NCBI GenBank assembly: GCA_016841605.1
Contig: JAENYV010000005.1
Coordinates: 70,103 to 134,102, forward strand
DNA: 64,000 nt
Direction of reading: 5' to 3'
Origin: Dethiobacter alkaliphilus
GTDB taxonomy: Bacteria; Bacillota; Dethiobacteria; DTU022; UBA8154
Of the stretch, positions 1-64,000 are shown piece by piece (the first letter of the stretch is position 1; the number at the start of each line of letters is the position of its first letter). The notes under the pieces were generated by a model that was given only the letters and a program-made list of their open reading frames with translations, ran no database searches and was not told the origin of the DNA. Both the position numbers and the translations under genes were made by a program.

Positions 1-1
1 G

Positions 2-1210
2 GACCCGAGAGAAACTACCAATCCTCTTTTAGGTTCTGTCCATGATCCGATTTATCAGGGTGCTAGAAAAGATTTAAGCGAAGGAGGCATCCCTGAACCA
101 AAACCCGGTCTTGTAAGTGAAGCTCATACAGGAGTGCTTTTTATTGATGAGATAGGGGAGATGGATCCATATCTCCAGAGTAAATTACTGAAAGTTCTGG
201 AAGATAAAAAAGTTTATTTTGATTCTGCGTATTACGATCCTTCGGATCCCCAGATACCCAAGTATATTCGGAAATTGTTTGAGGAAGGGGCGCCGGCTGA
301 CTTTGTTCTCATCGGGGCAACGACCAGATCGCCCGATGATGTTTCTCCCGCTTTGCGTTCCCGGTGCAATGCTGTTTATTTTGAACCGCTCTCCCCGGAG
401 AATATTGTAGAAATTATTAAAAATGCCTCTAAGAAACTTAATGTGGATGTTTCTCAAGAAGCGGCAATGCTCATATCCCGTAATACAAGTGAAGGTAGAA
501 AAGGGGTTAATTTGCTGGCTGATGCCTATGGACTGGCCAGGTATATTCGCTATCAGGAAGATCCGGACCAGCCGGATGAAGAAAATGAAAAAATATTTAT
601 CTCCGAAGAACTTGCCAAAGAAGTAGTCCAGAGTAATCGCCTTGCTCCGACTATTTTGCCTGAAACGTCGGTTCCACAGGTGGGCAAGGTCCATGGATTA
701 GCGGTTGCAGGTTACCTTGGAAGTGTCCTGGAGATAGAGGTCGTTTCTTTTCCCAGTGCTGAACCGGGAAAAGGGAAGATACGTTTTAACGAGGCAGCCG
801 GTTCAATGGCCCGGGATTCAGTCTATAATGCCGCGTCGGTTTTACGTAAATTAACCGGGATGGATATCGGGGCTTTTGATCTACACTTTAATGTAGTAGG
901 AGGAGGCAATATTGATGGACCTTCAGCAGGTGCCGCTCTTTTTCTAGCCCTTTACAGCTCTCTGAAGCAAATTCCGCTCAGGCAAGATATTGCTGTTAGC
1001 GGTGAACTTTCTCTTCAAGGAAAAGTTAAACCGGTGGGGGGGTTATTTGAAAAATTGTATGGTGCCAGAGTGGCCGGCATTAAAAGTGTTTGTCTTCCCG
1101 CTGTTAATTTATGTGAATTGCCCTCTACGTTGCAGGATATGGAAATTATTTATGTGCATACTGTAGATGAGTTGCTTTCCCGTATGCTGGTTAAGGAGTG
1201 CTCCGCATGA
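2..1210 (+). CDS. lonC: Lon-family ATP-dependent protease (LonC/LonB type), 5' end outside window
   Basis: The reading frame is open from base 2, so the gene is cut by the window edge and only about 402 C-terminal codons are visible. The visible part begins inside the AAA+ domain (VHDPIYQGA, then the Walker B stretch VLFIDEIGE, and later a sensor-like IGATTR). It ends in a Lon protease domain with the Ser-Lys dyad: Ser in GPSAGA (bases 923-925) and Lys in EKLYGAR (1052-1054). The sequence resembles the sporulation-linked LonB/LonC proteases of Firmicutes rather than classical LonA. Position just upstream of dnaB favours LonC, which is an inference from remembered gene order. The stop overlaps the dnaB start as ATGA, indicating one operon. 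Confidence 0.85.
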   Translation, partial: DPRETTNPLLGSVHDPIYQGARKDLSEGGIPEPKPGLVSEAHTGVLFIDEIGEMDPYLQSKLLKVLEDKKVYFDSAYYDPSDPQIPKYIRKLFEEGAPADFVLIGATTRSPDDVSPALRSRCNAVYFEPLSPENIVEIIKNASKKLNVDVSQEAAMLISRNTSEGRKGVNLLADAYGLARYIRYQEDPDQPDEENEKIFISEELAKEVVQSNRLAPTILPETSVPQVGKVHGLAVAGYLGSVLEIEVVSFPSAEPGKGKIRFNEAAGSMARDSVYNAASVLRKLTGMDIGAFDLHFNVVGGGNIDGPSAGAALFLALYSSLKQIPLRQDIAVSGELSLQGKVKPVGGLFEKLYGARVAGIKSVCLPAVNLCELPSTLQDMEIIYVHTVDELLSRMLVKECSA

Positions 1211-2547
1211 GTGTCGAAATTTCCCAGAAATTACCGCCACAAAATATGGAAGCCGAGCAGTCTGTTCTGGGTTCGATGCTAATCGATAAGGATGCCCTTT
1301 TGGAGGTTACGGAGATACTGACACTAGAGGATTTTTATCGAGAAGTACACCAGGAAATATTTCGCGCTATTACGAATTTATCCGATAGAAATGAACCGGT
1401 AGACCTGGTAACGGTTTGCGAAGAACTGGAAAAGAAAAAGCTTTTGGAGAAAGTGGGTGGAGCAGCTTATCTGGCGAATTTGGCCAATATAACGCCTACT
1501 GCTGCTCATGCTTCATATTATTCACAGATTGTCCGGGAAAAATCTATTTTGCGCCGGTTGATACGCGCGGCGACAGAGATTGTCGGTAAAAGTTATGAAT
1601 ACATAGAGGATGTGGAAGAGTTTCTGGATGAAGCTGAACAGACTATCTTTGAAGTTGCCGGGAGCAAGGATAGTCATAACTTTATTGCTTTGAAAGAAGC
1701 ACTTGAAGAAACTTTTGAAAAACTTGATCAGCTTAAACAGAAAAAAGGCGGAGTAACAGGCTTGTCTACAGGTTTTATTGAACTGGACAATCTTACATCG
1801 GGGCTTCAGGATTCCGATCTTATTATTGTCGCAGCACGTCCCAGCATGGGGAAAACAACCCTGGCACTTAATATGGCACAGGAGATCACCGTGAAGAAAA
1901 AGCAGCCCGTAGCTTTTTTTAGTCTGGAAATGTCAAGGGAGCAATTAGCTCAGAGGATGCTCTGTTCTTATGGGGAGATCGATTCTCAACGTTTGCGAAG
2001 AGGATTTCTTTCTCAAGATGAATGGCCAAAGATCGCCAGGGCAGTCGGCCCTCTCTCTGAGGCCCCTCTGTATATTGACGATACGGCTGCTATTTCTGTT
2101 ATGGAAATGAGAGCCAAAGCCCGCCGCCTAAAAATGGAAAAAGGTCTTTCAGCTGTTTTCGTAGATTATTTGCAGTTGATGAAAGGTCATGAAAAGGCAG
2201 AAAACAGACAACAGGAAATATCTGCGATTTCCCGTTCGCTTAAAGCCCTTGCTAAAGAGTTGAATTGTCCTGTTGTAGCACTTTCTCAATTAAGCCGGGC
2301 TGTTGAACAAAGAGTAGATAAACGTCCTATTTTAAGTGATCTGCTGGAATCGGGAGGTATTGAAGCCAACGCCGATCTTGTACTTTTTCTTTACCGTGAT
2401 GATTATTATCATCCCGAAACAGAAAAAAAACATATTGCCGAAATTATTATCTCCAAACAACGAAACGGTCCTACCGGGAAATTAGAATTATATTTTATGG
2501 ATTACTTTAATAAGTTTTTGAATCTGGCAAACCGGGAAGAAGAATGA
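1207..2547 (+). CDS. dnaB: Replicative DNA helicase DnaB
   Basis: Hexameric helicase that unwinds DNA at the replication fork, 446 residues, the usual family length. The N-terminal DnaB domain starts with the typical QNMEAEQSVLG. The RecA-like C-terminal domain has Walker A ARPSMGKTTL at about residue 211, followed by FFSLEMS and the Walker B-like VFVDYLQLM. I chose ATG 1207, which overlaps the lonC stop (ATGA) and has AAGGAG 8 bases upstream. A GTG nine bases earlier lies inside that Shine-Dalgarno and is unlikely. The gene is followed after 31 bases by purA in the same direction. Confidence 0.97.
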   Translation: MSVEISQKLPPQNMEAEQSVLGSMLIDKDALLEVTEILTLEDFYREVHQEIFRAITNLSDRNEPVDLVTVCEELEKKKLLEKVGGAAYLANLANITPTAAHASYYSQIVREKSILRRLIRAATEIVGKSYEYIEDVEEFLDEAEQTIFEVAGSKDSHNFIALKEALEETFEKLDQLKQKKGGVTGLSTGFIELDNLTSGLQDSDLIIVAARPSMGKTTLALNMAQEITVKKKQPVAFFSLEMSREQLAQRMLCSYGEIDSQRLRRGFLSQDEWPKIARAVGPLSEAPLYIDDTAAISVMEMRAKARRLKMEKGLSAVFVDYLQLMKGHEKAENRQQEISAISRSLKALAKELNCPVVALSQLSRAVEQRVDKRPILSDLLESGGIEANADLVLFLYRDDYYHPETEKKHIAEIIISKQRNGPTGKLELYFMDYFNKFLNLANREEE

Positions 2548-2578
2548 AAAAGTAGTAGAGATAGGCGAGGTGAAAAAT

Positions 2579-3871
2579 ATGAGAAAAATATCAACTGTTA
2601 CTGTTGTCGGGAGTCAGTGGGGCGATGAAGGGAAAGGCAAAATTACCGATTTTCTTGCCGAACGTGCGGATGTTATTGTCCGCTATCAGGGAGGACCAAA
2701 TGCCGGCCATACGGTTGTGGTTGGAGAAGAAACATACAAGCTGCACCACCTTCCCAGCGGTATTCTTTACCGGGGGAAAATATGTATTTTGGGAAACGGG
2801 ATGGTCCTCGATCCTTTGACATTACAGACAGAGTTACAAGAACTTAAAAAACGCGGTGTTTTCCCTGAAAGGTTGTTTATTAGCGATCGTGCCCATCTTA
2901 TTATGTCCTACCATAAAGCGCTGGACGAATTGGAGGAGAGGGAGCGGAAAGGGGCACAAATTGGGACAACACGACGAGGTATCGGACCTGCGTATGTGGA
3001 TAAGGTTTTCCGTATCGGTTTGCGTTGCGGTGATCTTCTTGACGAAGAAGAACTCAAGAAAAAAATTAGGGAAATTCTTTTGGTAAAAAACCGGATATTT
3101 AAAAATCTTTATGATCATCCCGGTTTTTCAGTGGAAGAAATTGAAAATGAATATTTTCCGGTCTTTCAGCAGCTTCGCCCATATGTAAAGGATACTTCAG
3201 TTCTTCTTGACGGAGAGATTCAAAAAGGAGCCCGGGTTTTATTTGAGGGAGCTCAGGGAACAATGTTGGATATCGACCATGGCACTTATCCCTTTGTGAC
3301 CTCTTCAAATCCCATCGCTTCATGTGCTTCTACGGGAGCCGGAGTTGGGCCGGAGATTGTGGCAAATGCGCTGGGGATTACCAAAGCGTATACAACCCGG
3401 GTCGGAGAAGGTCCGTTTCCCACTGAACTTAACAATAAAGTCGGTGAACACATCAGGGAAAAAGGCAGAGAATACGGGACAACAACCGGTCGTCCCAGGC
3501 GTACCGGCTGGCTTGACGGTGTTGCTCTTAAGGCTGCATGCCGTATTAACGGATTTCGTTCCCTGGCTATAACTTTACTTGATGTCTTAAGCGGCCTTGA
3601 TGAAGTTTGCATTGCAACAGCATATCGTTGCGGAGATACAGTTTTGGAGCATTTTCCAGCTCAATTGCATATTCTAGAAAAATGTACCCCTGTTTATCGT
3701 GTTTTTAAAGGTTGGCAAGCAAATATAGCAGGAGCTAAGACATTAGAGGACCTGCCGATAGAAGCTGTAGATTACCTCCGGGGATTGGAGGAAATCTTAC
3801 AAGTTAAAATTTCTCTGGTCTCTGTCGGGCCTCGGAGAGACCAAACGATTGTTTTATCCGATATTTTTTAA
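2579..3871 (+). CDS. purA: Adenylosuccinate synthetase
   Basis: Catalyses GTP-dependent formation of adenylosuccinate from IMP and aspartate, the first committed step to AMP. It has 430 residues, normal for the family. Diagnostic motifs are visible: the GTP-binding loop VVGSQWGDEGKGK at the N-terminus, GPNAGHT near residue 38, IGTTRRGIGPAY near 130, and the aspartate-binding GTTTGRPRRTGW near 300. ATG 2579 is preferred over GTG 2570 because GGCGAGG lies 8 bases upstream of the ATG, while the GTG overlaps it. A dnaB-purA pairing is common in Firmicutes. About 150 AT-rich bases follow, in which I found no gene. Confidence 0.97.
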   Translation: MRKISTVTVVGSQWGDEGKGKITDFLAERADVIVRYQGGPNAGHTVVVGEETYKLHHLPSGILYRGKICILGNGMVLDPLTLQTELQELKKRGVFPERLFISDRAHLIMSYHKALDELEERERKGAQIGTTRRGIGPAYVDKVFRIGLRCGDLLDEEELKKKIREILLVKNRIFKNLYDHPGFSVEEIENEYFPVFQQLRPYVKDTSVLLDGEIQKGARVLFEGAQGTMLDIDHGTYPFVTSSNPIASCASTGAGVGPEIVANALGITKAYTTRVGEGPFPTELNNKVGEHIREKGREYGTTTGRPRRTGWLDGVALKAACRINGFRSLAITLLDVLSGLDEVCIATAYRCGDTVLEHFPAQLHILEKCTPVYRVFKGWQANIAGAKTLEDLPIEAVDYLRGLEEILQVKISLVSVGPRRDQTIVLSDIF

Positions 3872-4021
3872 AATAATTTAATTATTTTGTGCAATCTTGG
3901 CAGGATTTTCCCTCCTTTAGTCGAATTAATAAGTCGTTGTTAATAATTCTTAACAAATTTAACACTCATCCCTTCATCGTGGATTATTTTCGCAGGGGTT
4001 TGAAGACAGAGGAGGATAATT

Positions 4022-5413
4022 ATGAGACTGCCGGGAATGCAGGCATTATTTGTTTATTTTAAAAAGAGTGCCGGTTGGTGCATGCCGGTTCTTTTTTTCC
4101 TTTTTAGCGGTGCTATTCTCTGGGGTGGATTACAAACATATCTTTTACAAAAAGATAACCTCTTTATGGTAGAGTTAAATGGGCTGGAAATTGGCTTAAT
4201 TGCCAGTGAGGAAGTTTTGGATGAAATTCTTACGACACTGGAAAAAGAAGCCGCCGATTATTATGGTTGTCTCGTTAAACTTGAGGAAACGGTAACATTA
4301 AGGGAAGTTTTTCTTCCCCTGGAGGAAGAAGAAACCGAAAAAGTGTATAATCAGCTGCGCAATATGCTTAGCTATAAAGTAGCAGCGCGAATGGTTACAG
4401 TTAACGGAAAAGATGTTCTACCGCTCTCTTCAGAAGAGGATGTGGATCTTCTCTATGAGATCGTCGCCAGCGCTTTTATTCCCCAGAAAGAAAATGTTTT
4501 GTTGGAGAATGTGCAGATGGCGGAAAAGATTTCAACCCGCGATTATTATTGTTATCCCGAGGAAATTTCCGATATTGAGACTCTGGCGGCAGTTCTGCTC
4601 AGGGGTACGGATCGCAGGGAGATTTATCTTGTTTCCCGCGGTGATTCATTGTGGAAAATTGCCCGGGATTACAGCCTTTCTGTCGATGAATTAAAAGAAG
4701 CAAATCCTCAACTTCAGGGAGAGAATTTACAAATCGGTGATGAGATTAATCTTATCGTTCCGGAACCGATGGTTAATGTTATAACTGTCGAGCGCCTGAC
4801 TATTGAAGAAAAATTGCCTTTTGAAACAAATTATATTTCCGATAGTTCTTTATGGAAGATGCAAACTGAGATTGTAGAGGCAGGAAAACTTGGAATTAAA
4901 GAAGTTATTTATCAGATTACCAGAGAAAACGGAATAGAAAGCTCCCGGGAAATTATCCAGGAAAGGTTAGTTGCCGAACCTGAACCACAGATTGTGGCTC
5001 GGGGGACTGCAGAAATTCCTTCCAGGGGCACCGGGAGTTTTCTTTGGCCTGTGCAAGGAGGCGGCCGGATAACTTCCGGATATGGATGGCGCAGCGGCGG
5101 TTTTCATGCCGGGGTGGATATTGGTGCACGCAATGGGACTTCCGTGTTGGCTGCGGATAGCGGGGTTGTGGTCTTTGAAGGTTGGGACGGAGGCTATGGA
5201 CGTTCTATCGTTATCTTTCATGGCCATTACTATACCCGTTATGCACATAATTCAAAGAATAAGGTTACTACAGGTCAGGCAGTTAACAAGGGGCAGGTAA
5301 TCGCCAGTGTGGGAATGACGGGAAGGGCTTCAGGCTATCATTTACATTTTGAAGTCCGCACAGGCGGAATTTACGGCAATACAATAAACCCCTTAAATTT
5401 CTTTAGTCCATAA
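4022..5413 (+). CDS. Membrane-anchored M23 metallopeptidase with LysM and G5 domains
   Basis: Probable peptidoglycan endopeptidase of 463 residues. An N-terminal transmembrane segment (about residues 14-38) anchors it outside the cell. A LysM domain follows at about 200-247 (YLVSRGDSLWKIA), then a G5-like domain at about 255-335, then an M23 (lysostaphin-type) domain from about 345. Zinc ligands are visible as HAGVD (His about 361) and HLHFE (about 440). AGAGGAGG precedes the ATG by 8 bases. It sits between purA and the WalRK genes, which control cell-wall metabolism, so a role in wall turnover or sporulation is plausible. The exact substrate cannot be inferred. Confidence 0.93.
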   Translation: MRLPGMQALFVYFKKSAGWCMPVLFFLFSGAILWGGLQTYLLQKDNLFMVELNGLEIGLIASEEVLDEILTTLEKEAADYYGCLVKLEETVTLREVFLPLEEEETEKVYNQLRNMLSYKVAARMVTVNGKDVLPLSSEEDVDLLYEIVASAFIPQKENVLLENVQMAEKISTRDYYCYPEEISDIETLAAVLLRGTDRREIYLVSRGDSLWKIARDYSLSVDELKEANPQLQGENLQIGDEINLIVPEPMVNVITVERLTIEEKLPFETNYISDSSLWKMQTEIVEAGKLGIKEVIYQITRENGIESSREIIQERLVAEPEPQIVARGTAEIPSRGTGSFLWPVQGGGRITSGYGWRSGGFHAGVDIGARNGTSVLAADSGVVVFEGWDGGYGRSIVIFHGHYYTRYAHNSKNKVTTGQAVNKGQVIASVGMTGRASGYHLHFEVRTGGIYGNTINPLNFFSP

Positions 5414-5556
5414 GAAAATTAACAAAAATATTGTAAAAATAAAAAGGATAAAAAAAAAGGCAATGTCATCGAAAAATAATCTTATTGTAATATTCCTGTA
5501 ATATAAAGGGGGCAAAATAAGACTATGAGTTGACCCCCTCTTAAAATATATTTTTT

Positions 5557-5585
5557 ACGTGACCTGAAGGTCACGTTTTTTTTTT
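5557..5585 (+). terminator. Rho-independent terminator before walR
   Basis: A perfect 8-bp stem (ACGTGACC/GGTCACGT) with a TGAA tetraloop is followed by ten T residues. It separates the M23 peptidase gene from the WalRK operon. The upstream side lacks A residues, so it acts only on the plus strand. Confidence 0.9.
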
Positions 5586-5672
5586 AAGCTAAATTTAAAG
5601 AGAAGAAGGAGTTTTGCTAAGGTGGACGAAATAGCTAGATAAGGTTAATTGAAAATGAGGGAGTTTATCTGT

Positions 5673-6359
5673 GTGAAAGAAAAAATTCTTGTTGTTGACG
5701 ATGAAAAACCAATTGCTGAGATTATCAAGTATAATCTTGAGGAGGAAGGTTTTGAGGTTCTGGTTGCCTTTGACGGCGAAGAAGCCCTTCGTCTTGCTTT
5801 TGGAGAGAGACCGGCATTAATTCTTTTAGATATAATGTTGCCGAGGATCGATGGATTTACTGTCTGTAAACAGATTCGCCGGAAAATGAATGTCCCAATT
5901 ATTATGCTAACGGCCAGAGAAGGGGAGATCGATAAAGTAATGGGGTTGGAAATCGGTGCGGATGATTATGTAACCAAACCTTTTAGTGCTCGTGAACTTA
6001 TAGCCAGGATTAAAGCAACACTTCGCCGCGTGAAAATGCAGGAGACACCATCCCAAGAATTGACTTGCGGCGATTTGATTCTTGACTCGGGCAAAATGCA
6101 AGTAAAAAAGGGAGAGCGCCTGATTGAACTAACTTATCGTGAATTTACACTTCTGGAATTTTTACTGCAGAATGTAGGTTATGTTTTTACACGGGAAAAA
6201 TTATTGGAAAAAGTATGGGGTTATGATTATACAGGGGATCTTCGGACAGTGGATGTTACTATCCGGCGTCTTCGGGAGAAAATTGAAGAAGATGCAGGCA
6301 ATCCTGTTTATCTCTGTACGAAACGGGGAGCCGGATATTACCTGAGGGGGACTTATTAA
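5673..6359 (+). CDS. walR: Response regulator WalR (YycF)
   Basis: OmpR/PhoB-family regulator of the essential WalRK two-component system, which controls cell-wall hydrolases. It has 228 residues. The receiver domain begins ILVVDDEKP and carries the phospho-acceptor Asp in LLLDIMLP (about residue 53) and Lys in VTKPF. A winged-helix domain follows, with the typical C-terminus VDVTIRRLREKIE and RGAGYYL. GTG 5673 is chosen because GAGGGAG lies 9 bases upstream. In-frame upstream starts (TTG 5649) would add residues not found in WalR. The stop and the walK start overlap (TAATG), so the two are translationally coupled. Confidence 0.92.
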   Translation: MKEKILVVDDEKPIAEIIKYNLEEEGFEVLVAFDGEEALRLAFGERPALILLDIMLPRIDGFTVCKQIRRKMNVPIIMLTAREGEIDKVMGLEIGADDYVTKPFSARELIARIKATLRRVKMQETPSQELTCGDLILDSGKMQVKKGERLIELTYREFTLLEFLLQNVGYVFTREKLLEKVWGYDYTGDLRTVDVTIRRLREKIEEDAGNPVYLCTKRGAGYYLRGTY

Positions 6360-8161
6360 TGCGCATAGGTATGCAAGGGAAGATTGTTTTTGTCTATTCC
6401 TTGCTGATTCTTTTTGCTATGCAGCTAAGCGGTGTGTATCTGGTCAAATCTCTGGAAAATTATTATTTGCGAAATTTCGCTGCGGGACAGGTTTTGCAAG
6501 GTGAATTGCTGGGTAACTTTATCCGGAGATACCTGGTGGAAGATGAACAGCATAATGATTTAATATCGTCACTTATTGTGGAGTTTGGAGGTGGCGTTCC
6601 GGGAACGGAAACTATGGTACTGGATCGTTATGGTCATCTTTTGGGGGGAACGGAGCAGAGTTCGTTCCTTACACCCGGAGAGCGAGTTATCCAGGATGAT
6701 ATTTTACTGGCGTTAACAGGAAACAGGGTGGAAGATGTCAGGGTTGATCCGGAGACGAAGATCCGCTATCATATCCTCGCTCTTCCGGTTAAAGACGGGG
6801 CCTCGGTTGTAGGAGTTATTTTTTTAAAAGGTTCCCTGGAGACAATTTACAAGACCTTGCATGAGATTAAGATTATGCTGATTAGCGGATGGTTTATTGT
6901 CCTGGTTATTGCTATTATGATCAGTTTTATGTTAACGAGGACCATTACCATGCCGATTCGTGAATTGACTTCACGGGCCGCAGCAATGGCAGGTGGTGAT
7001 TTCTCACAGTTAATCAATGTTCATTCGAAAGATGAAATCGGTGAGCTTGCCGGAACGTTTAACTTTTTAACAACAAAATTGAAAGATACATTACAGGAAA
7101 TATCTGCAGAAAAGTCTAAGGTTGAAGCTATTTTAAATTACATGAGTGATGGAATTATTGCTTTAAATAACGTAGGGAAAATAATTCATCTCAATCCGGC
7201 GGCGCAGGAGTTTTTAAGTCTTATAGATGTAACGGCAAGACTCGGTTTGCCCGGGAAGGCGATTCTTGATAAACTGTTTCAACCTACTGAGGTGGATAAA
7301 CTGCTTTGTAGTACGGTTTCAGAAACCAGGGAAGTGGAACTGGGAGGAGACGGAGAGAAAATATTGCAAATACATTTTGCTCCAATTACGGAAAGCAAGC
7401 TTTTGCAAGGTTATCTGATCGTTCTTCATGATGTAACAAAAGAGAGAACATTTGCCCGGTTGCAACAAGAATTTGTCGCTGATGTATCTCATGAACTCCG
7501 AACACCTCTCACAACAATAAAAAGTTATGTTGAAACTTTATTAAATGGAGCGCAGGAAAATCCCTCTATAAGATTTCGTTTTCTTCAGGTTTTGGAAAAA
7601 GAGACAAACCGAATGGTTAAACTTGTCCATGATTTGCTGGTGCTTTCACAACTGGATTATCAGAACGCCAGATGGAGTAAAGAAAGTTCCGATCTTGTGA
7701 CACTCGTTCAGGAAGTGTTGGAACAGGTTGAGATGGAAGTAAAAAGAAAAGGAATTCATTTACAAAGATACATGCCGGAAGAAAGAGTGAAAGTTTTTTT
7801 AGATCGGGACAAAATTAAACAGGTAATTTTAAATTTACTGGATAATGCTGTTAAATTTACTCCTTCCGGTGGCCGGATTGAAGTAAAGGTTGGCAAAGAA
7901 GAGTTTTTTGCGCTCGTTAACATTTGTGATACCGGGATCGGAATTCCGCAGACGGATATACGTCGCGTCTTTGATAGATTTTACCGTGTTGATAAAACGC
8001 GCTCCCGTGAATCCGGTGGGACAGGATTAGGCCTTTCCATCGCGCGAAAAATTGTTCGTGCTTGCGGGGGTAAAATATTCCTGGAAAGTATTCCGGAAAA
8101 GGGAACAAAGGTTACTTTTTCACTGCCGCTGGCAGAGGATGGTATTTCTCCGGGAAGCTAA
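6359..8161 (+). CDS. walK: Sensor histidine kinase WalK (YycG)
   Basis: Membrane sensor kinase partner of WalR, 600 residues. Visible order: TM1 about 7-29, an extracytoplasmic sensor domain, TM2 about 174-196, HAMP, a PAS-like region about 255-360, HisKA with the phosphorylated His in DVSHELRTP (about 378), and an ATPase domain with the N box (NLLDNAVKF), G1 box (DTGIGIP) and G2 box (GGTGLGLSI). The architecture with both PAS and HAMP matches WalK of low-GC Gram-positives. It is coupled to walR by an overlapping stop/start and followed 25 bases later by the yycH-like gene. Confidence 0.92.
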   Translation: MRIGMQGKIVFVYSLLILFAMQLSGVYLVKSLENYYLRNFAAGQVLQGELLGNFIRRYLVEDEQHNDLISSLIVEFGGGVPGTETMVLDRYGHLLGGTEQSSFLTPGERVIQDDILLALTGNRVEDVRVDPETKIRYHILALPVKDGASVVGVIFLKGSLETIYKTLHEIKIMLISGWFIVLVIAIMISFMLTRTITMPIRELTSRAAAMAGGDFSQLINVHSKDEIGELAGTFNFLTTKLKDTLQEISAEKSKVEAILNYMSDGIIALNNVGKIIHLNPAAQEFLSLIDVTARLGLPGKAILDKLFQPTEVDKLLCSTVSETREVELGGDGEKILQIHFAPITESKLLQGYLIVLHDVTKERTFARLQQEFVADVSHELRTPLTTIKSYVETLLNGAQENPSIRFRFLQVLEKETNRMVKLVHDLLVLSQLDYQNARWSKESSDLVTLVQEVLEQVEMEVKRKGIHLQRYMPEERVKVFLDRDKIKQVILNLLDNAVKFTPSGGRIEVKVGKEEFFALVNICDTGIGIPQTDIRRVFDRFYRVDKTRSRESGGTGLGLSIARKIVRACGGKIFLESIPEKGTKVTFSLPLAEDGISPGS

Positions 8162-8186
8162 AACCTGTCTTGGGAGCTGGGTATGT

Positions 8187-9632
8187 ATGCTGGAAAAGAT
8201 AAAAAGCGGAGTACTAATTTTTCTTATTTTACTGAGTTTGATCCTAACTTATGGTCTATGGTTTGGTGCTCCACCTTTGGAAGAGGGTATAATGCCACGT
8301 TATGAGTATGCTTATTTTACAGATCCTTGTTCTCTCGAAGAGATTGTAACTCCATCGGATATTATTTATTTTCAAGAAGAAAAAAAAGAAAAACATGTTT
8401 TCCGGCGTGGCGAAGACGAGTACATACGCCTCTGGAAAGAAGGGGCCTCAGTATTAAAGCGATTGACGGAACAGACACTTAGCCGGATCAGTGATGATGA
8501 AGAAGAAGCTCTATTAGAAACCGTTCCTTTAAAAATAAGTTTTATATTTTCAACTCCTTTACCAATTGCCTTTTTTGTGCCAGAATTAGTGTCTTTGGCA
8601 CTGGATGTGCAAAGGGCTGTTATTATTCCGGAAGAACACTATTATCTCATTATTCTGGAAGGTAAAGATAAATTTGCCGGTCGAATTTTTATGAATCTGG
8701 ATGAACAATTGTTGGATAATATCCTCCCGCAAAGTTCAAATTCGCATATTTGTCTTCCTGATGTATTGACTTTGAATCTCGCTGGGTATTTTTTAAATGA
8801 AGACGTTTCTCCTGCAGATGAGATGAAAGAATCAGCAACTGCGGAAAGTAAAGGCAATGACAAAGCTTCCGTACCACTTTCCTCAAATAATACAGGGGAA
8901 AAGGAACTCCTTTATTCTTTGGAGATTAAAAAGAAAGGGGAGCTGTTTGTTCCTCTGGAAGACTTGCAGGCAGCGGAAATTATCTTGAAAAAGGAAAATG
9001 TGGATCGGGAGCAGTTGGTTAGAGCATTTTTCTTTGATCTATCGATGGCGAGGCGCATTGAAGAACGAGACGGAGCAGTTTTCTTTACCGATGGAGAAAA
9101 GGGACTGCGCATTTATCCTGAAGGATTAGTTGAATACACAGCTCCCAAGCTGGAACGGGTTTCCACGACCTTGTCTTACAGTGCAGCCTTGCAAAAAGGT
9201 GCGGAAAGTTTGGGAATTTACGGAGGATGGTTTCCCGGAATTTATCTGGCCCGTGTAGAGAAACAAAACGAAGGATATCAATTATTTTGGAAAATGTATT
9301 ATGATGGTTTTCCTCTAGAGGGGAAGAGTGCGGGTAGTGAAATGACGATTAATGAACTCGGGGTATTATTTTATCAACGTAATTTGTATCAAATTATTGA
9401 GGAAGTGGGAGATAAAAAGGCTTTTCGTCCTTATAAGGAAGCCCTTTGTCAGGCCGCTGCTTTTTACAGGGCTTCTTTTCCCGGTAATGAAGGGGTTCTT
9501 TTAGGTATAAGACCTGTTTATTATCTTTCTTTCGCTAGTAAAGGAACTGTAAAAGCAACTCCGGCATGGTCGGTATCTATTGACGGCATGGATGAAATTT
9601 ACCTTCACTGGCAAACGCTAAATCCCCTTTAA
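8187..9632 (+). CDS. yycH: YycH-like regulator of WalK
   Basis: Membrane-anchored extracytoplasmic protein of 481 residues. It has one N-terminal transmembrane helix (about residues 7-25) and a long exported part. In Bacillus, YycH and YycI bind WalK and modulate its activity. The assignment rests mainly on position between walK and a yycI-like gene and on the shared topology; sequence motifs are weak in this family. ATG 8187 follows a GGGAG by 10 bases. A longer in-frame extension into walK is possible but lacks a ribosome binding site and would precede the membrane segment awkwardly. Confidence 0.8.
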   Translation: MLEKIKSGVLIFLILLSLILTYGLWFGAPPLEEGIMPRYEYAYFTDPCSLEEIVTPSDIIYFQEEKKEKHVFRRGEDEYIRLWKEGASVLKRLTEQTLSRISDDEEEALLETVPLKISFIFSTPLPIAFFVPELVSLALDVQRAVIIPEEHYYLIILEGKDKFAGRIFMNLDEQLLDNILPQSSNSHICLPDVLTLNLAGYFLNEDVSPADEMKESATAESKGNDKASVPLSSNNTGEKELLYSLEIKKKGELFVPLEDLQAAEIILKKENVDREQLVRAFFFDLSMARRIEERDGAVFFTDGEKGLRIYPEGLVEYTAPKLERVSTTLSYSAALQKGAESLGIYGGWFPGIYLARVEKQNEGYQLFWKMYYDGFPLEGKSAGSEMTINELGVLFYQRNLYQIIEEVGDKKAFRPYKEALCQAAAFYRASFPGNEGVLLGIRPVYYLSFASKGTVKATPAWSVSIDGMDEIYLHWQTLNPL

Positions 9633-9666
9633 ACATTTATTTTTTGCGGAGCGGCAGGTGAAAAAA

Positions 9667-10563
9667 ATGAACTTTTCGAGGGCAAAAACCGTCCTTATAT
9701 GTACATTCCTTATACTTAATATTTTTCTCTTTTTTCAGCTCCGGCAGAATCGGGGATATGGTGGATTTGCCTCTTTTGGGCAGAAGGAGGAGCTTACCCG
9801 CTTGGAGATAGAATTGCAAAATGCCGGTCTTACACTTGAAACAGATCTACCGAAAAGCCTGGCACCTGTGGCATATATGATTGTCGAACCATGGATTTAT
9901 AATCCGCAAGAACTTATTTTTAGCCTTTGGAGCGTTCTTGAAGGACCCGAAGAGCCATTACCATTAATTACTATGTTTGTTAGCAGGAATGATGAAAAAG
10001 AAGGAGAAAAAGAAGAGTTGTCCTCCTATTCCTTTGGAAAGCATGAGCTGGTTGTCAACCGAAAAGGAACAGCCGTCCTGAGGTTTGCTTTCCCTGAGGA
10101 AGATGCAAAAGAGAAAAACACAGAAGCATTCGACCAGGAGGCGCGGCAGTTTATTGGCAGCCTTCCGTTTCTAAAAAATTTTGTTCCTGATTTTACCCGT
10201 CCCCTTGAAAAGGGAACAGAAATCGTCTTCAGGCAGGAATATGAAAATTATCCTCTTTATGCCGGATATGTCTATGTATCTGTTTTTAAAAAGAAACCGG
10301 AAATTATTCAGTTTTACTGTTTGGATGTTCTTGGTTTTGCCGAGCAAAAAAGAGAAGTTATTCCTTCGTCTACGGCCCTTTTACGGTTTTTAGAGAATTA
10401 CGAGCGAAACAGGCAAGAAAAAAGTATTGTTGAATTTTCGCTGGGATATTATTCCCATGAGTATGATGCTGAACGCTGGGAAATTCCACCTGTCTGGAGG
10501 ATTCGACTAAATAATGGCGAAATATACTTCATTAATGCTTTCACCGGGAATCCGGAGATCTGA
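9667..10563 (+). CDS. yycI: YycI-like regulator of WalK
   Basis: About 298 residues with an N-terminal transmembrane helix (MNFSRAKTVLICTFLIL), the typical YycI beginning, followed by an extracytoplasmic domain. It is expected to form a complex with YycH and WalK at the membrane. GTG 9658 is an alternative start three codons earlier. I favour ATG 9667 because the remaining N-terminus lines up with known YycI proteins from memory. The operon continues into murA after about 45 bases. The MBL-fold gene yycJ/walJ, normally next, is not found here. Confidence 0.78.
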   Translation: MNFSRAKTVLICTFLILNIFLFFQLRQNRGYGGFASFGQKEELTRLEIELQNAGLTLETDLPKSLAPVAYMIVEPWIYNPQELIFSLWSVLEGPEEPLPLITMFVSRNDEKEGEKEELSSYSFGKHELVVNRKGTAVLRFAFPEEDAKEKNTEAFDQEARQFIGSLPFLKNFVPDFTRPLEKGTEIVFRQEYENYPLYAGYVYVSVFKKKPEIIQFYCLDVLGFAEQKREVIPSSTALLRFLENYERNRQEKSIVEFSLGYYSHEYDAERWEIPPVWRIRLNNGEIYFINAFTGNPEI

Positions 10564-10608
10564 TGGAAATAGTGCAGGATGAGATATCTCCTTAAGGGGG
10601 CTTTTTAT

Positions 10609-11865
10609 TTGCAGCAATGTCTTAAGATTTATGGTAAACAAAAGACTCGCGGATCAATTAAGATTAATGGAGCAAAAAATTCTGCTGTGGCAATTCTACC
10701 GGCTTCATTGCTTACCGGAAAGACTGTGAAAGTGGATAACTTGCCCGGGATAACCGATATTCACAGACTGATTGAAATATTGTCGGCTCTAGGGGCGAAA
10801 GTTTCTTTTAGAACAGAAACTTCTCTTGAGCTTAATCTTAACGGGGTTAGTTCATTCAGTCCACCTTCCGAGTTGGTTAATCAGCTCAGAGCTTCCTATT
10901 ATCTAATGGGGAGTTTACTGGGACGTTTTAAAAGAGTTGACATTCCCATGCCCGGGGGGTGTGACCTTGGGCCTCGGCCGATTGACCAGCACATCAAGGG
11001 TTTTTCCGCATTGGGGGCGAAAGTTAATCTTGAAAAAGGATTTATAAAAATGCGTGCCAAAAAGTTAAAAGGAGCGCATATATATTTAGATATGGTAAGT
11101 GTTGGGGCGACAGTGAATATTATGCTGGCTGCCGTGCTGGCAGAGGGAAAGACCATTATTGAAAATGCAGCCAAGGAACCTGAAATTGTCGATGTAGCCA
11201 ATTTTTTAAATGCTATGGGAGCCAAAGTAAGGGGTGCGGGGACAGATGTTATAAAAATTCAGGGAGTTAAAGAATTGGGCAGTGCAGAACATATCGTTAT
11301 CCCTGATCGGATTGAAGCAGGCACTTTTATGATCGCTGCTGCAGCTACCGGGGGAGAAGTATTAGTTAAAGATATTATTCCGAAACACCTGGACGCAATT
11401 ATTGCCAAGTTAAAGGAGGTTGGGGTAAGTCTGGAAATTGGTCTGGATTGGGTTCTTGTCAAAAGTTCCGGTTGTCTTTTGCCGTCGGATGTTAAGACAT
11501 TTCCTTATCCAGGGTTCCCAACGGATCTGCAGCCCCACATGATGGTTCTCCTAACTTGTTCTCAGGGAACCAGCTTGATTACGGAAAATATCTTTGAAAG
11601 GCGTTTCCGGCATATAGACGAACTTAAAAAAATGGGTGCAAGGATTAAACTTGAAGGACGTAGTGCCATTATTGAGGGAGGTTATGAATTGACGGGGGCC
11701 CAGCTCCAGGCTATGGATTTAAGGGGCGGTGCTTCATTTATTATTGCTGCATTAATTTCCAAAGGGGAAACGGAAATCAGAGGAATCGAGCATATTGATC
11801 GAGGCTACGAAAAAATTGAGGAGCGTTTTCACTCCCTTGGAATTAAAATTGAGCGAATTTCGTAA
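10609..11865 (+). CDS. murA: UDP-N-acetylglucosamine 1-carboxyvinyltransferase
   Basis: First committed enzyme of peptidoglycan synthesis, transferring enolpyruvate from PEP to UDP-GlcNAc in the cytoplasm. The TTG start at 10609 gives 418 residues, the normal length. AAGGGGG lies 8 bases upstream, and a longer ATG start (10579) would add an atypical extension. Motifs: substrate-binding INGAKNSAV near the N-terminus and the catalytic loop PGGCDLGPRPID with the active-site Cys at about 117, so the enzyme is predicted to be of the fosfomycin-sensitive (Cys) type. Its place in the WalRK operon links precursor synthesis with wall-stress control. Confidence 0.95.
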   Translation: MQQCLKIYGKQKTRGSIKINGAKNSAVAILPASLLTGKTVKVDNLPGITDIHRLIEILSALGAKVSFRTETSLELNLNGVSSFSPPSELVNQLRASYYLMGSLLGRFKRVDIPMPGGCDLGPRPIDQHIKGFSALGAKVNLEKGFIKMRAKKLKGAHIYLDMVSVGATVNIMLAAVLAEGKTIIENAAKEPEIVDVANFLNAMGAKVRGAGTDVIKIQGVKELGSAEHIVIPDRIEAGTFMIAAAATGGEVLVKDIIPKHLDAIIAKLKEVGVSLEIGLDWVLVKSSGCLLPSDVKTFPYPGFPTDLQPHMMVLLTCSQGTSLITENIFERRFRHIDELKKMGARIKLEGRSAIIEGGYELTGAQLQAMDLRGGASFIIAALISKGETEIRGIEHIDRGYEKIEERFHSLGIKIERIS

Positions 11866-11939
11866 CCTGTCCGGTAAAGAGATATTTCCTGGGAAATAGT
11901 TGTTTATTATTGACTAAAAACGAGGTGAAATGTCTAATT

Positions 11940-12587
11940 ATGGAATTATGGCTTGTCCGTCATGGCACTACGAGAGCCAACTTACAGGGAAGGCTGCAGG
12001 GGAAACTGGATTTTCCTCTGGGTGATGAAGGAAAAAAAGAAGCTTTCCTCCTGGCTCAGCGTCTTCGGGAGCAGCGGTTTTCATTTTTATTTAGTAGTAC
12101 ACTTCAGCGCGCCCGGGAGACCTCATCAATTATTGCCGACCATGGCATGGCTCCAAAGCCGATTTTTACAACTCTGTTAGAGGAATACGGGTGGGGGGTT
12201 ATCCAGGGGATGACAAAAAAGGAGATAGGAAAGCGCTTTCCTGAAATATTACAACAGTTGCAGCAGGATTTTCACCATACTGAAATTCCGGAAGCAGAAG
12301 GAATGCAGAAATTGTTTCAGCGTGTAGAACTGTTTTATATGTTGCTCTCCAGGATTACCGGTTCCTTCTCTTCGAAAGAAGTGAAAAACCCTGTCTTGAT
12401 TGTCAGCCACGGTCGCTTTTTGCAGGCATTTATCATTTACTTTTTAAAATATAATTATCGTGAATTCTGGCCGTTTTCTCTAGCGCCGACATCTTTGACT
12501 ATTTTGCAGGGCGATTTTCAAAAAATAAGGAGACTAAAATTATTTAACGATACATGCCACCTTTCATGGATGAGGGGAAAAATTTAG
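11940..12587 (+). CDS. Histidine phosphatase family protein (phosphoglycerate mutase-like)
   Basis: 215 residues. The RHG signature is at the N-terminus (LVRHGTTRAN), a conserved Glu lies in LLEEYGWG, and the second catalytic His in IVSHGRFLQ. This family covers cofactor-dependent phosphoglycerate mutases, alpha-ribazole phosphatases (CobC) and general phosphatases; the substrate cannot be told from sequence. I chose ATG 11940, in front of ELWLVRHG, with GAGGTG about 12 bases upstream; a TTG at 11910 is possible but less likely. It lies 75 bases downstream of murA on the same strand. Confidence 0.85.
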   Translation: MELWLVRHGTTRANLQGRLQGKLDFPLGDEGKKEAFLLAQRLREQRFSFLFSSTLQRARETSSIIADHGMAPKPIFTTLLEEYGWGVIQGMTKKEIGKRFPEILQQLQQDFHHTEIPEAEGMQKLFQRVELFYMLLSRITGSFSSKEVKNPVLIVSHGRFLQAFIIYFLKYNYREFWPFSLAPTSLTILQGDFQKIRRLKLFNDTCHLSWMRGKI

Positions 12588-12617
12588 GAAAAAATATGCG
12601 ATAAAAGGGGAAAAAGG

Positions 12618-12646
12618 TTGACTTTTTGACGGGCGAGAGCTACACT
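12618..12646 (+). promoter_or_regulatory. Putative sigma-A promoter upstream of htrA
   Basis: TTGACT (12618-12623) and TACACT (12641-12646) are separated by 17 bases, a good vegetative -35/-10 pair. It would transcribe through the repeat element at about 12.7 kb into htrA, giving a long 5' leader of roughly 200 bases. This is a pattern match only. Confidence 0.5.
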
Positions 12647-12693
12647 CGAAAAAATGTCTTAATATTACAGGGGAAATTAACAGTTTAGAAAAT

Positions 12694-12813
12694 GGTGCCA
12701 TGGGGACGGGTTGAGCGTCACCGAAGCGCAGCGCAGGCTTGGGGACATTCGTCTGCAAGAGGTATGTCCCCGAATATTAGAAAATAGGAAGACGATGGAA
12801 CTGTCCCTGTGGC
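12694..12813 (+). repeat. REP/MITE-like palindromic element
   Basis: A stretch of about 120 bases without a gene has imperfect terminal inverted repeats: GTGCCATGGGGACGG at the left and the complementary ACTGTCCCTGTGGC at the right. An inner perfect 8-bp inverted repeat (GGGGACAT at 12741, ATGTCCCC at 12764) lies between them. The end motif recalls short elements mobilised by REP-associated tyrosine transposases in Clostridia. No transposase is present. The whole block lies between the putative htrA promoter and the htrA start. Confidence 0.45.
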
Positions 12814-12848
12814 TTAGCGAAATATATTGCCGAAAAAGGGGTGACTAC

Positions 12849-14024
12849 ATGGATAATTTTTATGAAGATTTCCCCGAAAGGGGTAAAAAAAAGCCTCATT
12901 TTTGGAAAGGACTTTTTTTAGGTTTTCTTGTTGGCGGTTTAATTGTAGCTACGGTTTTTTTCTATTTTGCCGGAACACTTCTTTCTCAGGAATACAGTTC
13001 TCCATTTTCTGAGGATTTACTAGAGGAAAAAGATACTAAAGAGAACCGGGCTCCCCTGGAAGTTTCCCCGGAGGCCATGCAGTATTATATGGCAGTAGTT
13101 AATGCTGCAGAGAGGGCAACCCCCCCGGTTGTGGGGATAAGCAATTTTGGGGTTGTCTACGATTTTTTCGGACGCAGCAGCCTGCAGCAAAGGGCAAGCG
13201 GTTCGGGAGTTATTATTCGCAGCGATGGATATATTGTCACAAATTATCACGTTATTGAGGATTCCACTGAACTGGCGGTAAACCTGGGATCCGGTGAGGA
13301 ATTTCCGGCAAGAGTGGTTGGAGCAGATCCCCCGACGGATCTTGCCGTTATCAAAATTGATAAAGAAGGGCTGCCCGCAGCGGAAATGGCTGATTCAGAC
13401 AAACTTCGCGTCGGTGAACCGGTGATTGCCATTGGGAACCCCCTGGGACTGGATTTTCAACAATCAGTAACCCTTGGTGTTGTCAGTGCCCTCGAACGTG
13501 AGATTAATATTCAAGGGCAAAAGTTTAGCTTTATCCAAACCGATGCAGCCATTAACGACGGCAATAGCGGGGGTGCATTGGTAAATATCAATGGCCGGCT
13601 TATCGGCATAAATACGGCAAAGATTAAAATATCAGGCGTCGAGGGAATGGGATTTGCCATTCCCAGCAATACAGTTAAACAGATAAGCAATGCCCTTATG
13701 GAAAATGGTCGAGTAGTCAGACCCTGGATAGGCGTTTATATCAGTACTCTTACACCCCTGGATGCCCAGCGTTTCGGCCTTTCTGTGGAAAAGGGGATTT
13801 TAATTCGAGAGGTTGTCGAAGGAGGTCCTGCCGCTAGAGCCGGAATTGTTCCCATGGATGTTTTATTGGAGATCAATGGGACAGCACTTACAGATACGAC
13901 ACAGCTTCAGGAGTTACTCCAAAAGCTTTCTGTGGGGGAGACCATTGAGGTAACTCTGGCCAGGGGAGAGGAAAGAGTTATTGTTCAGGTAACTCTGGAT
14001 ACATTACCTGAAGAGACAGAATAA
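12849..14024 (+). CDS. htrA: HtrA/DegP-like membrane-anchored serine protease with PDZ domain
   Basis: Envelope quality-control protease of 391 residues. It has a cytoplasmic N-terminus, one transmembrane helix (about residues 20-40), a trypsin-like domain with catalytic His in TNYHVIE (about 133), Asp in PPTDLAVIK (about 163) and Ser in NDGNSGGAL (about 240), and a C-terminal PDZ domain (about 295-385). ATG 12849 has AAGGGGTG 5 bases upstream. An htrA gene downstream of walRK-yycHI is common in Firmicutes. Expression probably starts from the nearby promoter, separately from the WalRK operon. Confidence 0.94.
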   Translation: MDNFYEDFPERGKKKPHFWKGLFLGFLVGGLIVATVFFYFAGTLLSQEYSSPFSEDLLEEKDTKENRAPLEVSPEAMQYYMAVVNAAERATPPVVGISNFGVVYDFFGRSSLQQRASGSGVIIRSDGYIVTNYHVIEDSTELAVNLGSGEEFPARVVGADPPTDLAVIKIDKEGLPAAEMADSDKLRVGEPVIAIGNPLGLDFQQSVTLGVVSALEREINIQGQKFSFIQTDAAINDGNSGGALVNINGRLIGINTAKIKISGVEGMGFAIPSNTVKQISNALMENGRVVRPWIGVYISTLTPLDAQRFGLSVEKGILIREVVEGGPAARAGIVPMDVLLEINGTALTDTTQLQELLQKLSVGETIEVTLARGEERVIVQVTLDTLPEETE

Positions 14025-14041
14025 AACTGGAGAAGTAAGTT

Positions 14042-14971
14042 ATGTCAATTATTTTTCTTTTTATTGATGGGGTTGGTCTGGCTCCGGCAGGCAAAAGCAA
14101 CCCCTTTTCCATTTTTGAGACTCCTTGTTTATCCGGATTGCTTGAGGGAAGATCGTTGACTTTGGAGGCGGCAGACAGGACTTATTCCCGGGCAACTTTA
14201 CTATCGCTTGATGCCACACTGGGGGTTAAAGGTCTTCCGCAAAGTGCGACGGGTCAGACGACTCTTTTTACAGGAATAAATGCAGCACGTTTGCTGGGAT
14301 TTCATCTTCACGGTTTTCCTATTAACGTTTCTTTGCGAAAAGTACTTTCGGAAAAAGGAATGTTTAAGCAACTTCAGAAAAAAGGGCTGCGCAGCACTTT
14401 TGCCAATGCTTACAAACAGGAATTTTTCCGGCATTACACCGGCGATATTAAAAGGACATATTCCTGCAGCACTTTGATCAATTTATATGCCGGCCTACCT
14501 TTTCGGACACTGGAAGATATGCAGGCGGGAAAAGCGGTTTATATGGATATTACCAATGAGGTCCTGCAAAGATTGGGCTACGATGTTCCCCTTATCTCCC
14601 CACAGCAGGCCGGTAAAAGATTGTTCGCTATCTCCAGGGGATTTAATCTGACTTTTTATGAGCATTTTTTAACGGATCTCGCCGGGCATAAATGTGATTA
14701 TGTCGGTGCAGAAAAGGTAATTAATACATTCGATGCCTTTCTCGGAGAGATAGTGGAGACAATGGATCCGGAGAGGGATCTTGTGCTGGTAGTAAGTGAT
14801 CACGGCAACCTGGAAGATCTGCAGTTAAAGACTCATACCCGAAACCCTGTCCCTGTCCTTCTTGTTGGGAAGGGAAAAGAACAGATGGTCGAATCTCTCC
14901 AAAAGAGAAAAGACCTGACCGGGATTTTACCGGCGCTCAAAGAATGGTTCGAACAAAACGGTTTTTCCTGA
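14042..14971 (+). CDS. Alkaline-phosphatase-superfamily metalloenzyme (phosphoglycerate mutase-like)
   Basis: 309 residues. The N-terminal FLFIDGVGLAP supplies a metal-binding Asp. SATGQTTLFTG looks like the nucleophile loop, and the C-terminal VSDHGNLED plus THTRNPVPVLLVG match the metal-binding motifs of cofactor-independent phosphoglycerate mutase and related enzymes. It is much shorter than iPGM (about 510 residues) because the inserted transferase domain is missing. The real substrate is unknown; it may be a phosphatase or phosphonate-type hydrolase. It starts 17 bases after htrA and is followed by rlmH, so it probably belongs to the same transcript. Confidence 0.8.
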   Translation: MSIIFLFIDGVGLAPAGKSNPFSIFETPCLSGLLEGRSLTLEAADRTYSRATLLSLDATLGVKGLPQSATGQTTLFTGINAARLLGFHLHGFPINVSLRKVLSEKGMFKQLQKKGLRSTFANAYKQEFFRHYTGDIKRTYSCSTLINLYAGLPFRTLEDMQAGKAVYMDITNEVLQRLGYDVPLISPQQAGKRLFAISRGFNLTFYEHFLTDLAGHKCDYVGAEKVINTFDAFLGEIVETMDPERDLVLVVSDHGNLEDLQLKTHTRNPVPVLLVGKGKEQMVESLQKRKDLTGILPALKEWFEQNGFS

Positions 14972-14990
14972 GACAATGGAGGGTTAAAAA

Positions 14991-15467
14991 ATTAATATTT
15001 GTATTATTACCGTAGGTAAAATGAAAGAACGTTTTTATCGCGAGGGGAGTGATTATTACCGGAAATTGCTTTCCCCATATGCGCGTCTAAAAATTATTGA
15101 GCTCCCGGAAGCCCCCCCGGGGCTGCAGGGCAGCCCCGGGGAGAGAAAAGCACTTGAATTTGAGGAAAAAGAGTTTATTCGTCATATACGGGAAGGAGCC
15201 TTCTTGATCGTCCTTGATGCCGGGGGAGAAATACTCAGCTCCCCGGCTTTTGCCTCCCGGCTGCAAAAGCTCCAGTTAGAAGGGAAGGTTAAGGTGGATG
15301 TCCTTATCGGTGGTCCTGTGGGGCTGACCGAAAGGTTAAAAGAGCGAGCGGATCTCTGCCTTTCCCTTTCCGCTCTTATATTTCCCCATCGCCTCGCCCG
15401 TTTAATTTTCCTGGAGCAGCTCTACCGCAGCTTTAAAATTATCAGGAACGAACCGTATCATAGATGA
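14991..15467 (+). CDS. rlmH: 23S rRNA pseudouridine-1915 N3-methyltransferase RlmH, apparent ATT start
   Basis: SPOUT-class methyltransferase that modifies pseudouridine 1915 in helix 69 of 23S rRNA using SAM. The C-terminal knot motifs are intact: VLIGGPVGL, SALIFPHRLARL, EQLYRSFKI and the family-typical ending NEPYHR. Known RlmH proteins begin with a short beta strand ending in VGKxKE. Here that strand (NICIITVGKMKE) is encoded upstream of the first ATG (15021), and the frame has no ATG, GTG or TTG there, with a stop at 14985. GGAGGG at 14978-14983 lies 7 bases before ATT 14991, so ATT is the likely initiator, giving 158 residues. Confidence 0.9.
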   Translation: MNICIITVGKMKERFYREGSDYYRKLLSPYARLKIIELPEAPPGLQGSPGERKALEFEEKEFIRHIREGAFLIVLDAGGEILSSPAFASRLQKLQLEGKVKVDVLIGGPVGLTERLKERADLCLSLSALIFPHRLARLIFLEQLYRSFKIIRNEPYHR

Positions 15468-15538
15468 AAGATGAAGGATGATTTTTAAAGGGATTTATTT
15501 TATATATGCCGGGTATACGAAAGTAAGTGGTAAAGATT

Positions 15539-15631
15539 ATGAATAAGACTATAGGGATTGAGGGACTGAAGCTTCGGGCTGGGCTGTCTGTGTTTAAAAA
15601 CAATTTTCAGCAAAAGGAGGGGATAGTTTGA
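15539..15631 (+). CDS. Possible small ORF overlapping the DUF2164 start
   Basis: ATG 15539 opens a 30-codon frame ending in a TGA that overlaps the TTG start of the next gene (TTGA), an arrangement typical of translational coupling. The ribosome binding site is weak and the product is not recognisable. The gap from rlmH to the DUF2164 gene otherwise holds nothing that I can name. Confidence 0.2.
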   Translation: MNKTIGIEGLKLRAGLSVFKNNFQQKEGIV

Positions 15632-15870
15632 GGAGTGATAAAATTGTAATCAGTAAAGAAAACCGGAAAGCAATGATTGCCTTGATAAAAATTTTTTTTT
15701 TGAATGAAAGAGAGGAAGATCTGGGAGATTTATCTGCTATGATGATTCTAGATTTTTTTATTGAAAAACTCGCTCCGGAATTCTATAATCAGGGTGTCTC
15801 GGATTCATACAAATATTTGAATAACAAAATTGAAGATTTATTATTTGATCTTCAGATATATAAACGATAA
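15628..15870 (+). CDS. DUF2164 family protein
   Basis: Small protein of 80 residues. The pattern matches DUF2164: an N-terminal basic helix, then LNEREEDLGDLSAMMILDFF, then the conserved YNQGVSDS and a C-terminal acidic helix. The family has no known function and often lies beside small hypothetical genes. The TTG start has AAGGAGGGG 5 bases upstream. The gene sits between rlmH and a frameshifted small gene, in a short accessory stretch before the tungstate transporter. Confidence 0.8.
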   Translation: MRSDKIVISKENRKAMIALIKIFFLNEREEDLGDLSAMMILDFFIEKLAPEFYNQGVSDSYKYLNNKIEDLLFDLQIYKR

Positions 15871-15910
15871 AGGGGAGATAACTGCATTTTTTCTTGAAAG
15901 TTCGGTTTTG

Positions 15911-16191
15911 ATGGAAGCAGACGAGTATTATTTATTAAATAAACCAATTTCCCCAACAGAGGAAGGGATACTTAAAAAAAAATAGAATTAAATATAAGGC
16001 TGAAGAAAGCTGTAGAAAATAAAAAACAAAATTTTATATTTAGTCTTCGAGCTATCCAGTCTAAAAGGTTTAACCAAATGACTTGTAGCCGTTGGGTGGG
16101 ACGAGAAATTATCCCGCCTCCCATGTTTTGGAAAGAAGACGGAAAAGATTATTTTCTATATTTTAAAACACGGGATAACCGTGTTTTTTAG
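15911..16191 (+). pseudogene. Small gene interrupted at an A9 run (frameshifted or slippage-read)
   Basis: Two good-looking frames meet at nine A residues (15974-15982). The first, from ATG 15911 (MEADEYYLLNKPISPTEEG), ends in TAG right after the run. With one extra A it would continue into a second frame ending at TAG 16191, including motifs RWVGREIIPPPMFW and DGKDYFLYF. The joined product would be about 93 residues from ATG 15911. I do not recognise it. No good ribosome binding site precedes ATG 15911, although AAAGGGGAG occurs at about 15868-15876 and the open frame extends back that far. It may be a pseudogene, a sequencing error in the homopolymer, or a slippage-decoded gene. Confidence 0.45.
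16165..16189 (+). terminator. Terminator-like hairpin upstream of wtpA
   Basis: A perfect 9-bp stem AAAACACGG/CCGTGTTTT with a GATAA loop is followed by a T tract. It overlaps the last codons of the frameshifted small gene and lies about 85 bases before wtpA. It may end the upstream transcript, or attenuate transcription into the tungstate genes. Confidence 0.6.
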
Positions 16192-16224
16192 ATCTATTAT
16201 AGTTATAGCTGAAGGGGGTGAGAA

Positions 16225-16284
16225 ATGTTTATTTTTAGTTTTTTTATTTGCAATAAAAAAGGGGGAAAATCAAATGTCGTTTAA
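16225..16284 (+). CDS. Possible 19-residue leader peptide overlapping the wtpA start
   Basis: ATG 16225 follows a strong AAGGGGGTGAG. The frame (MFIFSFFICNKK...) ends at TAA 16284, eight bases after the wtpA ATG and in a different frame. The wtpA Shine-Dalgarno lies inside this small ORF, so translating it could influence wtpA initiation. There is no further support. Confidence 0.25.
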   Translation: MFIFSFFICNKKGGKSNVV

Positions 16285-17272
16285 GAAGAAACTAGTATTA
16301 GCAGTGGTAGTAATGTTGGGTATAGCGGTGGCGTTATCGGGATGCGCCCAAGAGGAACCTGCCGTCCAATCTCAAGAATTGCAAGGAGATCTGGTGGTCT
16401 ATCATGCAGGCAGTCTGGCGATTCCTTTTGAATTAATTGAAAAAGAATTTGAAGCGATCTATCCAAAAGTTGATGTAAAAAGGACTTCCGGCGGCAGTGT
16501 AGATATTGCCCGAAAGGTGACTGAGCTTGGGGACAAGGTTGATATTTTGGCCTCAGCTGATTACAAAGTTGTTGATACTTTATTGATTCCCGATTTTGCC
16601 CAATGGAATGCTTTGTTTGCCAAGAATTCCATGGTTATCATGTATACAGATAAAAGTATATATGCCGATGAGATTAATGAAACCAACTGGTACAATATTC
16701 TTTTGCGGGACGGTGTCAATTTTGGTCACAGTGTTCCTGATTCTGATCCCTGTGGGTACCGGTCCGTCCTTCTATGGCAGTTGGCAGAGGAGTATTATCA
16801 GGATGAAGGATTGGCAGAGAAACTTGCTGCTGCCTGTCCGGAAAAGAATATTCGGCCCAAATCGGTAGAACTAATTTCACTTTTAGAGACCGGCGGTTTA
16901 GATTATGCTTTTGAATATGAATCTGTAGCTCGGCAGCATGCTTTGAACAATCCAATATTCAAATATGTTATGTTACCTGATGAAATTAATTTAAGTTCTG
17001 TGGAACATAAAGATTTCTATTTAAATTCTTCTATTGACTTAAAAGGCAAAAATCCCGGAGAGGTTATTACAACTAAAGGTGAGCCGATTGTCTACAGCGT
17101 TACTATGCCAACGACCGGGGAGCACCAAGAATTGGCCGTTGAGTTCCTAAAATTCTTTTTTAATAAAGACCAGGGATTAAAAATATTTGAAGATAACGGA
17201 CAGCCTGTTCTGGACAAAATTCAGGTTACGGGTAATGATTTCCCTGAGGAATTAAATGATGCTATTAAATAA
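16274..17272 (+). CDS. wtpA: Tungstate/molybdate ABC transporter substrate-binding lipoprotein WtpA
   Basis: 332 residues. The signal peptide ends in a lipobox (ALSGC), so it is a lipoprotein tethered outside the membrane. The mature part begins LVVYHAGSL, then SGGSVDIARKV and DILASADYKV, typical of the oxyanion-binding proteins of the WtpA family that feed tungsten or molybdenum cofactor enzymes. ATG 16274 has GGGGG 8 bases upstream. It is followed by a strong hairpin and then permease and ATPase genes. Tungstate specificity is inferred from the family; molybdate or other oxyanions remain possible. Confidence 0.92.
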   Translation: MSFKKKLVLAVVVMLGIAVALSGCAQEEPAVQSQELQGDLVVYHAGSLAIPFELIEKEFEAIYPKVDVKRTSGGSVDIARKVTELGDKVDILASADYKVVDTLLIPDFAQWNALFAKNSMVIMYTDKSIYADEINETNWYNILLRDGVNFGHSVPDSDPCGYRSVLLWQLAEEYYQDEGLAEKLAAACPEKNIRPKSVELISLLETGGLDYAFEYESVARQHALNNPIFKYVMLPDEINLSSVEHKDFYLNSSIDLKGKNPGEVITTKGEPIVYSVTMPTTGEHQELAVEFLKFFFNKDQGLKIFEDNGQPVLDKIQVTGNDFPEELNDAIK

Positions 17273-17366
17273 TGGTTTGCTTGGGGATCGTCAGAACATA
17301 ATTTATATTTTTCAATTAATCGGTAAGAGATACTTGTCATCAGGTATCAGTTTATAAAGTTTTAAA

Positions 17367-17402
17367 ACTAAGGAAGGTTGGAAGTCTCCAACCTTCCTTA
17401 GT
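17367..17402 (+). other. Perfect 16-bp hairpin between wtpA and wtpB
   Basis: Inverted repeat of 16 bp with an AGTC loop (left arm starting ACTAAGGAAGG). No T tract follows, so it is not a standard terminator. Between a binding-protein gene and its permease gene, such stems often protect the upstream mRNA so that more binding protein is made. That role is inferred. Confidence 0.6.
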
Positions 17403-17425
17403 ATAACAAGATTTTTGGAGGAAAA

Positions 17426-18223
17426 ATGAACAGGAAGAGACCGGAGCTATTGTTTGCAGTATCTCAAATAAGCGGCTTATTAATATTATTTTTTATTATG
17501 TATCCAATAATTAATATAGTTTTCTGGACAAAACCCGGTATCATTCTGGAAGCACTGAAAGATAAAGAAGTAATGGACTCTATCTTCCTAAGCATCGGAA
17601 CAGCCACTCTTGCTACCGTAATTTCGTTTCTGTTTGGTGTTCCCTTTGCCTATTTTCTTGCCAGAAGAGAGTTTAAGGGTAAAAGCCTGGTTGAAAGTAT
17701 TGTGGATATCCCTGTGGTCATTCCCCATACGGTAGCAGGTGTGTGCCTTCTGACTGTGCTGAGCCCCCGGTGCTGGTTTGGTCAAATGCTGGCAAAAATG
17801 GGCATAGAACTTTTAGGGACAATTACTGCAATCGTCGTGGCTATGACTTTTGTTAGCATGCCTTTTTTAATTAATGCTGCCAAAGAAGCTTTTCAATGGG
17901 TTTCCCCCAGAATGGAAAATGTTTCGCGTACTCTCGGGGCAAGCCATATTAAGACTTTTTTTTATATCACGTTTTCTTTATCGTGGCGAGATATTTTGAC
18001 AGGGATGATTCTTACGTGGGCCAGGGCTATCAGCGAATTCGGAGCAATTATCATTTTGGCCTACCATCCCATGATCGCTCCTACCCTTATTTTTGAAAGG
18101 TTTACGTCTTACGGAATGATGTACGCCGTTCCGGTTACAGTTATTCTTATTTTTATTTGTTTATTAATCTTTGTTCTATTGCGTCTTGTTGCATCCGGAG
18201 TTGGAAATAGGAGGGCAATATGA
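17426..18223 (+). CDS. wtpB: Tungstate ABC transporter permease WtpB
   Basis: Integral membrane permease of 265 residues with about six hydrophobic segments. It carries the BPD-type EAA loop in the second half (RTLGASHIKTFFYITFSLSW). The first periplasmic stretch and PVVIPHTVAGV are typical of the molybdate/tungstate permease group. TTTGGAGG lies just upstream of the ATG. Its stop overlaps the wtpC start (ATGA). Together with WtpA and WtpC it forms a high-affinity oxyanion importer. Confidence 0.92.
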   Translation: MNRKRPELLFAVSQISGLLILFFIMYPIINIVFWTKPGIILEALKDKEVMDSIFLSIGTATLATVISFLFGVPFAYFLARREFKGKSLVESIVDIPVVIPHTVAGVCLLTVLSPRCWFGQMLAKMGIELLGTITAIVVAMTFVSMPFLINAAKEAFQWVSPRMENVSRTLGASHIKTFFYITFSLSWRDILTGMILTWARAISEFGAIIILAYHPMIAPTLIFERFTSYGMMYAVPVTVILIFICLLIFVLLRLVASGVGNRRAI

Positions 18224-19248
18224 TTCAGATCAGGGATTTATACCTTTGCTTGGATAAATTCTACTTAGATGGTGTCAACCTGACAATTAATTCCGGAGAT
18301 TTTTTTGTTTTTCTCGGGCCAACCGGTTCCGGAAAAACTGTTTTGCTGGAATCAATTGCCGGTCTAAAGCCGGTTCAGGGAGGAAAAGTTATTATTAACG
18401 GTGAGGATGTTACGGATAAAAAACCTGAAGAACGCAATATTACTATTTGCTACCAGGACTGTGCTCTGTTTCCTCATATGTCTGTTAAAGATAATATTAA
18501 ATATGGTCTAAGATTTAAAAAAGATAAAAACAACTCAAAATACCGGCAGAATTTTGATCTTCTTGTAGGTTTATTAAAGATCGAACATATTTTGGACAGG
18601 TATCCACTTTATTTAAGTGGAGGGGAAAAACAGAGAGTGGCTTTAGCCCGCGCCTTAATCGTCGGTCCCGATATTCTGCTGTTGGATGAACCGTTAGCAG
18701 CACTTGATGTCGGAATTAAAGAGAAAATCGAAGTTGAATTGAAGAAACTGCATCAGGCCTTAAAAACTACCACTGTAATGGTAACACACGATTTTCGAGA
18801 GGCCTACTATTTGGCTAACAGGGTAGGGATCATCAAAAACGGTAAATTAATAAAAACCGGGTTAATAGAAGAAGTATTTCAAAAACCCGGTTCCCTCTTT
18901 GTCGCGAAATTTGTAGGGATAAAAAACCTATTTCAGAAAGAGAAACTGCAAGGAAAAGCAGGTTTTGAATCTGTTGGGCAGTTACTTCCTGATGGTGACT
19001 ATTTGGGTGTAAGGCCTGAACACATTGTAATCAGTAATGTTGAACCCTTAACGGAACATGTTTTTAAAGGGGTAATAAGTCAGACAAAAAATCACGGGGT
19101 TTTTCTTGAGTTGGATATAGCTTGCCAAGGAGTTTTTATAAAATCTTTTTTAACTCCTAACCGGTATGGGGAACTTGATTTATTTGACGGAAAAAATATA
19201 TTTATCGGTTTTAATTCAAAACAGGTTTGTGTTGTTTCCGAACAATAA
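18220..19248 (+). CDS. wtpC: Tungstate ABC transporter ATP-binding protein WtpC
   Basis: 342 residues. Walker A GPTGSGKT at about 33-40, Q-loop CYQDCALFPHM, signature LSGGEKQRVALARAL at about 132, Walker B ILLLDEPLAALD, and His in VTHDF. A C-terminal extension of about 110 residues resembles the regulatory TOBE/MOP domain of molybdate-type ATPases and may sense the anion. The start overlaps the wtpB stop. A terminator follows, closing the operon. Confidence 0.93.
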   Translation: MIQIRDLYLCLDKFYLDGVNLTINSGDFFVFLGPTGSGKTVLLESIAGLKPVQGGKVIINGEDVTDKKPEERNITICYQDCALFPHMSVKDNIKYGLRFKKDKNNSKYRQNFDLLVGLLKIEHILDRYPLYLSGGEKQRVALARALIVGPDILLLDEPLAALDVGIKEKIEVELKKLHQALKTTTVMVTHDFREAYYLANRVGIIKNGKLIKTGLIEEVFQKPGSLFVAKFVGIKNLFQKEKLQGKAGFESVGQLLPDGDYLGVRPEHIVISNVEPLTEHVFKGVISQTKNHGVFLELDIACQGVFIKSFLTPNRYGELDLFDGKNIFIGFNSKQVCVVSEQ

Positions 19249-19292
19249 TTTTTCAAAGAAATATATCAAAAAAATCGGCAAGATATTAAGCG

Positions 19293-19324
19293 AAGCATCT
19301 GCGTAAATAAAGCAGATGCTTTTT
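19293..19324 (+). terminator. Rho-independent terminator after wtpC
   Basis: Perfect 10-bp stem AAGCATCTGC/GCAGATGCTT with a 9-base loop, followed by TTT. It ends the wtpABC operon. Confidence 0.85.
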
Positions 19325-19357
19325 AAATTTATAGACAAAATATGACAAAATAATCAT

Positions 19358-19385
19358 TTGTAATAAGGTATATTTATACTATAAT
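19358..19385 (+). promoter_or_regulatory. Putative sigma-A promoter of the large surface protein gene
   Basis: TTGTAA (19358-19363) and a perfect TATAAT (19380-19385), 16-base spacer, about 50 bases before the start codon of the 1604-residue protein. Confidence 0.5.
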
Positions 19386-19433
19386 GAGTCCTTGTAGCAG
19401 ATAAAAGAATTTAATCGAAAGCGAGGTTTTGAA

Positions 19434-22400
19434 ATGAAAAGATGTTTTCGAAAAATTTGTTCAAGCGCCCTTTCGCTTCTTGTTTTAATTAGTTCTATTA
19501 TTGTATTCAGTTCCGATGTAAAAGCATATTCAAAAAATGAAATAATAAGTGAAAATATGGTTTCATTGGCAAGGGAAAACAAAATAAAATTCCCTGAAAG
19601 CGGATCAACTCTTGAAAAGGCCTTCGATTTAATGTCGCCGGATTCATCAGAGGGGACAAATAATAATTTAATATATAACGGTGATTTTGAGCAAAATCCT
19701 GCGTTTTACGGCACATGGGAGGCGTATATAGGTGCAGGTTATGAGGTTATTTATATATGGGATGGTCAGGTATGTCATGGAAACAGCGGTCATGCAGTTA
19801 AAATCCAGGGCAGAAATGTATCGGCTTCAATAGTAAATGAAGTGTCTATCCAACCGGAAAAAACTTATTCTTTATATCTCTGGAGTAAAGCTTTAAAAAT
19901 AAGTGATTATGAAGATATAGAGTCACAAATTATTTTTGCCCAGTGTGATGATAGGGGAGATATAATTGTTGAAACTATTGAAGTATACAGAAAACAAGGG
20001 TCTTTTGACTGGACCGAATTTTCCTATGATTTTACCGCGCAACAAAATGCATACAGCTTCTTTATTATGCTTTCATTAAATGGGTCGGGAGAGGTATGGT
20101 ATGATGATGTATCTCTGATAGATACTTCCCCTTTGGCAATACCGGTGACCGGTATTGCATTGGACAAATTATCGACTACAATAAATACCGGACAGGCGGA
20201 GCAGCTGACAGCTACGGTTTTACCGGAGAATGCGACGGATAAGAGTGTAGTCTGGTCGGTGTACAGCCAGAGTTCGGATAATGTTGTCACCGTATCACTA
20301 ACAGGGCTGGTTACGGCAATAAATCCCGGAACAGCTGTAATTAGAGCTGCCGGCAATTCGGACTGCAGTAAATATGCGGAATGCAATGTAACTGTAACGG
20401 CCGGAACACAAAGCATATTTTTGCCGGAAAATGTTGAAATATCCGATACGGTTATGCATCCCGTACAGCCTGTTTTATATGCCGTAGATACAGCCAATTC
20501 AAGGTTATACGCAATCAATTACGAAAACAAAAGTATCTCTGAAACCGGCTTCAGCATGAAGCCTGAAAGAATCACTTTTAGCAATGATAAACTTTATGTT
20601 ACACTTCTCAACCTTCCGGAAGAACAGCAAAGCGCCGCGGTAGCAGTACTAAACCCGCTGGACCTGTCACTGATAAAACAGATTAATATAGACAGCGAGC
20701 CTAGTGATGTAGTTGTCGCAGGAGATTATATTTGTGTAACTTCAAGTTCGAATCAAGGGAGATATATTAAATCCTACTCTGAGCTTTCAAAGCAGGAGGT
20801 TTCTTCAATACGGCAAGTTTTGCCAACGGTAAATTCCGAGTTTAATCCGGTTTTAAGCAGGATATATACGGTTACAACCCGTTGCTCTCCAGCAGATTGT
20901 TATGCATATGATTTGAACAACGGGTATTTTACCGGATCACATGATTCACCGTATCATGGTGATTATGCGATGTGGTCCAATTTCAGAATATCACCGGATG
21001 GAAGATATGTTTTTAACGGATCGGGGTTGGTCCTCACATGTGATGCTGATAAGAACAATGATTTAAGGTATGTTACCTTTCTCAATAAAGCGTTTAATGA
21101 TGTTGCTTTTAATCTTGAAAATAACAGATTTTATACGGCAGTTTCCGGCGGTAAAACTATTTACTCATACGAGTATGACAGTTTTGAAGGTATAAATTCT
21201 TATTCAACAGAGGGTGATATTTCATATTTATATTATAGGGATGATCGGCTAATTGCCTTATCAAAAATAAATGGAAACCGCTATATTGTTGAGGAAATAG
21301 ATATTTCCGGTGATACGAATATTGAAACCCCATCTGCAGTGACATTCATGTTAACCAGGGACAATAATAAAATTGATCTGGATTATCAGGTACATGATTC
21401 TGTCATGCATCCTTCAGAGCCGGTCCTGTATCTAACCGACACTTCTATGAATAAGATTGCTTCTATTAACCATGAAACAGGAGAGGTTAAGGAATTAAGT
21501 ACATTTTATCCTCCCGGAAGCATCGCATACTATAATAATGAACTGTATATAGGTTTTAGAGTTCAAGGTATGATAGGGATATATGATGCTCAGACTATGG
21601 AACCAGTGGATAAAATATTTACGGGAGCTCCATTTTTTGATTTGGATATCGGTAATGACGGCTTTATATATATTTTATCCAACGATTATACCAGAAGCTA
21701 TTCGAGGACTGTAAAAAAAGAAATATCCGAATTACAAGGGTTTAGCAAAGGGTACCTTGAGGTGCATCCGGAGTTAAATTCACTTTATTTTATTTCTACG
21801 GGTGTCTCCCCTGCCGATTTGTATGTCCTGAACTATAGTAACGGTTCCTTGATAAGTCAATATGATTCACCTTATCATGGAGGTTATGCAATGGCTTCAA
21901 ACAACAGAATATCGCCGGATGGCAAATACATTTTTAACGGTTCAGGTAATATTTTTACAGCCTCCAGCGAGAAATCTCAAAATATGAAATTTTACAGCAA
22001 ATTAAACAAAGCGTTTAATGATGTAGCATTCGATATTGAGAACAACAGATTTTACACAGGTGTGAGCGATAATTTCATCTATGTGTATAATTATTCAACT
22101 TTCCAGGGCATTGATACATACACCACTCAGGGTACTGTTAAAAGACTCTATCTGAGAAACGATGAGCTGATATCTATTTCTGAACAAAATCAGGAGAGAG
22201 ATATGATTGAATTTGTTGAAATTTCTCCAATTAGCGGTTTTTTTAATACTATCAGTATTAACCAGACTTCGCCGACTTCATGCACTGTTACCTGGGAAAC
22301 GAAAGAACCGGCTACCTCCCTGGTAGAATATGGACTTACAGACGACTACGGGAGCTCGACACCGCTAGATACAGCTTTAACCCAAAACCATACGGTCCAA

Positions 22401-24248
22401 ATACATGGTCTGCGTTCCAATACATCCTATCATTTTAAAATACACAGTACCACAATGAATGAAGAAAAGATCGTCAGTAATGATATTATGTTTATAACAC
22501 AGGATCTGCCCAGCATTGATTTTGGAACAGCCGTCAGCAGAATAATTTTTGACGCCTCTTCAAATAAAGCATATGCAATTGATAATATCAATGCAAAACT
22601 TTTCGTGGTGGACCTTGCGAATCATATTATTGAAAAAACAAAAATATTAAGTTACAAACCCTCAGATTTGTGTTTGTCGGATGATTTTAAAAAAATATAT
22701 ATGGTAAATTTTGACGGTTCAATTTCCGAGTATACTGCAGAAGCTTTAGAGAAGGTCAGAGATATCAGTAACACACTGCCTACTTTTGATTATACCAATT
22801 GTCATTTTCATATAAAGTGCAAGCAGGAAAAATTGTATCTGGTTGATAGCGCATGGGCACCTGCTTTATGGACCATTGATTTAAATACTCTCGAAGCGGC
22901 ACAAGTGACAGATGTGGAGAGTATTGGAGATATTGTTTTTTCCCAAAATGGGGACACCTTTTACTACTGGCATCAATATGGTTGGAGTGCAGGTTGGGTC
23001 GGAAGCTATATACACAAATATACGATTGAGGGTTCACAGATTTCGGCAGCCGGCACAAGCAATCAAGTTTATCCGACAGGAATGGAAAGAGACCCATTGG
23101 ATACGCCGATAATGTTTTTGGAAAATCAAAACCGGCTTTTATGTAAAACAAAGGTTTTTAAAGCGGAGGATCTAAGTGAACTGAATACATTTGACGAAGA
23201 TATTTATGCTGTCAGTCCGGACGGAACTATGGCAGCAGGCAAAAATGCCGTTTACAGTTTGTCTGATTATGAAAAAATAGCAGATACGGCCAAGAAATCA
23301 GCAGATATGCTGATGTTTGACAATAACAATAATTTATACTTTATTGTGAATGAGCAGTCAAGAATATATTATGATACAAGTTTTTCACCGGCAATAGCAG
23401 TAACTGCAGTCAGACTGAATAAATCTTCTACTGTTGTCACCAAAGGACAAACAGAGCAGCTTACGGCAGAAGTCTTACCGCCGGATGCTACAGACAAAAG
23501 TGTTACCTGGTCGGTGTACAGCCAGAGTGCAGCCGATATCGTCACGGTAACATCAACCGGACTGGTTACGGCAATAAATTCCGGCACTGCTGTAGTTAGG
23601 GTAACATGCACATCAGACCCTGCAAAGTACGCCGAATGTTCAATAACTGTAGCAGCTTCCGTAGCAGGATTTAATTTAGATTCTATACCGAATAATACTT
23701 TGAAGCTTGGGGACGATTTTTTTGATATGAATTCTCACGCGATGAAAGACCCAAATGCAGCAATTCCAAATGCATCTCTTTTAAAGGACGGACCAAACAA
23801 GAATAGGGCGTATTTTAAGTTCGGAGGCAAATGGTATGCCCCGTTTGAGCTGACGGCAGAACAATTTCTAAATCCTTTATATGCTTTATCGGATGCTCAG
23901 GTTGCTGAAATTAAGGGTTTTAACAAGTGGTATAAAGCAGGAAGTGAGGTTGTAGATTTAACGATAGGGTCCTATAGTATAACACAGGTCAATGAATTTA
24001 CTGCGACTATTAATATAATGATAAATAACATAGAGGGAGCGGCCTACTTTAATGTGTATAAGAAGTCAAACAGCAGCATGGTTAACTCTGCCCCGATCGC
24101 TCTTGATGAAGGACTAAATTCCATGCCTGCCGTTTTCTCAAATATCGACGACCTGGAAGTATGGCTTTACAGTGACCCGGAAGGTAATAACCGAATTGCC
24201 GTGCTTAAGCTTTGGGGAAATGTCCAAAGCGGAAGTCTGATCTATTAG
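19434..24248 (+). CDS. Large secreted multidomain protein (CBM-like, Big_2, beta-propellers, FN3)
   Basis: 1604 residues with a clear Sec signal peptide (about 1-32). Visible domains in order: a carbohydrate-binding-like beta-sandwich at about 80-235 (NGDFEQNP...WYDDVSL), a Big_2 Ig-like domain at about 236-325, two closely related propeller-type repeat blocks at about 335-635 and 650-930, an FN3 domain at about 935-1023, a third propeller-like block at about 1026-1315, a second Big_2 at about 1320-1408, and a unique C-terminal part. The last 80 residues match the N-terminal half of the next gene product. No catalytic motif or LPXTG/SLH anchor was seen. A surface adhesion or scaffold role is likely but unproven. 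Confidence 0.88.
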   Translation: MKRCFRKICSSALSLLVLISSIIVFSSDVKAYSKNEIISENMVSLARENKIKFPESGSTLEKAFDLMSPDSSEGTNNNLIYNGDFEQNPAFYGTWEAYIGAGYEVIYIWDGQVCHGNSGHAVKIQGRNVSASIVNEVSIQPEKTYSLYLWSKALKISDYEDIESQIIFAQCDDRGDIIVETIEVYRKQGSFDWTEFSYDFTAQQNAYSFFIMLSLNGSGEVWYDDVSLIDTSPLAIPVTGIALDKLSTTINTGQAEQLTATVLPENATDKSVVWSVYSQSSDNVVTVSLTGLVTAINPGTAVIRAAGNSDCSKYAECNVTVTAGTQSIFLPENVEISDTVMHPVQPVLYAVDTANSRLYAINYENKSISETGFSMKPERITFSNDKLYVTLLNLPEEQQSAAVAVLNPLDLSLIKQINIDSEPSDVVVAGDYICVTSSSNQGRYIKSYSELSKQEVSSIRQVLPTVNSEFNPVLSRIYTVTTRCSPADCYAYDLNNGYFTGSHDSPYHGDYAMWSNFRISPDGRYVFNGSGLVLTCDADKNNDLRYVTFLNKAFNDVAFNLENNRFYTAVSGGKTIYSYEYDSFEGINSYSTEGDISYLYYRDDRLIALSKINGNRYIVEEIDISGDTNIETPSAVTFMLTRDNNKIDLDYQVHDSVMHPSEPVLYLTDTSMNKIASINHETGEVKELSTFYPPGSIAYYNNELYIGFRVQGMIGIYDAQTMEPVDKIFTGAPFFDLDIGNDGFIYILSNDYTRSYSRTVKKEISELQGFSKGYLEVHPELNSLYFISTGVSPADLYVLNYSNGSLISQYDSPYHGGYAMASNNRISPDGKYIFNGSGNIFTASSEKSQNMKFYSKLNKAFNDVAFDIENNRFYTGVSDNFIYVYNYSTFQGIDTYTTQGTVKRLYLRNDELISISEQNQERDMIEFVEISPISGFFNTISINQTSPTSCTVTWETKEPATSLVEYGLTDDYGSSTPLDTALTQNHTVQIHGLRSNTSYHFKIHSTTMNEEKIVSNDIMFITQDLPSIDFGTAVSRIIFDASSNKAYAIDNINAKLFVVDLANHIIEKTKILSYKPSDLCLSDDFKKIYMVNFDGSISEYTAEALEKVRDISNTLPTFDYTNCHFHIKCKQEKLYLVDSAWAPALWTIDLNTLEAAQVTDVESIGDIVFSQNGDTFYYWHQYGWSAGWVGSYIHKYTIEGSQISAAGTSNQVYPTGMERDPLDTPIMFLENQNRLLCKTKVFKAEDLSELNTFDEDIYAVSPDGTMAAGKNAVYSLSDYEKIADTAKKSADMLMFDNNNNLYFIVNEQSRIYYDTSFSPAIAVTAVRLNKSSTVVTKGQTEQLTAEVLPPDATDKSVTWSVYSQSAADIVTVTSTGLVTAINSGTAVVRVTCTSDPAKYAECSITVAASVAGFNLDSIPNNTLKLGDDFFDMNSHAMKDPNAAIPNASLLKDGPNKNRAYFKFGGKWYAPFELTAEQFLNPLYALSDAQVAEIKGFNKWYKAGSEVVDLTIGSYSITQVNEFTATINIMINNIEGAAYFNVYKKSNSSMVNSAPIALDEGLNSMPAVFSNIDDLEVWLYSDPEGNNRIAVLKLWGNVQSGSLIY

Positions 24249-24327
24249 CGCAGCACTTTGCTATGATACGTAATGGGGAGAATTTTGCTGACGGGCCAGT
24301 TTGGAAAAGATACGGAGGTGCTTTTGA

Positions 24328-25056
24328 TTGATTAAAAAAAGATTTGTGATATTTTCCTGCATGTTGTTCTTAGTCTGCTTAATAACTACCGGTATCAGGA
24401 CTACCGCAGTTCCTGCTCAGGAATTACCGACAGGTACCGGTACATATGATATAGCACCCGTTAATCAGTTTAGCTCGTCATTTAGTATTACTGTTCAGGG
24501 AATTGACAAGGCCGGGTATTATAATGTTTATAAAAAATCATTAAATACCTTTGTCGGTTCAACTCCTGTGTCAATCGATGAAGCAATAAATTCAATGCCT
24601 TCAGTGTATGAAAATATTGACGACCTGGAAGTCTGGATCTACAGTGATATAGCGGAAGCAAGTAAATTAGCAGTATTATCATTAAACAGCAGCAATCAAC
24701 TGGAGTTAACTAGTTCTTCCGTATCGGAACAGGACGAGTGCTTTATTGCGACTGCAGCTTTTGGGTCAAAGTATCATCCTGAGGTCGTCATTTTACGTCA
24801 CTTCAGGGATGAGTTTTTAATGACGAACAGATGGGGAAGAGAATTTGTCAAGTATTATTATAAGCATTCTCCGGTTGCTGCAAATATAATAAGGGACTAT
24901 CCGGGTTATAAGGTTCCGGTTCGAATATTTCTTATCCCCTTTGTATTATTAGCTTTGCTGTTTTTGAACAAATGGCAAGCCTGGTTGCTGTTACTGGTTA
25001 TCCTTGGAGTCGGATTTCTACGGAAAAAGAGTAAAGAAAAAGCTCTGAACATGTAA
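24328..25056 (+). CDS. CFI-box C-terminal membrane protein sharing a domain with the upstream giant protein
   Basis: 242 residues: a signal peptide (about 1-30), then an extracytoplasmic domain (about 35-125) clearly homologous to the C-terminus of the preceding 1604-residue protein (both have xNVYKKS, INSMP/LNSMP and NIDDLEVWxYSD). A CFI-box follows at about 138 (CFIATAAFGS, then HPEVVILRHFRD, GREFVKYYY, SP). The C-terminus has two hydrophobic segments and a basic tail. CFI-box C-terminal regions are a recognised but poorly understood bacterial module. The TTG start has GGAGGTG 7 bases upstream. The two genes probably act together at the cell surface. Confidence 0.82.
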   Translation: MIKKRFVIFSCMLFLVCLITTGIRTTAVPAQELPTGTGTYDIAPVNQFSSSFSITVQGIDKAGYYNVYKKSLNTFVGSTPVSIDEAINSMPSVYENIDDLEVWIYSDIAEASKLAVLSLNSSNQLELTSSSVSEQDECFIATAAFGSKYHPEVVILRHFRDEFLMTNRWGREFVKYYYKHSPVAANIIRDYPGYKVPVRIFLIPFVLLALLFLNKWQAWLLLLVILGVGFLRKKSKEKALNM

Positions 25057-25085
25057 CACTACAGCAAAAATTGTTCTCCTGCACC

Positions 25086-25196
25086 GCAAATTTCCTCTTA
25101 GCTTTCGTATGCACCAGGCGCTCGGGTGAAATGCCTGGCAAGGTGCGACTTTTCCCGGCCGTGCAAAGTCCCGGCGAAGCGCAGACTGAAAGCTAT
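25086..25196 (+). other. Gene-free intergenic region with nested inverted repeats
   Basis: The roughly 400 bases from 25057 to 25456 hold no convincing gene. Within them AGCTTTC (from 25100) and GAAAGCT (about 25189) bracket inner arms GCACC/GGTGC, AGGC/GCCT and GACTTT/AAAGTC, so a branched RNA fold is possible. The first 37 bases (25086-25122) resemble 39480-39516. The nature is unknown: a decayed mobile element or a structured RNA. Confidence 0.3.
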
Positions 25197-25307
25197 CTAA
25201 AAGAAGAAGGGCCTCCAAGCAGGCTAACTTAAAAATCCCGGAGGCCTGTCGCTTTTCTTGAATTGTGAGCCCTAAATATTTTTTCTAACTTCAATATGTT
25301 TTCTTCT

Positions 25308-25336
25308 TTAAGAGTTGGTTCCCGGTGTGTTATAAT
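25308..25336 (+). promoter_or_regulatory. Putative sigma-A promoter
   Basis: TTAAGA (25308-25313) and a perfect TATAAT (25331-25336), 17-base spacer. It would drive the metallo-hydrolase and perhaps the polyamine genes downstream. Confidence 0.45.
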
Positions 25337-25456
25337 GCTAGGGAGTTTTTTTTAAGCAAACGAAGGAATTTTTTTTATGGTGTCTAATAAGTAATGCTAT
25401 GATTTAAACAGTTTTACTAAGGTATGTGAGAAAGGAGGGCTAGCCCTTTTGCCGTA

Positions 25457-26101
25457 TTGTTTACGGTTGGGGCGCTTAAGTTGATTTTGGAAAGATTGGT
25501 AGTTGGCCCTTTTATGTCAAATTGTTACCTGATCGGGTGCCCGGAGACTCTGGAGGGGTTAATTATTGATCCGGGAGCGGAAGGGAAGCGTATCATTAAA
25601 AGAGTGACAGATTTAAATCTAAAAATAAAATATCTAATTAATACCCATGGACATATGGACCATACCGGAGCGAACAGTGAAGTAAAGGCCGCTTTTGGAG
25701 CCCCTTTGCTGGTTCACCGTGAGGATGCCCCTCTTTACCGGAGTCCTCAGGCCGGTATGGCTCTTTTTCCGAAAGCCGGCAAAGAAGTCTTGTCGCCTGA
25801 TTTACTGTTAAAAGGAAATGAACAGCTTCAGGTTGGAACTTTAACTGTCAGGGTTCTGGAAACTCCCGGACATACTCCGGGCGGCATTTCCCTGGATCTG
25901 TCCGGGGTTCTCTTTACCGGTGATACACTTTTTGCCGGTTCGATTGGGCGCACGGATCTCCCCGGAGGCTCTTTTCCCCATATAATCGAGAGTATTAAAA
26001 GCAAATTACTGGTTTACCCGGATATTACGGAAGTTTACCCCGGTCATGGCCCGTCTTCGACAATAGGAGATGAACGTCGTTATAATCCGTTTTTAACCTA
26101 G
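25457..26101 (+). CDS. Metallo-beta-lactamase-fold hydrolase (glyoxalase II-like)
   Basis: About 214 residues. The metal site is intact: NTHGHMDHTG (HxHxDH), His in TPGHTPG, Asp in FTGDTLF and His in YPGHGP. This short form is the general glyoxalase II-like group, often annotated as hydroxyacylglutathione hydrolase, with unknown substrates in Clostridia. The start is uncertain. TTG 25457 is the longest; TTG 25481 would give an N-terminus (ILERLVVGPFMSNCYLI) closer to relatives. The strong GGAGGG at 25434 is too far from both and fits better a tiny 11-codon frame at 25449. Confidence 0.85.
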   Translation: MFTVGALKLILERLVVGPFMSNCYLIGCPETLEGLIIDPGAEGKRIIKRVTDLNLKIKYLINTHGHMDHTGANSEVKAAFGAPLLVHREDAPLYRSPQAGMALFPKAGKEVLSPDLLLKGNEQLQVGTLTVRVLETPGHTPGGISLDLSGVLFTGDTLFAGSIGRTDLPGGSFPHIIESIKSKLLVYPDITEVYPGHGPSSTIGDERRYNPFLT

Positions 26102-26146
26102 AAAATATAAAAATTCAAACAAAATTGGAAGCAGGTGGTATAAAAA

Positions 26147-26605
26147 GTGATTACGAATCCGGAGCGTTTTATGATCGTGGCCGCAGGATCTGAAGGAAAT
26201 CACACGCTGACAGCTTTTGATAATTGTCTTTTGAAAGCCGGTATAGGAAATGTAAATTTAATACGTCTGAGCAGTATTCTTCCCCCCGGTTGTCAAGAAG
26301 AGGAGAAGGGAATCGACTTTCCTCCCGGCGCGTTTGTCCCGACAGCTTATGGTTCGATCAATAGTGAAGAAAAAGGTGAGCTTATAGCTGCGGCAGTGGG
26401 TATCGGGTTTTCCGAGGATAGTTTTGGGGTTATCATGGAGCATGCCGGCCGTTGCAGTGCAGAAAGTGCCGGAGCTAAGGTGGAAGAGATGATCATTGAA
26501 GCTTTCGCTAATCGCGGCCAGGCGTTGAAGAGTATGAAAATTAAAAGCGTGGAACACAGAGTGGAAAAAGCAGGTGCTGTTGTGGCGGCTGTGGCTCTTT
26601 GGTAA
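26147..26605 (+). CDS. pdaD: Pyruvoyl-dependent arginine decarboxylase
   Basis: 152 residues. Converts arginine to agmatine. The proenzyme cleaves itself at a Ser-Ser bond to create the pyruvoyl group; here that site is IRLSSILPPG. Other family motifs are GAFVPTAYGS and the C-terminal VEKAGAVVAAVALW. This form is best known from archaea and chlamydiae but also occurs in Clostridia. GTG start with GCAGGTGG upstream. It is followed closely by spermidine synthase and agmatinase, making a compact arginine-to-putrescine/spermidine route; AdoMet decarboxylase is not in this window. Confidence 0.92.
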   Translation: MITNPERFMIVAAGSEGNHTLTAFDNCLLKAGIGNVNLIRLSSILPPGCQEEEKGIDFPPGAFVPTAYGSINSEEKGELIAAAVGIGFSEDSFGVIMEHAGRCSAESAGAKVEEMIIEAFANRGQALKSMKIKSVEHRVEKAGAVVAAVALW

Positions 26606-26648
26606 AAATTTTATTAAAATTTTTGAGGCTGGTGAAGATAATTTGGAG

Positions 26649-27473
26649 ATGGAGCTTTGGTATACTGAGAAGCAGACACCCAATGTGGGGTTGACCTGTA
26701 CAGTGAAAGGAACGCTTTTCCGATGCAAGACTGAGTATCAGGAAATGGCGGTCCTTGATACTTTCCAGTTTGGCCGCATGCTTGTTCTGGACGGCATGGT
26801 GCAGACTACTATTGCGGATGAATTTATTTATCATGAGATGATTGTCCATGTTCCCATGTGTACTCATCCATCTCCGAAAACAGTGGTTGTTGTCGGTGGC
26901 GGGGACGGCGGGACTGTGCGGGAAATTTGCAAATATCCTTCTGTTGAGAAGGTTATTCTCGTAGAGATAGATGCTCAGGTGGTGGAAGCATCGCGTCGTT
27001 TTTTCCCGGAGATGTCCTGCTGTCTTGATGATCCGAGGGTGGAGATTCGTATTGCGGACGGCATAGAATATATTCATTCTCTCCAGTCTTTTTGTGATTT
27101 AATTATTGTTGACTCTACTGAACCGGTGGGGCCGGCGGTGGGCCTTTTTGATACCCCTTTTTACCAGGCGGTCTTCAGGGCTTTAAAAGACGATGGAATA
27201 TTGGTCGCCCAAACAGAATCTCCTTTTTTTAATGCCGATCTGATCCGAAGTGTTTTCCCCAGGGTAAAGACGGTTTTCCCGTCAACTTATTTTTATCTGG
27301 CAGCTATACCCACTTATCCCAGTGGGCTTTGGAGTTTTACAATGGGATCAAAAAAGTATAATCCGCGAGAACCGGAAGGCACTTTTATCCCACAGGATAC
27401 CCGTTATTACTGGCCTGGAATACACCGTAGTTCTTTCGTCCTGCCTAAATTTGTGCAAGAATTGGTGGAATAA
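26649..27473 (+). CDS. speE: Spermidine synthase
   Basis: Aminopropyltransferase making spermidine from putrescine and decarboxylated SAM. 274 residues. It starts with the typical MELWYTEKQTP and has FGRMLVLDGMVQTT, VVVVGGGDGGTVRE (binding decarboxylated SAM), LVEIDAQVVE and the catalytic Asp in VDSTEPVGPA. ATG 26649 matches the conserved N-terminus; a TTG two codons earlier is also possible. It lies 43 bases after pdaD and 22 bases before the agmatinase gene. Confidence 0.95.
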   Translation: MELWYTEKQTPNVGLTCTVKGTLFRCKTEYQEMAVLDTFQFGRMLVLDGMVQTTIADEFIYHEMIVHVPMCTHPSPKTVVVVGGGDGGTVREICKYPSVEKVILVEIDAQVVEASRRFFPEMSCCLDDPRVEIRIADGIEYIHSLQSFCDLIIVDSTEPVGPAVGLFDTPFYQAVFRALKDDGILVAQTESPFFNADLIRSVFPRVKTVFPSTYFYLAAIPTYPSGLWSFTMGSKKYNPREPEGTFIPQDTRYYWPGIHRSSFVLPKFVQELVE

Positions 27474-27495
27474 CTTTAAAGGGGAGAATGCAGCA

Positions 27496-28362
27496 ATGGT
27501 CTTAAAAATTCCCGGAACAGAAAATACGGGAACATTTCTTGCTGCCGCGGATAACCTGGAGGAAGCGGCAGGAGTGCTGCTCGGATGTCCGCTGGACGAT
27601 ACCGGATCATTCAGAACCGGAAGCCGGTTTGCTCCAGCCCATCTGCGGATGGCTTCCGTTGCTCTGGAAGAGTACAGTCTTTTTAGAAAGAAAGATCTGC
27701 GGGATCTATCTTTCTATGACGGGGGAGATCTGGTTCTGGCACCGGGAGATACGGGAACTTCGCTCGGGACTATCTCCGGTACGGTCTCTTCCCTGTTGGA
27801 AAAAGGGAAAAAACCTTTTATATTGGGCGGAGAGCATACGGTAACTTATGGTGCGGTTCAGGGATGCCTGAAAAAGTATCCGGAGCTGACGGTTCTGTAT
27901 CTGGATGCTCATGCCGATATGCGTCCTGCATATCGAGGGGCACCTTATTCCCATGCTTCCGTAGCGTATTATCTGCGGCAATTGAAAGGGGTAGATCTTT
28001 ACCAATTTGGAATCCGTTCCGCAGATAGAGAGGAAAGTCGAAGCCTGACGGATAAGAATACTTTTTTCTTTTCTCTGAGGGAGCCCCTGACTAAATTGCT
28101 TCCCTTTTTAGAAGACAGGGTTCTTTATATTTCTCTGGATATTGACATTGTTGATCCTGCTTTTGCTCCGGGGGTAACCGCCCCGGAACCGGGAGGAATT
28201 TCTTCCGGGGAATTGCTTGAGATTTTTACCTTATTGGAAAGATTAAAAGAAAATATTATTGCTTTCGATCTTGTGGAGATTTGTCCTCCCTATGATCCTT
28301 CACAAGTTACGGCGTTGTTGGGGGCCAAGATTATCAGGGAAGCCCTCCTCACTTTTCTGTAA
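27496..28362 (+). CDS. speB: Agmatinase (ureohydrolase family)
   Basis: Binuclear manganese enzyme hydrolysing agmatine to putrescine and urea. 288 residues. Metal ligands are visible in GGEHTVTYG, LDAHADMR, YSHAS and SLDIDIVDPAFAPG. The substrate is inferred from the pdaD-speE context; arginase and formiminoglutamase share the fold. ATG 27496 has AAAGGGGAG about 10 bases upstream. The set of three genes completes a pathway without ornithine decarboxylase. Confidence 0.92.
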   Translation: MVLKIPGTENTGTFLAAADNLEEAAGVLLGCPLDDTGSFRTGSRFAPAHLRMASVALEEYSLFRKKDLRDLSFYDGGDLVLAPGDTGTSLGTISGTVSSLLEKGKKPFILGGEHTVTYGAVQGCLKKYPELTVLYLDAHADMRPAYRGAPYSHASVAYYLRQLKGVDLYQFGIRSADREESRSLTDKNTFFFSLREPLTKLLPFLEDRVLYISLDIDIVDPAFAPGVTAPEPGGISSGELLEIFTLLERLKENIIAFDLVEICPPYDPSQVTALLGAKIIREALLTFL

Positions 28363-28398
28363 CATTACGGAAAGAAGATGACGCCTTAGATCAAATAA

Positions 28399-30054
<1,656 letters not shown>

Positions 30055-30122
30055 TTTTTCACGAAGGAATAAACTGTCAAAGGGCGAATAAATATATAAA
30101 AGCAGTACAAGCGGTGGAAAAA

Positions 30123-31025
30123 ATGCAGATTACAATGAAAAATATAATTGTTTTTTTCTTGGTGGCGCTCCTGCTGATTGCCGTGATTCTGGGCGTAAGG
30201 GAATTAATATATCCCCAAGATTTCGTTAAAAGTGTTCCCCATTCGGAAGATGCGGTCGGAATAATTTTTGTAGATGGGGTTCTTTCCGCGGGTTATGGAG
30301 GGCTGTTTTCTTCCGGGAGCGGTGATCTTCTTGATCAGATCAGGCAGGCAGGAGAAGATCCTATTAAAGCTTTAGTTGTCCGCATTAACAGCTCAGGCGG
30401 CTCTGCAGCAACTTCATGGGAGATTTATGAAGAACTTAAACGGGTCAGGGAAAGCGGTAAAGTTATTGTTGCTTCCATGGCCGATGTTGCGGCTTCAGGC
30501 GGTTATGCCGTTGCCTGCGCGGCAGATTATATCGTTGCCAATCCGGCTACCGTAACGGGAAGCATTGGGGTTATTATCGACGCGACCAATATGGAAGGTC
30601 TTTATCATCTTCTCGGAATAAATTATGAAGCAATTAAAAGTGGAGAGTTTAAAGATACTCTTAACCCTGCTCGTTCCCTGGATGAGAAGGAGGAAGCTCT
30701 TCTCCAGGCTATGGTGGATGACATCTATGAACAGTTTCTCGATATTGTCATTGAAGGGCGCGGTCTGACCAGAGAAGAAATTCTTCCTTATGCGGATGGT
30801 CGTATCCTGACAGGAAGGCAAGCCCAGTCCGCGGGCCTGGTGGATGGACTCGGAACCCTGCATGATGCCGTGACGATTGCTGCCGAAATGTCCGGAATAC
30901 AGGGTGAACCAAGAACTTACCGATACGGGAGAGGAGAACTATGGAGCCAATTTTTTCAGGGAGTTAAGCAGGATTCTAACCCTTTATTTTTTTTTCTGAG
31001 GAGGCAGGGCGTTCTTTTCCAATAG
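30123..31025 (+). CDS. sppA: Signal peptide peptidase SppA (short, S49 family)
   Basis: About 300 residues with one N-terminal transmembrane helix (about 5-26). It probably degrades leftover signal peptides in the membrane. The catalytic Ser is in MADVAASGGYAVA, and the general-base Lys is expected in IKSGEFKD. The length matches the single-domain Gram-positive form. ATG 30123 is chosen; in-frame starts further upstream overlap pyrG and lack a binding site. A Yip1-family membrane gene follows after 19 bases. Confidence 0.92.
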   Translation: MQITMKNIIVFFLVALLLIAVILGVRELIYPQDFVKSVPHSEDAVGIIFVDGVLSAGYGGLFSSGSGDLLDQIRQAGEDPIKALVVRINSSGGSAATSWEIYEELKRVRESGKVIVASMADVAASGGYAVACAADYIVANPATVTGSIGVIIDATNMEGLYHLLGINYEAIKSGEFKDTLNPARSLDEKEEALLQAMVDDIYEQFLDIVIEGRGLTREEILPYADGRILTGRQAQSAGLVDGLGTLHDAVTIAAEMSGIQGEPRTYRYGRGELWSQFFQGVKQDSNPLFFFLRRQGVLFQ

Positions 31026-31044
31026 AAAGGAGTTCCTTAGAATC

Positions 31045-31707
31045 ATGTTTAAAAACTTTTTAGATGATTTTTTTGATATCTTGTTTAATCCCGTCAAGGG
31101 ACTCAGTCGAGTGGCGGAAGACAGAAGTATTTGGCATGGCTTAGTAGTTTATCTGACGGTCAGTATCGTTGTATCCCTGGCGACTTTAAATATAAGTCAT
31201 TCCGTTGCTTCCCCGTGGATTCCCCCTGAACTTGCTCCTTATTTCCCTGTTGAGCTTTTTGAAAGAACACTGCATTTTATTCCCTTGCTGATGCTTTTTC
31301 TGCAACTGTTTTTTGGACCGCTGTATTTTTTCCTCATGGTGGCAATACTAAATTTTGTGACAAGTCTTTTTGACGGAGAAGGGAAAGTAATCTCCCTGGG
31401 AGCTGTTTTAGGTTATTCTTATCTTCCCTTTCTTGTTGTTGCTGTGGGAGGACTCCTCGGACGTTACACAGCCTTTAATATTGTGGGATTGGTTGGCGTA
31501 ATAGCTTTTTTCTGGTCTCTATGGTTAAAGATTGCGGGGATAAAAACAGTACATGGTTTTTCGTGGGGCCGTTCAGTGCTGGCTTTTTTTATGCCGTTTA
31601 TTATTTTTGTCACATCATTTATTCTTTTTTCCTTGCTGACTATTGTTTTTTTACTTCCTATGGTCATGCAGGCTATGGAAGGTCTTCCGGAGTATTCCCT
31701 TTTTTAA
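31045..31707 (+). CDS. YIP1-family membrane protein
   Basis: 220 residues with about five hydrophobic segments. The N-terminal FFDILFNPVKGLSRVAED is the usual start of bacterial YIP1-domain proteins. Function unknown. It follows sppA at 19 bases, an association I have seen in other Clostridia, so a membrane-quality role is a guess only. ATG 31045 has AAAGGAG upstream. Confidence 0.8.
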   Translation: MFKNFLDDFFDILFNPVKGLSRVAEDRSIWHGLVVYLTVSIVVSLATLNISHSVASPWIPPELAPYFPVELFERTLHFIPLLMLFLQLFFGPLYFFLMVAILNFVTSLFDGEGKVISLGAVLGYSYLPFLVVAVGGLLGRYTAFNIVGLVGVIAFFWSLWLKIAGIKTVHGFSWGRSVLAFFMPFIIFVTSFILFSLLTIVFLLPMVMQAMEGLPEYSLF

Positions 31708-31802
31708 ACATGAATCAAAAGCCGAATGTTTTTTGCTGAATCAGTATTGACTTTAGACCTTTGAACCTTAGGCATGAAAATTATAAGGGGAGTGACACGA
31801 TA

Positions 31803-32468
31803 ATGAAATTTTTTCTTGATTCCGCAAATCTTCAAGAAATTGAGGAAGCGATTTCCTGGGGAGTTATCAGCGGGATAACTACTAATCCAACGCTTGTTTC
31901 CAAGGAGACAGGTTCTTTTAACGAACTGGTCAAGGAAATATGCCGACTTTTGCAGGATAAACCTGTTAGCGTGGAGGTGCTGAGCACAACTTCCGGAGGC
32001 ATGGTGGAAGAAGCAGGTCGTTTGGCCGCACTGGCTGAGAATATTGTTATAAAGATTCCCATGGGAGCGGAAGGACTTAAGGCCGTTTACCGTCTTTCCC
32101 ATGAAGGGAAAAAAGTTCCCTGTAATGTAACACTGGTTTTCTCTGCTAATCAGGCGCTTCTTGCTTCCCGTGCCGGAGCGGCGTATGTTAGCCCGTTTGT
32201 CGGACGTATTGACGATATCAGCTGGGATGGAGTAGGCTTGGTCAAGGAAATTACAAATATTTTTACCTGCCATAAGTTGGATACTTATGTTATTGCGGCA
32301 AGTATTCGTCATCCCGTACATGTGGAACAGGTTGCCGTTGCAGGCGCTCATGTGGCTACTGTCCCCTTTGCAGTTTTGCAGCAGATGTCCCGCCATCCCC
32401 TTACTGATCTGGGAATTGAACGTTTCCTGGCGGATTGGGAAAAAACCCGTCGAAATGAGATAATATAG
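31803..32468 (+). CDS. fsa: Transaldolase / fructose-6-phosphate aldolase, small type
   Basis: 221 residues, the short TalC/FSA subgroup. It begins [15 protein letters not shown] and has [12 protein letters not shown] and the Schiff-base Lys in IVIKIPMG. It moves a dihydroxyacetone unit between sugar phosphates in the pentose phosphate pathway, or acts as an aldolase; the two cannot be separated by eye. ATG 31803 has AAGGGGAGTG about 10 bases upstream. Next is glpX, so both serve hexose/pentose phosphate supply. Confidence 0.93.
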
Positions 32469-32513
32469 CTGAGGTATCTATTCTAAATAATCAATAAAAG
32501 GGGAGGAGAGGTT

Positions 32514-33488
32514 ATGGAACGGGAGTTGGCATTGGAATTTGTACGGGTTACCGAGGCAGCAGCTTTGGCGACTGGAAGGCTTATGGGGCGGGGGGATAAA
32601 ATTGCTGCCGATGGGGCTGCCGTAGAGGCCATGCGCAGGGCTTTTGATACGGTTTACATTGACGGTGTAGTGGTTATCGGTGAAGGTGAGATGGATGAGG
32701 CTCCGATGCTTTACATCGGTGAAAAAGTCGGGGCAGGTTCACCACCCCAGGTCGATGTGGCTGTTGATCCGTTAGAGGGGACAAACCTGGCTGCCAAAGG
32801 ACTTCCCAATGCTATTTCCGTGTTGGCCGTTGCTCCCCGGAATTGCCTTTTACATGCTCCGGATATCTATATGGATAAAATTGCCGTTGGTCCCAAAGCT
32901 AAGGGGCGTATTAAGCTGGATGCCTCGGTGGAGGAAAATATGGGTTCTGTTGCGGAAGCCCTGGGTAAAAAAATTGAAGATATGGTGGCGATTATCCTTG
33001 ATCGGGAGCGGCATCAGGAAATTATTGATGAACTCCGCCGTCTGGGAGCAAGGGTAAAATTAATTTCTGATGGAGACGTCTCCGCAGCTATCGCTACGGC
33101 AGTAGAGCGGACCGGGGTGGATATTCTTTTTGGAATTGGCGGTGCCCCTGAAGGTGTTCTGGCAGCAGCCGCGTTAAAATGTCTGGGTGGAGATATGCAG
33201 GCAAGATTAATAGCAGAAGACGATACAGATAGAAAAAGAATTATCGAAATGGGTTTGCAGGATCCCGAGCAGCTCTTGCTGATGGATGATTTGATTAAAG
33301 GGGATGACGTTATTTTTTCTGCTACAGGGATTACGGATGGTGATTTTCTGCAGGGAGTGAGGTATGCGGGTAATATGGCGACAACCCACTCTGTTGTGAT
33401 GAGAGGTCTTACCGGAACGGTGCGCTTTATTCAGGCAACCCACAGGCTGGATATTAAGCCTCACTTTGTGGCAAGAACCTGTTCCTAG
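32514..33488 (+). CDS. glpX: Fructose-1,6-bisphosphatase, class II
   Basis: Gluconeogenic phosphatase, 324 residues. Family motifs: [16 protein letters not shown] at the N-terminus, [14 protein letters not shown] (metal site), [15 protein letters not shown] and [27 protein letters not shown] lies upstream of the ATG. It follows fsa by 45 bases. A role in sugar phosphate synthesis during growth on non-sugar carbon fits a syntrophic or acetogenic clostridial lifestyle, which is inference. Confidence 0.96.
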
Positions 33489-33560
33489 CTTTTAAAACGG
33501 GGAAAGAAGAAGGGTACTGAAATGCTTTCAGTTTGATTTGCCTGAAGTGAGGGAATACTA

Positions 33561-34541
33561 TTGAATATGTGGCCGGCACTTTTCCTGAATGCTGCGTTAA
33601 TTGTTCTCGCTGGAACACAACTCAGCAAGAATGCTGAAAGAATATCCGGCGGACTGGGTTTAAGTAGTGCCTGGGCCGGAGCCCTTCTTCTCTCCATAGC
33701 GACATCCCTTCCCGAACTGGTCACCTCTCGACAAGCTGTCGTAATCGGTGCCCCTGACCTGGCCGGCGGAAATATCTTTGGAAGTAATCTTTTCAATTTA
33801 GCACTTCTGGTCCTGATCGACTTTTTGTGTCGCCGAGGTCTTTTTACGGCTCGACGTAAAAGGGGACTGGTTATTACTGCCCTTTTAAGTATTTCCCTGA
33901 ACAGTATTTCTGTGCTTGCTATGGTAATGAAGCTTCCCTTTCGGGTAGGGTGGGTTGGTTTGGATACAATACTTATCCTTATCGTCTATATTCTGGGAAG
34001 CGGGCTTATTATGGACCTGGAAAGAGAAAAGGTTAGCGGAGAAAAACATGCAGATAAAAAAAGTTTTTCCAGGCGTCGGCGAGTGCCGGTAAAAAGTCTA
34101 ACTTTATTTTTATTTGCTGCGATCATTATTATTTATGCCGGTACCGGTCTGACCAATGCCGCTGATTTGATCGCTGTGGAAACAGGTCTTGACAAAACTT
34201 TCGTAGGCTCCCTTTTTATTGCTGCGGCGACATCCCTACCGGAATTGGTTGCAACGATAGCCGCACTTCGCCTGGGACTTCCGGAGATGGCGATTGGAAA
34301 TGTTTTTGGCTCTAATTTTTTTAATATCCTCCTTTTCTTTTTTACCGATTTATTTTATCGTCAAGGTCTTCTTATGAGCGTTCTCTCTATGCAAAATATT
34401 GTTACCGCCTCGATGACAATTCTTCTAACCGCTGTCGCGATCCGCGGACTGTTAATTCCCGGAAAACGTTTTGGGAGAATAAGCGTGACTTCCATGATCA
34501 TTCTTGCCGGTTACCTGGTTACCTTTATTTATTTGTTTTAA
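33561..34541 (+). CDS. Sodium/calcium exchanger family protein (CaCA)
   Basis: 326 residues, about ten hydrophobic segments. The two inverted alpha repeats are obvious: SIATSLPELVTS with GNIFGSNLFNLALL in the first half, and AAATSLPELVAT with GNVFGSNFFNILLF in the second. These hold the ion-binding Glu residues. A central cytoplasmic loop separates them. It exchanges Ca2+ (or K+) against Na+ or H+. The TTG start has GAGGGA 6 bases upstream; ATG 33567 is the alternative. Confidence 0.9.
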   Translation: MNMWPALFLNAALIVLAGTQLSKNAERISGGLGLSSAWAGALLLSIATSLPELVTSRQAVVIGAPDLAGGNIFGSNLFNLALLVLIDFLCRRGLFTARRKRGLVITALLSISLNSISVLAMVMKLPFRVGWVGLDTILILIVYILGSGLIMDLEREKVSGEKHADKKSFSRRRRVPVKSLTLFLFAAIIIIYAGTGLTNAADLIAVETGLDKTFVGSLFIAAATSLPELVATIAALRLGLPEMAIGNVFGSNFFNILLFFFTDLFYRQGLLMSVLSMQNIVTASMTILLTAVAIRGLLIPGKRFGRISVTSMIILAGYLVTFIYLF

Positions 34542-34577
34542 ACAGTTAAAAAGTGGTGTGAAAGAGAGGGATACCCC

Positions 34578-35822
34578 TTGCAGTTAAAGGAACTTGATTC
34601 GATGAACCTGGATGAATTGCAGCGTCTGGCCAAAGAAAATGAAGTCAAAGGATTTAGCACTATGAAAAAAAGAGATCTGGTTTTTGCTCTGCTTAAGCAG
34701 GAGACAGAGGCTGAAGGTCTCATTTTTGCCCAGGGAGTTCTGGAGATTATTTCCGAAGGATTTGGCTTCCTGCGGCGTGTTAACTATCTTCCTCACGAAG
34801 ATGATATTTATATTTCAGCTTCACAGATTCGTCGGTTTGGCCTGAGGACCGGAGATCTGGTTTCCGGTAAGGTTAGGCCTCCCAAAGAAAATGAGCGTTA
34901 TTTTGCCCTGCTGCATGTTGAAGCAGTAAATAATAAGGACCCTGAAAAAGCAGCGAAAAGGCCAGGCTTTTCCGATTTAATTCCGATTCATCCCCAGGAA
35001 CAGCTCATTCTGGAAAGGGATCCGGAAGAGTTGGCTACGCGTATTATTGACTTGCTCATACCTGTTGGGAAGGGCCAGAGAGGATTAATCGTCTCTCCGC
35101 CAAAAGCAGGTAAAACCCTGTTATTAAAAAAAATTGCCAACAGTATTTCGGAAAATTATCCTTCCCTGGAGCTTATTGTCTTGCTTATTGACGAAAGACC
35201 TGAGGAAGTTACGGATATGCGCAGGTCTGTTAAAGGCGAAGTGCTCAGTTCTACATTTGATGAGCGTCCTGAGAACCATATCCGCCTTGCGGAACTGGTT
35301 CTGGAGCGTTCCCAGCGTCTGGTCGAACATGGTCAGGATGTGGTTATTCTTTTGGACAGCATTACCCGGCTGACCCGGGCTTATAACCTGGTTATCCCTC
35401 CCAGTGGAAGAACGCTTTCCGGAGGGATAGATCCCGCAGCGTTTTACAAGCCCAAACGCTTTTTTGGGGCAGCCAGAAATATTGACGAAGGGGGAAGCCT
35501 GACCATACTGGCGACCGCCTTAATTGATACGGGCAGCCGCATGGACGATGTTATTTACGAGGAATTTAAAGGCACCGGTAATCTGGAACTGCACCTGGAC
35601 CGTAAAATTGCTGAAAGGAGATATTTCCCGGCGATCGATATTCCCAGGTCCGGAACACGTCGTGAAGAGCTTATGATTGACGGCAATACCCTTGAACTTA
35701 TGTGGGCTCTCAGGAGATCGATGAACCCCAGTTCTTCTGCTGATTTTTTGGAAGCTCTCATTGAGCGTTTAAAAAAGACCAGTGATAATGCCTCCTTCCT
35801 GGCAAACCTCCACAATCTATAA
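34578..35822 (+). CDS. rho: Transcription termination factor Rho
   Basis: RNA-dependent hexameric ATPase that ends transcription. 414 residues. The N-terminal Rho-N domain ([17 protein letters not shown]), a cold-shock-like RNA-binding domain, and the ATPase core with Walker [12 protein letters not shown], Walker [12 protein letters not shown] and the Q loop around [15 protein letters not shown] are all visible. The TTG start has GAGAGGG 7 bases upstream; ATG 34602 is the alternative. Rho-rpmE-prfA proximity is widespread in Firmicutes. Confidence 0.97.
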
Positions 35823-35936
35823 TTAGTTAATCTTTCCTCTTCTACTCCCGGAGAAGCTTGAAAAGCCTCTTAATGCATATTTCCCTATTGCCTGGTAAAC
35901 AATAGTGTGAAGAATGCAAGCCTGGGAGTGGCAAAA

Positions 35937-36929
35937 ATGAACAAATTATTTTATTCTCTTAAAAAAAAGGAGTTTGCGCTTTTATGGCAAAGTGCGGTGC
36001 TCTCAGCGGTGGTATGGGGACTTGCCCTGGGGCTTTTTTTAAGCTTTGTCCCGGCCATTGCTGAAACGAGCGGTTATTCACGACCGGCTTACCTCGAAGA
36101 GTTGGAGAGTTATAGGTATTCTGTTGAGCAGTATAAGATTTTACAGGAAAGGCAGAAAAGGGAAGAAATTCTGAAGGAAGCTCTTATCCAACATGAAATT
36201 AAGTCAGGCGAAACTCTAAGCGAAATAGCCGATTTTTACGGGATAAATGTCCAAGAGCTCGCCTACTGGAATAACATTTCTAATCTCCATTTTATCCGTG
36301 CAGGTCAAGTCCTCGATATTGTTACCGTTAAGGGAAGTCTTCATCATGTTGCAAAAGAAGATACGCTGGAGTGTATTGCCCGTGATTATGATGTTGAACC
36401 TGCTGTAGTTGCGGAATTTAATTTGTTGGATGAAAGAAAGTTGTCTGAGGGGCAAAAGCTGGTTATTCCCGGAGGTATTTCTCCTTTAGAAAAAGGTGTC
36501 GTCCCGGTGACTCTGCTGGCCTCTCGTGGAGAAAGACGTCTGCCGAAAGATATCTCTTCTGCACCTCTGTTTGAGTGGCCTCTTAATGGAACGATAACTT
36601 CATATTTTGGTATGCGCAAGGGACTCTTTCATTTTGGGCTGGATATTGCAGCTCCTAGCGGAGAGCTGATCAGGGCTGCTGCTGATGGAGTAGTGGTATT
36701 TAACGGTATTCAGTCAGGTTACGGAAGACTGCTGATCATTGACCATGGAGGTGGGTGGAGCACTCTTTATGCTCATAATTCAAAAAATCTGGTTTCCAAA
36801 GGTGGCCGGGTTTCAGCAGGACAAACTATAGCTAGAGTCGGCGCAACCGGTAATGCTACCGGCCCACATGTTCATTTGGAGATTATCTTTGGTAGTCGGA
36901 AGCTGGACCCCCTGCTTTTTCTGCCATAA
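35937..36929 (+). CDS. M23 metallopeptidase with two LysM domains
   Basis: 330 residues with an N-terminal membrane/signal segment (about 18-40). Two LysM domains are visible, at about 86-130 (IKSGETLSEIADFYG) and 135-178 (VAKEDTLECIARDYD), followed by an M23 domain with zinc ligands FHFGLD and HVHLE. It is a probable peptidoglycan hydrolase acting outside the membrane. ATG 35937 has GGGAGTGG about 6 bases upstream, better than GTG 35907. It differs from the M23 protein at 4.0 kb, which has one LysM and a G5 domain. Confidence 0.92.
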   Translation: MNKLFYSLKKKEFALLWQSAVLSAVVWGLALGLFLSFVPAIAETSGYSRPAYLEELESYRYSVEQYKILQERQKREEILKEALIQHEIKSGETLSEIADFYGINVQELAYWNNISNLHFIRAGQVLDIVTVKGSLHHVAKEDTLECIARDYDVEPAVVAEFNLLDERKLSEGQKLVIPGGISPLEKGVVPVTLLASRGERRLPKDISSAPLFEWPLNGTITSYFGMRKGLFHFGLDIAAPSGELIRAAADGVVVFNGIQSGYGRLLIIDHGGGWSTLYAHNSKNLVSKGGRVSAGQTIARVGATGNATGPHVHLEIIFGSRKLDPLLFLP

Positions 36930-36960
36930 TTTTAAGACGGGCGGATCCTCTTTTTTAGTA

Positions 36961-36990
36961 TTGCCAAAAGCGTTATTCTTGTGTTATTAT
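36961..36990 (+). promoter_or_regulatory. Putative promoter of rpmE-prfA-prmC
   Basis: TTGCCA (36961-36966) and TATTAT (36985-36990) with an 18-base spacer, about 80 bases before rpmE. Confidence 0.5.
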
Positions 36991-37068
36991 ATTTCTTAAG
37001 GCCGGGTTTTCCCGGGAATACGGCAAAATATGAGAAGTCCCGGGTTGTCTAGAAAAGAGGTGAAGGAC

Positions 37069-37269
37069 ATGAAAAAAGATATTCATCCCAAGTATGTCAA
37101 AGCAAAAATTACTTGTGCCTGTGGGGCAACGTATGAACTGGGTTCAATTAAAGAAGAATTGAAAGTCGAAATCTGCTCCAACTGCCATCCCTTTTTCACA
37201 GGGAAGCAGAAGTTTGTTGATACCGGTGGTAGAGTGGAGCGGTTTAAGCGTAAATACGGCCTTGAATAA
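37069..37269 (+). CDS. rpmE: Ribosomal protein L31
   Basis: 66 residues. It begins [10 protein letters not shown] and carries the zinc-binding cysteines of the C+ type: CxC in ITCACGATY and CxxC in EICSNCHPF, then [16 protein letters not shown]. The zinc-containing form is normally used when zinc is sufficient. ATG 37069 has AAGAGGTG about 7 bases upstream. A short hairpin follows before prfA. Confidence 0.96.
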
Positions 37270-37283
37270 GTGAGATGAACGAG

Positions 37284-37309
37284 CAGGGCTCTTCTTGAAG
37301 CCCTGTTTT
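37284..37309 (+). terminator. Short terminator or attenuator after rpmE
   Basis: 7-bp GC-rich stem CAGGGCT/AGCCCTG followed by TTTT. The short T run suggests partial read-through into prfA. Confidence 0.6.
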
Positions 37310-37361
37310 CAATTTGAAAGCAAGGTATCCTGTCTACTAGTAACCATGGAGGTTTGCTTTT

Positions 37362-38429
37362 ATGCTGGAAAAGCTGAAAACTCTGGAGGAATATTATAAT
37401 TTTCTTGAAGAAAAGCTAAGCGATGTGGAAATTATTAAAAACCAGCAGGAATGGCAGAAATATACACGCGAGCATGCCGCCCTTGCAGAAACGGTAGAAA
37501 CTTATCACCGTTTAAAAAAAGTGGAAAACGATTTACAAGAAGCCCGGGAGTTGCTGCAGGAGAAACCGGATGAAGAAATGGTTCTTTTCCTAAAGGATGA
37601 GGTCGTTTCTCTTAATGTACAAAAAGAGAAGCTGGTAGAGGCATTGAAAGTATTACTGCTTCCCCGGGATCCAAACGATGAGAAAGACGTGATTATTGAA
37701 ATAAGAGCCGGAGCCGGAGGAGAAGAGGCTGCTCTGTTTGCTGCGGTTCTCCTAAGGATGTATCTGCGTTTTTCGGAACGAAAGGGATGGCATGCGGAGA
37801 TAATTGATTCTCATCCCACAGATATCGGTGGATTTAAGGAGATAACCTTTTCCATAAAGGGACAGGGAGCGTACAGTCTGCTTAAATATGAAAAAGGTGT
37901 CCACCGGGTTCAGAGAATACCGACAACGGAGTCGGGAGGTAGAATCCATACCTCAACGGCAACGGTAGCGGTTTTACCGGAGGCAGAAGAGGTAGAACTG
38001 GAAATAAATCCTCAAGATTTGCGAATAGATACATTCTGTTCTACTGGTCCGGGTGGACAAAGTGTCAACACGACCCAGTCTGCAGTGCGTATTACCCATC
38101 TCCCGACGAATACTGTTGTGAGTTGCCAGGATGAAAAATCACAGCTTAAAAACCGGGATAAAGCGATGAGGGTCCTGCGGGCACGTCTGTTCGACAGGAT
38201 GGTTGAAGAACAGCGCGAGGAGCAGGCCCAAGAGCGCCGTAGTCAGGTAGGAACGGGGGACCGGAGTGAACGAATACGCACGTATAATTATCCTCAGAAC
38301 AGAGTGACAGATCACCGCATAGGGTTGACGCTTCACAAGCTGGATCAGGTTCTTGAGGGTGATTTGGAAGCAACTATTGAAGCTTTAATCGCTTATGATC
38401 GGGCCGAACAGCTCAAAAAGGCGAATTAA
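37362..38429 (+). CDS. prfA: Peptide chain release factor 1
   Basis: Reads UAA and UAG stop codons. 355 residues. The catalytic GGQ loop ([16 protein letters not shown], Gln about residue 234) and [15 protein letters not shown] are clear. The stop-codon-recognition region includes [26 protein letters not shown] 37362 follows a GGAGG. It is directly followed by prmC, which methylates its GGQ glutamine. Confidence 0.96.
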
Positions 38430-38447
38430 AAATTAGGGGTTATAAAA

Positions 38448-39338
38448 ATGTGTCTTTCCATTAAAGAGGCCTTGCAGAAGGCCGCTTCTTTTTTGCATCT
38501 CAAAGAAGTGGAAAACTCCCGTACTGAGGCGGAAATTCTCCTCGCCTTTCTCGTGCAGAAAGAACGTATTTATTTCTACAGCCATGCTGAAGAGGAGCTT
38601 TCCCGGGAAACCTGGGATGCTTACCGGAGTTTGGTTGAGCGTCGAGGGGCGAGAGAACCTCTGGCGTATCTGACCGGAGAGAAAGAGTTTATGGGTATTA
38701 CTTTTTCTATCAACGAAGGGGTTCTTATTCCCCGTCCGGAGACAGAGCATTTAGTCGAGGCTGTACTTTATTGGGTTGATTCGCATATTGAAAGAAAGGA
38801 GAAAGAACTGCAAATTATAGACCTGGGGACGGGTTGTGGTAATATAGCCCTTTCCCTACTAGTTTTTCTTCCTTCTTCAAGGGTTACCGGGATTGATATT
38901 GAGGAAAAAGCTGTTGCGTTAACCCGGCATAATGCAGTTCGCCTCGGAGTTGATAAGAGGTTGAAGCTTTACCGGGGAAAATATTGGGAAGACCTGGAAG
39001 AACAAGATTTTCGTTTCCATGTTATTGTATCCAATCCCCCCTATATCCCTACTTCTTCTCTCTCTTTTCTTTCTGCAGAAGTATGCCGGGAGCCGCGTTC
39101 TGCTCTGGATGGCGGCGAGGATGGGCTGAGAGCCTATCGGGAAATTTTTAGCCGCGTTTCGTCATATCTCTGCTCCCCTGGACTCCTGGCCCTGGAGGTA
39201 GGTATGGGGCAGGCAAAAGCTGTTTGTCAAATGGCAGAATTTATACCCGGTTTTTTTCAGAAAAAAGAAATACGTAAGGATTATGCAGGAATTGAACGTT
39301 TGGTGCTCTTTGAGCGCGGAACCCCGGATGGCCTTTGA
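38448..39338 (+). CDS. prmC: Release factor glutamine methyltransferase
   Basis: SAM-dependent N5-glutamine methyltransferase acting on the GGQ of release factors. 296 residues. The N-terminal helical domain ends at REPLAYLTGEKEFMG, and the catalytic domain has IPRPETEHLVE, IIDLGTGCGNIAL (SAM loop) and the NPPY motif in VIVSNPPYIP. It follows prfA by 18 bases. After it come 300 bases without a convincing gene. Confidence 0.95.
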   Translation: MCLSIKEALQKAASFLHLKEVENSRTEAEILLAFLVQKERIYFYSHAEEELSRETWDAYRSLVERRGAREPLAYLTGEKEFMGITFSINEGVLIPRPETEHLVEAVLYWVDSHIERKEKELQIIDLGTGCGNIALSLLVFLPSSRVTGIDIEEKAVALTRHNAVRLGVDKRLKLYRGKYWEDLEEQDFRFHVIVSNPPYIPTSSLSFLSAEVCREPRSALDGGEDGLRAYREIFSRVSSYLCSPGLLALEVGMGQAKAVCQMAEFIPGFFQKKEIRKDYAGIERLVLFERGTPDGL

Positions 39339-39479
39339 GAATTACCCTTCCTCTCTTGCTGATTTTCGAACTTTACCTCCAGAGTACATCCTCCCTATCA
39401 TCTTCCCATTTCAAACATTCGTGGTATCATTTTCAAGGGGACACACCTCTACGGTGATGCTCGACAGTCCCATATTTAG

Positions 39480-39516
39480 GCAAATTCCCTTAGCTTTCGA
39501 ATACGCCCGGCGCACC
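39480..39516 (+). repeat. Short dispersed repeat in the prmC-sigG gap
   Basis: GCAAATT..CC..CTTAGCTTTCG and the following AT.C.CC.GGCGC closely resemble 25086-25122. The surrounding gap (39339-39639) has no supported gene, only a sporulation-type promoter near its end. The two copies may be ends of a decayed mobile element. Confidence 0.35.
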
Positions 39517-39553
39517 TCGAACCCCCTCATTTTTAAGAAAATTTTTTTTATAA

Positions 39554-39583
39554 GTCTAAAATATGGAAAAAATGCACATACTA
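39554..39583 (+). promoter_or_regulatory. Putative sigma-F/sigma-G promoter of sigG
   Basis: GTCTA (39554-39558) and CATACTA (39577-39583) with an 18-base spacer resemble the forespore consensus GYRTA and CATNHTA. It lies about 55 bases before the sigG start. Confidence 0.45.
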
Positions 39584-39639
39584 TCTTCAAAGGGAAGAAT
39601 ATCTGTATTAAAAACATGTTATAACCGGGGGAGAAAGAA

Positions 39640-40437
39640 ATGTACGGCTATAAAAAGGTTGAAATAAGTGGTGTGAATACGTTTTATTTGCCGGTTATTC
39701 CTTGGGAGCGCATGCGCGAGCTTTTTAAAGAATTAGCCGGTGGCGGGGTTGAAGTGAGAGAAGAGTTAATTAAAGGAAATCTCAAATTGGTTTTAAGCGT
39801 TTTGAAGCGTTTTAAAAACCGCGGGGAAAATATGGACGACCTCTTTCAAATCGGCTGTATCGGGCTGATGAAAGCAATTGATAATTTTAAACTGGAACAT
39901 AATGTAAACTTTTCCACTTATGCAGTACCAATGATCCTGGGAGAAATTAAACGCTACCTGAGGGACAATAATTATCTCCATATGAGCCGATCATTGAAAA
40001 CAACAGCACAAAAAGTGCAGGAAATTCGCGAAAGTTTGCTGCAGAAAAACCAGAAAGAACCAACAATTAGCGAATTGTCTGAAGAGATTGGTATAGCACC
40101 GGAGGAAATTATCCTGGCTTGCAATGCCAATATGGAGCCCCTTTCTTTTTTTGAGCCGGTATTTAACGACAGCAGCGATCCCGTTCAGGTTATGGATTTG
40201 CTGAGCGACCAGGAAGAAGATCGGAACTGGCTGGAGAATATCGAACTGAAAGAAGCGCTGGAGCACTTAAGCCGAAGGGAGAGGTATGTCATCATTGAAC
40301 GTTTTTTTCGTGGAAAAACTCAGGTTGAAGTATCAAAAAAACTTGACATATCTCAGGCCCAAATTTCGAGAATTGAAAAAAATGCTCTAAAGCTTCTGCG
40401 CAACTATTATAGCGAAAGTATCAGTATGGAAAAATAA
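39640..40437 (+). CDS. sigG: RNA polymerase sporulation sigma factor, sigma-G type
   Basis: 265 residues. The N-terminus (KVEISGVNTFYLPVI) matches sigma-G rather than sigma-F. Region 2 has NLKLVLSVLKRF, DDLFQIGCIGLMKAIDNF and FSTYAVPMILGEIKRYLRDNN; region 4 has GKTQVEVSKKLDISQAQISRIEKNAL. Sigma-G drives late forespore gene expression after engulfment. It lies immediately before spoIIR and not in the usual spoIIGA-sigE-sigG cluster, so it may be a relocated or a second sigG. GGGGGAGAAAG lies upstream of the ATG. Confidence 0.9.
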   Translation: MYGYKKVEISGVNTFYLPVIPWERMRELFKELAGGGVEVREELIKGNLKLVLSVLKRFKNRGENMDDLFQIGCIGLMKAIDNFKLEHNVNFSTYAVPMILGEIKRYLRDNNYLHMSRSLKTTAQKVQEIRESLLQKNQKEPTISELSEEIGIAPEEIILACNANMEPLSFFEPVFNDSSDPVQVMDLLSDQEEDRNWLENIELKEALEHLSRRERYVIIERFFRGKTQVEVSKKLDISQAQISRIEKNALKLLRNYYSESISMEK

Positions 40438-40478
40438 TCACAGGGGTGTATTCCCTCAAGGGAAACGAGTGGTTAGGA

Positions 40479-41171
40479 ATGCTGTTCAAAAAAAACGCGC
40501 TTTCTCAGAAATTTAGGCTGAATCGGGTCAGGAAAACTGCATTGCTTGTGACACTTTTGCTTCTATTTTTCCTAGTGTCAGGAAATTCTTTTAATACTGA
40601 AAGAGTTAAGTCCGGAAATGAAATCGTTCGTTTTCATGTCAGAGCTAATAGTAACAATTCCAGCGATCAAGAGATTAAAAATTTCCTGGCGAACCGGTTA
40701 ATTCAAATATACGGTCCTCTTTGGAGCCAATGTCAAAACAGTGAGGAGCTTCATGTTTTGTTGACAAAGGATCGGGAAAATATCAGGCAAAATGCGCAAG
40801 AAATTCTTGCAGAGAAGGGTTGTTCTGATTCTGTGGACGTAGAATTTGCCAATCAGTTCTTCCCCGCACGCTTTTATGGTGAACGTTTCTTTCCGTCCGG
40901 TGAATATGCTTCGTTAACAGTTAAAATAGGATCGGGGAAAGGTGAGAACTGGTGGTGTGTCCTTTTCCCTCCCCTTTGTTTTAAGGTATTTCCGGTACCG
41001 TCTGATAACGGTAAAGAAAAAAATATGGAGATAGAAACCGTAAAAATAAATGATGATAGTTCCCGGGCGACGAATTCGGAAAAGGAATCGGTCTACAGTG
41101 AAGAGAAAACGAAAAAAAAGGAAAATATTCGTTTTTGGATCATTGATATTTTTCGCAAATTTAGTAAATAA
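40479..41171 (+). CDS. spoIIR: Stage II sporulation protein R
   Basis: Forespore-made secreted signal that triggers SpoIIGA processing of pro-sigma-E in the mother cell. About 230 residues. One N-terminal membrane/signal segment is followed by the conserved VRFHVRANSN, FFPARFYGERFFPSGEY and NWWCVLFPPLCF. ATG 40479 is taken as start; GTG 40446 is possible, and neither has an ideal binding site. The C-terminal 50 residues are charged and not conserved. It lies just behind sigG. Confidence 0.92.
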   Translation: MLFKKNALSQKFRLNRVRKTALLVTLLLLFFLVSGNSFNTERVKSGNEIVRFHVRANSNNSSDQEIKNFLANRLIQIYGPLWSQCQNSEELHVLLTKDRENIRQNAQEILAEKGCSDSVDVEFANQFFPARFYGERFFPSGEYASLTVKIGSGKGENWWCVLFPPLCFKVFPVPSDNGKEKNMEIETVKINDDSSRATNSEKESVYSEEKTKKKENIRFWIIDIFRKFSK

Positions 41172-41193
41172 ATATAATTCATTTTATAAATTA

Positions 41194-41232
41194 TAAAGTT
41201 CATCTGAGTAATTTTTGACGGGATGAACTTTA
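41194..41232 (+). terminator. Possible terminator or operator after spoIIR
   Basis: 11-bp inverted repeat TAAAGTTCATC/GATGAACTTTA with a 17-base loop, followed by TTTAT. It is AT-rich. It may end spoIIR transcription or be a regulator site before fur. Confidence 0.4.
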
Positions 41233-41310
41233 TTTATCTTTGTAAAAAGGAAAATCTTTTATCCTGGAGAATTAAAAATAAAGTGAAGATTTTACCTGGA
41301 AGGTGCAGAT

Positions 41311-41799
41311 ATGGTTGAAAAAAAAATAAGTGAGATGGAAAATCAGTTTAAAGAGCACCGTCTGACTCCGCAGCGAAGACTTGTTTTGGAAATTTTTCTG
41401 GAAAACAGGGAGCGCCACCTCAGCGCGGAGGAGGTATTTCAGATAAGCAGGGAAAAGGGAGAAGATATTGGTCTGGCAACAATTTATCGAACTCTGGACT
41501 TATTGGAAGAACTAATGCTCTTACACAAGATGAATTTTGGGGATGGCAGAAGTCGTTATGAACTTGTCTCATCCAATGTGGAACAGCATCACCATCATCA
41601 TCTTGTCTGTCTTAATTGTGCCCGGATTTTTGAGGTGGAAGATGACCTTCTCCATCAGTTGGAAAATGTCGTAGAAAATAAATACCAGTTTACGATTATT
41701 AATCATAATCTACAGTTTTATGGATACTGCTTTAAATGTTCGCAGCAGAAAAAGGACTTAAATCAGGAGACTGAAGAAAAGAAACAGGAGCCTGAATAA
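41311..41799 (+). CDS. fur: Fur-family transcriptional regulator
   Basis: 162 residues. A winged-helix N-terminus (LTPQRRLVLEIF, GLATIYRTLDLLEE) precedes a dimerisation domain with a run of histidines (EQHHHHHLVC) and two CxxC zinc sites (CLNCARIF and CFKCSQQ). The family includes Fur, Zur and PerR; Fur is the most likely, but the metal cannot be read with certainty. The ATG is preceded by GGAAGGTG. It lies between spoIIR and larE, with no obvious metal-transport target nearby. Confidence 0.88.
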   Translation: MVEKKISEMENQFKEHRLTPQRRLVLEIFLENRERHLSAEEVFQISREKGEDIGLATIYRTLDLLEELMLLHKMNFGDGRSRYELVSSNVEQHHHHHLVCLNCARIFEVEDDLLHQLENVVENKYQFTIINHNLQFYGYCFKCSQQKKDLNQETEEKKQEPE

Positions 41800-41887
41800 G
41801 AGACGGTTACTTGTGAAGCATATGGATTTATGATTTTATCTCCTGAGTGCCTGAATATTTTTATTTGTATATTTAAAATGGAGGGGG

Positions 41888-42676
41888 ATGCTGTCGCTGG
41901 AGAAAAAAGAAAAGCGTTTAATGGAAAATTTAGGTAAAATGGAGAATGCTCTGGTAGGGTTTACCGGGGGTGTGGATAGCACATATTTGCTCTATATGGC
42001 AAAAAAAGTAATTGGCGACAAAGTTGTTGCTGTCACGGCGATTTCACCTCTTTATCCTTTAAGGGAGATCGAAGAAGCAAAGGAAATAGCAAGAGAAATA
42101 GGGATTAAACATATTCTCTTGGAAAGTAAGGAACTGGAAAATGCTGAGTTTCGTTCTAATCCTCCTCATCGATGCGATCTCTGCCGTAAAATGTTTTACA
42201 GTAATTTGCGTAAATTGGCCGATGAGAAAGGCTTTACATATATTTTGAATGGTAACAATAAAAATGATGAGCAAAAAGCTCGTTCCGGTATGAGCGTCGC
42301 ACTGGAGTATGAGGTCCGTTTTCCCTTGCAAGAAGCAAATCTTTTTAAAAAAGAGATCCGTGAACTTTCGCAAAAAGCTGGTCTTGCTACTTGGAATAAA
42401 CCGTCGTTGCCCTGTTTGGCCACACGTTTTCACTATGGGGAGCATCTGACCATACCAAAACTTGAACAAGTGGAGCGATCGGAGGAATATCTGCGACTGC
42501 AAGGTTTTAATCCGCTTAGGGTACGATATCATGGAGATAACGCTCGTATAGAACTTGATTCCAGTATGTTGCAAAAGGCTGTGGATATGCGTAAGGAAAT
42601 CGCTTTTGCATTGCAGAAGCTTGGTTTTACCTATGTGACCCTGGATCTCTGTTCCTCTATGGAATCGAAAGAGTGA
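41888..42676 (+). CDS. larE: LarE-type ATP-dependent sulfur transferase (PP-loop)
   Basis: 262 residues. The PP-loop ATP-binding motif GFTGGVDSTYLL is at about residue 20. In the family, LarE adds sulfur to the pyridinium carboxylate precursor of the nickel-pincer cofactor of lactate racemase. A CxxC pair (HRCDLCRKM) and a further Cys in LPCLATRF are present; this three-Cys pattern suggests the [4Fe-4S] catalytic form rather than the sacrificial single-Cys form, which is an inference. No larA, larB or larC gene is in the window. A strong terminator follows. Confidence 0.88.
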   Translation: MLSLEKKEKRLMENLGKMENALVGFTGGVDSTYLLYMAKKVIGDKVVAVTAISPLYPLREIEEAKEIAREIGIKHILLESKELENAEFRSNPPHRCDLCRKMFYSNLRKLADEKGFTYILNGNNKNDEQKARSGMSVALEYEVRFPLQEANLFKKEIRELSQKAGLATWNKPSLPCLATRFHYGEHLTIPKLEQVERSEEYLRLQGFNPLRVRYHGDNARIELDSSMLQKAVDMRKEIAFALQKLGFTYVTLDLCSSMESKE

Positions 42677-42710
42677 AGTTATTGCGGCAATATTAGAGAT
42701 TTTCGCTACC

Positions 42711-42757
42711 CAAAAGCAGGAAATCTTCCAGGGAAGTATTTCCTGCTTTTGATTTTT
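42711..42757 (+). terminator. Rho-independent terminator after larE
   Basis: Perfect 14-bp stem (CAAAAGCAGGAAAT and its complement) with a 13-base loop, followed by ATTTTTC. Confidence 0.9.
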
Positions 42758-42837
42758 CTTTAGTAAAATAAATAATTTTTCTACTTATTTCAACGTGTTT
42801 TTGTCGGTGTAAAAACGTGGTTAGGATAACTTCCGAT

Positions 42838-42847
42838 GTGCTATAAT
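42838..42847 (+). promoter_or_regulatory. Extended -10 promoter upstream of tsaC
   Basis: A TGn-type extended -10 directly before a perfect TATAAT (42842-42847). No clear -35 is seen. It is expected to drive the tsaC-ywlE-rpiB-glyA-comEB group. Confidence 0.5.
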
Positions 42848-42926
42848 ATTATTAATTACTTTAAAGCAAGGAGTTAAGGTAAAAATTTTTAATTGCCAAT
42901 GCCGATAAAAAAAGGGGAGGGAAGGT

Positions 42927-44030
42927 ATGCAGTGGCCGAAAGTAAAAGGGACTATTTTATTTTCTCCCCGGAACGGACAGCAGGAAGAGAAAGCATTGTT
43001 GCATGCCGCAAGACTTCTCAAGGAAGGTGAGTTACTGGCATTTCCCACGGAAACGGTCTACGGATTGGGGGCTGATGCCCTTGACCCCGTTGCTGTTTCC
43101 AGGATTTTTCGGGCTAAAGGGAGGCCTGCCGATAATCCCCTGATTGTACATATTGCCGGAATTGAGCAGGCTTCTGAACTGGTTCGGGAATTACCCCCGG
43201 AGGCAGCCCTTTTAGCCCGCTATTTTTGGCCGGGGCCTTTGACAATGGTTCTTCCGAAAAGTGAGAGGGTTCCGGATATTTGCACAGCAGGTCTTTCATC
43301 TGTAGCTTTACGGGTTCCCTCTCACCCGTTAGCCTTAAGGCTTATTCGTGCCGCAAAAGTGCCGATTGCTGCTCCAAGTGCCAATATTTCCGGCAGCCCC
43401 AGCCCGACGACTGCTGCCCATGTCCTTGCCGATCTGGCAGGTCGAATTGCTGCTGTGCTGGATGGTGGGGCATGTTCCGTCGGTCTCGAATCTACTGTTG
43501 TCAGCCTGCTCTCCTCTCCTCCTGCTATACTTCGTCCCGGATGGGTAACGCAAGAGATGCTGGAGAAGATTTTAAAGTGTTCCATTTTGGATCTTTCTAC
43601 TGTGGACAACAAAGACGATAAACAAGGACCCGCTCTTTCTCCGGGCATGAAGTATAGACATTATGCGCCCAAAGCCCCTCTTATTCTCGTAGAGGGAGAA
43701 GGAGACGACCAGCGCAGTCAGTTATTGGCTCTGACGGAAGGATTTGTCATGCAGGGACGTAAACTGGGTTTGATTCTCTCCCAGGAATCTAAGGCATTCT
43801 TCTCCGCACCTGTTGTGGAAATATTAGGATCAAGAAATGATCCGGCTACGGTGGCGAGGCGACTTTTTAATGCCTTGCGCAGGATGGATTATCAGGGAGT
43901 AGAAGTTATCGTAGTGGAAGGATTTGAGGAAAAAGAACTGGGGAAAGCTGTGATGAATCGTCTTAGAAAAGCGGCAGTAAAAATTATCGGCTCCGAAAGC
44001 AAAGGAGGAGTTTTATGGACAAAAAGCTAG
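42927..44030 (+). CDS. tsaC: Threonylcarbamoyl-AMP synthase (Sua5/YwlC type)
   Basis: Makes threonylcarbamoyl-AMP from threonine, bicarbonate and ATP for the t6A modification of tRNAs. 367 residues: the YrdC domain (FPTETVYGLGADA, KGRPADNPLIVH, APSANISGSPSPT) plus the C-terminal Sua5 domain (SPGMKYRHYAP). GGGGAGGGAAGG precedes the ATG. Its 3' end overlaps ywlE by 16 bases. The order tsaC-ywlE-rpiB-glyA is conserved across Firmicutes. Confidence 0.95.
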   Translation: MQWPKVKGTILFSPRNGQQEEKALLHAARLLKEGELLAFPTETVYGLGADALDPVAVSRIFRAKGRPADNPLIVHIAGIEQASELVRELPPEAALLARYFWPGPLTMVLPKSERVPDICTAGLSSVALRVPSHPLALRLIRAAKVPIAAPSANISGSPSPTTAAHVLADLAGRIAAVLDGGACSVGLESTVVSLLSSPPAILRPGWVTQEMLEKILKCSILDLSTVDNKDDKQGPALSPGMKYRHYAPKAPLILVEGEGDDQRSQLLALTEGFVMQGRKLGLILSQESKAFFSAPVVEILGSRNDPATVARRLFNALRRMDYQGVEVIVVEGFEEKELGKAVMNRLRKAAVKIIGSESKGGVLWTKS

Positions 44031-44518
44031 TCTTTCTCTTTGTCTGTAGTGGAAATACCTGCCGCAGTGTAATGGCGCAGGGACTTTTAACAAAAATTTG
44101 GGGGGAGCCTGGTGAGAAGGAAATCCAAGCTATAGTTTATTCAGCCGGAATGGAAACGATAGACGGTCTGAGTGCAACCGACGAAGCGCTGCAGGTTCTG
44201 TGGGATGAGGGAGTGGATTTAACATGCCATCGTTCCAGGAGAATAACTGATACTCTTGTTAGAGAAGCTGATTACATTTTTACCATGACAAAAAAGCAGA
44301 AAGAAACCCTGCTGGAACATTTTCCTGAAGCGTTTAAAAAAGTTTGGATGATAGCAGAATTTGCCTATGATGACAATTTTAAGGATGTTTTCGATCCTTT
44401 CGGTCTGGGATTGCAGAAGTACCGACAGACGGCAAAAGAGATTAAAGCGGCGATCCGGGAAATCGTAAACAAGCTGACGGTAAAACCTTCAGGGAAAATA
44501 GCGGATCAGGAAAATTAA
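44015..44518 (+). CDS. ywlE: Low-molecular-weight phosphatase, probable protein-arginine phosphatase
   Basis: 167 residues. The P-loop is FVCSGNTCRSVMA, with the nucleophile Cys near residue 11 and the catalytic Asp expected in DVFDPFG. The Thr in GNTCR, where tyrosine phosphatases usually have Ile, is the feature linked to phospho-arginine specificity in Bacillus YwlE. It would reverse McsB kinase marking. It overlaps the end of tsaC and is followed by rpiB. Confidence 0.9.
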   Translation: MDKKLVFLFVCSGNTCRSVMAQGLLTKIWGEPGEKEIQAIVYSAGMETIDGLSATDEALQVLWDEGVDLTCHRSRRITDTLVREADYIFTMTKKQKETLLEHFPEAFKKVWMIAEFAYDDNFKDVFDPFGLGLQKYRQTAKEIKAAIREIVNKLTVKPSGKIADQEN

Positions 44519-44595
44519 TTTTACGGCAGGAGATAGAGGAATTTAAGCGAATAATTGTTAAAAGCAAATGTCGTAATAGAAAAGGAGAAAGTCCC

Positions 44596-45045
44596 GTGCG
44601 CATTTCTCTTGCTTCAGATCATGCCGGATTTACATTAAAGGAAAAAATTAAAGAACACTTACAAGAAAATAAATATTTTTATCATGATTTCGGAACTTTT
44701 GATGAGGAGCCTGTCGATTATCCTGATTTAGCCTATCTGGCTGCTTCGGCAGTACAAAAAGGAGAGTATGAACGGGGTATCCTTGTCTGCGGAACCGGAA
44801 TAGGAGTCTGTATCGCAGCCAATAAACTGCAGGGAATTAGAGCGGCACATTGTGGTGAATCATATTCCGCACGGTGTTCAAGGGAGCACAATGATGCAAA
44901 CATTTTAACGCTCGGAGCCAGGGTAATTGGGGTTGGGATAGCGCTGGAAATTGTCCGGGTTTTTCTGGAAACCCCTTTTGCAGGAGGAAGGCATTTATTA
45001 AGATTGGAAAAAATATCTCGACTTGAGAAGTCAACGTTAAGTTAA
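44596..45045 (+). CDS. rpiB: Ribose-5-phosphate isomerase B
   Basis: 149 residues. Interconverts ribose-5-phosphate and ribulose-5-phosphate. Motifs: [35 protein letters not shown] with the catalytic Cys, and [18 protein letters not shown] start with AAAGGAGAAAG upstream. The last 20 residues are charged and variable. Confidence 0.96.
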
Positions 45046-45076
45046 CTGCTCAATAATCAGGCTGAAAATAATACTA

Positions 45077-45121
45077 AAAAGGGGGTGTAACCCGGTACTA
45101 AAGAAACCGGGTTTGACGATG
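45077..45121 (+). promoter_or_regulatory. Hairpin-spaced ribosome binding site of glyA with a GTG-TAA start-stop
   Basis: AAAAAGGGGGTG (45077-45087) is the only good Shine-Dalgarno, but it lies more than 30 bases from ATG 45119. Between them an 8-bp hairpin (AACCCGGT 45089-45096, ACCGGGTT 45106-45113) would bring it to about 8 bases effective spacing. GTG-TAA (45085-45090) right after the purine run forms a start-stop pair. Confidence 0.45.
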
Positions 45122-46381
45122 CCCGTTGGAGAGAGCGGCAGTAACAGCATTTTACAACTTTTTGATTCACAAATTGCTAAGGCTATTTTGGATGAACAGC
45201 GCAGGCAGCAGGAAAAGATCGTTTTGATCGCTTCGGAGAATTATGCCAGTAAAGCTGTTCTGGAAGCCCAGGGTTCCGTTTTGACAAATAAATATGCGGA
45301 AGGATATCCGGGTCAGAGGTATTACGGTGGTTGTGAGTATGTGGATATTGTGGAGGATCTTGCCCGTAAAAGGGCCCTGGAGCTTTTTGGAGCAGATTAT
45401 GTCAATGTCCAACCCCATGCCGGCGCTATTGCCAATCTGGCTGTGTACCTTGCAGTTTTAAAGCCTGGAGATACTGTTCTGGGGATGGATCTCAGTCATG
45501 GAGGGCATCTGACGCACGGTAGTCCCGTCAATATATCCGGAAAATATTATAACTTTTATTTCTACGGAGTAGATGATCGGACAGGCTATATCGATATGGA
45601 CAAGGTAGCGGAAATTGCCCGTAAAACTTCCCCGCGCCTGATTATTGCCGGAGCCAGTGCCTATTCCCGGATAATTGATTTTGCTGCCTTTGAAAAGGTT
45701 GCAACAGATGTAGGTGCTTACTTAATGGTGGATATGGCTCATATTGCCGGGCTGGTTGCGGCGGGACAACATCCTACTCCTATTCCTCATGCCCATTTTG
45801 TTACTACAACGACTCACAAGACTCTTCGTGGTCCAAGGGGAGGTATGATCTTCTGTCAGGCAGAATTTGCCAAACTGCTTAGTAAAGCTGTTTTCCCGGG
45901 GCTCCAGGGTGGACCTCTCATGCATGTTATCGCCGCTAAAGCTGTGGCCTTGAAGGAAGCGCAAACTTCTGAATTTATTGATTACCAGGAACAGGTTGTC
46001 AAAAACGCCCGGGTATTAGCTGATTCTCTTCAGGAATTGGGTTTTAATCTTGTTTCGGGCGGTACCGACAATCACCTTATTCTTGTTGACCTGAGAAGTA
46101 AAAAAATAAACGGGCGCGACGCTGAAAATTTACTTGATGAAGTAGGAATTTCAGTTAATAAAAATGCTATTCCCGGAGACCCGGAAAGGCCTGTTATTAC
46201 CAGTGGAATTCGGCTGGGAACTCCGGCTGTAACTTCCCGGGGAATGAAAGAGTCCGAGATGAAGCTTTTGGCGGAAATAATTAACGGGACCCTGGAAGGA
46301 AACCGGGATTCTGTTGCCATATCCCGTCTGAAAGGGAAGGTCAGACAATTGAGTTCTGCGTTTCCTATTTATGGAGTATAA
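45119..46381 (+). CDS. glyA: Serine hydroxymethyltransferase
   Basis: PLP enzyme converting serine and tetrahydrofolate to glycine and methylene-THF. 420 residues. Motifs: [51 protein letters not shown], and the PLP-binding Lys in [14 protein letters not shown] (about residue 229). ATG 45119 is chosen; TTG 45113 lies inside the leader hairpin. Translation start context is unusual (see the hairpin entry). comEB follows by 2 bases. Confidence 0.96.
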
Positions 46382-46383
46382 GC

Positions 46384-46839
46384 ATGAGACCTTCCTGGGA
46401 TAGTTACTTTCTTGAAATTGCCTGTGTTATTGCCGAGCGTTCAACTTGTCTGCGCAGAAAAGTCGGAGCTGTTCTGGTTAAAGATAAGCGCCTTTTAACA
46501 ACAGGGTATAACGGTGCCCCAACAGGAATAAGGCACTGCCTGGAAACCGGTTGCCTTCGGCAGATGCAAAATATTCCCTCCGGGGAACGTCATGAGCTCT
46601 GCCGGGGGCTTCATGCGGAGCAAAATGCTATTATTCAGGGCGCATTGCATGGGGTTTCTATTAAAGGTGCGGATCTTTATTGTACCCATCATCCTTGCTC
46701 TATGTGTGCAAAAATGCTGGTAAATGCCGGAGTTAGAAGAGTCGTCCTCAAGGAAAGCTATCCCGACCCCCTTGCCGGGGAAATTTTTCAGGAGGCAAGT
46801 GTGCAAGTTGAGGTTTTAGAAGATAAGTTAGATGTTTAA
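46384..46839 (+). CDS. comEB: dCMP deaminase (ComEB type)
   Basis: 151 residues. Zinc-dependent deaminase producing dUMP for thymidylate synthesis. The active site is HAEQNAI with the zinc His and catalytic Glu, and PCSMCAKML with the two Cys ligands; an N-terminal TGYNGAPTG is typical. It begins 2 bases after the glyA stop, so the genes are probably translated together; the shared link is one-carbon and thymidylate supply. Confidence 0.94.
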
Positions 46840-46921
46840 TTCACAAAACGAAATTATGAATGAAAAGATTATTTTAAATAAAAGGTCCCGCATCTGAGGG
46901 TCATGGCAGTGGAGGTAATTT

Positions 46922-47986
46922 GTGCAAAGACGTGATTGCATGGAGAATAAAACTCTTTCCGGATGGAAAAAAGGGCTGGCTATTTCTCTGGCGCTGAGCA
47001 TCACTGCTGCGCTTTTTGTTTTTTTTATCTATTTTGAAGAAGATACTTTACTTAGTATATTGACACTTCGGGCCGATTTCCTTTTTTGGGCATGCGTCTT
47101 GTTTTTCTCCCTGTGGCTTATCGAAGGACTTCGTATTAAGTTACTGATAGCTGCTCTGGGAAATGAGAAGAAAATTTCTCTTGTTGATGCTGTTCAGGTT
47201 TTCCTGGTGACCTTTTTTTTTGCCTCTGTAACCCCCTTTGCTGCCGGAGAATGGCCCGCCCAAATCGCTGCTTTGCACCGCAAAGGTTTCTCCGTCGGAG
47301 AGGCTTCTGCAGTGACTCTTACACGCGCTTTTTTAACCAAGCTGATATTTACTATAACAGCTCTCCTTTTTTTGCTGTACAATCGTGAAGAACCGATACC
47401 TGCATTTGTAAACAAGGTGTTTATTTATGCTGTTTGTGTCTCGTTTTCCCTTAGTTTTCTTTTGTTTATCTTGTTATGGCGCCCTGCTTTATTGGAATGG
47501 CTGTTGCAAAAGCTTGGCGGTCGCTCCAGGTCCGATCCTTTTCCGGAAGGGAGCAAGGAAGAAAGCGCTGAGGGGGGCAGCAGAGCTAAGAAGATAATAA
47601 AATATCTTAAAGACGAAATTAATAAGTTTTCCTTAGCAACCAGCTGTTTTGGTCATTGGAAAGCGGGAACGCTTGCTGCTATTCTTTTTTTAACAGTGCT
47701 TTTTTGGTTTTGTTTCTTAAGTATCGGGCCGATTTTGCTCATGGGGTTAAATATGCCGGTTCCGTATTTAAAGACACTTGCCTGGCAGTTTGTCGTACAG
47801 CTCATACTGCCCTATATTCCTCTTCCCGGCGGAAGTGGTGTCGTGGAATTGGCCCTGGCCGGCCTTTTTAAATTTTTTGTCCCCTCTTCCGTGCTGGGTC
47901 TTTTTATTATTGCCTGGCGTTTCTTTACTTACTATCTCTTGCTGCTTTTTGGAGGTTTTGCCGCTCTGACGAGCCTTAAGTCCTAA
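46922..47986 (+). CDS. Lysylphosphatidylglycerol synthase transmembrane-region family protein (UPF0104)
   Basis: 354 residues with about eight hydrophobic segments. Family motifs: FFFASVTPFAAGEWPAQ in the first half and ILPYIPLPGGSGVVELALAG near the C-terminus. Members are lipid-flippase-like membrane proteins, mostly of unknown function, often near glycosyltransferases. The aminoacyl-transferase domain of MprF is absent. GTG 46922 has GGAGG 6 bases upstream; ATG 46940 is the alternative. It lies just before the decayed ATP synthase genes. Confidence 0.85.
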   Translation: MQRRDCMENKTLSGWKKGLAISLALSITAALFVFFIYFEEDTLLSILTLRADFLFWACVLFFSLWLIEGLRIKLLIAALGNEKKISLVDAVQVFLVTFFFASVTPFAAGEWPAQIAALHRKGFSVGEASAVTLTRAFLTKLIFTITALLFLLYNREEPIPAFVNKVFIYAVCVSFSLSFLLFILLWRPALLEWLLQKLGGRSRSDPFPEGSKEESAEGGSRAKKIIKYLKDEINKFSLATSCFGHWKAGTLAAILFLTVLFWFCFLSIGPILLMGLNMPVPYLKTLAWQFVVQLILPYIPLPGGSGVVELALAGLFKFFVPSSVLGLFIIAWRFFTYYLLLLFGGFAALTSLKS

Positions 47987-48120
47987 TTAAGAAAGGGAAA
48001 AAAAGCACAAGAAATTTCCCCTAAAAAAAAAGGACTTTTTTAAAACACTGTCGAATTTGTAGTTTAAGTTGAGTAAAGCCTAATAGGTTATCTGTTTGAG
48101 CACGCACAAGTGGGAATATT

Positions 48121-48533
48121 TAAAGGGATTAGCCCTGGTTGCACAGTTGAGGTTGGTTGATTTTGCCGGCAATTGTGGTTCTATTTGGCAAGCTGAAGGG
48201 TGTTTACAGGTTGACTTTCGGTACATTAATGGCTGTACTCAACTTTAATTTGCCGGCAAACACACTCCGGAAATCGGTCGGTTATGATCCCGCAAGAGCA
48301 CGCCTTTACGCTACCATCCCATTTATTTAATTCGTTATTTTTTATATTTATTCATTTTGCTGGTTGCTCTGAAAAGGGCCGATATGGATTTTATATGGGC
48401 TGTCGACGGTCTTTTAATCCGCAAGGCGGTTATTCTCGGAGGGAATCTCCTTAACACGCTGTCTCGATGGCGCGGCCCAGGGAAAACTATTGCAGCCGGG
48501 AGCTGGGAAAGGGGGGAGGAAGAGAAAAGTTAA
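48121..48533 (+). pseudogene. atpI: Decayed atpI (F-type ATP synthase assembly protein)
   Basis: Two frames together give a recognisable AtpI. The first (from about 48151) reads GWLILPAIVVLFGKLKGVYR, then LMAVLNFNL, then SVGYDPARARLYATIP, and stops at TAA 48328. In another frame it continues LLVALKRADMDFIWAVDG and VILGGNLLN to TAA 48533. Hydrophobic helices, the LNF motif and the DPARARLYA segment are as expected for AtpI. At least one stop and one frameshift break it, so it cannot make a full protein. It sits where F-type atp operons usually lie, after ywlE-rpiB-glyA. Confidence 0.75.
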
Positions 48534-48540
48534 GTTTTGC

Positions 48541-48859
48541 AAGGAAAGGAGGGGACATCAGTTTAAAACCCGTTTTAAACGGCCGTACATGCCGGCTCTA
48601 ACACTCTATTTAGTAATCTCTAATCTAGAGTGGTTTAGTCCATTTTCGCATGCTGACAGCAGACTTAAATACAACCTTCACCCTGACGGCCATAACTTTT
48701 TTTCTGGTGCAGTTTAATGGTTTTAATATGTTTTACAATTTTGCTCCTGTGCTGGTACCGGTTATCGGACACGTCTATTTTGATATCTTCACCAGTGTTA
48801 TACAATCATTTGTTTTTGTTATGCTCACGATGATCTTTGTCACTATGGCTATGGATTAA
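48541..48859 (+). pseudogene. atpB: Decayed atpB (F-type ATP synthase a subunit)
   Basis: One frame has MPALTLYLVISNLEWFSPF, like the LFxLISNxxGLxP stretch of a subunits. A shift near 48650 moves to the frame with TADLNTTFTLTAITFFLVQ, the hallmark PTADLNTT motif. It then jumps straight from NMFYNF to APVLVPVIGHVYFDIFT and ends SVIQSFVFVMLTMIFVTMA, so the region with the essential Arg is deleted. The N-terminal half is also lacking. It is a clear non-functional remnant lying between the atpI and c-subunit remnants. Confidence 0.85.
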
Positions 48860-48928
48860 GATTTGAAGGGCCTTCTTTTCCGGTAAGATGCGGGAAGAGA
48901 AGAGGGAAATTTCCTTTTATATACCTTT

Positions 48929-49440
48929 TTGCAGTTTGTATCGGATGGCGGTTTTGACTGGCTTGCCCGGCAAGATCCCATGGCACCCATCCTGGCTACC
49001 TTAGCGCTGGGGGCAGGTATCGCCATGATCGGGCCAATCGGGACGGCGATTGACAGGGTTATGCCGCCGCAAAGGGGCTGAAGCGACAGCGGTGAATACC
49101 AAGGCCATGAAACAAACAACCTTTGTCATGCTTCTCGGCCAGGCGGTTAAAGAGACTTCAGGGATATTTTGCCTGGTCATTGCTTTGCTCCTGCTTATGC
49201 CAATCCCTTGATCGACCGGAACGCTACCCATTATCCTTACGGCTTCCACCCTTGGCGTAGCGTTTAGCATGCTCTCTGCTTTTGGTCCCGGGGGTAGGAC
49301 AGGGGGTTATGCTGCCGGGAAAGTTGTGCAGGCTATCTCCTGCCGGCCGAAATATTCCGGGCCGATTATGCGGGTCTTTCTTGTCGGCCGAGTGATCAGC
49401 CGGTCTAACGTTATCTATGCATGGTTATACCATTTAAAGG
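48929..49440 (+). pseudogene. atpE: Decayed F-type c subunit with two hairpins (four helices)
   Basis: Reading across frames: MAPILATLALGAGIAMIGP, GTAIDRVM, then after a shift KGAEATAVNTKAMKQTTFVM, LLGQAVKETSGIFCLVIALL, then ANPLIDR in another frame, then ILTASTLGVAFSML, FGPG, GYAAGKVVQA and SGPIMRVFLVG. This is two c-subunit hairpins in tandem, like the duplicated Na+-type c1 of Acetobacterium. The ion-binding Glu (KETSG) survives in hairpin one; hairpin two has SRSNVIYA with no carboxylate. Several frameshifts and a stop break it. The 3' end runs into the V-ATPase E gene start. Confidence 0.85.
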
Positions 49441-49450
49441 ATGGTGAAAT

Positions 49451-50053
49451 ATGTCTATTCAAGTAAAAGAACTTATTGATAAGATTAAAAATGAAGGTGT
49501 CCTGGCTGCAGAGAATGAGGCGGAGAAGATTGTTGCTGAAGCCGAGGAAAAAGCAGCTCAGATTATCAAAGACGCTAAGGCCAAGGCTGAGTCGTATAAG
49601 GCTCAGGCCGAAAAAGAAATTGAGAAACAGGAAGCTGCCGGTAGGGAAGCATTAAAGCAGGCCGCTAGAGATGTTCTGATTGGCTTGGAAAAGCAAATCA
49701 TGAAACGATTCGATGCAGTAATAAGTGAATCTGCGGATACCGCGCTAACAACGTCTCTAACTGAGAAAATTATTACTGACCTGGTCCATGCGTGGGCTGA
49801 CAAAGGCGAAGCGGGCATCAAAGTTATCCTCTCCTCAAAAGATGCCAAAAAATTAAAAGACGCTTTAAAAGGGAAGTTGTCTCAGCGCTTTAAAGAGGGG
49901 GTAGAAATCGTTCCCTCTACAAAGTTTGCCAAAGGTTTTCGTATCGGTGGCAAAAGTGGGGCGCTGTACGATTTTTCCAAAGAAAGTATAGCGGAGGTTT
50001 TGGCAGAGGCTCTTTCCCCCGACCTTGCGGCAGCTTTAAAAGAGGCAATCTGA
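49451..50053 (+). CDS. atpE: V/A-type ATPase subunit E
   Basis: Peripheral stalk subunit, 200 residues. The first 90 residues form a long charged coiled coil rich in AEKEAEKI-like repeats, and the C-terminal half is the globular E domain (KVILSSKDAKKL, GFRIGGKSGALYDFS). AAAGGATGGTG lies 4-5 bases before the ATG, within the tail of the decayed c-subunit gene. It opens a seven-gene operon (E, DUF2764, A, B, D, I, K). No clear promoter was found directly upstream; it may lie within the pseudogenes. Confidence 0.9.
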   Translation: MSIQVKELIDKIKNEGVLAAENEAEKIVAEAEEKAAQIIKDAKAKAESYKAQAEKEIEKQEAAGREALKQAARDVLIGLEKQIMKRFDAVISESADTALTTSLTEKIITDLVHAWADKGEAGIKVILSSKDAKKLKDALKGKLSQRFKEGVEIVPSTKFAKGFRIGGKSGALYDFSKESIAEVLAEALSPDLAAALKEAI

Positions 50054-50072
50054 GTATTGGGAGGAAAATGTC

Positions 50073-50618
50073 TTGAGATATAATTATTACACGGTAGCTG
50101 CCTTGGAAAATATTAGGCTCGATGAAAAAGTCCCCATCAGCGAGGACAAATTTTTGCAGTTTGCAGAAGACACCATAGATGCGAGAGATTATCAAGTCCT
50201 GCTCAAAAGCCGTTGGGGCCTCACTGAGCCAACAGGATTATCTTTCGCTGATCGGATTCTCTCCTGGGAAAAAGAACTACGGCTGGAATTGGCTAAAGCC
50301 CGGATTTCGAAAATACATTTCGATCCGGCTCCGGCGTTACCTTCCTCCGATGGTAATGACTCCTTACTGGAACAAGTGCGTGCAGTCATGGCTCTGGATT
50401 CGCCTTTGGATGCGGAACGTTTCCTGGATCATTTACGGTGGAGTTTTCTAGAGAATATGGGTGCTTGCCATTTTTTTGACCTTGAGGCTTTAGTCGTGTA
50501 CTACCTTAAACTTCAGCTCGCTTTGCGTCAGGAGAAATTTCAGGAGGAACTTGGTCGGGAGTCTTTTGAAAAGGCATACACTGCCGTAACTGATAGTTTC
50601 AATCTAACTACGCTATAG
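50073..50618 (+). CDS. DUF2764 family protein of V-type ATPase operon
   Basis: 181 residues, mainly helical. DUF2764 proteins occur between the E and A genes in the compact V-ATPase operons of spirochaetes, chlamydiae and Bacteroidetes, where no classical C subunit gene exists; it may therefore stand in for subunit C as rotor-stalk coupling. That role is inferred from position. TTG start with GGGAGG 8 bases upstream. Six bases separate it from the A subunit gene. Confidence 0.82.
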   Translation: MRYNYYTVAALENIRLDEKVPISEDKFLQFAEDTIDARDYQVLLKSRWGLTEPTGLSFADRILSWEKELRLELAKARISKIHFDPAPALPSSDGNDSLLEQVRAVMALDSPLDAERFLDHLRWSFLENMGACHFFDLEALVVYYLKLQLALRQEKFQEELGRESFEKAYTAVTDSFNLTTL

Positions 50619-50624
50619 AAATGG

Positions 50625-52376
50625 GTGAGGACGATAAACAAGGTAATTGGAGTTAGCGGAAATATGGTTTCTGTGGAATTTACCGGCGAAGCTACGATGA
50701 ACGAAGTCTGTTACATCCATTCCGGGGGAAAGAGATTAAAATCCGAGATCATCCGTATTAATGGTAATGTGGCTGATATCCAGGTCTTTGAGATGACTAC
50801 GGGAATTGGTGTAGGAGATGATGTGGAATTCACCGGTGAGTTATTGAGTGTGCAACTGGGCCCCGGTTTGCTGGGGCAGGTATATGATGGATTACAAAAC
50901 CCCTTACCCAAGCTGGCGGAAGAATGTGGATTTTTCCTGGACCGGGGCGTGTATCTCTCGGCTCTCAACGAGACTAAGGTGTGGGAATTTACCCCGTCCG
51001 TAGAAGCCGGGGCCAAAGTAGAAGCCGGTGACCAAATCGGTTTTGTCAAGGAAGGCATTTTTAACCATTGGATTATGGTACCGTTCCAGCTTGGAGGTGT
51101 TTTGACCGTTAAGCGTATTGTTGCGGCGGGAGGTTACACCGTTAATGACACTGTGGCGGAGGTTGAAGATGAAAAAGGAGACCTTCACCCCTTGACGATG
51201 GTTTTTAACTGGCCTGTTAAAAGGGCTGTTAAATGCTATGCAGAGCGTTTGAAACCATCAGAAACATTGATTACAAAATTAAGAATTATCGACACCTTTA
51301 TTCCTGTGGCTAAAGGCGGAACCTACTGCATCCCCGGTCCGTTTGGTGCCGGTAAAACGGTCCTGCAGCAGGTTACTTCCAAAAATGCCGAAGTGGATAT
51401 AGTTATCATCGCCGCTTGCGGTGAACGTGCCGGTGAGGTGGTGGAGACCATCAAAGAGTTCCCGGAGCTGCTTGACCCGAAAACCGGTCGTTCTTTAATG
51501 GAAAGGACCGTCATTATCTGCAATACTTCATCCATGCCGGTAGCAGCCCGGGAAGCTTCCGTCTATACAGCTGTTTCCATAGGCGAGTATTACCGCCAGA
51601 TGGGTCTAAACGTTCTTCTGCTGGCAGATTCAACATCACGGTGGGCCCAGGCGATGCGCGAAATGTCCGGCAGACTGGAAGAAATCCCCGGGGAGGAAGC
51701 ATTTCCCGCGTATTTGGAGTCCTTGATTGCTGCCTTCTACGAGCGGGCCGGCATTGTCCGTCTTAAGAACGGCGGTAATGGTTCGGTAACCATCGGCGGA
51801 ACTGTTTCGCCTGCCGGCGGCAATTTTGAGGAACCGGTGACCCAGGCTACCTTGAAGGTTGTGGGAGCCTTTCACGGCTTGTCGCGTCAGCGCTCCGACG
51901 CTCGCAAGTATCCTGCTATCCACCCCCTGGAGTCATGGTCAAAATACACGGGTATCATTGATGAGAAAAAAACTGAGTATGGTCGCTCTATTCTCTTTAA
52001 GGGCGACGAGGTGGACCAAATGATGAAAGTGGTTGGTGAAGAAGGGACCTCACTGGATGATTATATTATTTATCTCAAATCGGATTTACTGGACTTCGTT
52101 TATGTCCAGCAGAACTCGTTTGACCCCGTAGATGCTGCCGTTGAGCCTGAACGTCAACAGCATGTCTACGATATTCTCATGGATATCCTGACGGCCAAAT
52201 TAGATTTTGCCGGAAAAGATGAAGCCCGCACCTGGTTTAACAGGGTACGTCAGAACTTTCTTGACTATAATGGTAAAGAATGGAAGAGCGACGAGTTCAA
52301 TAAATTGGAAGCAACCATCTCTCAATTGCTGGCCGACAAGAAAATAGGTGCTGAAGCTTATGCCGAAGGTTTTTAG
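50625..52376 (+). CDS. atpA: V/A-type ATPase catalytic subunit A
   Basis: 583 residues. Nucleotide-binding catalytic subunit. The P-loop is [12 protein letters not shown] (about residue 240), followed by the conserved [36 protein letters not shown] and the non-homologous insertion typical of V/A-type A subunits before it. GTG 50625 is used; its binding site is weak, so translation may be coupled to the DUF2764 gene. Subunit B follows 29 bases on. Confidence 0.95.
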
Positions 52377-52405
52377 GCTGGCGAACCAAGGAGGAGGGTA
52401 TAAAT

Positions 52406-53704
52406 TTGCAAAAAGTATATAGTAAAATTGAATCAATCTCTGGAAACGTTATTACAGTGACTGCGACGGGAGTGCGTAATAAAGAGCTTGCCGTTGTGGA
52501 AACCAGGTATGGTCCGTCTTTGGCGGAAGTTATCCGTTTGAAACGTGATGAAGTGGCCCTGCAGGTGTTTAATGGCGGAAGGGGCGTATCCACCGGGGAT
52601 GAGGTCAGATTTATGGGCGAACCCATGAAGGTTTCCTTTTCCGATAACCTTTTAGGGCGGATCTTTGATGGTTCAGGACGACCACGGGATGGCGGCCCTG
52701 AACTTGCCGATACTTTGATTGAAATCGGCGGACCTTCCGTCAACCCCGCCAGGCGTATTGTTCCTCAAAACATGGTTCGTACCGGGATTCCCATGATCGA
52801 CGTTTTTAATTCGCTGGTGGAGTCGCAGAAGCTTCCTATCTTTTCTGTTTCGGGAGAACCTTATAACGAACTTCTGGCCAGGATTGCCCTGCAGGCTGAG
52901 GTTGACATTATTATTCTCGGCGGCATGGGTCTTAAATACGATGACTATCTTTTCTTTAAGGAGACCCTGGAAAAGGGCGGCGTTCTGTCCCGGACAGTCT
53001 TTTTTGTGCATACCGCTGCTGACCCTGTGGTGGAATCCCTGCTGGTGCCCGATGTTTCCCTGGCTGTCGCGGAAAATTTTGCTATTCACGGCAGGCGGGT
53101 ACTGGTGTTGCTGACGGATATGACCAACTTTGCCGATGCTATGAAAGAAATTGCTATTACCATGGAGCAGGTTCCGTCTAACCGTGGATACCCCGGGGAC
53201 CTTTATACCCAGTTAGCTTCCCGGTATGAAAAGGCTGTTGACTTTGAGGGGTCAGGTTCCATCACCATCCTTGGGGTAACGACCATGCCCGGCGATGATG
53301 TTACCCACCCGGTTCCGGATAACACCGGGTACATTACTGAAGGACAGTTTTATCTGCGTAACGGCCGCATCGAACCGTTCGGCTCCCTTTCCAGGTTAAA
53401 ACAGCAGGTAAACGGCAAGACCCGGCCGGATCATCGTGCTATAATGGACGGCATGATCAAATTGTACGCTGCTTACAAGGAGTCCCTGGAGAAGAAATCC
53501 ATGGGATTTAAAATGTCGGACTGGGACGAGAAACTTTTGACTTATGGCGAAATGTTTGAACGGGAGATGATGGATCTTTCCGTGAACATTCCCCTGGAGG
53601 CCGCCTTGGACAAAGGCTGGGAAATTATGGCCAGCTGTTTTGTGCCGGAGGAAACAGGGTTAAAGTCGGAACTAATTGACCAATACTGGACGAATAAGGT
53701 GTAG
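52406..53704 (+). CDS. atpB: V/A-type ATPase subunit B
   Basis: 432 residues. Non-catalytic nucleotide-binding partner of A. The P-loop is degenerate ([14 protein letters not shown]), as expected for B subunits; [39 protein letters not shown] and [17 protein letters not shown] are typical. TTG start with GGAGGAGGGT about 7 bases upstream. Four bases separate it from subunit D. Confidence 0.95.
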
Positions 53705-53707
53705 GCT

Positions 53708-54304
53708 ATGGCAAAAATAAAATTTAGCAAAAATGAATTAAAGAAACAAAAAGACGAGCTCAAAAGGTTCGAGCGCTATTTGCCGACACTGGTTATGAAG
53801 AAGCAGCTGCTGCAGATGGAGATACGGCAAGTTGAGGTGCAAATAGAAGAGAAACGCCTGGAGCGGGAAAACATGTACGCTGATCTGATGAGCTGGGTTC
53901 ATGTATTTGGAGAGGAGATAAATCTTGACGAGCTGGTCAAAATTCAAGAGGCAGATTTAAGCTCCACCAACATCGCCGGTGTGGATATCCCTGCTTTAAG
54001 GGAAATTATATATGAGAAGATTCCCTATGACCTTATGGCATACCCCCTGTGGGTAGATGCCGGTATCAAAAAGCTGAAAGAACTTATTTCTAGGGACATG
54101 GAGCTGTCTGTCCTGGAAAAGCAAGCAGACTTATTGGGAGATGAGCTGAGAGTTACCACACAACGAGTCAACCTGTTCGAAAAGGTAAAGATACCTGAAA
54201 CAAGGGAGAACATCCGGCTTATCAACATTTTCCTTGGCGATCAACAGACAGCAGCCGTTGTGCGGGGCAAAATGGCTAAAAGTAAACTGGTGAGGGGGGC
54301 GTAA
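53708..54304 (+). CDS. atpD: V/A-type ATPase subunit D
   Basis: 198 residues. Central rotor shaft. Long N- and C-terminal coiled coils (FSKNELKKQKDELKRFERYL; QRVNLFEKVKIPETRENIR, where the last motif is the family signature). It lies 4 bases after B and 4 bases before I, consistent with one tightly coupled transcript. The F subunit that normally accompanies D is not found. Confidence 0.92.
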   Translation: MAKIKFSKNELKKQKDELKRFERYLPTLVMKKQLLQMEIRQVEVQIEEKRLERENMYADLMSWVHVFGEEINLDELVKIQEADLSSTNIAGVDIPALREIIYEKIPYDLMAYPLWVDAGIKKLKELISRDMELSVLEKQADLLGDELRVTTQRVNLFEKVKIPETRENIRLINIFLGDQQTAAVVRGKMAKSKLVRGA

Positions 54305-54307
54305 GCG

Positions 54308-56251
54308 ATGATTATAGAGATGAAAAAAATATCTATGGTTGTCCAAACCAAAGATAAAGAATCAACTCTAGATTTACTCGGTGAGCTTGGCCTTGTCCAC
54401 CTGGAGGACTATCAGTGTTCTTCCCCGGAAGTTGAGAAAGCTATGGCCAAAATGAAAAGGGCGGAAACTGCCTATATCTTTTTGGCGGAATTCAAAACCA
54501 AGGAAGAACTGTCCCCACCATCTTTAAGTACGGTTGAGGCGGTAGAGGATGTGTTGCAGATCAGGGAGAATCTTCAGGCCGTTAGGGAGCGGGTAGAAAC
54601 TTTAGAGAAGAGAATTGCTGAACTGCAAAACTGGGGGGATTTTGATCCCGCAGACTTTAAATTTTTCGCGGACAGAGGCTACCATCTTAAAATCTACACT
54701 GTTTCCCGCGATAAAATTGAAAGAATGGATGATATCCAGGGTGACGTAGTGGTTTTAAGAGAGGACAAAAAAGGTCTTGCTTTTGCCCATATTACTAAAG
54801 AGCCTGTGACCCTGGAGGATTTTGACGAATTTATCATCCCTCCTCAAAGCCTCAGCGCTATGCAGGCAGAAAAAAATGAATTATCGAAGAAATTCGAGGA
54901 AATTAGTGGAAAAGCACAATATTATTATGGCCTCAGGCCTGCTCTTAAAGCCTATGTGGATAGTTTGGAATCGAATCTTAAGTATTGGATTGCTAAAGCA
55001 AACGCGATGGATGAAGAAAACCTCACTGCTATTGTTGGTTATCTTCCAGTTGACGAGGTGCAGGACGTACAAAGTTGGGCCCGCCAAAATTCTGTCGCCA
55101 TAGCCATAACGGATCCTGACCCGTCAGACCCCATACCCACTCTAGTCCGCAATCCCAAGTGGTTGGAAATTGTTAAACCTGTTTTTCAGTTTATGGGCAC
55201 GGTGCCCGGCTATAAAGAATTGGATATTAGCTTGTTTTTTCTTGTGTTTTTCACCATATTTTTTGCCATGATTATCGGGGATGCTGCCTATGGTGCCGTT
55301 TTTTTCCTAGGAGGATTAGGGTTAGTATTCTACAGCAAGTCCAAAAGAGAGAAGCCCCCTTTGGTAGCAACGCTTTTTACGTTACTTGGTGCGGCCACAG
55401 TAGTTTGGGGGAGTATAAACGGTTCCTGGTTTGGAAGTCCCGAACTGATCGAGGGAACTTTCCTGGAAAAACTGGTAATTCCCCAGTTAACGGAAGGGTT
55501 TAACTTTTACACCCCTGCCGGGGACTTTTATAAGGAATTAAGAAGTCAGGATGTCATTATGATCTTGTGTTTCATTATCGCTTTAATCCATCTGACTATC
55601 GCTCAAGTTTGGAATTTTTTACAAGCTCTAGGCCAACGTTCCCTGCAAGCTGTGGGTCAGGTTGGATGGATGCTCATAAACTTTGGTCTCTTCTACCTGG
55701 TTTTAGATATGGTGAGTAGTTTTAATCTTGATGAGGCTTTTGGCACGGGAGGTCTTATCTCGAGCGTAAGTTTAAATTTAATTTTTGTCGGATTAGGACT
55801 GGTGGTCCTTTTCGGCTCACAAGAGGGTAACTTTTTCAAAGGGATTCTTGGAGGCCTTGGAGGGTTGCCGAATACTGTCCTGAATAGCATTTCAGCTTTT
55901 GGTGATATCATTTCCTATGTAAGACTTTTCGCCATGGGGCTGGCTGGAGCCGAAATCGCGAGAGCTTTTAATGAGATGGGCGCTCCCCTTTTATCGGGCA
56001 AAACCTTTATTTTCGGAGTACTGATATTATTAATTGGGCACATTTTTAATTTCGTGCTATGCGCCTTGGGAGTGCTAGTTCACGGAATTCGTTTGAAAAT
56101 GCTGGAATTCTCCGGCCGTCTTGGTATACAGTGGTCCGGTCACGAGTATAACCCATTCAGCGTTCGGAGAGATATCGCAAGCTCAGCAGCGATACCTGCG
56201 GAAGAGCGAAAAATGAGCCCCTCCAGTGGTTTATCTCAAAACATGAGCTAA
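54308..56251 (+). CDS. atpI: V/A-type ATPase subunit I (membrane a subunit)
   Basis: 647 residues. Soluble N-terminal half with coiled coils, and a C-terminal half with seven to eight transmembrane helices. The essential Arg for ion translocation lies in ISYVRLFAMGLAGAEIA (about residue 539), and GHIFNFVLCALGVLVHGIRL is the following family motif. It forms the ion path with the K ring. It starts 4 bases after D, and K follows after 35 bases. Confidence 0.94.
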   Translation: MIIEMKKISMVVQTKDKESTLDLLGELGLVHLEDYQCSSPEVEKAMAKMKRAETAYIFLAEFKTKEELSPPSLSTVEAVEDVLQIRENLQAVRERVETLEKRIAELQNWGDFDPADFKFFADRGYHLKIYTVSRDKIERMDDIQGDVVVLREDKKGLAFAHITKEPVTLEDFDEFIIPPQSLSAMQAEKNELSKKFEEISGKAQYYYGLRPALKAYVDSLESNLKYWIAKANAMDEENLTAIVGYLPVDEVQDVQSWARQNSVAIAITDPDPSDPIPTLVRNPKWLEIVKPVFQFMGTVPGYKELDISLFFLVFFTIFFAMIIGDAAYGAVFFLGGLGLVFYSKSKREKPPLVATLFTLLGAATVVWGSINGSWFGSPELIEGTFLEKLVIPQLTEGFNFYTPAGDFYKELRSQDVIMILCFIIALIHLTIAQVWNFLQALGQRSLQAVGQVGWMLINFGLFYLVLDMVSSFNLDEAFGTGGLISSVSLNLIFVGLGLVVLFGSQEGNFFKGILGGLGGLPNTVLNSISAFGDIISYVRLFAMGLAGAEIARAFNEMGAPLLSGKTFIFGVLILLIGHIFNFVLCALGVLVHGIRLKMLEFSGRLGIQWSGHEYNPFSVRRDIASSAAIPAEERKMSPSSGLSQNMS

Positions 56252-56285
56252 ATGAAAATATTACAACGAAAAGGAGCGTAATAAT

Positions 56286-56732
56286 ATGGTCGAGTATGGA
56301 TTAATGGGTATCGGTGCAGCACTTGCTATTTCTGCTTTTGGTTCCGCATTAGGTATCGGTGCAGCCGGGCAGGCAGTTATCGGGGCATGGAAGAGGGCTT
56401 TTATGCAGAATAAGCCGGCGTCGTTTATGTTGTTGGCTTTTACAGGTTTCCCTCTTTCCCAGACTTTTTACGGATTGATTTTAATGAATACCATCGTGGC
56501 ATCGGCTCATCTTTTGGAAAGCGGGGCAATACTTGGCATCGGTATTTTTGGCGGCATGGCCATCGGAGCTTCCGCCTATGCGCAGGGTGTGGCCGGTGCC
56601 GGCGCGGTTGACGCTTATGGAGAAACGGGTAAAGGGTTCACTAACTATGTTTTGGTTCTGGGTGTCATAGAATCCGTTGCTTTGCTGGCAATGGTGTTTT
56701 TGATGACTATCATCAACAGCCTGGTAGCTTAA
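56286..56732 (+). CDS. atpK: V/A-type ATPase proteolipid subunit K
   Basis: 148 residues, four transmembrane helices in two hairpins. The ion-binding Glu is 129 (LGVIESVALL) in hairpin two; hairpin one has none, as in V-type rings. Gln59 (PLSQTFYG), Gln100 (SAYAQGVAG) and Ser/Thr near 58-60 correspond in spacing to the Na+ ligands of Enterococcus hirae NtpK (Gln65, Gln110, Glu139), so Na+ coupling is likely. AAAGGAGCG precedes the ATG. A terminator shared with the convergent ldh gene follows. Confidence 0.94.
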   Translation: MVEYGLMGIGAALAISAFGSALGIGAAGQAVIGAWKRAFMQNKPASFMLLAFTGFPLSQTFYGLILMNTIVASAHLLESGAILGIGIFGGMAIGASAYAQGVAGAGAVDAYGETGKGFTNYVLVLGVIESVALLAMVFLMTIINSLVA

Positions 56733-56768
56733 TTCCTGAGGGGATGTTTCCCCTTGCAGGCAGATTAT

Positions 56769-57731
56769 TTACATGGCAGGAACAAAGTTTCCTGCCATTT
56801 TTATTTGTTGAGGAATTGACTCCCTAACAATATGGGCTGAGTTAAGAAACTGTTCTTTTTCTTCCGCGTCCATTTCTAAAGGTAGGACACGTTCCACTCC
56901 GTGCCTGCCTATAATGCAAGGAAAACTAAGGTAAAGATCGTTAATTCCATAGATATTTTCCAGAAGTGTTGAAACAGTGAGGACAGAATGTTCATCTCGT
57001 AAAATGCTTTCCACGATACGTCGTACAGCAAGTGATATTGCGAAATATGTAGCACCTTTACCTTGAATAATTTCATAAGCAGCTTGGCGTACATTGAAAG
57101 AAATTTCTTCTAGTCCTTGTTGTGAACAAAGATCATGGCAGTTTGCACAAAAATGTTCTATAGAAACTCCTGCCACATTAGCCGTACTCCAAAGGGGAAC
57201 TTCGGAATCGCCATGTTCGCCCACGATATAAGCATGCATATTTCTGGGATCCAGTTTACAGCGGGCACTTAGCAGGTAACGAAAACGGGAGGTGTCAAGG
57301 ACGGTTCCGGAACCAAAAACTTTTGAACTTGGCAGTCCTGAAACTTTCCAGGCAATATAAGACATGATATCCACAGGATTGGTGACGATTATCAAAATGG
57401 CTTCTTTTGTATAAGTAAGAATATCATTAACAATTTGAGTAATAATACGTGCATTAATTTCAACAAGTTCAAGGCGCGTTTGGCCGGGTTTTTGGGGAGC
57501 ACCTGCAGTAATAATTACAATATCGGCATTGCTGCATTCCTCATAACCTCCTGATTTTATTGAAGCCGGAGGAATAAATGAGGCGCAATGGTTGAGATCC
57601 ATGGCCTCAGTGCGGGCTTTTTCCTCAATTTTATCGATTAAAACAATTTCTTGAGCTGTACCTCCGACCATAAGTGCATATGCTGCTGTCGAACCAACAA
57701 GACCGGCCCCAATGATTGCAACTTTTGCCAT
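56769..57731 (-). CDS. ldh: L-lactate dehydrogenase
   Basis: 320 residues on the minus strand. NAD-binding GAGLVGSTAAYAL at the N-terminus, substrate loop GAPQKPGQTRLELVEIN, TNPVDIMSYIAW, SGTVLDTSRFR and the catalytic His in GEHGDSEVP. Gln in GAPQKPG, where malate dehydrogenases have Arg, favours lactate. I took ATG 57731; GTG 57740 is an alternative. It converges on the V-ATPase operon and its end overlaps that operon's terminator. Confidence 0.9.
   Translation of the reverse strand: MAKVAIIGAGLVGSTAAYALMVGGTAQEIVLIDKIEEKARTEAMDLNHCASFIPPASIKSGGYEECSNADIVIITAGAPQKPGQTRLELVEINARIITQIVNDILTYTKEAILIIVTNPVDIMSYIAWKVSGLPSSKVFGSGTVLDTSRFRYLLSARCKLDPRNMHAYIVGEHGDSEVPLWSTANVAGVSIEHFCANCHDLCSQQGLEEISFNVRQAAYEIIQGKGATYFAISLAVRRIVESILRDEHSVLTVSTLLENIYGINDLYLSFPCIIGRHGVERVLPLEMDAEEKEQFLNSAHIVRESIPQQIKMAGNFVPAM
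56773..56803 (+). terminator. Terminator of the V-ATPase operon, inside the ldh 3' end
   Basis: 10-bp stem ATGGCAGGAA/TTCCTGCCAT followed by TTTTTAT. The stem covers the last codons of the convergent lactate dehydrogenase gene. Confidence 0.8.
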
Positions 57732-57910
57732 AAAATCCACATCCTATTTTATTTCAAATATATAAAGTACATTTAACATCAGTACAGTAAATATGTCCTC
57801 TTTCCTATAAATTTATTCCGAAGTGATTAGCAGATCATAATCCAAAAAATAGGAATGTTTTAACAAACTGTTGACTATAATATATTAAAGCAGTTTACTT
57901 AAAGGGGTTT

Positions 57911-58198
57911 ATGAGAATGAGGAAAATAAAAAATGCACTTATGGAAATCTCCTACTTTCTGTTTGGGGAAAAAGATCCCATCAACATAGATGAAAAAGTT
58001 TTGGACGATTCTGTTTTACTGGAAAAAGCAAAGCAGGAGATGCAGGCCGCTCTTTCCTTTTTTAATCATGTATGTGAGGAAAAGCAAATCGATCAAGCAA
58101 TTTATAAATTAAATGCAGCCGAAAAGCAATATGGATATTTGTTGCAACAAGTAAAAAAAGAGTACTGGCTTAATCGAACAGTAAAAAAAGAGGTGTAA
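57911..58198 (+). CDS. YaaL-like DUF2508 protein
   Basis: 95 residues, mostly helical and charged, of the DUF2508/YaaL family. Function unknown. In Bacillus yaaL lies between recR and bofA; here it is likewise immediately before bofA (2-base gap), but recR is absent. ATG 57911 follows AAAGGGG by only about 4 bases; ATG 57917 would be better spaced. Confidence 0.75.
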   Translation: MRMRKIKNALMEISYFLFGEKDPINIDEKVLDDSVLLEKAKQEMQAALSFFNHVCEEKQIDQAIYKLNAAEKQYGYLLQQVKKEYWLNRTVKKEV

Positions 58199-58200
58199 GT

Positions 58201-58476
58201 ATGACTTCGAACATAGATCTAAATTTTATTATAGCCTTTATTTTCGGTTTACTTCTTCTCTATTTGCTAGTCCGAGTTCTTTATCTTCCATTTAAAATTG
58301 GATTAAAATTACTGGGAAATGCAGTTATAGGTGGAATTCTTTTAGCATTATTTAATGTCATAGGCTCTTTTTGGGGTATTGTTATCGGTATTAACGCAGT
58401 TACGGCCTTTATTACGGGGATATTGGGTATTCCGGGAATTATTCTTCTGATTGTGCTGCAAAATTTAACAGTATAA
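58201..58476 (+). CDS. bofA: Pro-sigma-K processing inhibitor BofA
   Basis: 91 residues with three hydrophobic segments. The conserved C-terminal stretch NAVTAFITGILGIPGIILLIVL identifies BofA, which holds the SpoIVFB protease inactive in the forespore outer membrane until late sporulation. The sporulation link agrees with sigG, spoIIR and the Lon-type protease in the window. A terminator follows. Confidence 0.9.
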   Translation: MTSNIDLNFIIAFIFGLLLLYLLVRVLYLPFKIGLKLLGNAVIGGILLALFNVIGSFWGIVIGINAVTAFITGILGIPGIILLIVLQNLTV

Positions 58477-58497
58477 TTATGTAAAATAGAGAGTTTT

Positions 58498-58534
58498 AAA
58501 CCCCTGTTCCTTTTTTCAAGAACAGGGGTTTTTT
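58498..58534 (+). terminator. Rho-independent terminator after bofA
   Basis: 12-bp stem AAACCCCTGTTC/GAACAGGGGTTT followed by a T tract. It separates bofA from the convergent flagellin-like gene and may serve both. Confidence 0.88.
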
Positions 58535-58545
58535 ATCGTGTAAAG

Positions 58546-59109
58546 TTAAACTAGCAGGCTTTGTATGCTTTCGCTTTGTAATTGAGCCTGATTTAGAAGA
58601 GAAAGATCGATGTCGGCAGCAATGTTGTCCCTTACTTTGTCCATAATTGTTTCGGCATAATTTTTGTCGCGTATCACCGTTAGGTTTGCTGTGATATTTT
58701 CTTGAGCGGTTAGTTTCTCCGCAATAGCATTACGTATTTTTTCCTGTGACTTTTCAAGTCTTAAAAGAGCTTGAGAAGTATTTTCCAGACCGACTCCTAA
58801 ATCGGAATTATTTTCATCAGAATAGTTGCCCATATTTTCTTGTATTTGCAATAATTTGTCCTGAATATTTTTGAGAGAGACTTCCTGCTCCTGTAAATTT
58901 GAAAGTTGTTTTTGCAGCATTTTTATATCATCCATATATGCTTTCAGGCGAGAACGAATTTGACTGGAATTATCTTTAGATCCACCTTCTGAAATTATTT
59001 TGCTAGAATTTGTCGATACAAGTTTCTTTGTATCAGTGGCTTCTTTGTTAAAAAGTTTAGTAGCCATTTCCCCGGTTTGCAATAAAAAGAAACTGTTAGT
59101 TATTCTCAT
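58546..59109 (-). CDS. Short flagellin-like protein
   Basis: 187 residues on the minus strand. The N-terminus is MRITNSFF and the protein is almost entirely helical, with a coiled-coil region at about 55-130. The C-terminus (RDKNYAETIMDKVRDNIAAD, then LLNQAQLQSESIQSLL) resembles the D0 helix of flagellins, which end in QANQxPQxVLxLL. No variable D2/D3 region is present and no flagellar genes are nearby. GGAG lies about 8-10 bases before the ATG. It may be a minor filament or a fimbria-like protein; confidence in the family is moderate. Confidence 0.6.
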   Translation of the reverse strand: MRITNSFFLLQTGEMATKLFNKEATDTKKLVSTNSSKIISEGGSKDNSSQIRSRLKAYMDDIKMLQKQLSNLQEQEVSLKNIQDKLLQIQENMGNYSDENNSDLGVGLENTSQALLRLEKSQEKIRNAIAEKLTAQENITANLTVIRDKNYAETIMDKVRDNIAADIDLSLLNQAQLQSESIQSLLV

Positions 59110-59212
59110 TGTTAGGCTCCATCCTTATAAAGTATCTGAAAGATATATTATTTATATCTTCTATTTTTTTATCGGCAAATATTTTGTAGCAGTAAAGTGG
59201 AAAGAAAAAATT

Positions 59213-60217
59213 TTAGCTGCAAGGATGATAAGATTGTTTTTCCAACAGGTGTTCGTTAAATATTTCCTTGCGGAAAAAGATATCTACAGGTAAAACTTCG
59301 CCCATACGATAAAAGTAAGCATCTTCCAGGTGAAATTGCTCATTAAAGATCATTGTTAATTTATAAAAAAAATCGGTTTTGTTTTGAAAACGTAAATCCG
59401 TTAATTTGACATAATGTTTATTTTTTTCCTTCCAAGAGTTTATATGATAAAAAAAAGTAAATTGGCTGAAGAACTTTCCGGGAATAGTTTTCAAAGCTTT
59501 TATAATTAAAGGTGTGCTTTCGTTTTTTTTCAATGACAGTTTCTTGCGGATGCCAAGTCCAAAAGAATTTAGCGTTCCCAGAATTATTTCCCTAGGCGCT
59601 TCAATGAAAAAATCCCATGTTATAAGACCATTGAGTGCAGGAAGGACGGCTAATCTGGTATTACCCTGTGAAAGATTAAATTTTTTTCGTATATATCGTT
59701 CAACATTTATACGTAAAAGCAGGCGTAAAAAAAGATAAAGTACCATCAATCCCAAAGCAAGAAATGCGACTTTTTGTGGTTTTCGATAGGTAAAGAAAAC
59801 CGGTAAAAAAAGAAAAATTAGAAAAGGATCAAAAAACATCAGCAAATTTCCGTAGTAACGTTTTTTTGAAAAAGGCCACCATAATTGTGTCCCGTAAGAA
59901 TTTAAAGAATCCAACAAACTATGGGAAATAGCTCCGGCAAAAGCCCAAAGAAAATAGATAAGAGGATTTCCTCCAAAATCAAGAAAAAAAATTCCGGCAA
60001 TTCCAATTGAGAGCAAAAGTAAACCGACCAGAGAATGAGATATCCCTCGATGATTTCTTAAATAAGCCAGATCCCCATTGAGCATTGCTACGATATCAAG
60101 ATCCGGTGATACTGCTCCCAGGACGGCAGCACCATAGACAGGATTATATGGAGAAAGAGGTTGACCAGAAAGGGCTCCTATTCCCAAGCCGATTATTCCA
60201 TGAGTAAAAGGATCCAT
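59213..60217 (-). CDS. Membrane metal-dependent hydrolase (YdjM/DUF457-like)
   Basis: 334 residues on the minus strand. It begins MDPFTHGIIGLGIGAL and has SPDLDIVAM and HRGISHSLVG, the metal-binding pattern of the LexA-binding inner-membrane hydrolase group, followed by SHSLLDSLNSYGTQ and several transmembrane helices. The C-terminal 130 residues are soluble. Physiological role unknown. The start at 60217 has AAAGGGGGG 6 bases upstream; a longer frame upstream is unlikely. Divergent from the CoA-transferase gene. Confidence 0.85.
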   Translation of the reverse strand: MDPFTHGIIGLGIGALSGQPLSPYNPVYGAAVLGAVSPDLDIVAMLNGDLAYLRNHRGISHSLVGLLLLSIGIAGIFFLDFGGNPLIYFLWAFAGAISHSLLDSLNSYGTQLWWPFSKKRYYGNLLMFFDPFLIFLFLPVFFTYRKPQKVAFLALGLMVLYLFLRLLLRINVERYIRKKFNLSQGNTRLAVLPALNGLITWDFFIEAPREIILGTLNSFGLGIRKKLSLKKNESTPLIIKALKTIPGKFFSQFTFFYHINSWKEKNKHYVKLTDLRFQNKTDFFYKLTMIFNEQFHLEDAYFYRMGEVLPVDIFFRKEIFNEHLLEKQSYHPCS

Positions 60218-60274
60218 TAAAGACCCCCCTTTTATTTGAGATAATTTAAGGTTTACATAATATAGGCTTATGCT

Positions 60275-60283
60275 ATTATAACA
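60275..60283 (-). promoter_or_regulatory. Extended -10 promoter of the membrane hydrolase gene
   Basis: On the minus strand TGT followed by TATAAT, an extended -10, about 60 bases upstream of the start at 60217. No good -35 was found. Confidence 0.4.
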
Positions 60284-60442
60284 TAGCTGGAAGAGAAAAA
60301 AGAGAAGAAAAAGTTGGAGAGGCAGGAATATTAAAGCCCGGAAATATGCTTGCCCGGACGAAGGAACAATCAAATCAGACGGCGAATTTTTATTATTAAA
60401 GAATTTCTTAAGCGGAGCGGATTCGTAAAAGGAGGCTTTTAA

Positions 60443-62323
60443 ATGGAAAATTTGTTGGAAAAATATAAAAAGGAATATCCGCAAAAATTTGCCTCAGAAG
60501 AAGAAATATTCAGCCATATACGTGCCGGCGATAAAATATTTATTGGGACGGGGTGCGGCGAACCCCTTTACCTGGTACAGTCACTTATTCAGTATGTGGA
60601 ATCCCATCCCAAGGCATTTTCCGATGCAGAGATATTAAATGTCTGGACATTGGGAGTAGCTCCATATGTTGAAAGAAAATTTCAGAAATATTTTCGTCAT
60701 AATTCTTTTTTTATCAGTAACAATACAAGGGCAGCTATTAACAATGGGCTGGCCGATTATACACCGGTCTTTCTCTCCTCAGTCCCGGATTTGTTCCGTC
60801 ACAAAATAGTACCGGTTGATGTAGCCCTTATCCAGGTATCCGTCCCGGATGAACATGGTTTTGTGAGCCTGGGGATCAGTGTAGATATTGTGAAGGCCGC
60901 TGCTGAAAGTGCCGATATTGTTATTGCTCAGGTAAATTCCCATATGCCGCGGGTCTATGGTGATTCTTTTATACATCTTCAAGATTTGGATTTTATTCTT
61001 CACCGCGATGAAGCGTTACTGGAGTTCGAAATGGATGCTTCAGGTGAGGTGACGCAGCAGATTGGCAAATATATTTCCGAAATCGTTCATGATGAAGATA
61101 CAATTCAAGTCGGGTATGGAAGTATTACCAATGCAGCTCTTAAATATCTTCAGGGGAAAAAAAATCTAGGTGTACATACGGAATTATTAAGTGATGGGAT
61201 TGTTGAATTAATAAAAAGCGGTACGATCGATAATTCTCGCAAGAGTATCAATCGCGGTAAAACGGTTGCCACTTTCTGTATGGGTAAAAAAGAGACTTAT
61301 GAGTTTCTACACAACAATCCCGCCATAGAATTCCGACCCATTGATTATACTAATAATCCTCTTATTATCGCACAAAACAAGAAGATGACGGCCATTAACA
61401 GTGCTCTTGAGGTAGACCTTACCGGTCAGGCTACGGCAGAGTCCATTGGTGCTTACTTTTACAGCGGAACGGGTGGACAGGCTGATTTTATGCGCGGCGC
61501 GATTTGGAGCAAAGGGGGAAAGAGCATTCTTGCTCTCCGCTCAACTACCGCGGACGGGAAGAAATCACGTATAGTTCCGTTCTTGCAGGAGGGGGCAGGA
61601 GTGACCTTAAACCGGGGAGATTTGCATTATGTTGTTACCGAATTTGGGATTGCTTATCTCTATGGGAAAAATATCCGGGAAAAGGCTATGTCGTTAATCT
61701 CTATTGCTCATCCGAATTTTCGTTCCCGGCTGATTGAGGAAGCGAAGAAACATTTTCTTATTTATCGTGACCAAAAGTTTATTCCCGGAAAAAGAGGAGA
61801 ATATCCGGAAGATTTGGAAATGAACAGGACAACAAAAAGCGGTTTAAAAGTGTATATTCGCCCTGTTAAGATATCCGATGAGCCGTTATTAAAGAAGTTT
61901 ATTTATTCTCTTTCCGATGCCAGTATGTATAAGAGGTTTCTCACCAAAAGGGTTGATATGCCACATGAGATGCTGCAGGATTTTTTTGTAGTGATCGATT
62001 ATACCCGTGAAATGGTTTTACTTGCCCTAAAGAAAGTTGATGGAAAAGAGGAAATAATCGGGATTGGACAGTACAGCAGCAACGAGGGAACACAAACAGC
62101 AGAAGTAGCTCTGGTGGTCAGGGATGATTTTCAACATAAAGGGCTCGGAACAGAGTTATTCTTATACTTGATGAATATTGCCAAGAAACAGGGACTGCAA
62201 GGCTTTACCGGGGAAGTGCTGGTAGAAAATAAAATAATGATTAAGTTTATGGAGAAAATGGGCCTGGATATAAAAAAGGATCGCAAAGCCGATATTTATC
62301 ATATGAAGATGCCTTTCCGCTAA
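60443..62323 (+). CDS. Acetyl-CoA hydrolase/transferase-family protein fused to a GNAT acetyltransferase
   Basis: 626 residues. Residues 1-435 form a class of CoA-transferase like 4-hydroxybutyrate or acetate CoA-transferase, with the conserved INSALEVDLTGQA (likely catalytic Glu), GTGGQADFMRGA and LNRGDLHYVVTEFGIAYLYG. Residues about 450-626 are a GNAT domain (VALVVRDDFQHKGLGTELF as acetyl-CoA loop). Protein acetylation linked to acyl-CoA metabolism is a reasonable guess. AAAGGAGG precedes the ATG. Similar fusions are known in syntrophic and metal-reducing bacteria, from memory. Confidence 0.88.
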   Translation: MENLLEKYKKEYPQKFASEEEIFSHIRAGDKIFIGTGCGEPLYLVQSLIQYVESHPKAFSDAEILNVWTLGVAPYVERKFQKYFRHNSFFISNNTRAAINNGLADYTPVFLSSVPDLFRHKIVPVDVALIQVSVPDEHGFVSLGISVDIVKAAAESADIVIAQVNSHMPRVYGDSFIHLQDLDFILHRDEALLEFEMDASGEVTQQIGKYISEIVHDEDTIQVGYGSITNAALKYLQGKKNLGVHTELLSDGIVELIKSGTIDNSRKSINRGKTVATFCMGKKETYEFLHNNPAIEFRPIDYTNNPLIIAQNKKMTAINSALEVDLTGQATAESIGAYFYSGTGGQADFMRGAIWSKGGKSILALRSTTADGKKSRIVPFLQEGAGVTLNRGDLHYVVTEFGIAYLYGKNIREKAMSLISIAHPNFRSRLIEEAKKHFLIYRDQKFIPGKRGEYPEDLEMNRTTKSGLKVYIRPVKISDEPLLKKFIYSLSDASMYKRFLTKRVDMPHEMLQDFFVVIDYTREMVLLALKKVDGKEEIIGIGQYSSNEGTQTAEVALVVRDDFQHKGLGTELFLYLMNIAKKQGLQGFTGEVLVENKIMIKFMEKMGLDIKKDRKADIYHMKMPFR

Positions 62324-62437
62324 TTAAAGATCGCCTAAATAGTGGACATGAATGCTAACTTACTTTCATAAAGTGTATTAAAAAGGCGGTTATCCAGTGC
62401 TGACCGGAAAAGGGCCGTCAAAAAGGAGGATACACGG

Positions 62438-63283
62438 ATGAGCAGGAAGAGAGCATTGTGGGCCCTGATTATCGTTCTTATTGTGGCTGTCTGGTTTGGT
62501 TATAGGATAGGACCGGGGAACAGGTCTTCTACAGATCCAGACCCAGGGGGCATGAAATCTGCACAGGAGGAAAGTGATATGCAACAAAAACAGGAGGTTG
62601 AAGAGGTATCCGGGAGTGAAATTAATCTGGAGTATCTGGGCCATTCTGCATTTTTAATGGAAGCGGAACAATTGCGGATATTGATGGATCCATACGCGCC
62701 GCAGGTTGGCTATGGGAGTCTGGAAGTGGATGCGGATCTTGTTACTGTGAGCCATGAGCATATGGACCACAATTATACGGATGCTACTCCTGGGGCCAAG
62801 GTTATCAGGGGACTTACCTCAGACGGCCTTGGTTGGGAAGATGTCTCCTTTTCTGAGGGAAACTTACATATTTGGGGATTGTCGACCTACCATGACGACG
62901 CTTCCGGTAAGCTAAGAGGGAGGAACACGGCATTTATTTTTGATATAGGCGATATTCGTTTGGTGCACCTGGGTGATCTCGGTCATCTTCTAGGAGAAGG
63001 GGATGTGGAAAAATTAGGTTCTGTGGATGTTCTTCTTATTCCGGTAGGTGGACATTACACCATTAATGCCGTAGAGGCAAAGAAAGTTATTGAACAACTT
63101 TCTCCCTCCATAGTAATCCCCATGCACTATCAGACGCAAATAACACAGAACTGGCCTCTTGAAACTGTGAAAAGCTTTCTGGATGAAGGAAAAGTGGTGG
63201 AAAAAGGAGAAAAAAGTGTTTTAATCTCTCGGGATGTATTACCTGAAGAGAGAGAAATTTGGGTGCTTGAAAAAAAGGAGTGA
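62438..63283 (+). CDS. Membrane-anchored metallo-beta-lactamase-fold protein (UlaG-like)
   Basis: 281 residues. An N-terminal transmembrane segment (about 5-23), a linker of about 40 residues, and an MBL domain with SHEHMDHNY (HxHxDH), the metal Asp in HLGDLGH and His in IPMHYQT. This resembles the UlaG-like group that cleaves phosphodiester or lactone bonds, but here exported. Substrate unknown. GGAGGATACACGG precedes the ATG. The next gene begins 7 bases later. Confidence 0.85.
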   Translation: MSRKRALWALIIVLIVAVWFGYRIGPGNRSSTDPDPGGMKSAQEESDMQQKQEVEEVSGSEINLEYLGHSAFLMEAEQLRILMDPYAPQVGYGSLEVDADLVTVSHEHMDHNYTDATPGAKVIRGLTSDGLGWEDVSFSEGNLHIWGLSTYHDDASGKLRGRNTAFIFDIGDIRLVHLGDLGHLLGEGDVEKLGSVDVLLIPVGGHYTINAVEAKKVIEQLSPSIVIPMHYQTQITQNWPLETVKSFLDEGKVVEKGEKSVLISRDVLPEEREIWVLEKKE

Positions 63284-63290
63284 TAGTTCG

Positions 63291-63908
63291 TTGTTATTCG
63301 CTAAAATATTCGATAAAAAAAGAAATAAAATTTTCCGCATAGTGTTATGCTTCTTCTTGGTCCTAATTATTTTTCAGGGAGCTCTTTTAAGCGGATGCAG
63401 TAGAATATCTTCTCCGCCACCGGTTAAAGTACCCGGGGAAAACTGTGGAGAAGAAACTCTTCCTGAATCAATGAATGAAAAAGAAACAAAAGAACTGACC
63501 TCCGTGGCCCTCTATTTTTCAGATGAAGATACTGCGTATCTGGTGAAAGAAGAAAGAGAGATTTCCGATACGGAGAAAGACCCTAAAGTTTTCGCACTGG
63601 AGGCTTTGATTGAAGGTCCCACGAATTCTGTACTGGAACGGACAATTCCTACAGATGTGAAATTACTGGATATATCTGTTGTAGATGGGATTGCCCTTGT
63701 TAATTTTTCTGAAGAACTTCAATCAAGCCATTGGGGCGGATCTACCGGTGAAATTTTAACAGTTTATTCCATTGTCAATACTCTTTCCCAGTTCCCTCAA
63801 ATAGAACAGATAAAAATTCTTATTAACGGTGAAGAAGTGGAGACCCTTGCCGGTCATATGGAGTTAAATAAACCTCTGGAACCTGATTTTGGGTTGGTCA
63901 AACAATGA
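63291..63908 (+). CDS. GerMN-domain lipoprotein
   Basis: About 205 residues. The signal sequence ends in a lipobox (LLSGC), then a low-complexity Pro/Ser linker and a GerMN domain (about 75-195: VALYFSDEDTAYLV, FALEALIEGP, VVDGIALVNFSEEL, IVNTLSQFPQIEQIKILING). GerMN proteins occur in spore germination and spore-cortex assembly. The TTG start has AAAAAGGAG about 10 bases upstream. No gene was seen in the last 92 bases of the window. Confidence 0.85.
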   Translation: MLFAKIFDKKRNKIFRIVLCFFLVLIIFQGALLSGCSRISSPPPVKVPGENCGEETLPESMNEKETKELTSVALYFSDEDTAYLVKEEREISDTEKDPKVFALEALIEGPTNSVLERTIPTDVKLLDISVVDGIALVNFSEELQSSHWGGSTGEILTVYSIVNTLSQFPQIEQIKILINGEEVETLAGHMELNKPLEPDFGLVKQ

Positions 63909-64000
63909 ATTTTCTCACGTTTATGTAGTACATTTTATTAAGATTTGCTCACCGCACTAGGGCGGCCATTTCTTGAATAATTAATCCGGGAAGAAGAGCA

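Follow-up and report, generated by a model that had tools for sequence, protein, structure and literature searches.

The damaged F0 genes that precede a complete V-type ATPase operon in Dethiobacter alkaliphilus are very probably the scar of an in situ swap, in which an F-type operon gave way to a V-type operon of the spirochaete kind. The window (i.e. the whole 64,000-nucleotide stretch of DNA that was analysed) was compared with other genomes of the class; the genomes used are drafts, mostly metagenome-derived. The original prediction, that the window holds remnants of an F-type ATP synthase operon, was upheld, but it had missed a horizontally moved V operon in place of the lost part and the c1-type identity of the c subunit gene.

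The remnants were identified by profile searches of all reading frames and by tblastn, using intact proteins of relatives as queries and the window as target. One frame (48629-48856) matched the Pfam ATP-synt_A profile above cut-off (E 1.4e-8) and the NCBIfam subunit A profile (2e-10), and two separate frames matched subunit c profiles (NCBIfam PRK07159, approximately 6e-8 each; PF00137, 8.8e-5 for one of the two), such that significant matches were obtained for both subunits a and c. Stronger matches were obtained with the intact proteins of relatives. On the forward strand, these located an atpI relic without an N-terminus (48154-48476; 1e-23, spread over two frames, 54/107 residues identical), an atpB (i.e. 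subunit a) relic (48583-48856; 8e-23) and an atpE1 relic of a 4-helix c subunit (48917-49436; 1.8e-50), the last spanning 170 of 183 residues at 70% identity (119/170) to the protein of relative G012. Only three genes had been predicted; these stand, with the addition of a fourth, weak atpZ fragment (48096-48207, forward strand; 3e-3, 45% identity over 31 aa). None of 200 dinucleotide shuffles of the region reached the real scores of atpZ, atpI, atpB or atpE1, with the margin being narrow for atpZ (26.9 bits versus a shuffle maximum of 23.9 bits). The predicted presence of atpI, atpB and atpE remnants was thus borne out.

Lesions were mapped by frame-aware alignment. The N-terminal part of atpI is lost and the frame changes near 48322. 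In atpB, about 79 N-terminal codons are missing, the frame changes at 48628 and an in-frame deletion of 48 codons has removed the SFRLFGN motif, including the essential Arg. The atpE1 relic contains approximately six small frameshifts and its 3' end is cut off about nine codons early. These alignments contained the lesions that had been named for atpI, the Arg region of atpB and the c subunit, with the correction that the shifts of the c subunit fall within a single 4-helix (i.e. two-hairpin) protein. Several independent disabling lesions were taken as the criterion for a pseudogene, and this criterion was met. Several of the lesions are single-base changes, as would be expected if the genes were intact and the lesions were errors of sequencing or assembly. 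This explanation is scarcely credible, as E2-F-H-A-G-D-C are missing altogether, atpB carries the 48-codon deletion and the adjacent 7.3-kb V operon is free of any frame error. The corresponding site also holds relics in G001 and G002, congeners whose genomes were assembled separately, indicating that the relics are not sequencing errors, as had been predicted; for the operon as a whole, the error explanation was refuted.

The ancestral state of the locus is preserved in relatives. In the window, the left flank consists of tsaC-ywlE-rpiB-glyA-dcd (42927-46839, forward strand; dcd encodes dCMP deaminase), identified from open reading frames and found in the same order beside both F and V operons of relatives, followed by flip (46922-47986, forward strand), which encodes a 354-aa polytopic membrane protein and in much of the family immediately precedes the ATPase genes. 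Four other members of this family (i.e. G003, G004, G010 and G012) have an intact operon, Z-I-B-E1-E2-F-H-A-G-D-C, at the corresponding address, preceded by tsaC-ywlE-rpiB-glyA-dcd-flip. The stretch examined begins within glyA for G004 and G010, in which flip was not detected; in G012, flip was only partly detected and ywlE was not detected. The location of this operon after glyA-dcd in all four relatives supports the claim that the remnants lie at the ancestral address. The intact F operons of relatives at this address are referred to as class N. The 2-helix c gene and the F1 genes that should follow the relic are present in these four genomes and absent from the window, where the V operon is found instead.

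A V-like subunit, c1, is a member of the hybrid F/V rotor of Acetobacterium woodii. The intact E1 protein of the relatives (183 aa, two hairpins) matched A. woodii c1 (PDB 4bem chain J, 182 aa) from end to end with an E-value of 1.2e-50, and by eye it has Na+-type residues (i.e. Gln in helix 1 and Glu-Thr in helix 2). As E1 is homologous to this c1 over nearly its whole length, the relic probably derives from a hybrid-rotor F operon that would have been coupled to Na+; both the coupling and the mixed ring are inferred from sequence. A hybrid-rotor c1 has also been reported from Clostridium aceticum (PMC7911925).

A search for another intact F-type operon in the genome of D. alkaliphilus found a separate, unrelated one on contig C13. 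The relics do not derive from this operon: its a and c subunits failed to match them (best E 0.08), whereas the class N subunits of relatives did match. In trees, class N operons formed one clade (100/100), apart from the C13 operon and from the other F operons of G001 and G002. A gamma query from the class N operon detected only the unrelated C13 gamma (39-54%) in the genome, without evidence of a further copy of the class N F1 part. The prediction that the intact remainder is gone holds in that this gamma search found no second F1 copy, but the genome retains an F-type enzyme, and the C13 operon is inferred also to serve the cell. The order of the C13 operon is I2-I-c-b-a-c-b-delta-alpha-gamma-beta-epsilon, with atpE-atpF present as two near-identical copies flanking atpB (L006, 8437-9342 and 10191-11209); the copies are 99.8% and 91% identical in DNA, reflecting either a recent duplication or an assembly artefact.

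Homology to E1 ends near codon 174 (at about 49436), and the junction between atpE1 and the leader of the V operon lies at 49425-49437. A complete V operon, E-C-A-B-D-I-K, starts at 49451 on the forward strand and consists of subunits E (49451-50053; assigned by position and by homology to spirochaete operons), C of the DUF2764 family (50073-50618; PF10962, 3e-10), A (50625-52376; Pfam), B (52406-53704; Pfam), D (53708-54304; PF01813), I (54308-56251; PF01496) and the proteolipid K (56286-56732; PF00137); subunit K had no match among PDB sequences. The operon ends 36 bases before ldh (56769-57740, reverse strand). Downstream of the intact F operon of G003 lie ald, ldh and two small open reading frames; ldh and both small frames recur in the window, and hence both flanks of the swap are known.

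The gene order and the DUF2764-type C subunit constitute the Spirochaetota pattern, which served as the criterion of membership and was met. The nearest A subunits outside the class were those of Spirochaetota, with identities of up to 73%. In a tree with a distant outgroup, the V sequences of Bacillota formed one clade nested within Spirochaetota, with SH-aLRT values of 83-90 at the key forks. The operon is assigned to the spirochaete kind on these sequence comparisons, which provide only moderate support for the donor and direction of transfer.

Horizontal movement of the V operon was assessed by comparing identities at four-fold sites, an approach that presumes similar codon constraint and for which rpoB and the F alpha and beta genes served as controls. 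Between the window's genome and G009, a member of another genus, identity was 82% for the V operon but 34% for the adjacent housekeeping genes, 38% for rpoB and 32% for the adjoining ldh. The corresponding values against the congener G001 were 71% for the V operon, 51% for housekeeping genes and 52% for rpoB. For the alpha and beta genes of the four class N relatives, identities (36-45%) were close to those of their rpoB genes (32-36%). The V genes are thus far more alike between genera than are rpoB, the housekeeping genes or ldh, indicating that the operon moved horizontally. The elevated identity of the V operon stops between K and ldh, with no such tract seen in the flanks, and hence the V operon was the unit that moved. 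Carriers of the V operon occupied three separate places in the rpoB tree of the family. One criterion for in situ displacement was an occupant whose history differs from that of its neighbours, and this was met. As this V type is found at the address in three families of the class, the V operon could alternatively be an old, vertically inherited resident, with the F0 relics stemming from a later F invader that failed. In its simple form this alternative was refuted by the four-fold-site comparison, in which no neighbouring gene approached the V genes in similarity between genera; the scattering of V carriers on the trees, and relics set in precisely the surroundings of the intact operon, upstream promoter-like box included, also leave it very improbable.

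The replacement of an F operon by a moved V operon is envisaged as follows. An ancestor carried an F operon, atpZ-I-B-E1-E2-F-H-A-G-D-C with an A. woodii-type c1, after glyA-dcd-flip, as is evident from the relatives. A moved V operon replaced the stretch from the 3' end of E1 to just before ldh, a step shown by the flanks, the junction and the incongruent divergence. The leftover atpZ-I-B-E1 subsequently decayed, only recently in this species as its still protein-like substitution pattern shows. Flank-mediated homologous recombination is inferred to be the likeliest route.

Dating of these steps rests on the E1 relic. Codon-position identities between the relic and the intact gene of G012 were 78/86/42% as compared to about 73/87/41% for intact pairs, and protein identity was at the level of intact pairs. 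As the pattern is still that of a working gene, the E1 relic died recently. The relics of G001 and G002 are more decayed, with different large parts of the stretch lost in each, from which it is inferred that the E1 relic of D. alkaliphilus would have died after the split from G001. All three congeners share the E1-V breakpoint to the nucleotide, suggestive of one old event. A common breakpoint combined with a fresh relic in D. alkaliphilus requires either that alleles were exchanged within the genus or that there was a tandem stage. A history of one V insertion in the genus, with the relics decaying steadily thereafter in all three species, is at odds with the fresh substitution pattern. The facts may be reconciled if the junction arose once and then spread in the genus by flank recombination, or if there was an interval with F and V operons in tandem.

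One such route, in which the V operon landed between an intact F operon and ldh and a later deletion fused atpE1 to the V leader, is possible but is considered unlikely. It would account for a relic that is fresh despite the greater age of the V operon in the genus, and G008 does have an F operon followed directly by another V operon at the address. Conversely, an identical breakpoint in three species would demand either recurrence or a single deletion combined with exchange; an F and a spirochaete-type V operon do not stand in tandem in any genome of the genus; and swaps in two pairs of genomes described below (G036/G037 and G064/G065) left no trace of the other operon. The end result of a tandem stage is the same replacement, reached by a different route.

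The consensus of sigma-H promoters comprises AGGA and GAAT boxes separated by 17-18 nt. A sigma-H-like box (AGGA-N18-GAAT), probably the old atp promoter, was found at 48029-48056 on the forward strand by sequence match, its function being inferred. AGGA-17/18-GAAT occurs at the corresponding position before the atp genes at all four intact and all three relic loci, with small variations (e.g. AGGG or GAAA in some relatives). No further copy was found elsewhere in these seven loci, and the pattern was absent from the V loci of G009, G015 and KA22; the search pattern was written after the alignment had been seen. A scan for generic sigma-70 promoters and terminators yielded nothing above chance. 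In the absence of expression data, it is inferred that transcription of the V operon now probably starts at the old atp promoter. This box is retained, and in each of the three congeners relics still separate it from the V genes, so the relic stretch could conceivably serve the V operon as a leader or regulatory RNA. This reading is very improbable given that no Rfam family was matched at E-values up to 0.1, that G001 and G002 lack different large portions of the stretch and that the identity pattern is that of former protein genes.

Occupancy of this address was surveyed in 98 genomes of the class, with occupants being assigned by best tblastn match and not by separate trees. All 12 carriers of the spirochaete-type V operon have it after glyA-(upp)-dcd-(flip); in G015, it is displaced downstream by about 12 kb and lies ahead of ldh. 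A different V operon occupies the address in 26 genomes and an F operon in nine, seven of the latter being class N-like and two of another kind, one of which is then followed by a V operon. The class N-like operons of G093 and G097 lack a 4-helix c gene. No ATPase operon was found at the address within the stretch examined in four of the surveyed genomes. Both flanks are syntenic, at 78-81% nucleotide identity, within two same-genus pairs (i.e. G036/G037 and G064/G065), and between these flanks one member of each pair has the other V operon and its partner the spirochaete-type V operon. The second criterion for in situ displacement, conserved neighbours on both sides with a different operon between them, was thereby met. 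A tree of glyA and dcd implied at least 12 changes of occupant. The address is envisaged as a standing exchange site, which across the class holds either an F type or one of two V types. On present evidence it is probable, without being firmly established, that whole F operons (hybrid-rotor or ordinary) and two kinds of V operon are swapped at this one address repeatedly, even within genera, with the newcomer placed on the resident promoter, and that what survives in the window are the remains of a recent change from F to V.

Several other arrangements were observed during the survey. In G008, an F operon is followed directly by an other-type V operon, giving two rotary ATPases in tandem (L119, contig C114, about 1.9-18 kb). 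The F operon at the address in G068 has two consecutive 4-helix c genes followed by a 2-helix c gene (L200, contig C200, 4083-5500). Beside its class N operon, G010 has a second F-type operon (L121, contig C74, about 9.5-16.4 kb) of the order beta-epsilon-a-c-b-alpha-gamma, as in N-ATPases. In G015, a carrier of the spirochaete-type V operon, F genes appear broken (L129, contig C181, about 0.1-3.9 kb), with a subunit a fragment containing an internal TAG and beta in two pieces. The 99%-complete genome of G009 (L016), also with a spirochaete-type V operon, yielded matches to neither subunit a nor gamma of the F type, and on this gene content G009 seems to live on a V-type enzyme alone. Directly before the V operons of G009 (L016, 4626-5882) and G015 (L028, 5096-6415) lie mutually related MFS transporter genes with the look of oxalate/formate antiporters.

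ATP synthase generally counts as belonging to the stable core of a genome, and deep phylogenies make use of its trees. That ATPase genes can be transferred horizontally is well known. In the present class of anaerobes, complete rotary ATPases are exchanged at a single address, with a fossil revealing which operon displaced which. Two questions become testable: when and why cells change between F and V types, perhaps along with the ion to which the enzyme is coupled, and whether homology in the flanks, together with a resident promoter, steers the swap. The literature searched contained no earlier exchange of F for V at one address in bacteria and no fossil of a displaced operon, and a bacterial F-to-V swap with such a fossil appears to be new.

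The closest precedent is the in situ displacement of atp operons, A-type versus V-like, between conserved neighbours in Thaumarchaeota (Wang et al. 2019, PMC6863869). As in the present case, two kinds of whole ATPase operon were swapped between vertically inherited resident neighbours; it differs in concerning archaea and A-type versus V-like enzymes, with no F-type, and no mention of a fossil of the displaced operon was found in it. The ancestral F operon resembles that of the hybrid-rotor Na+ F1FO-ATP synthase of A. woodii in having a 4-helix c1 (182-183 aa) after atpB with a 2-helix c beside it, but the window holds only a relic, and in the intact relatives there is a single 2-helix c gene and the operon opens with atpZ. 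A V-type ATP synthase with the gene order GIKECFABD has been described for D. alkaliphilus (PMC5609068); by gene order it resembles the other V operon found at this address in 26 genomes, the A subunit of which is only 40-47% identical to that of the window. The operon of the window instead shares its gene order (E-C-A-B-D-I-K) and subunit set with the V-ATPase operons of spirochaetes, with identities of up to 73% for subunit A and about 80% for subunit B, but it resides in a class of Bacillota, at the canonical atp address and on its own long stem.
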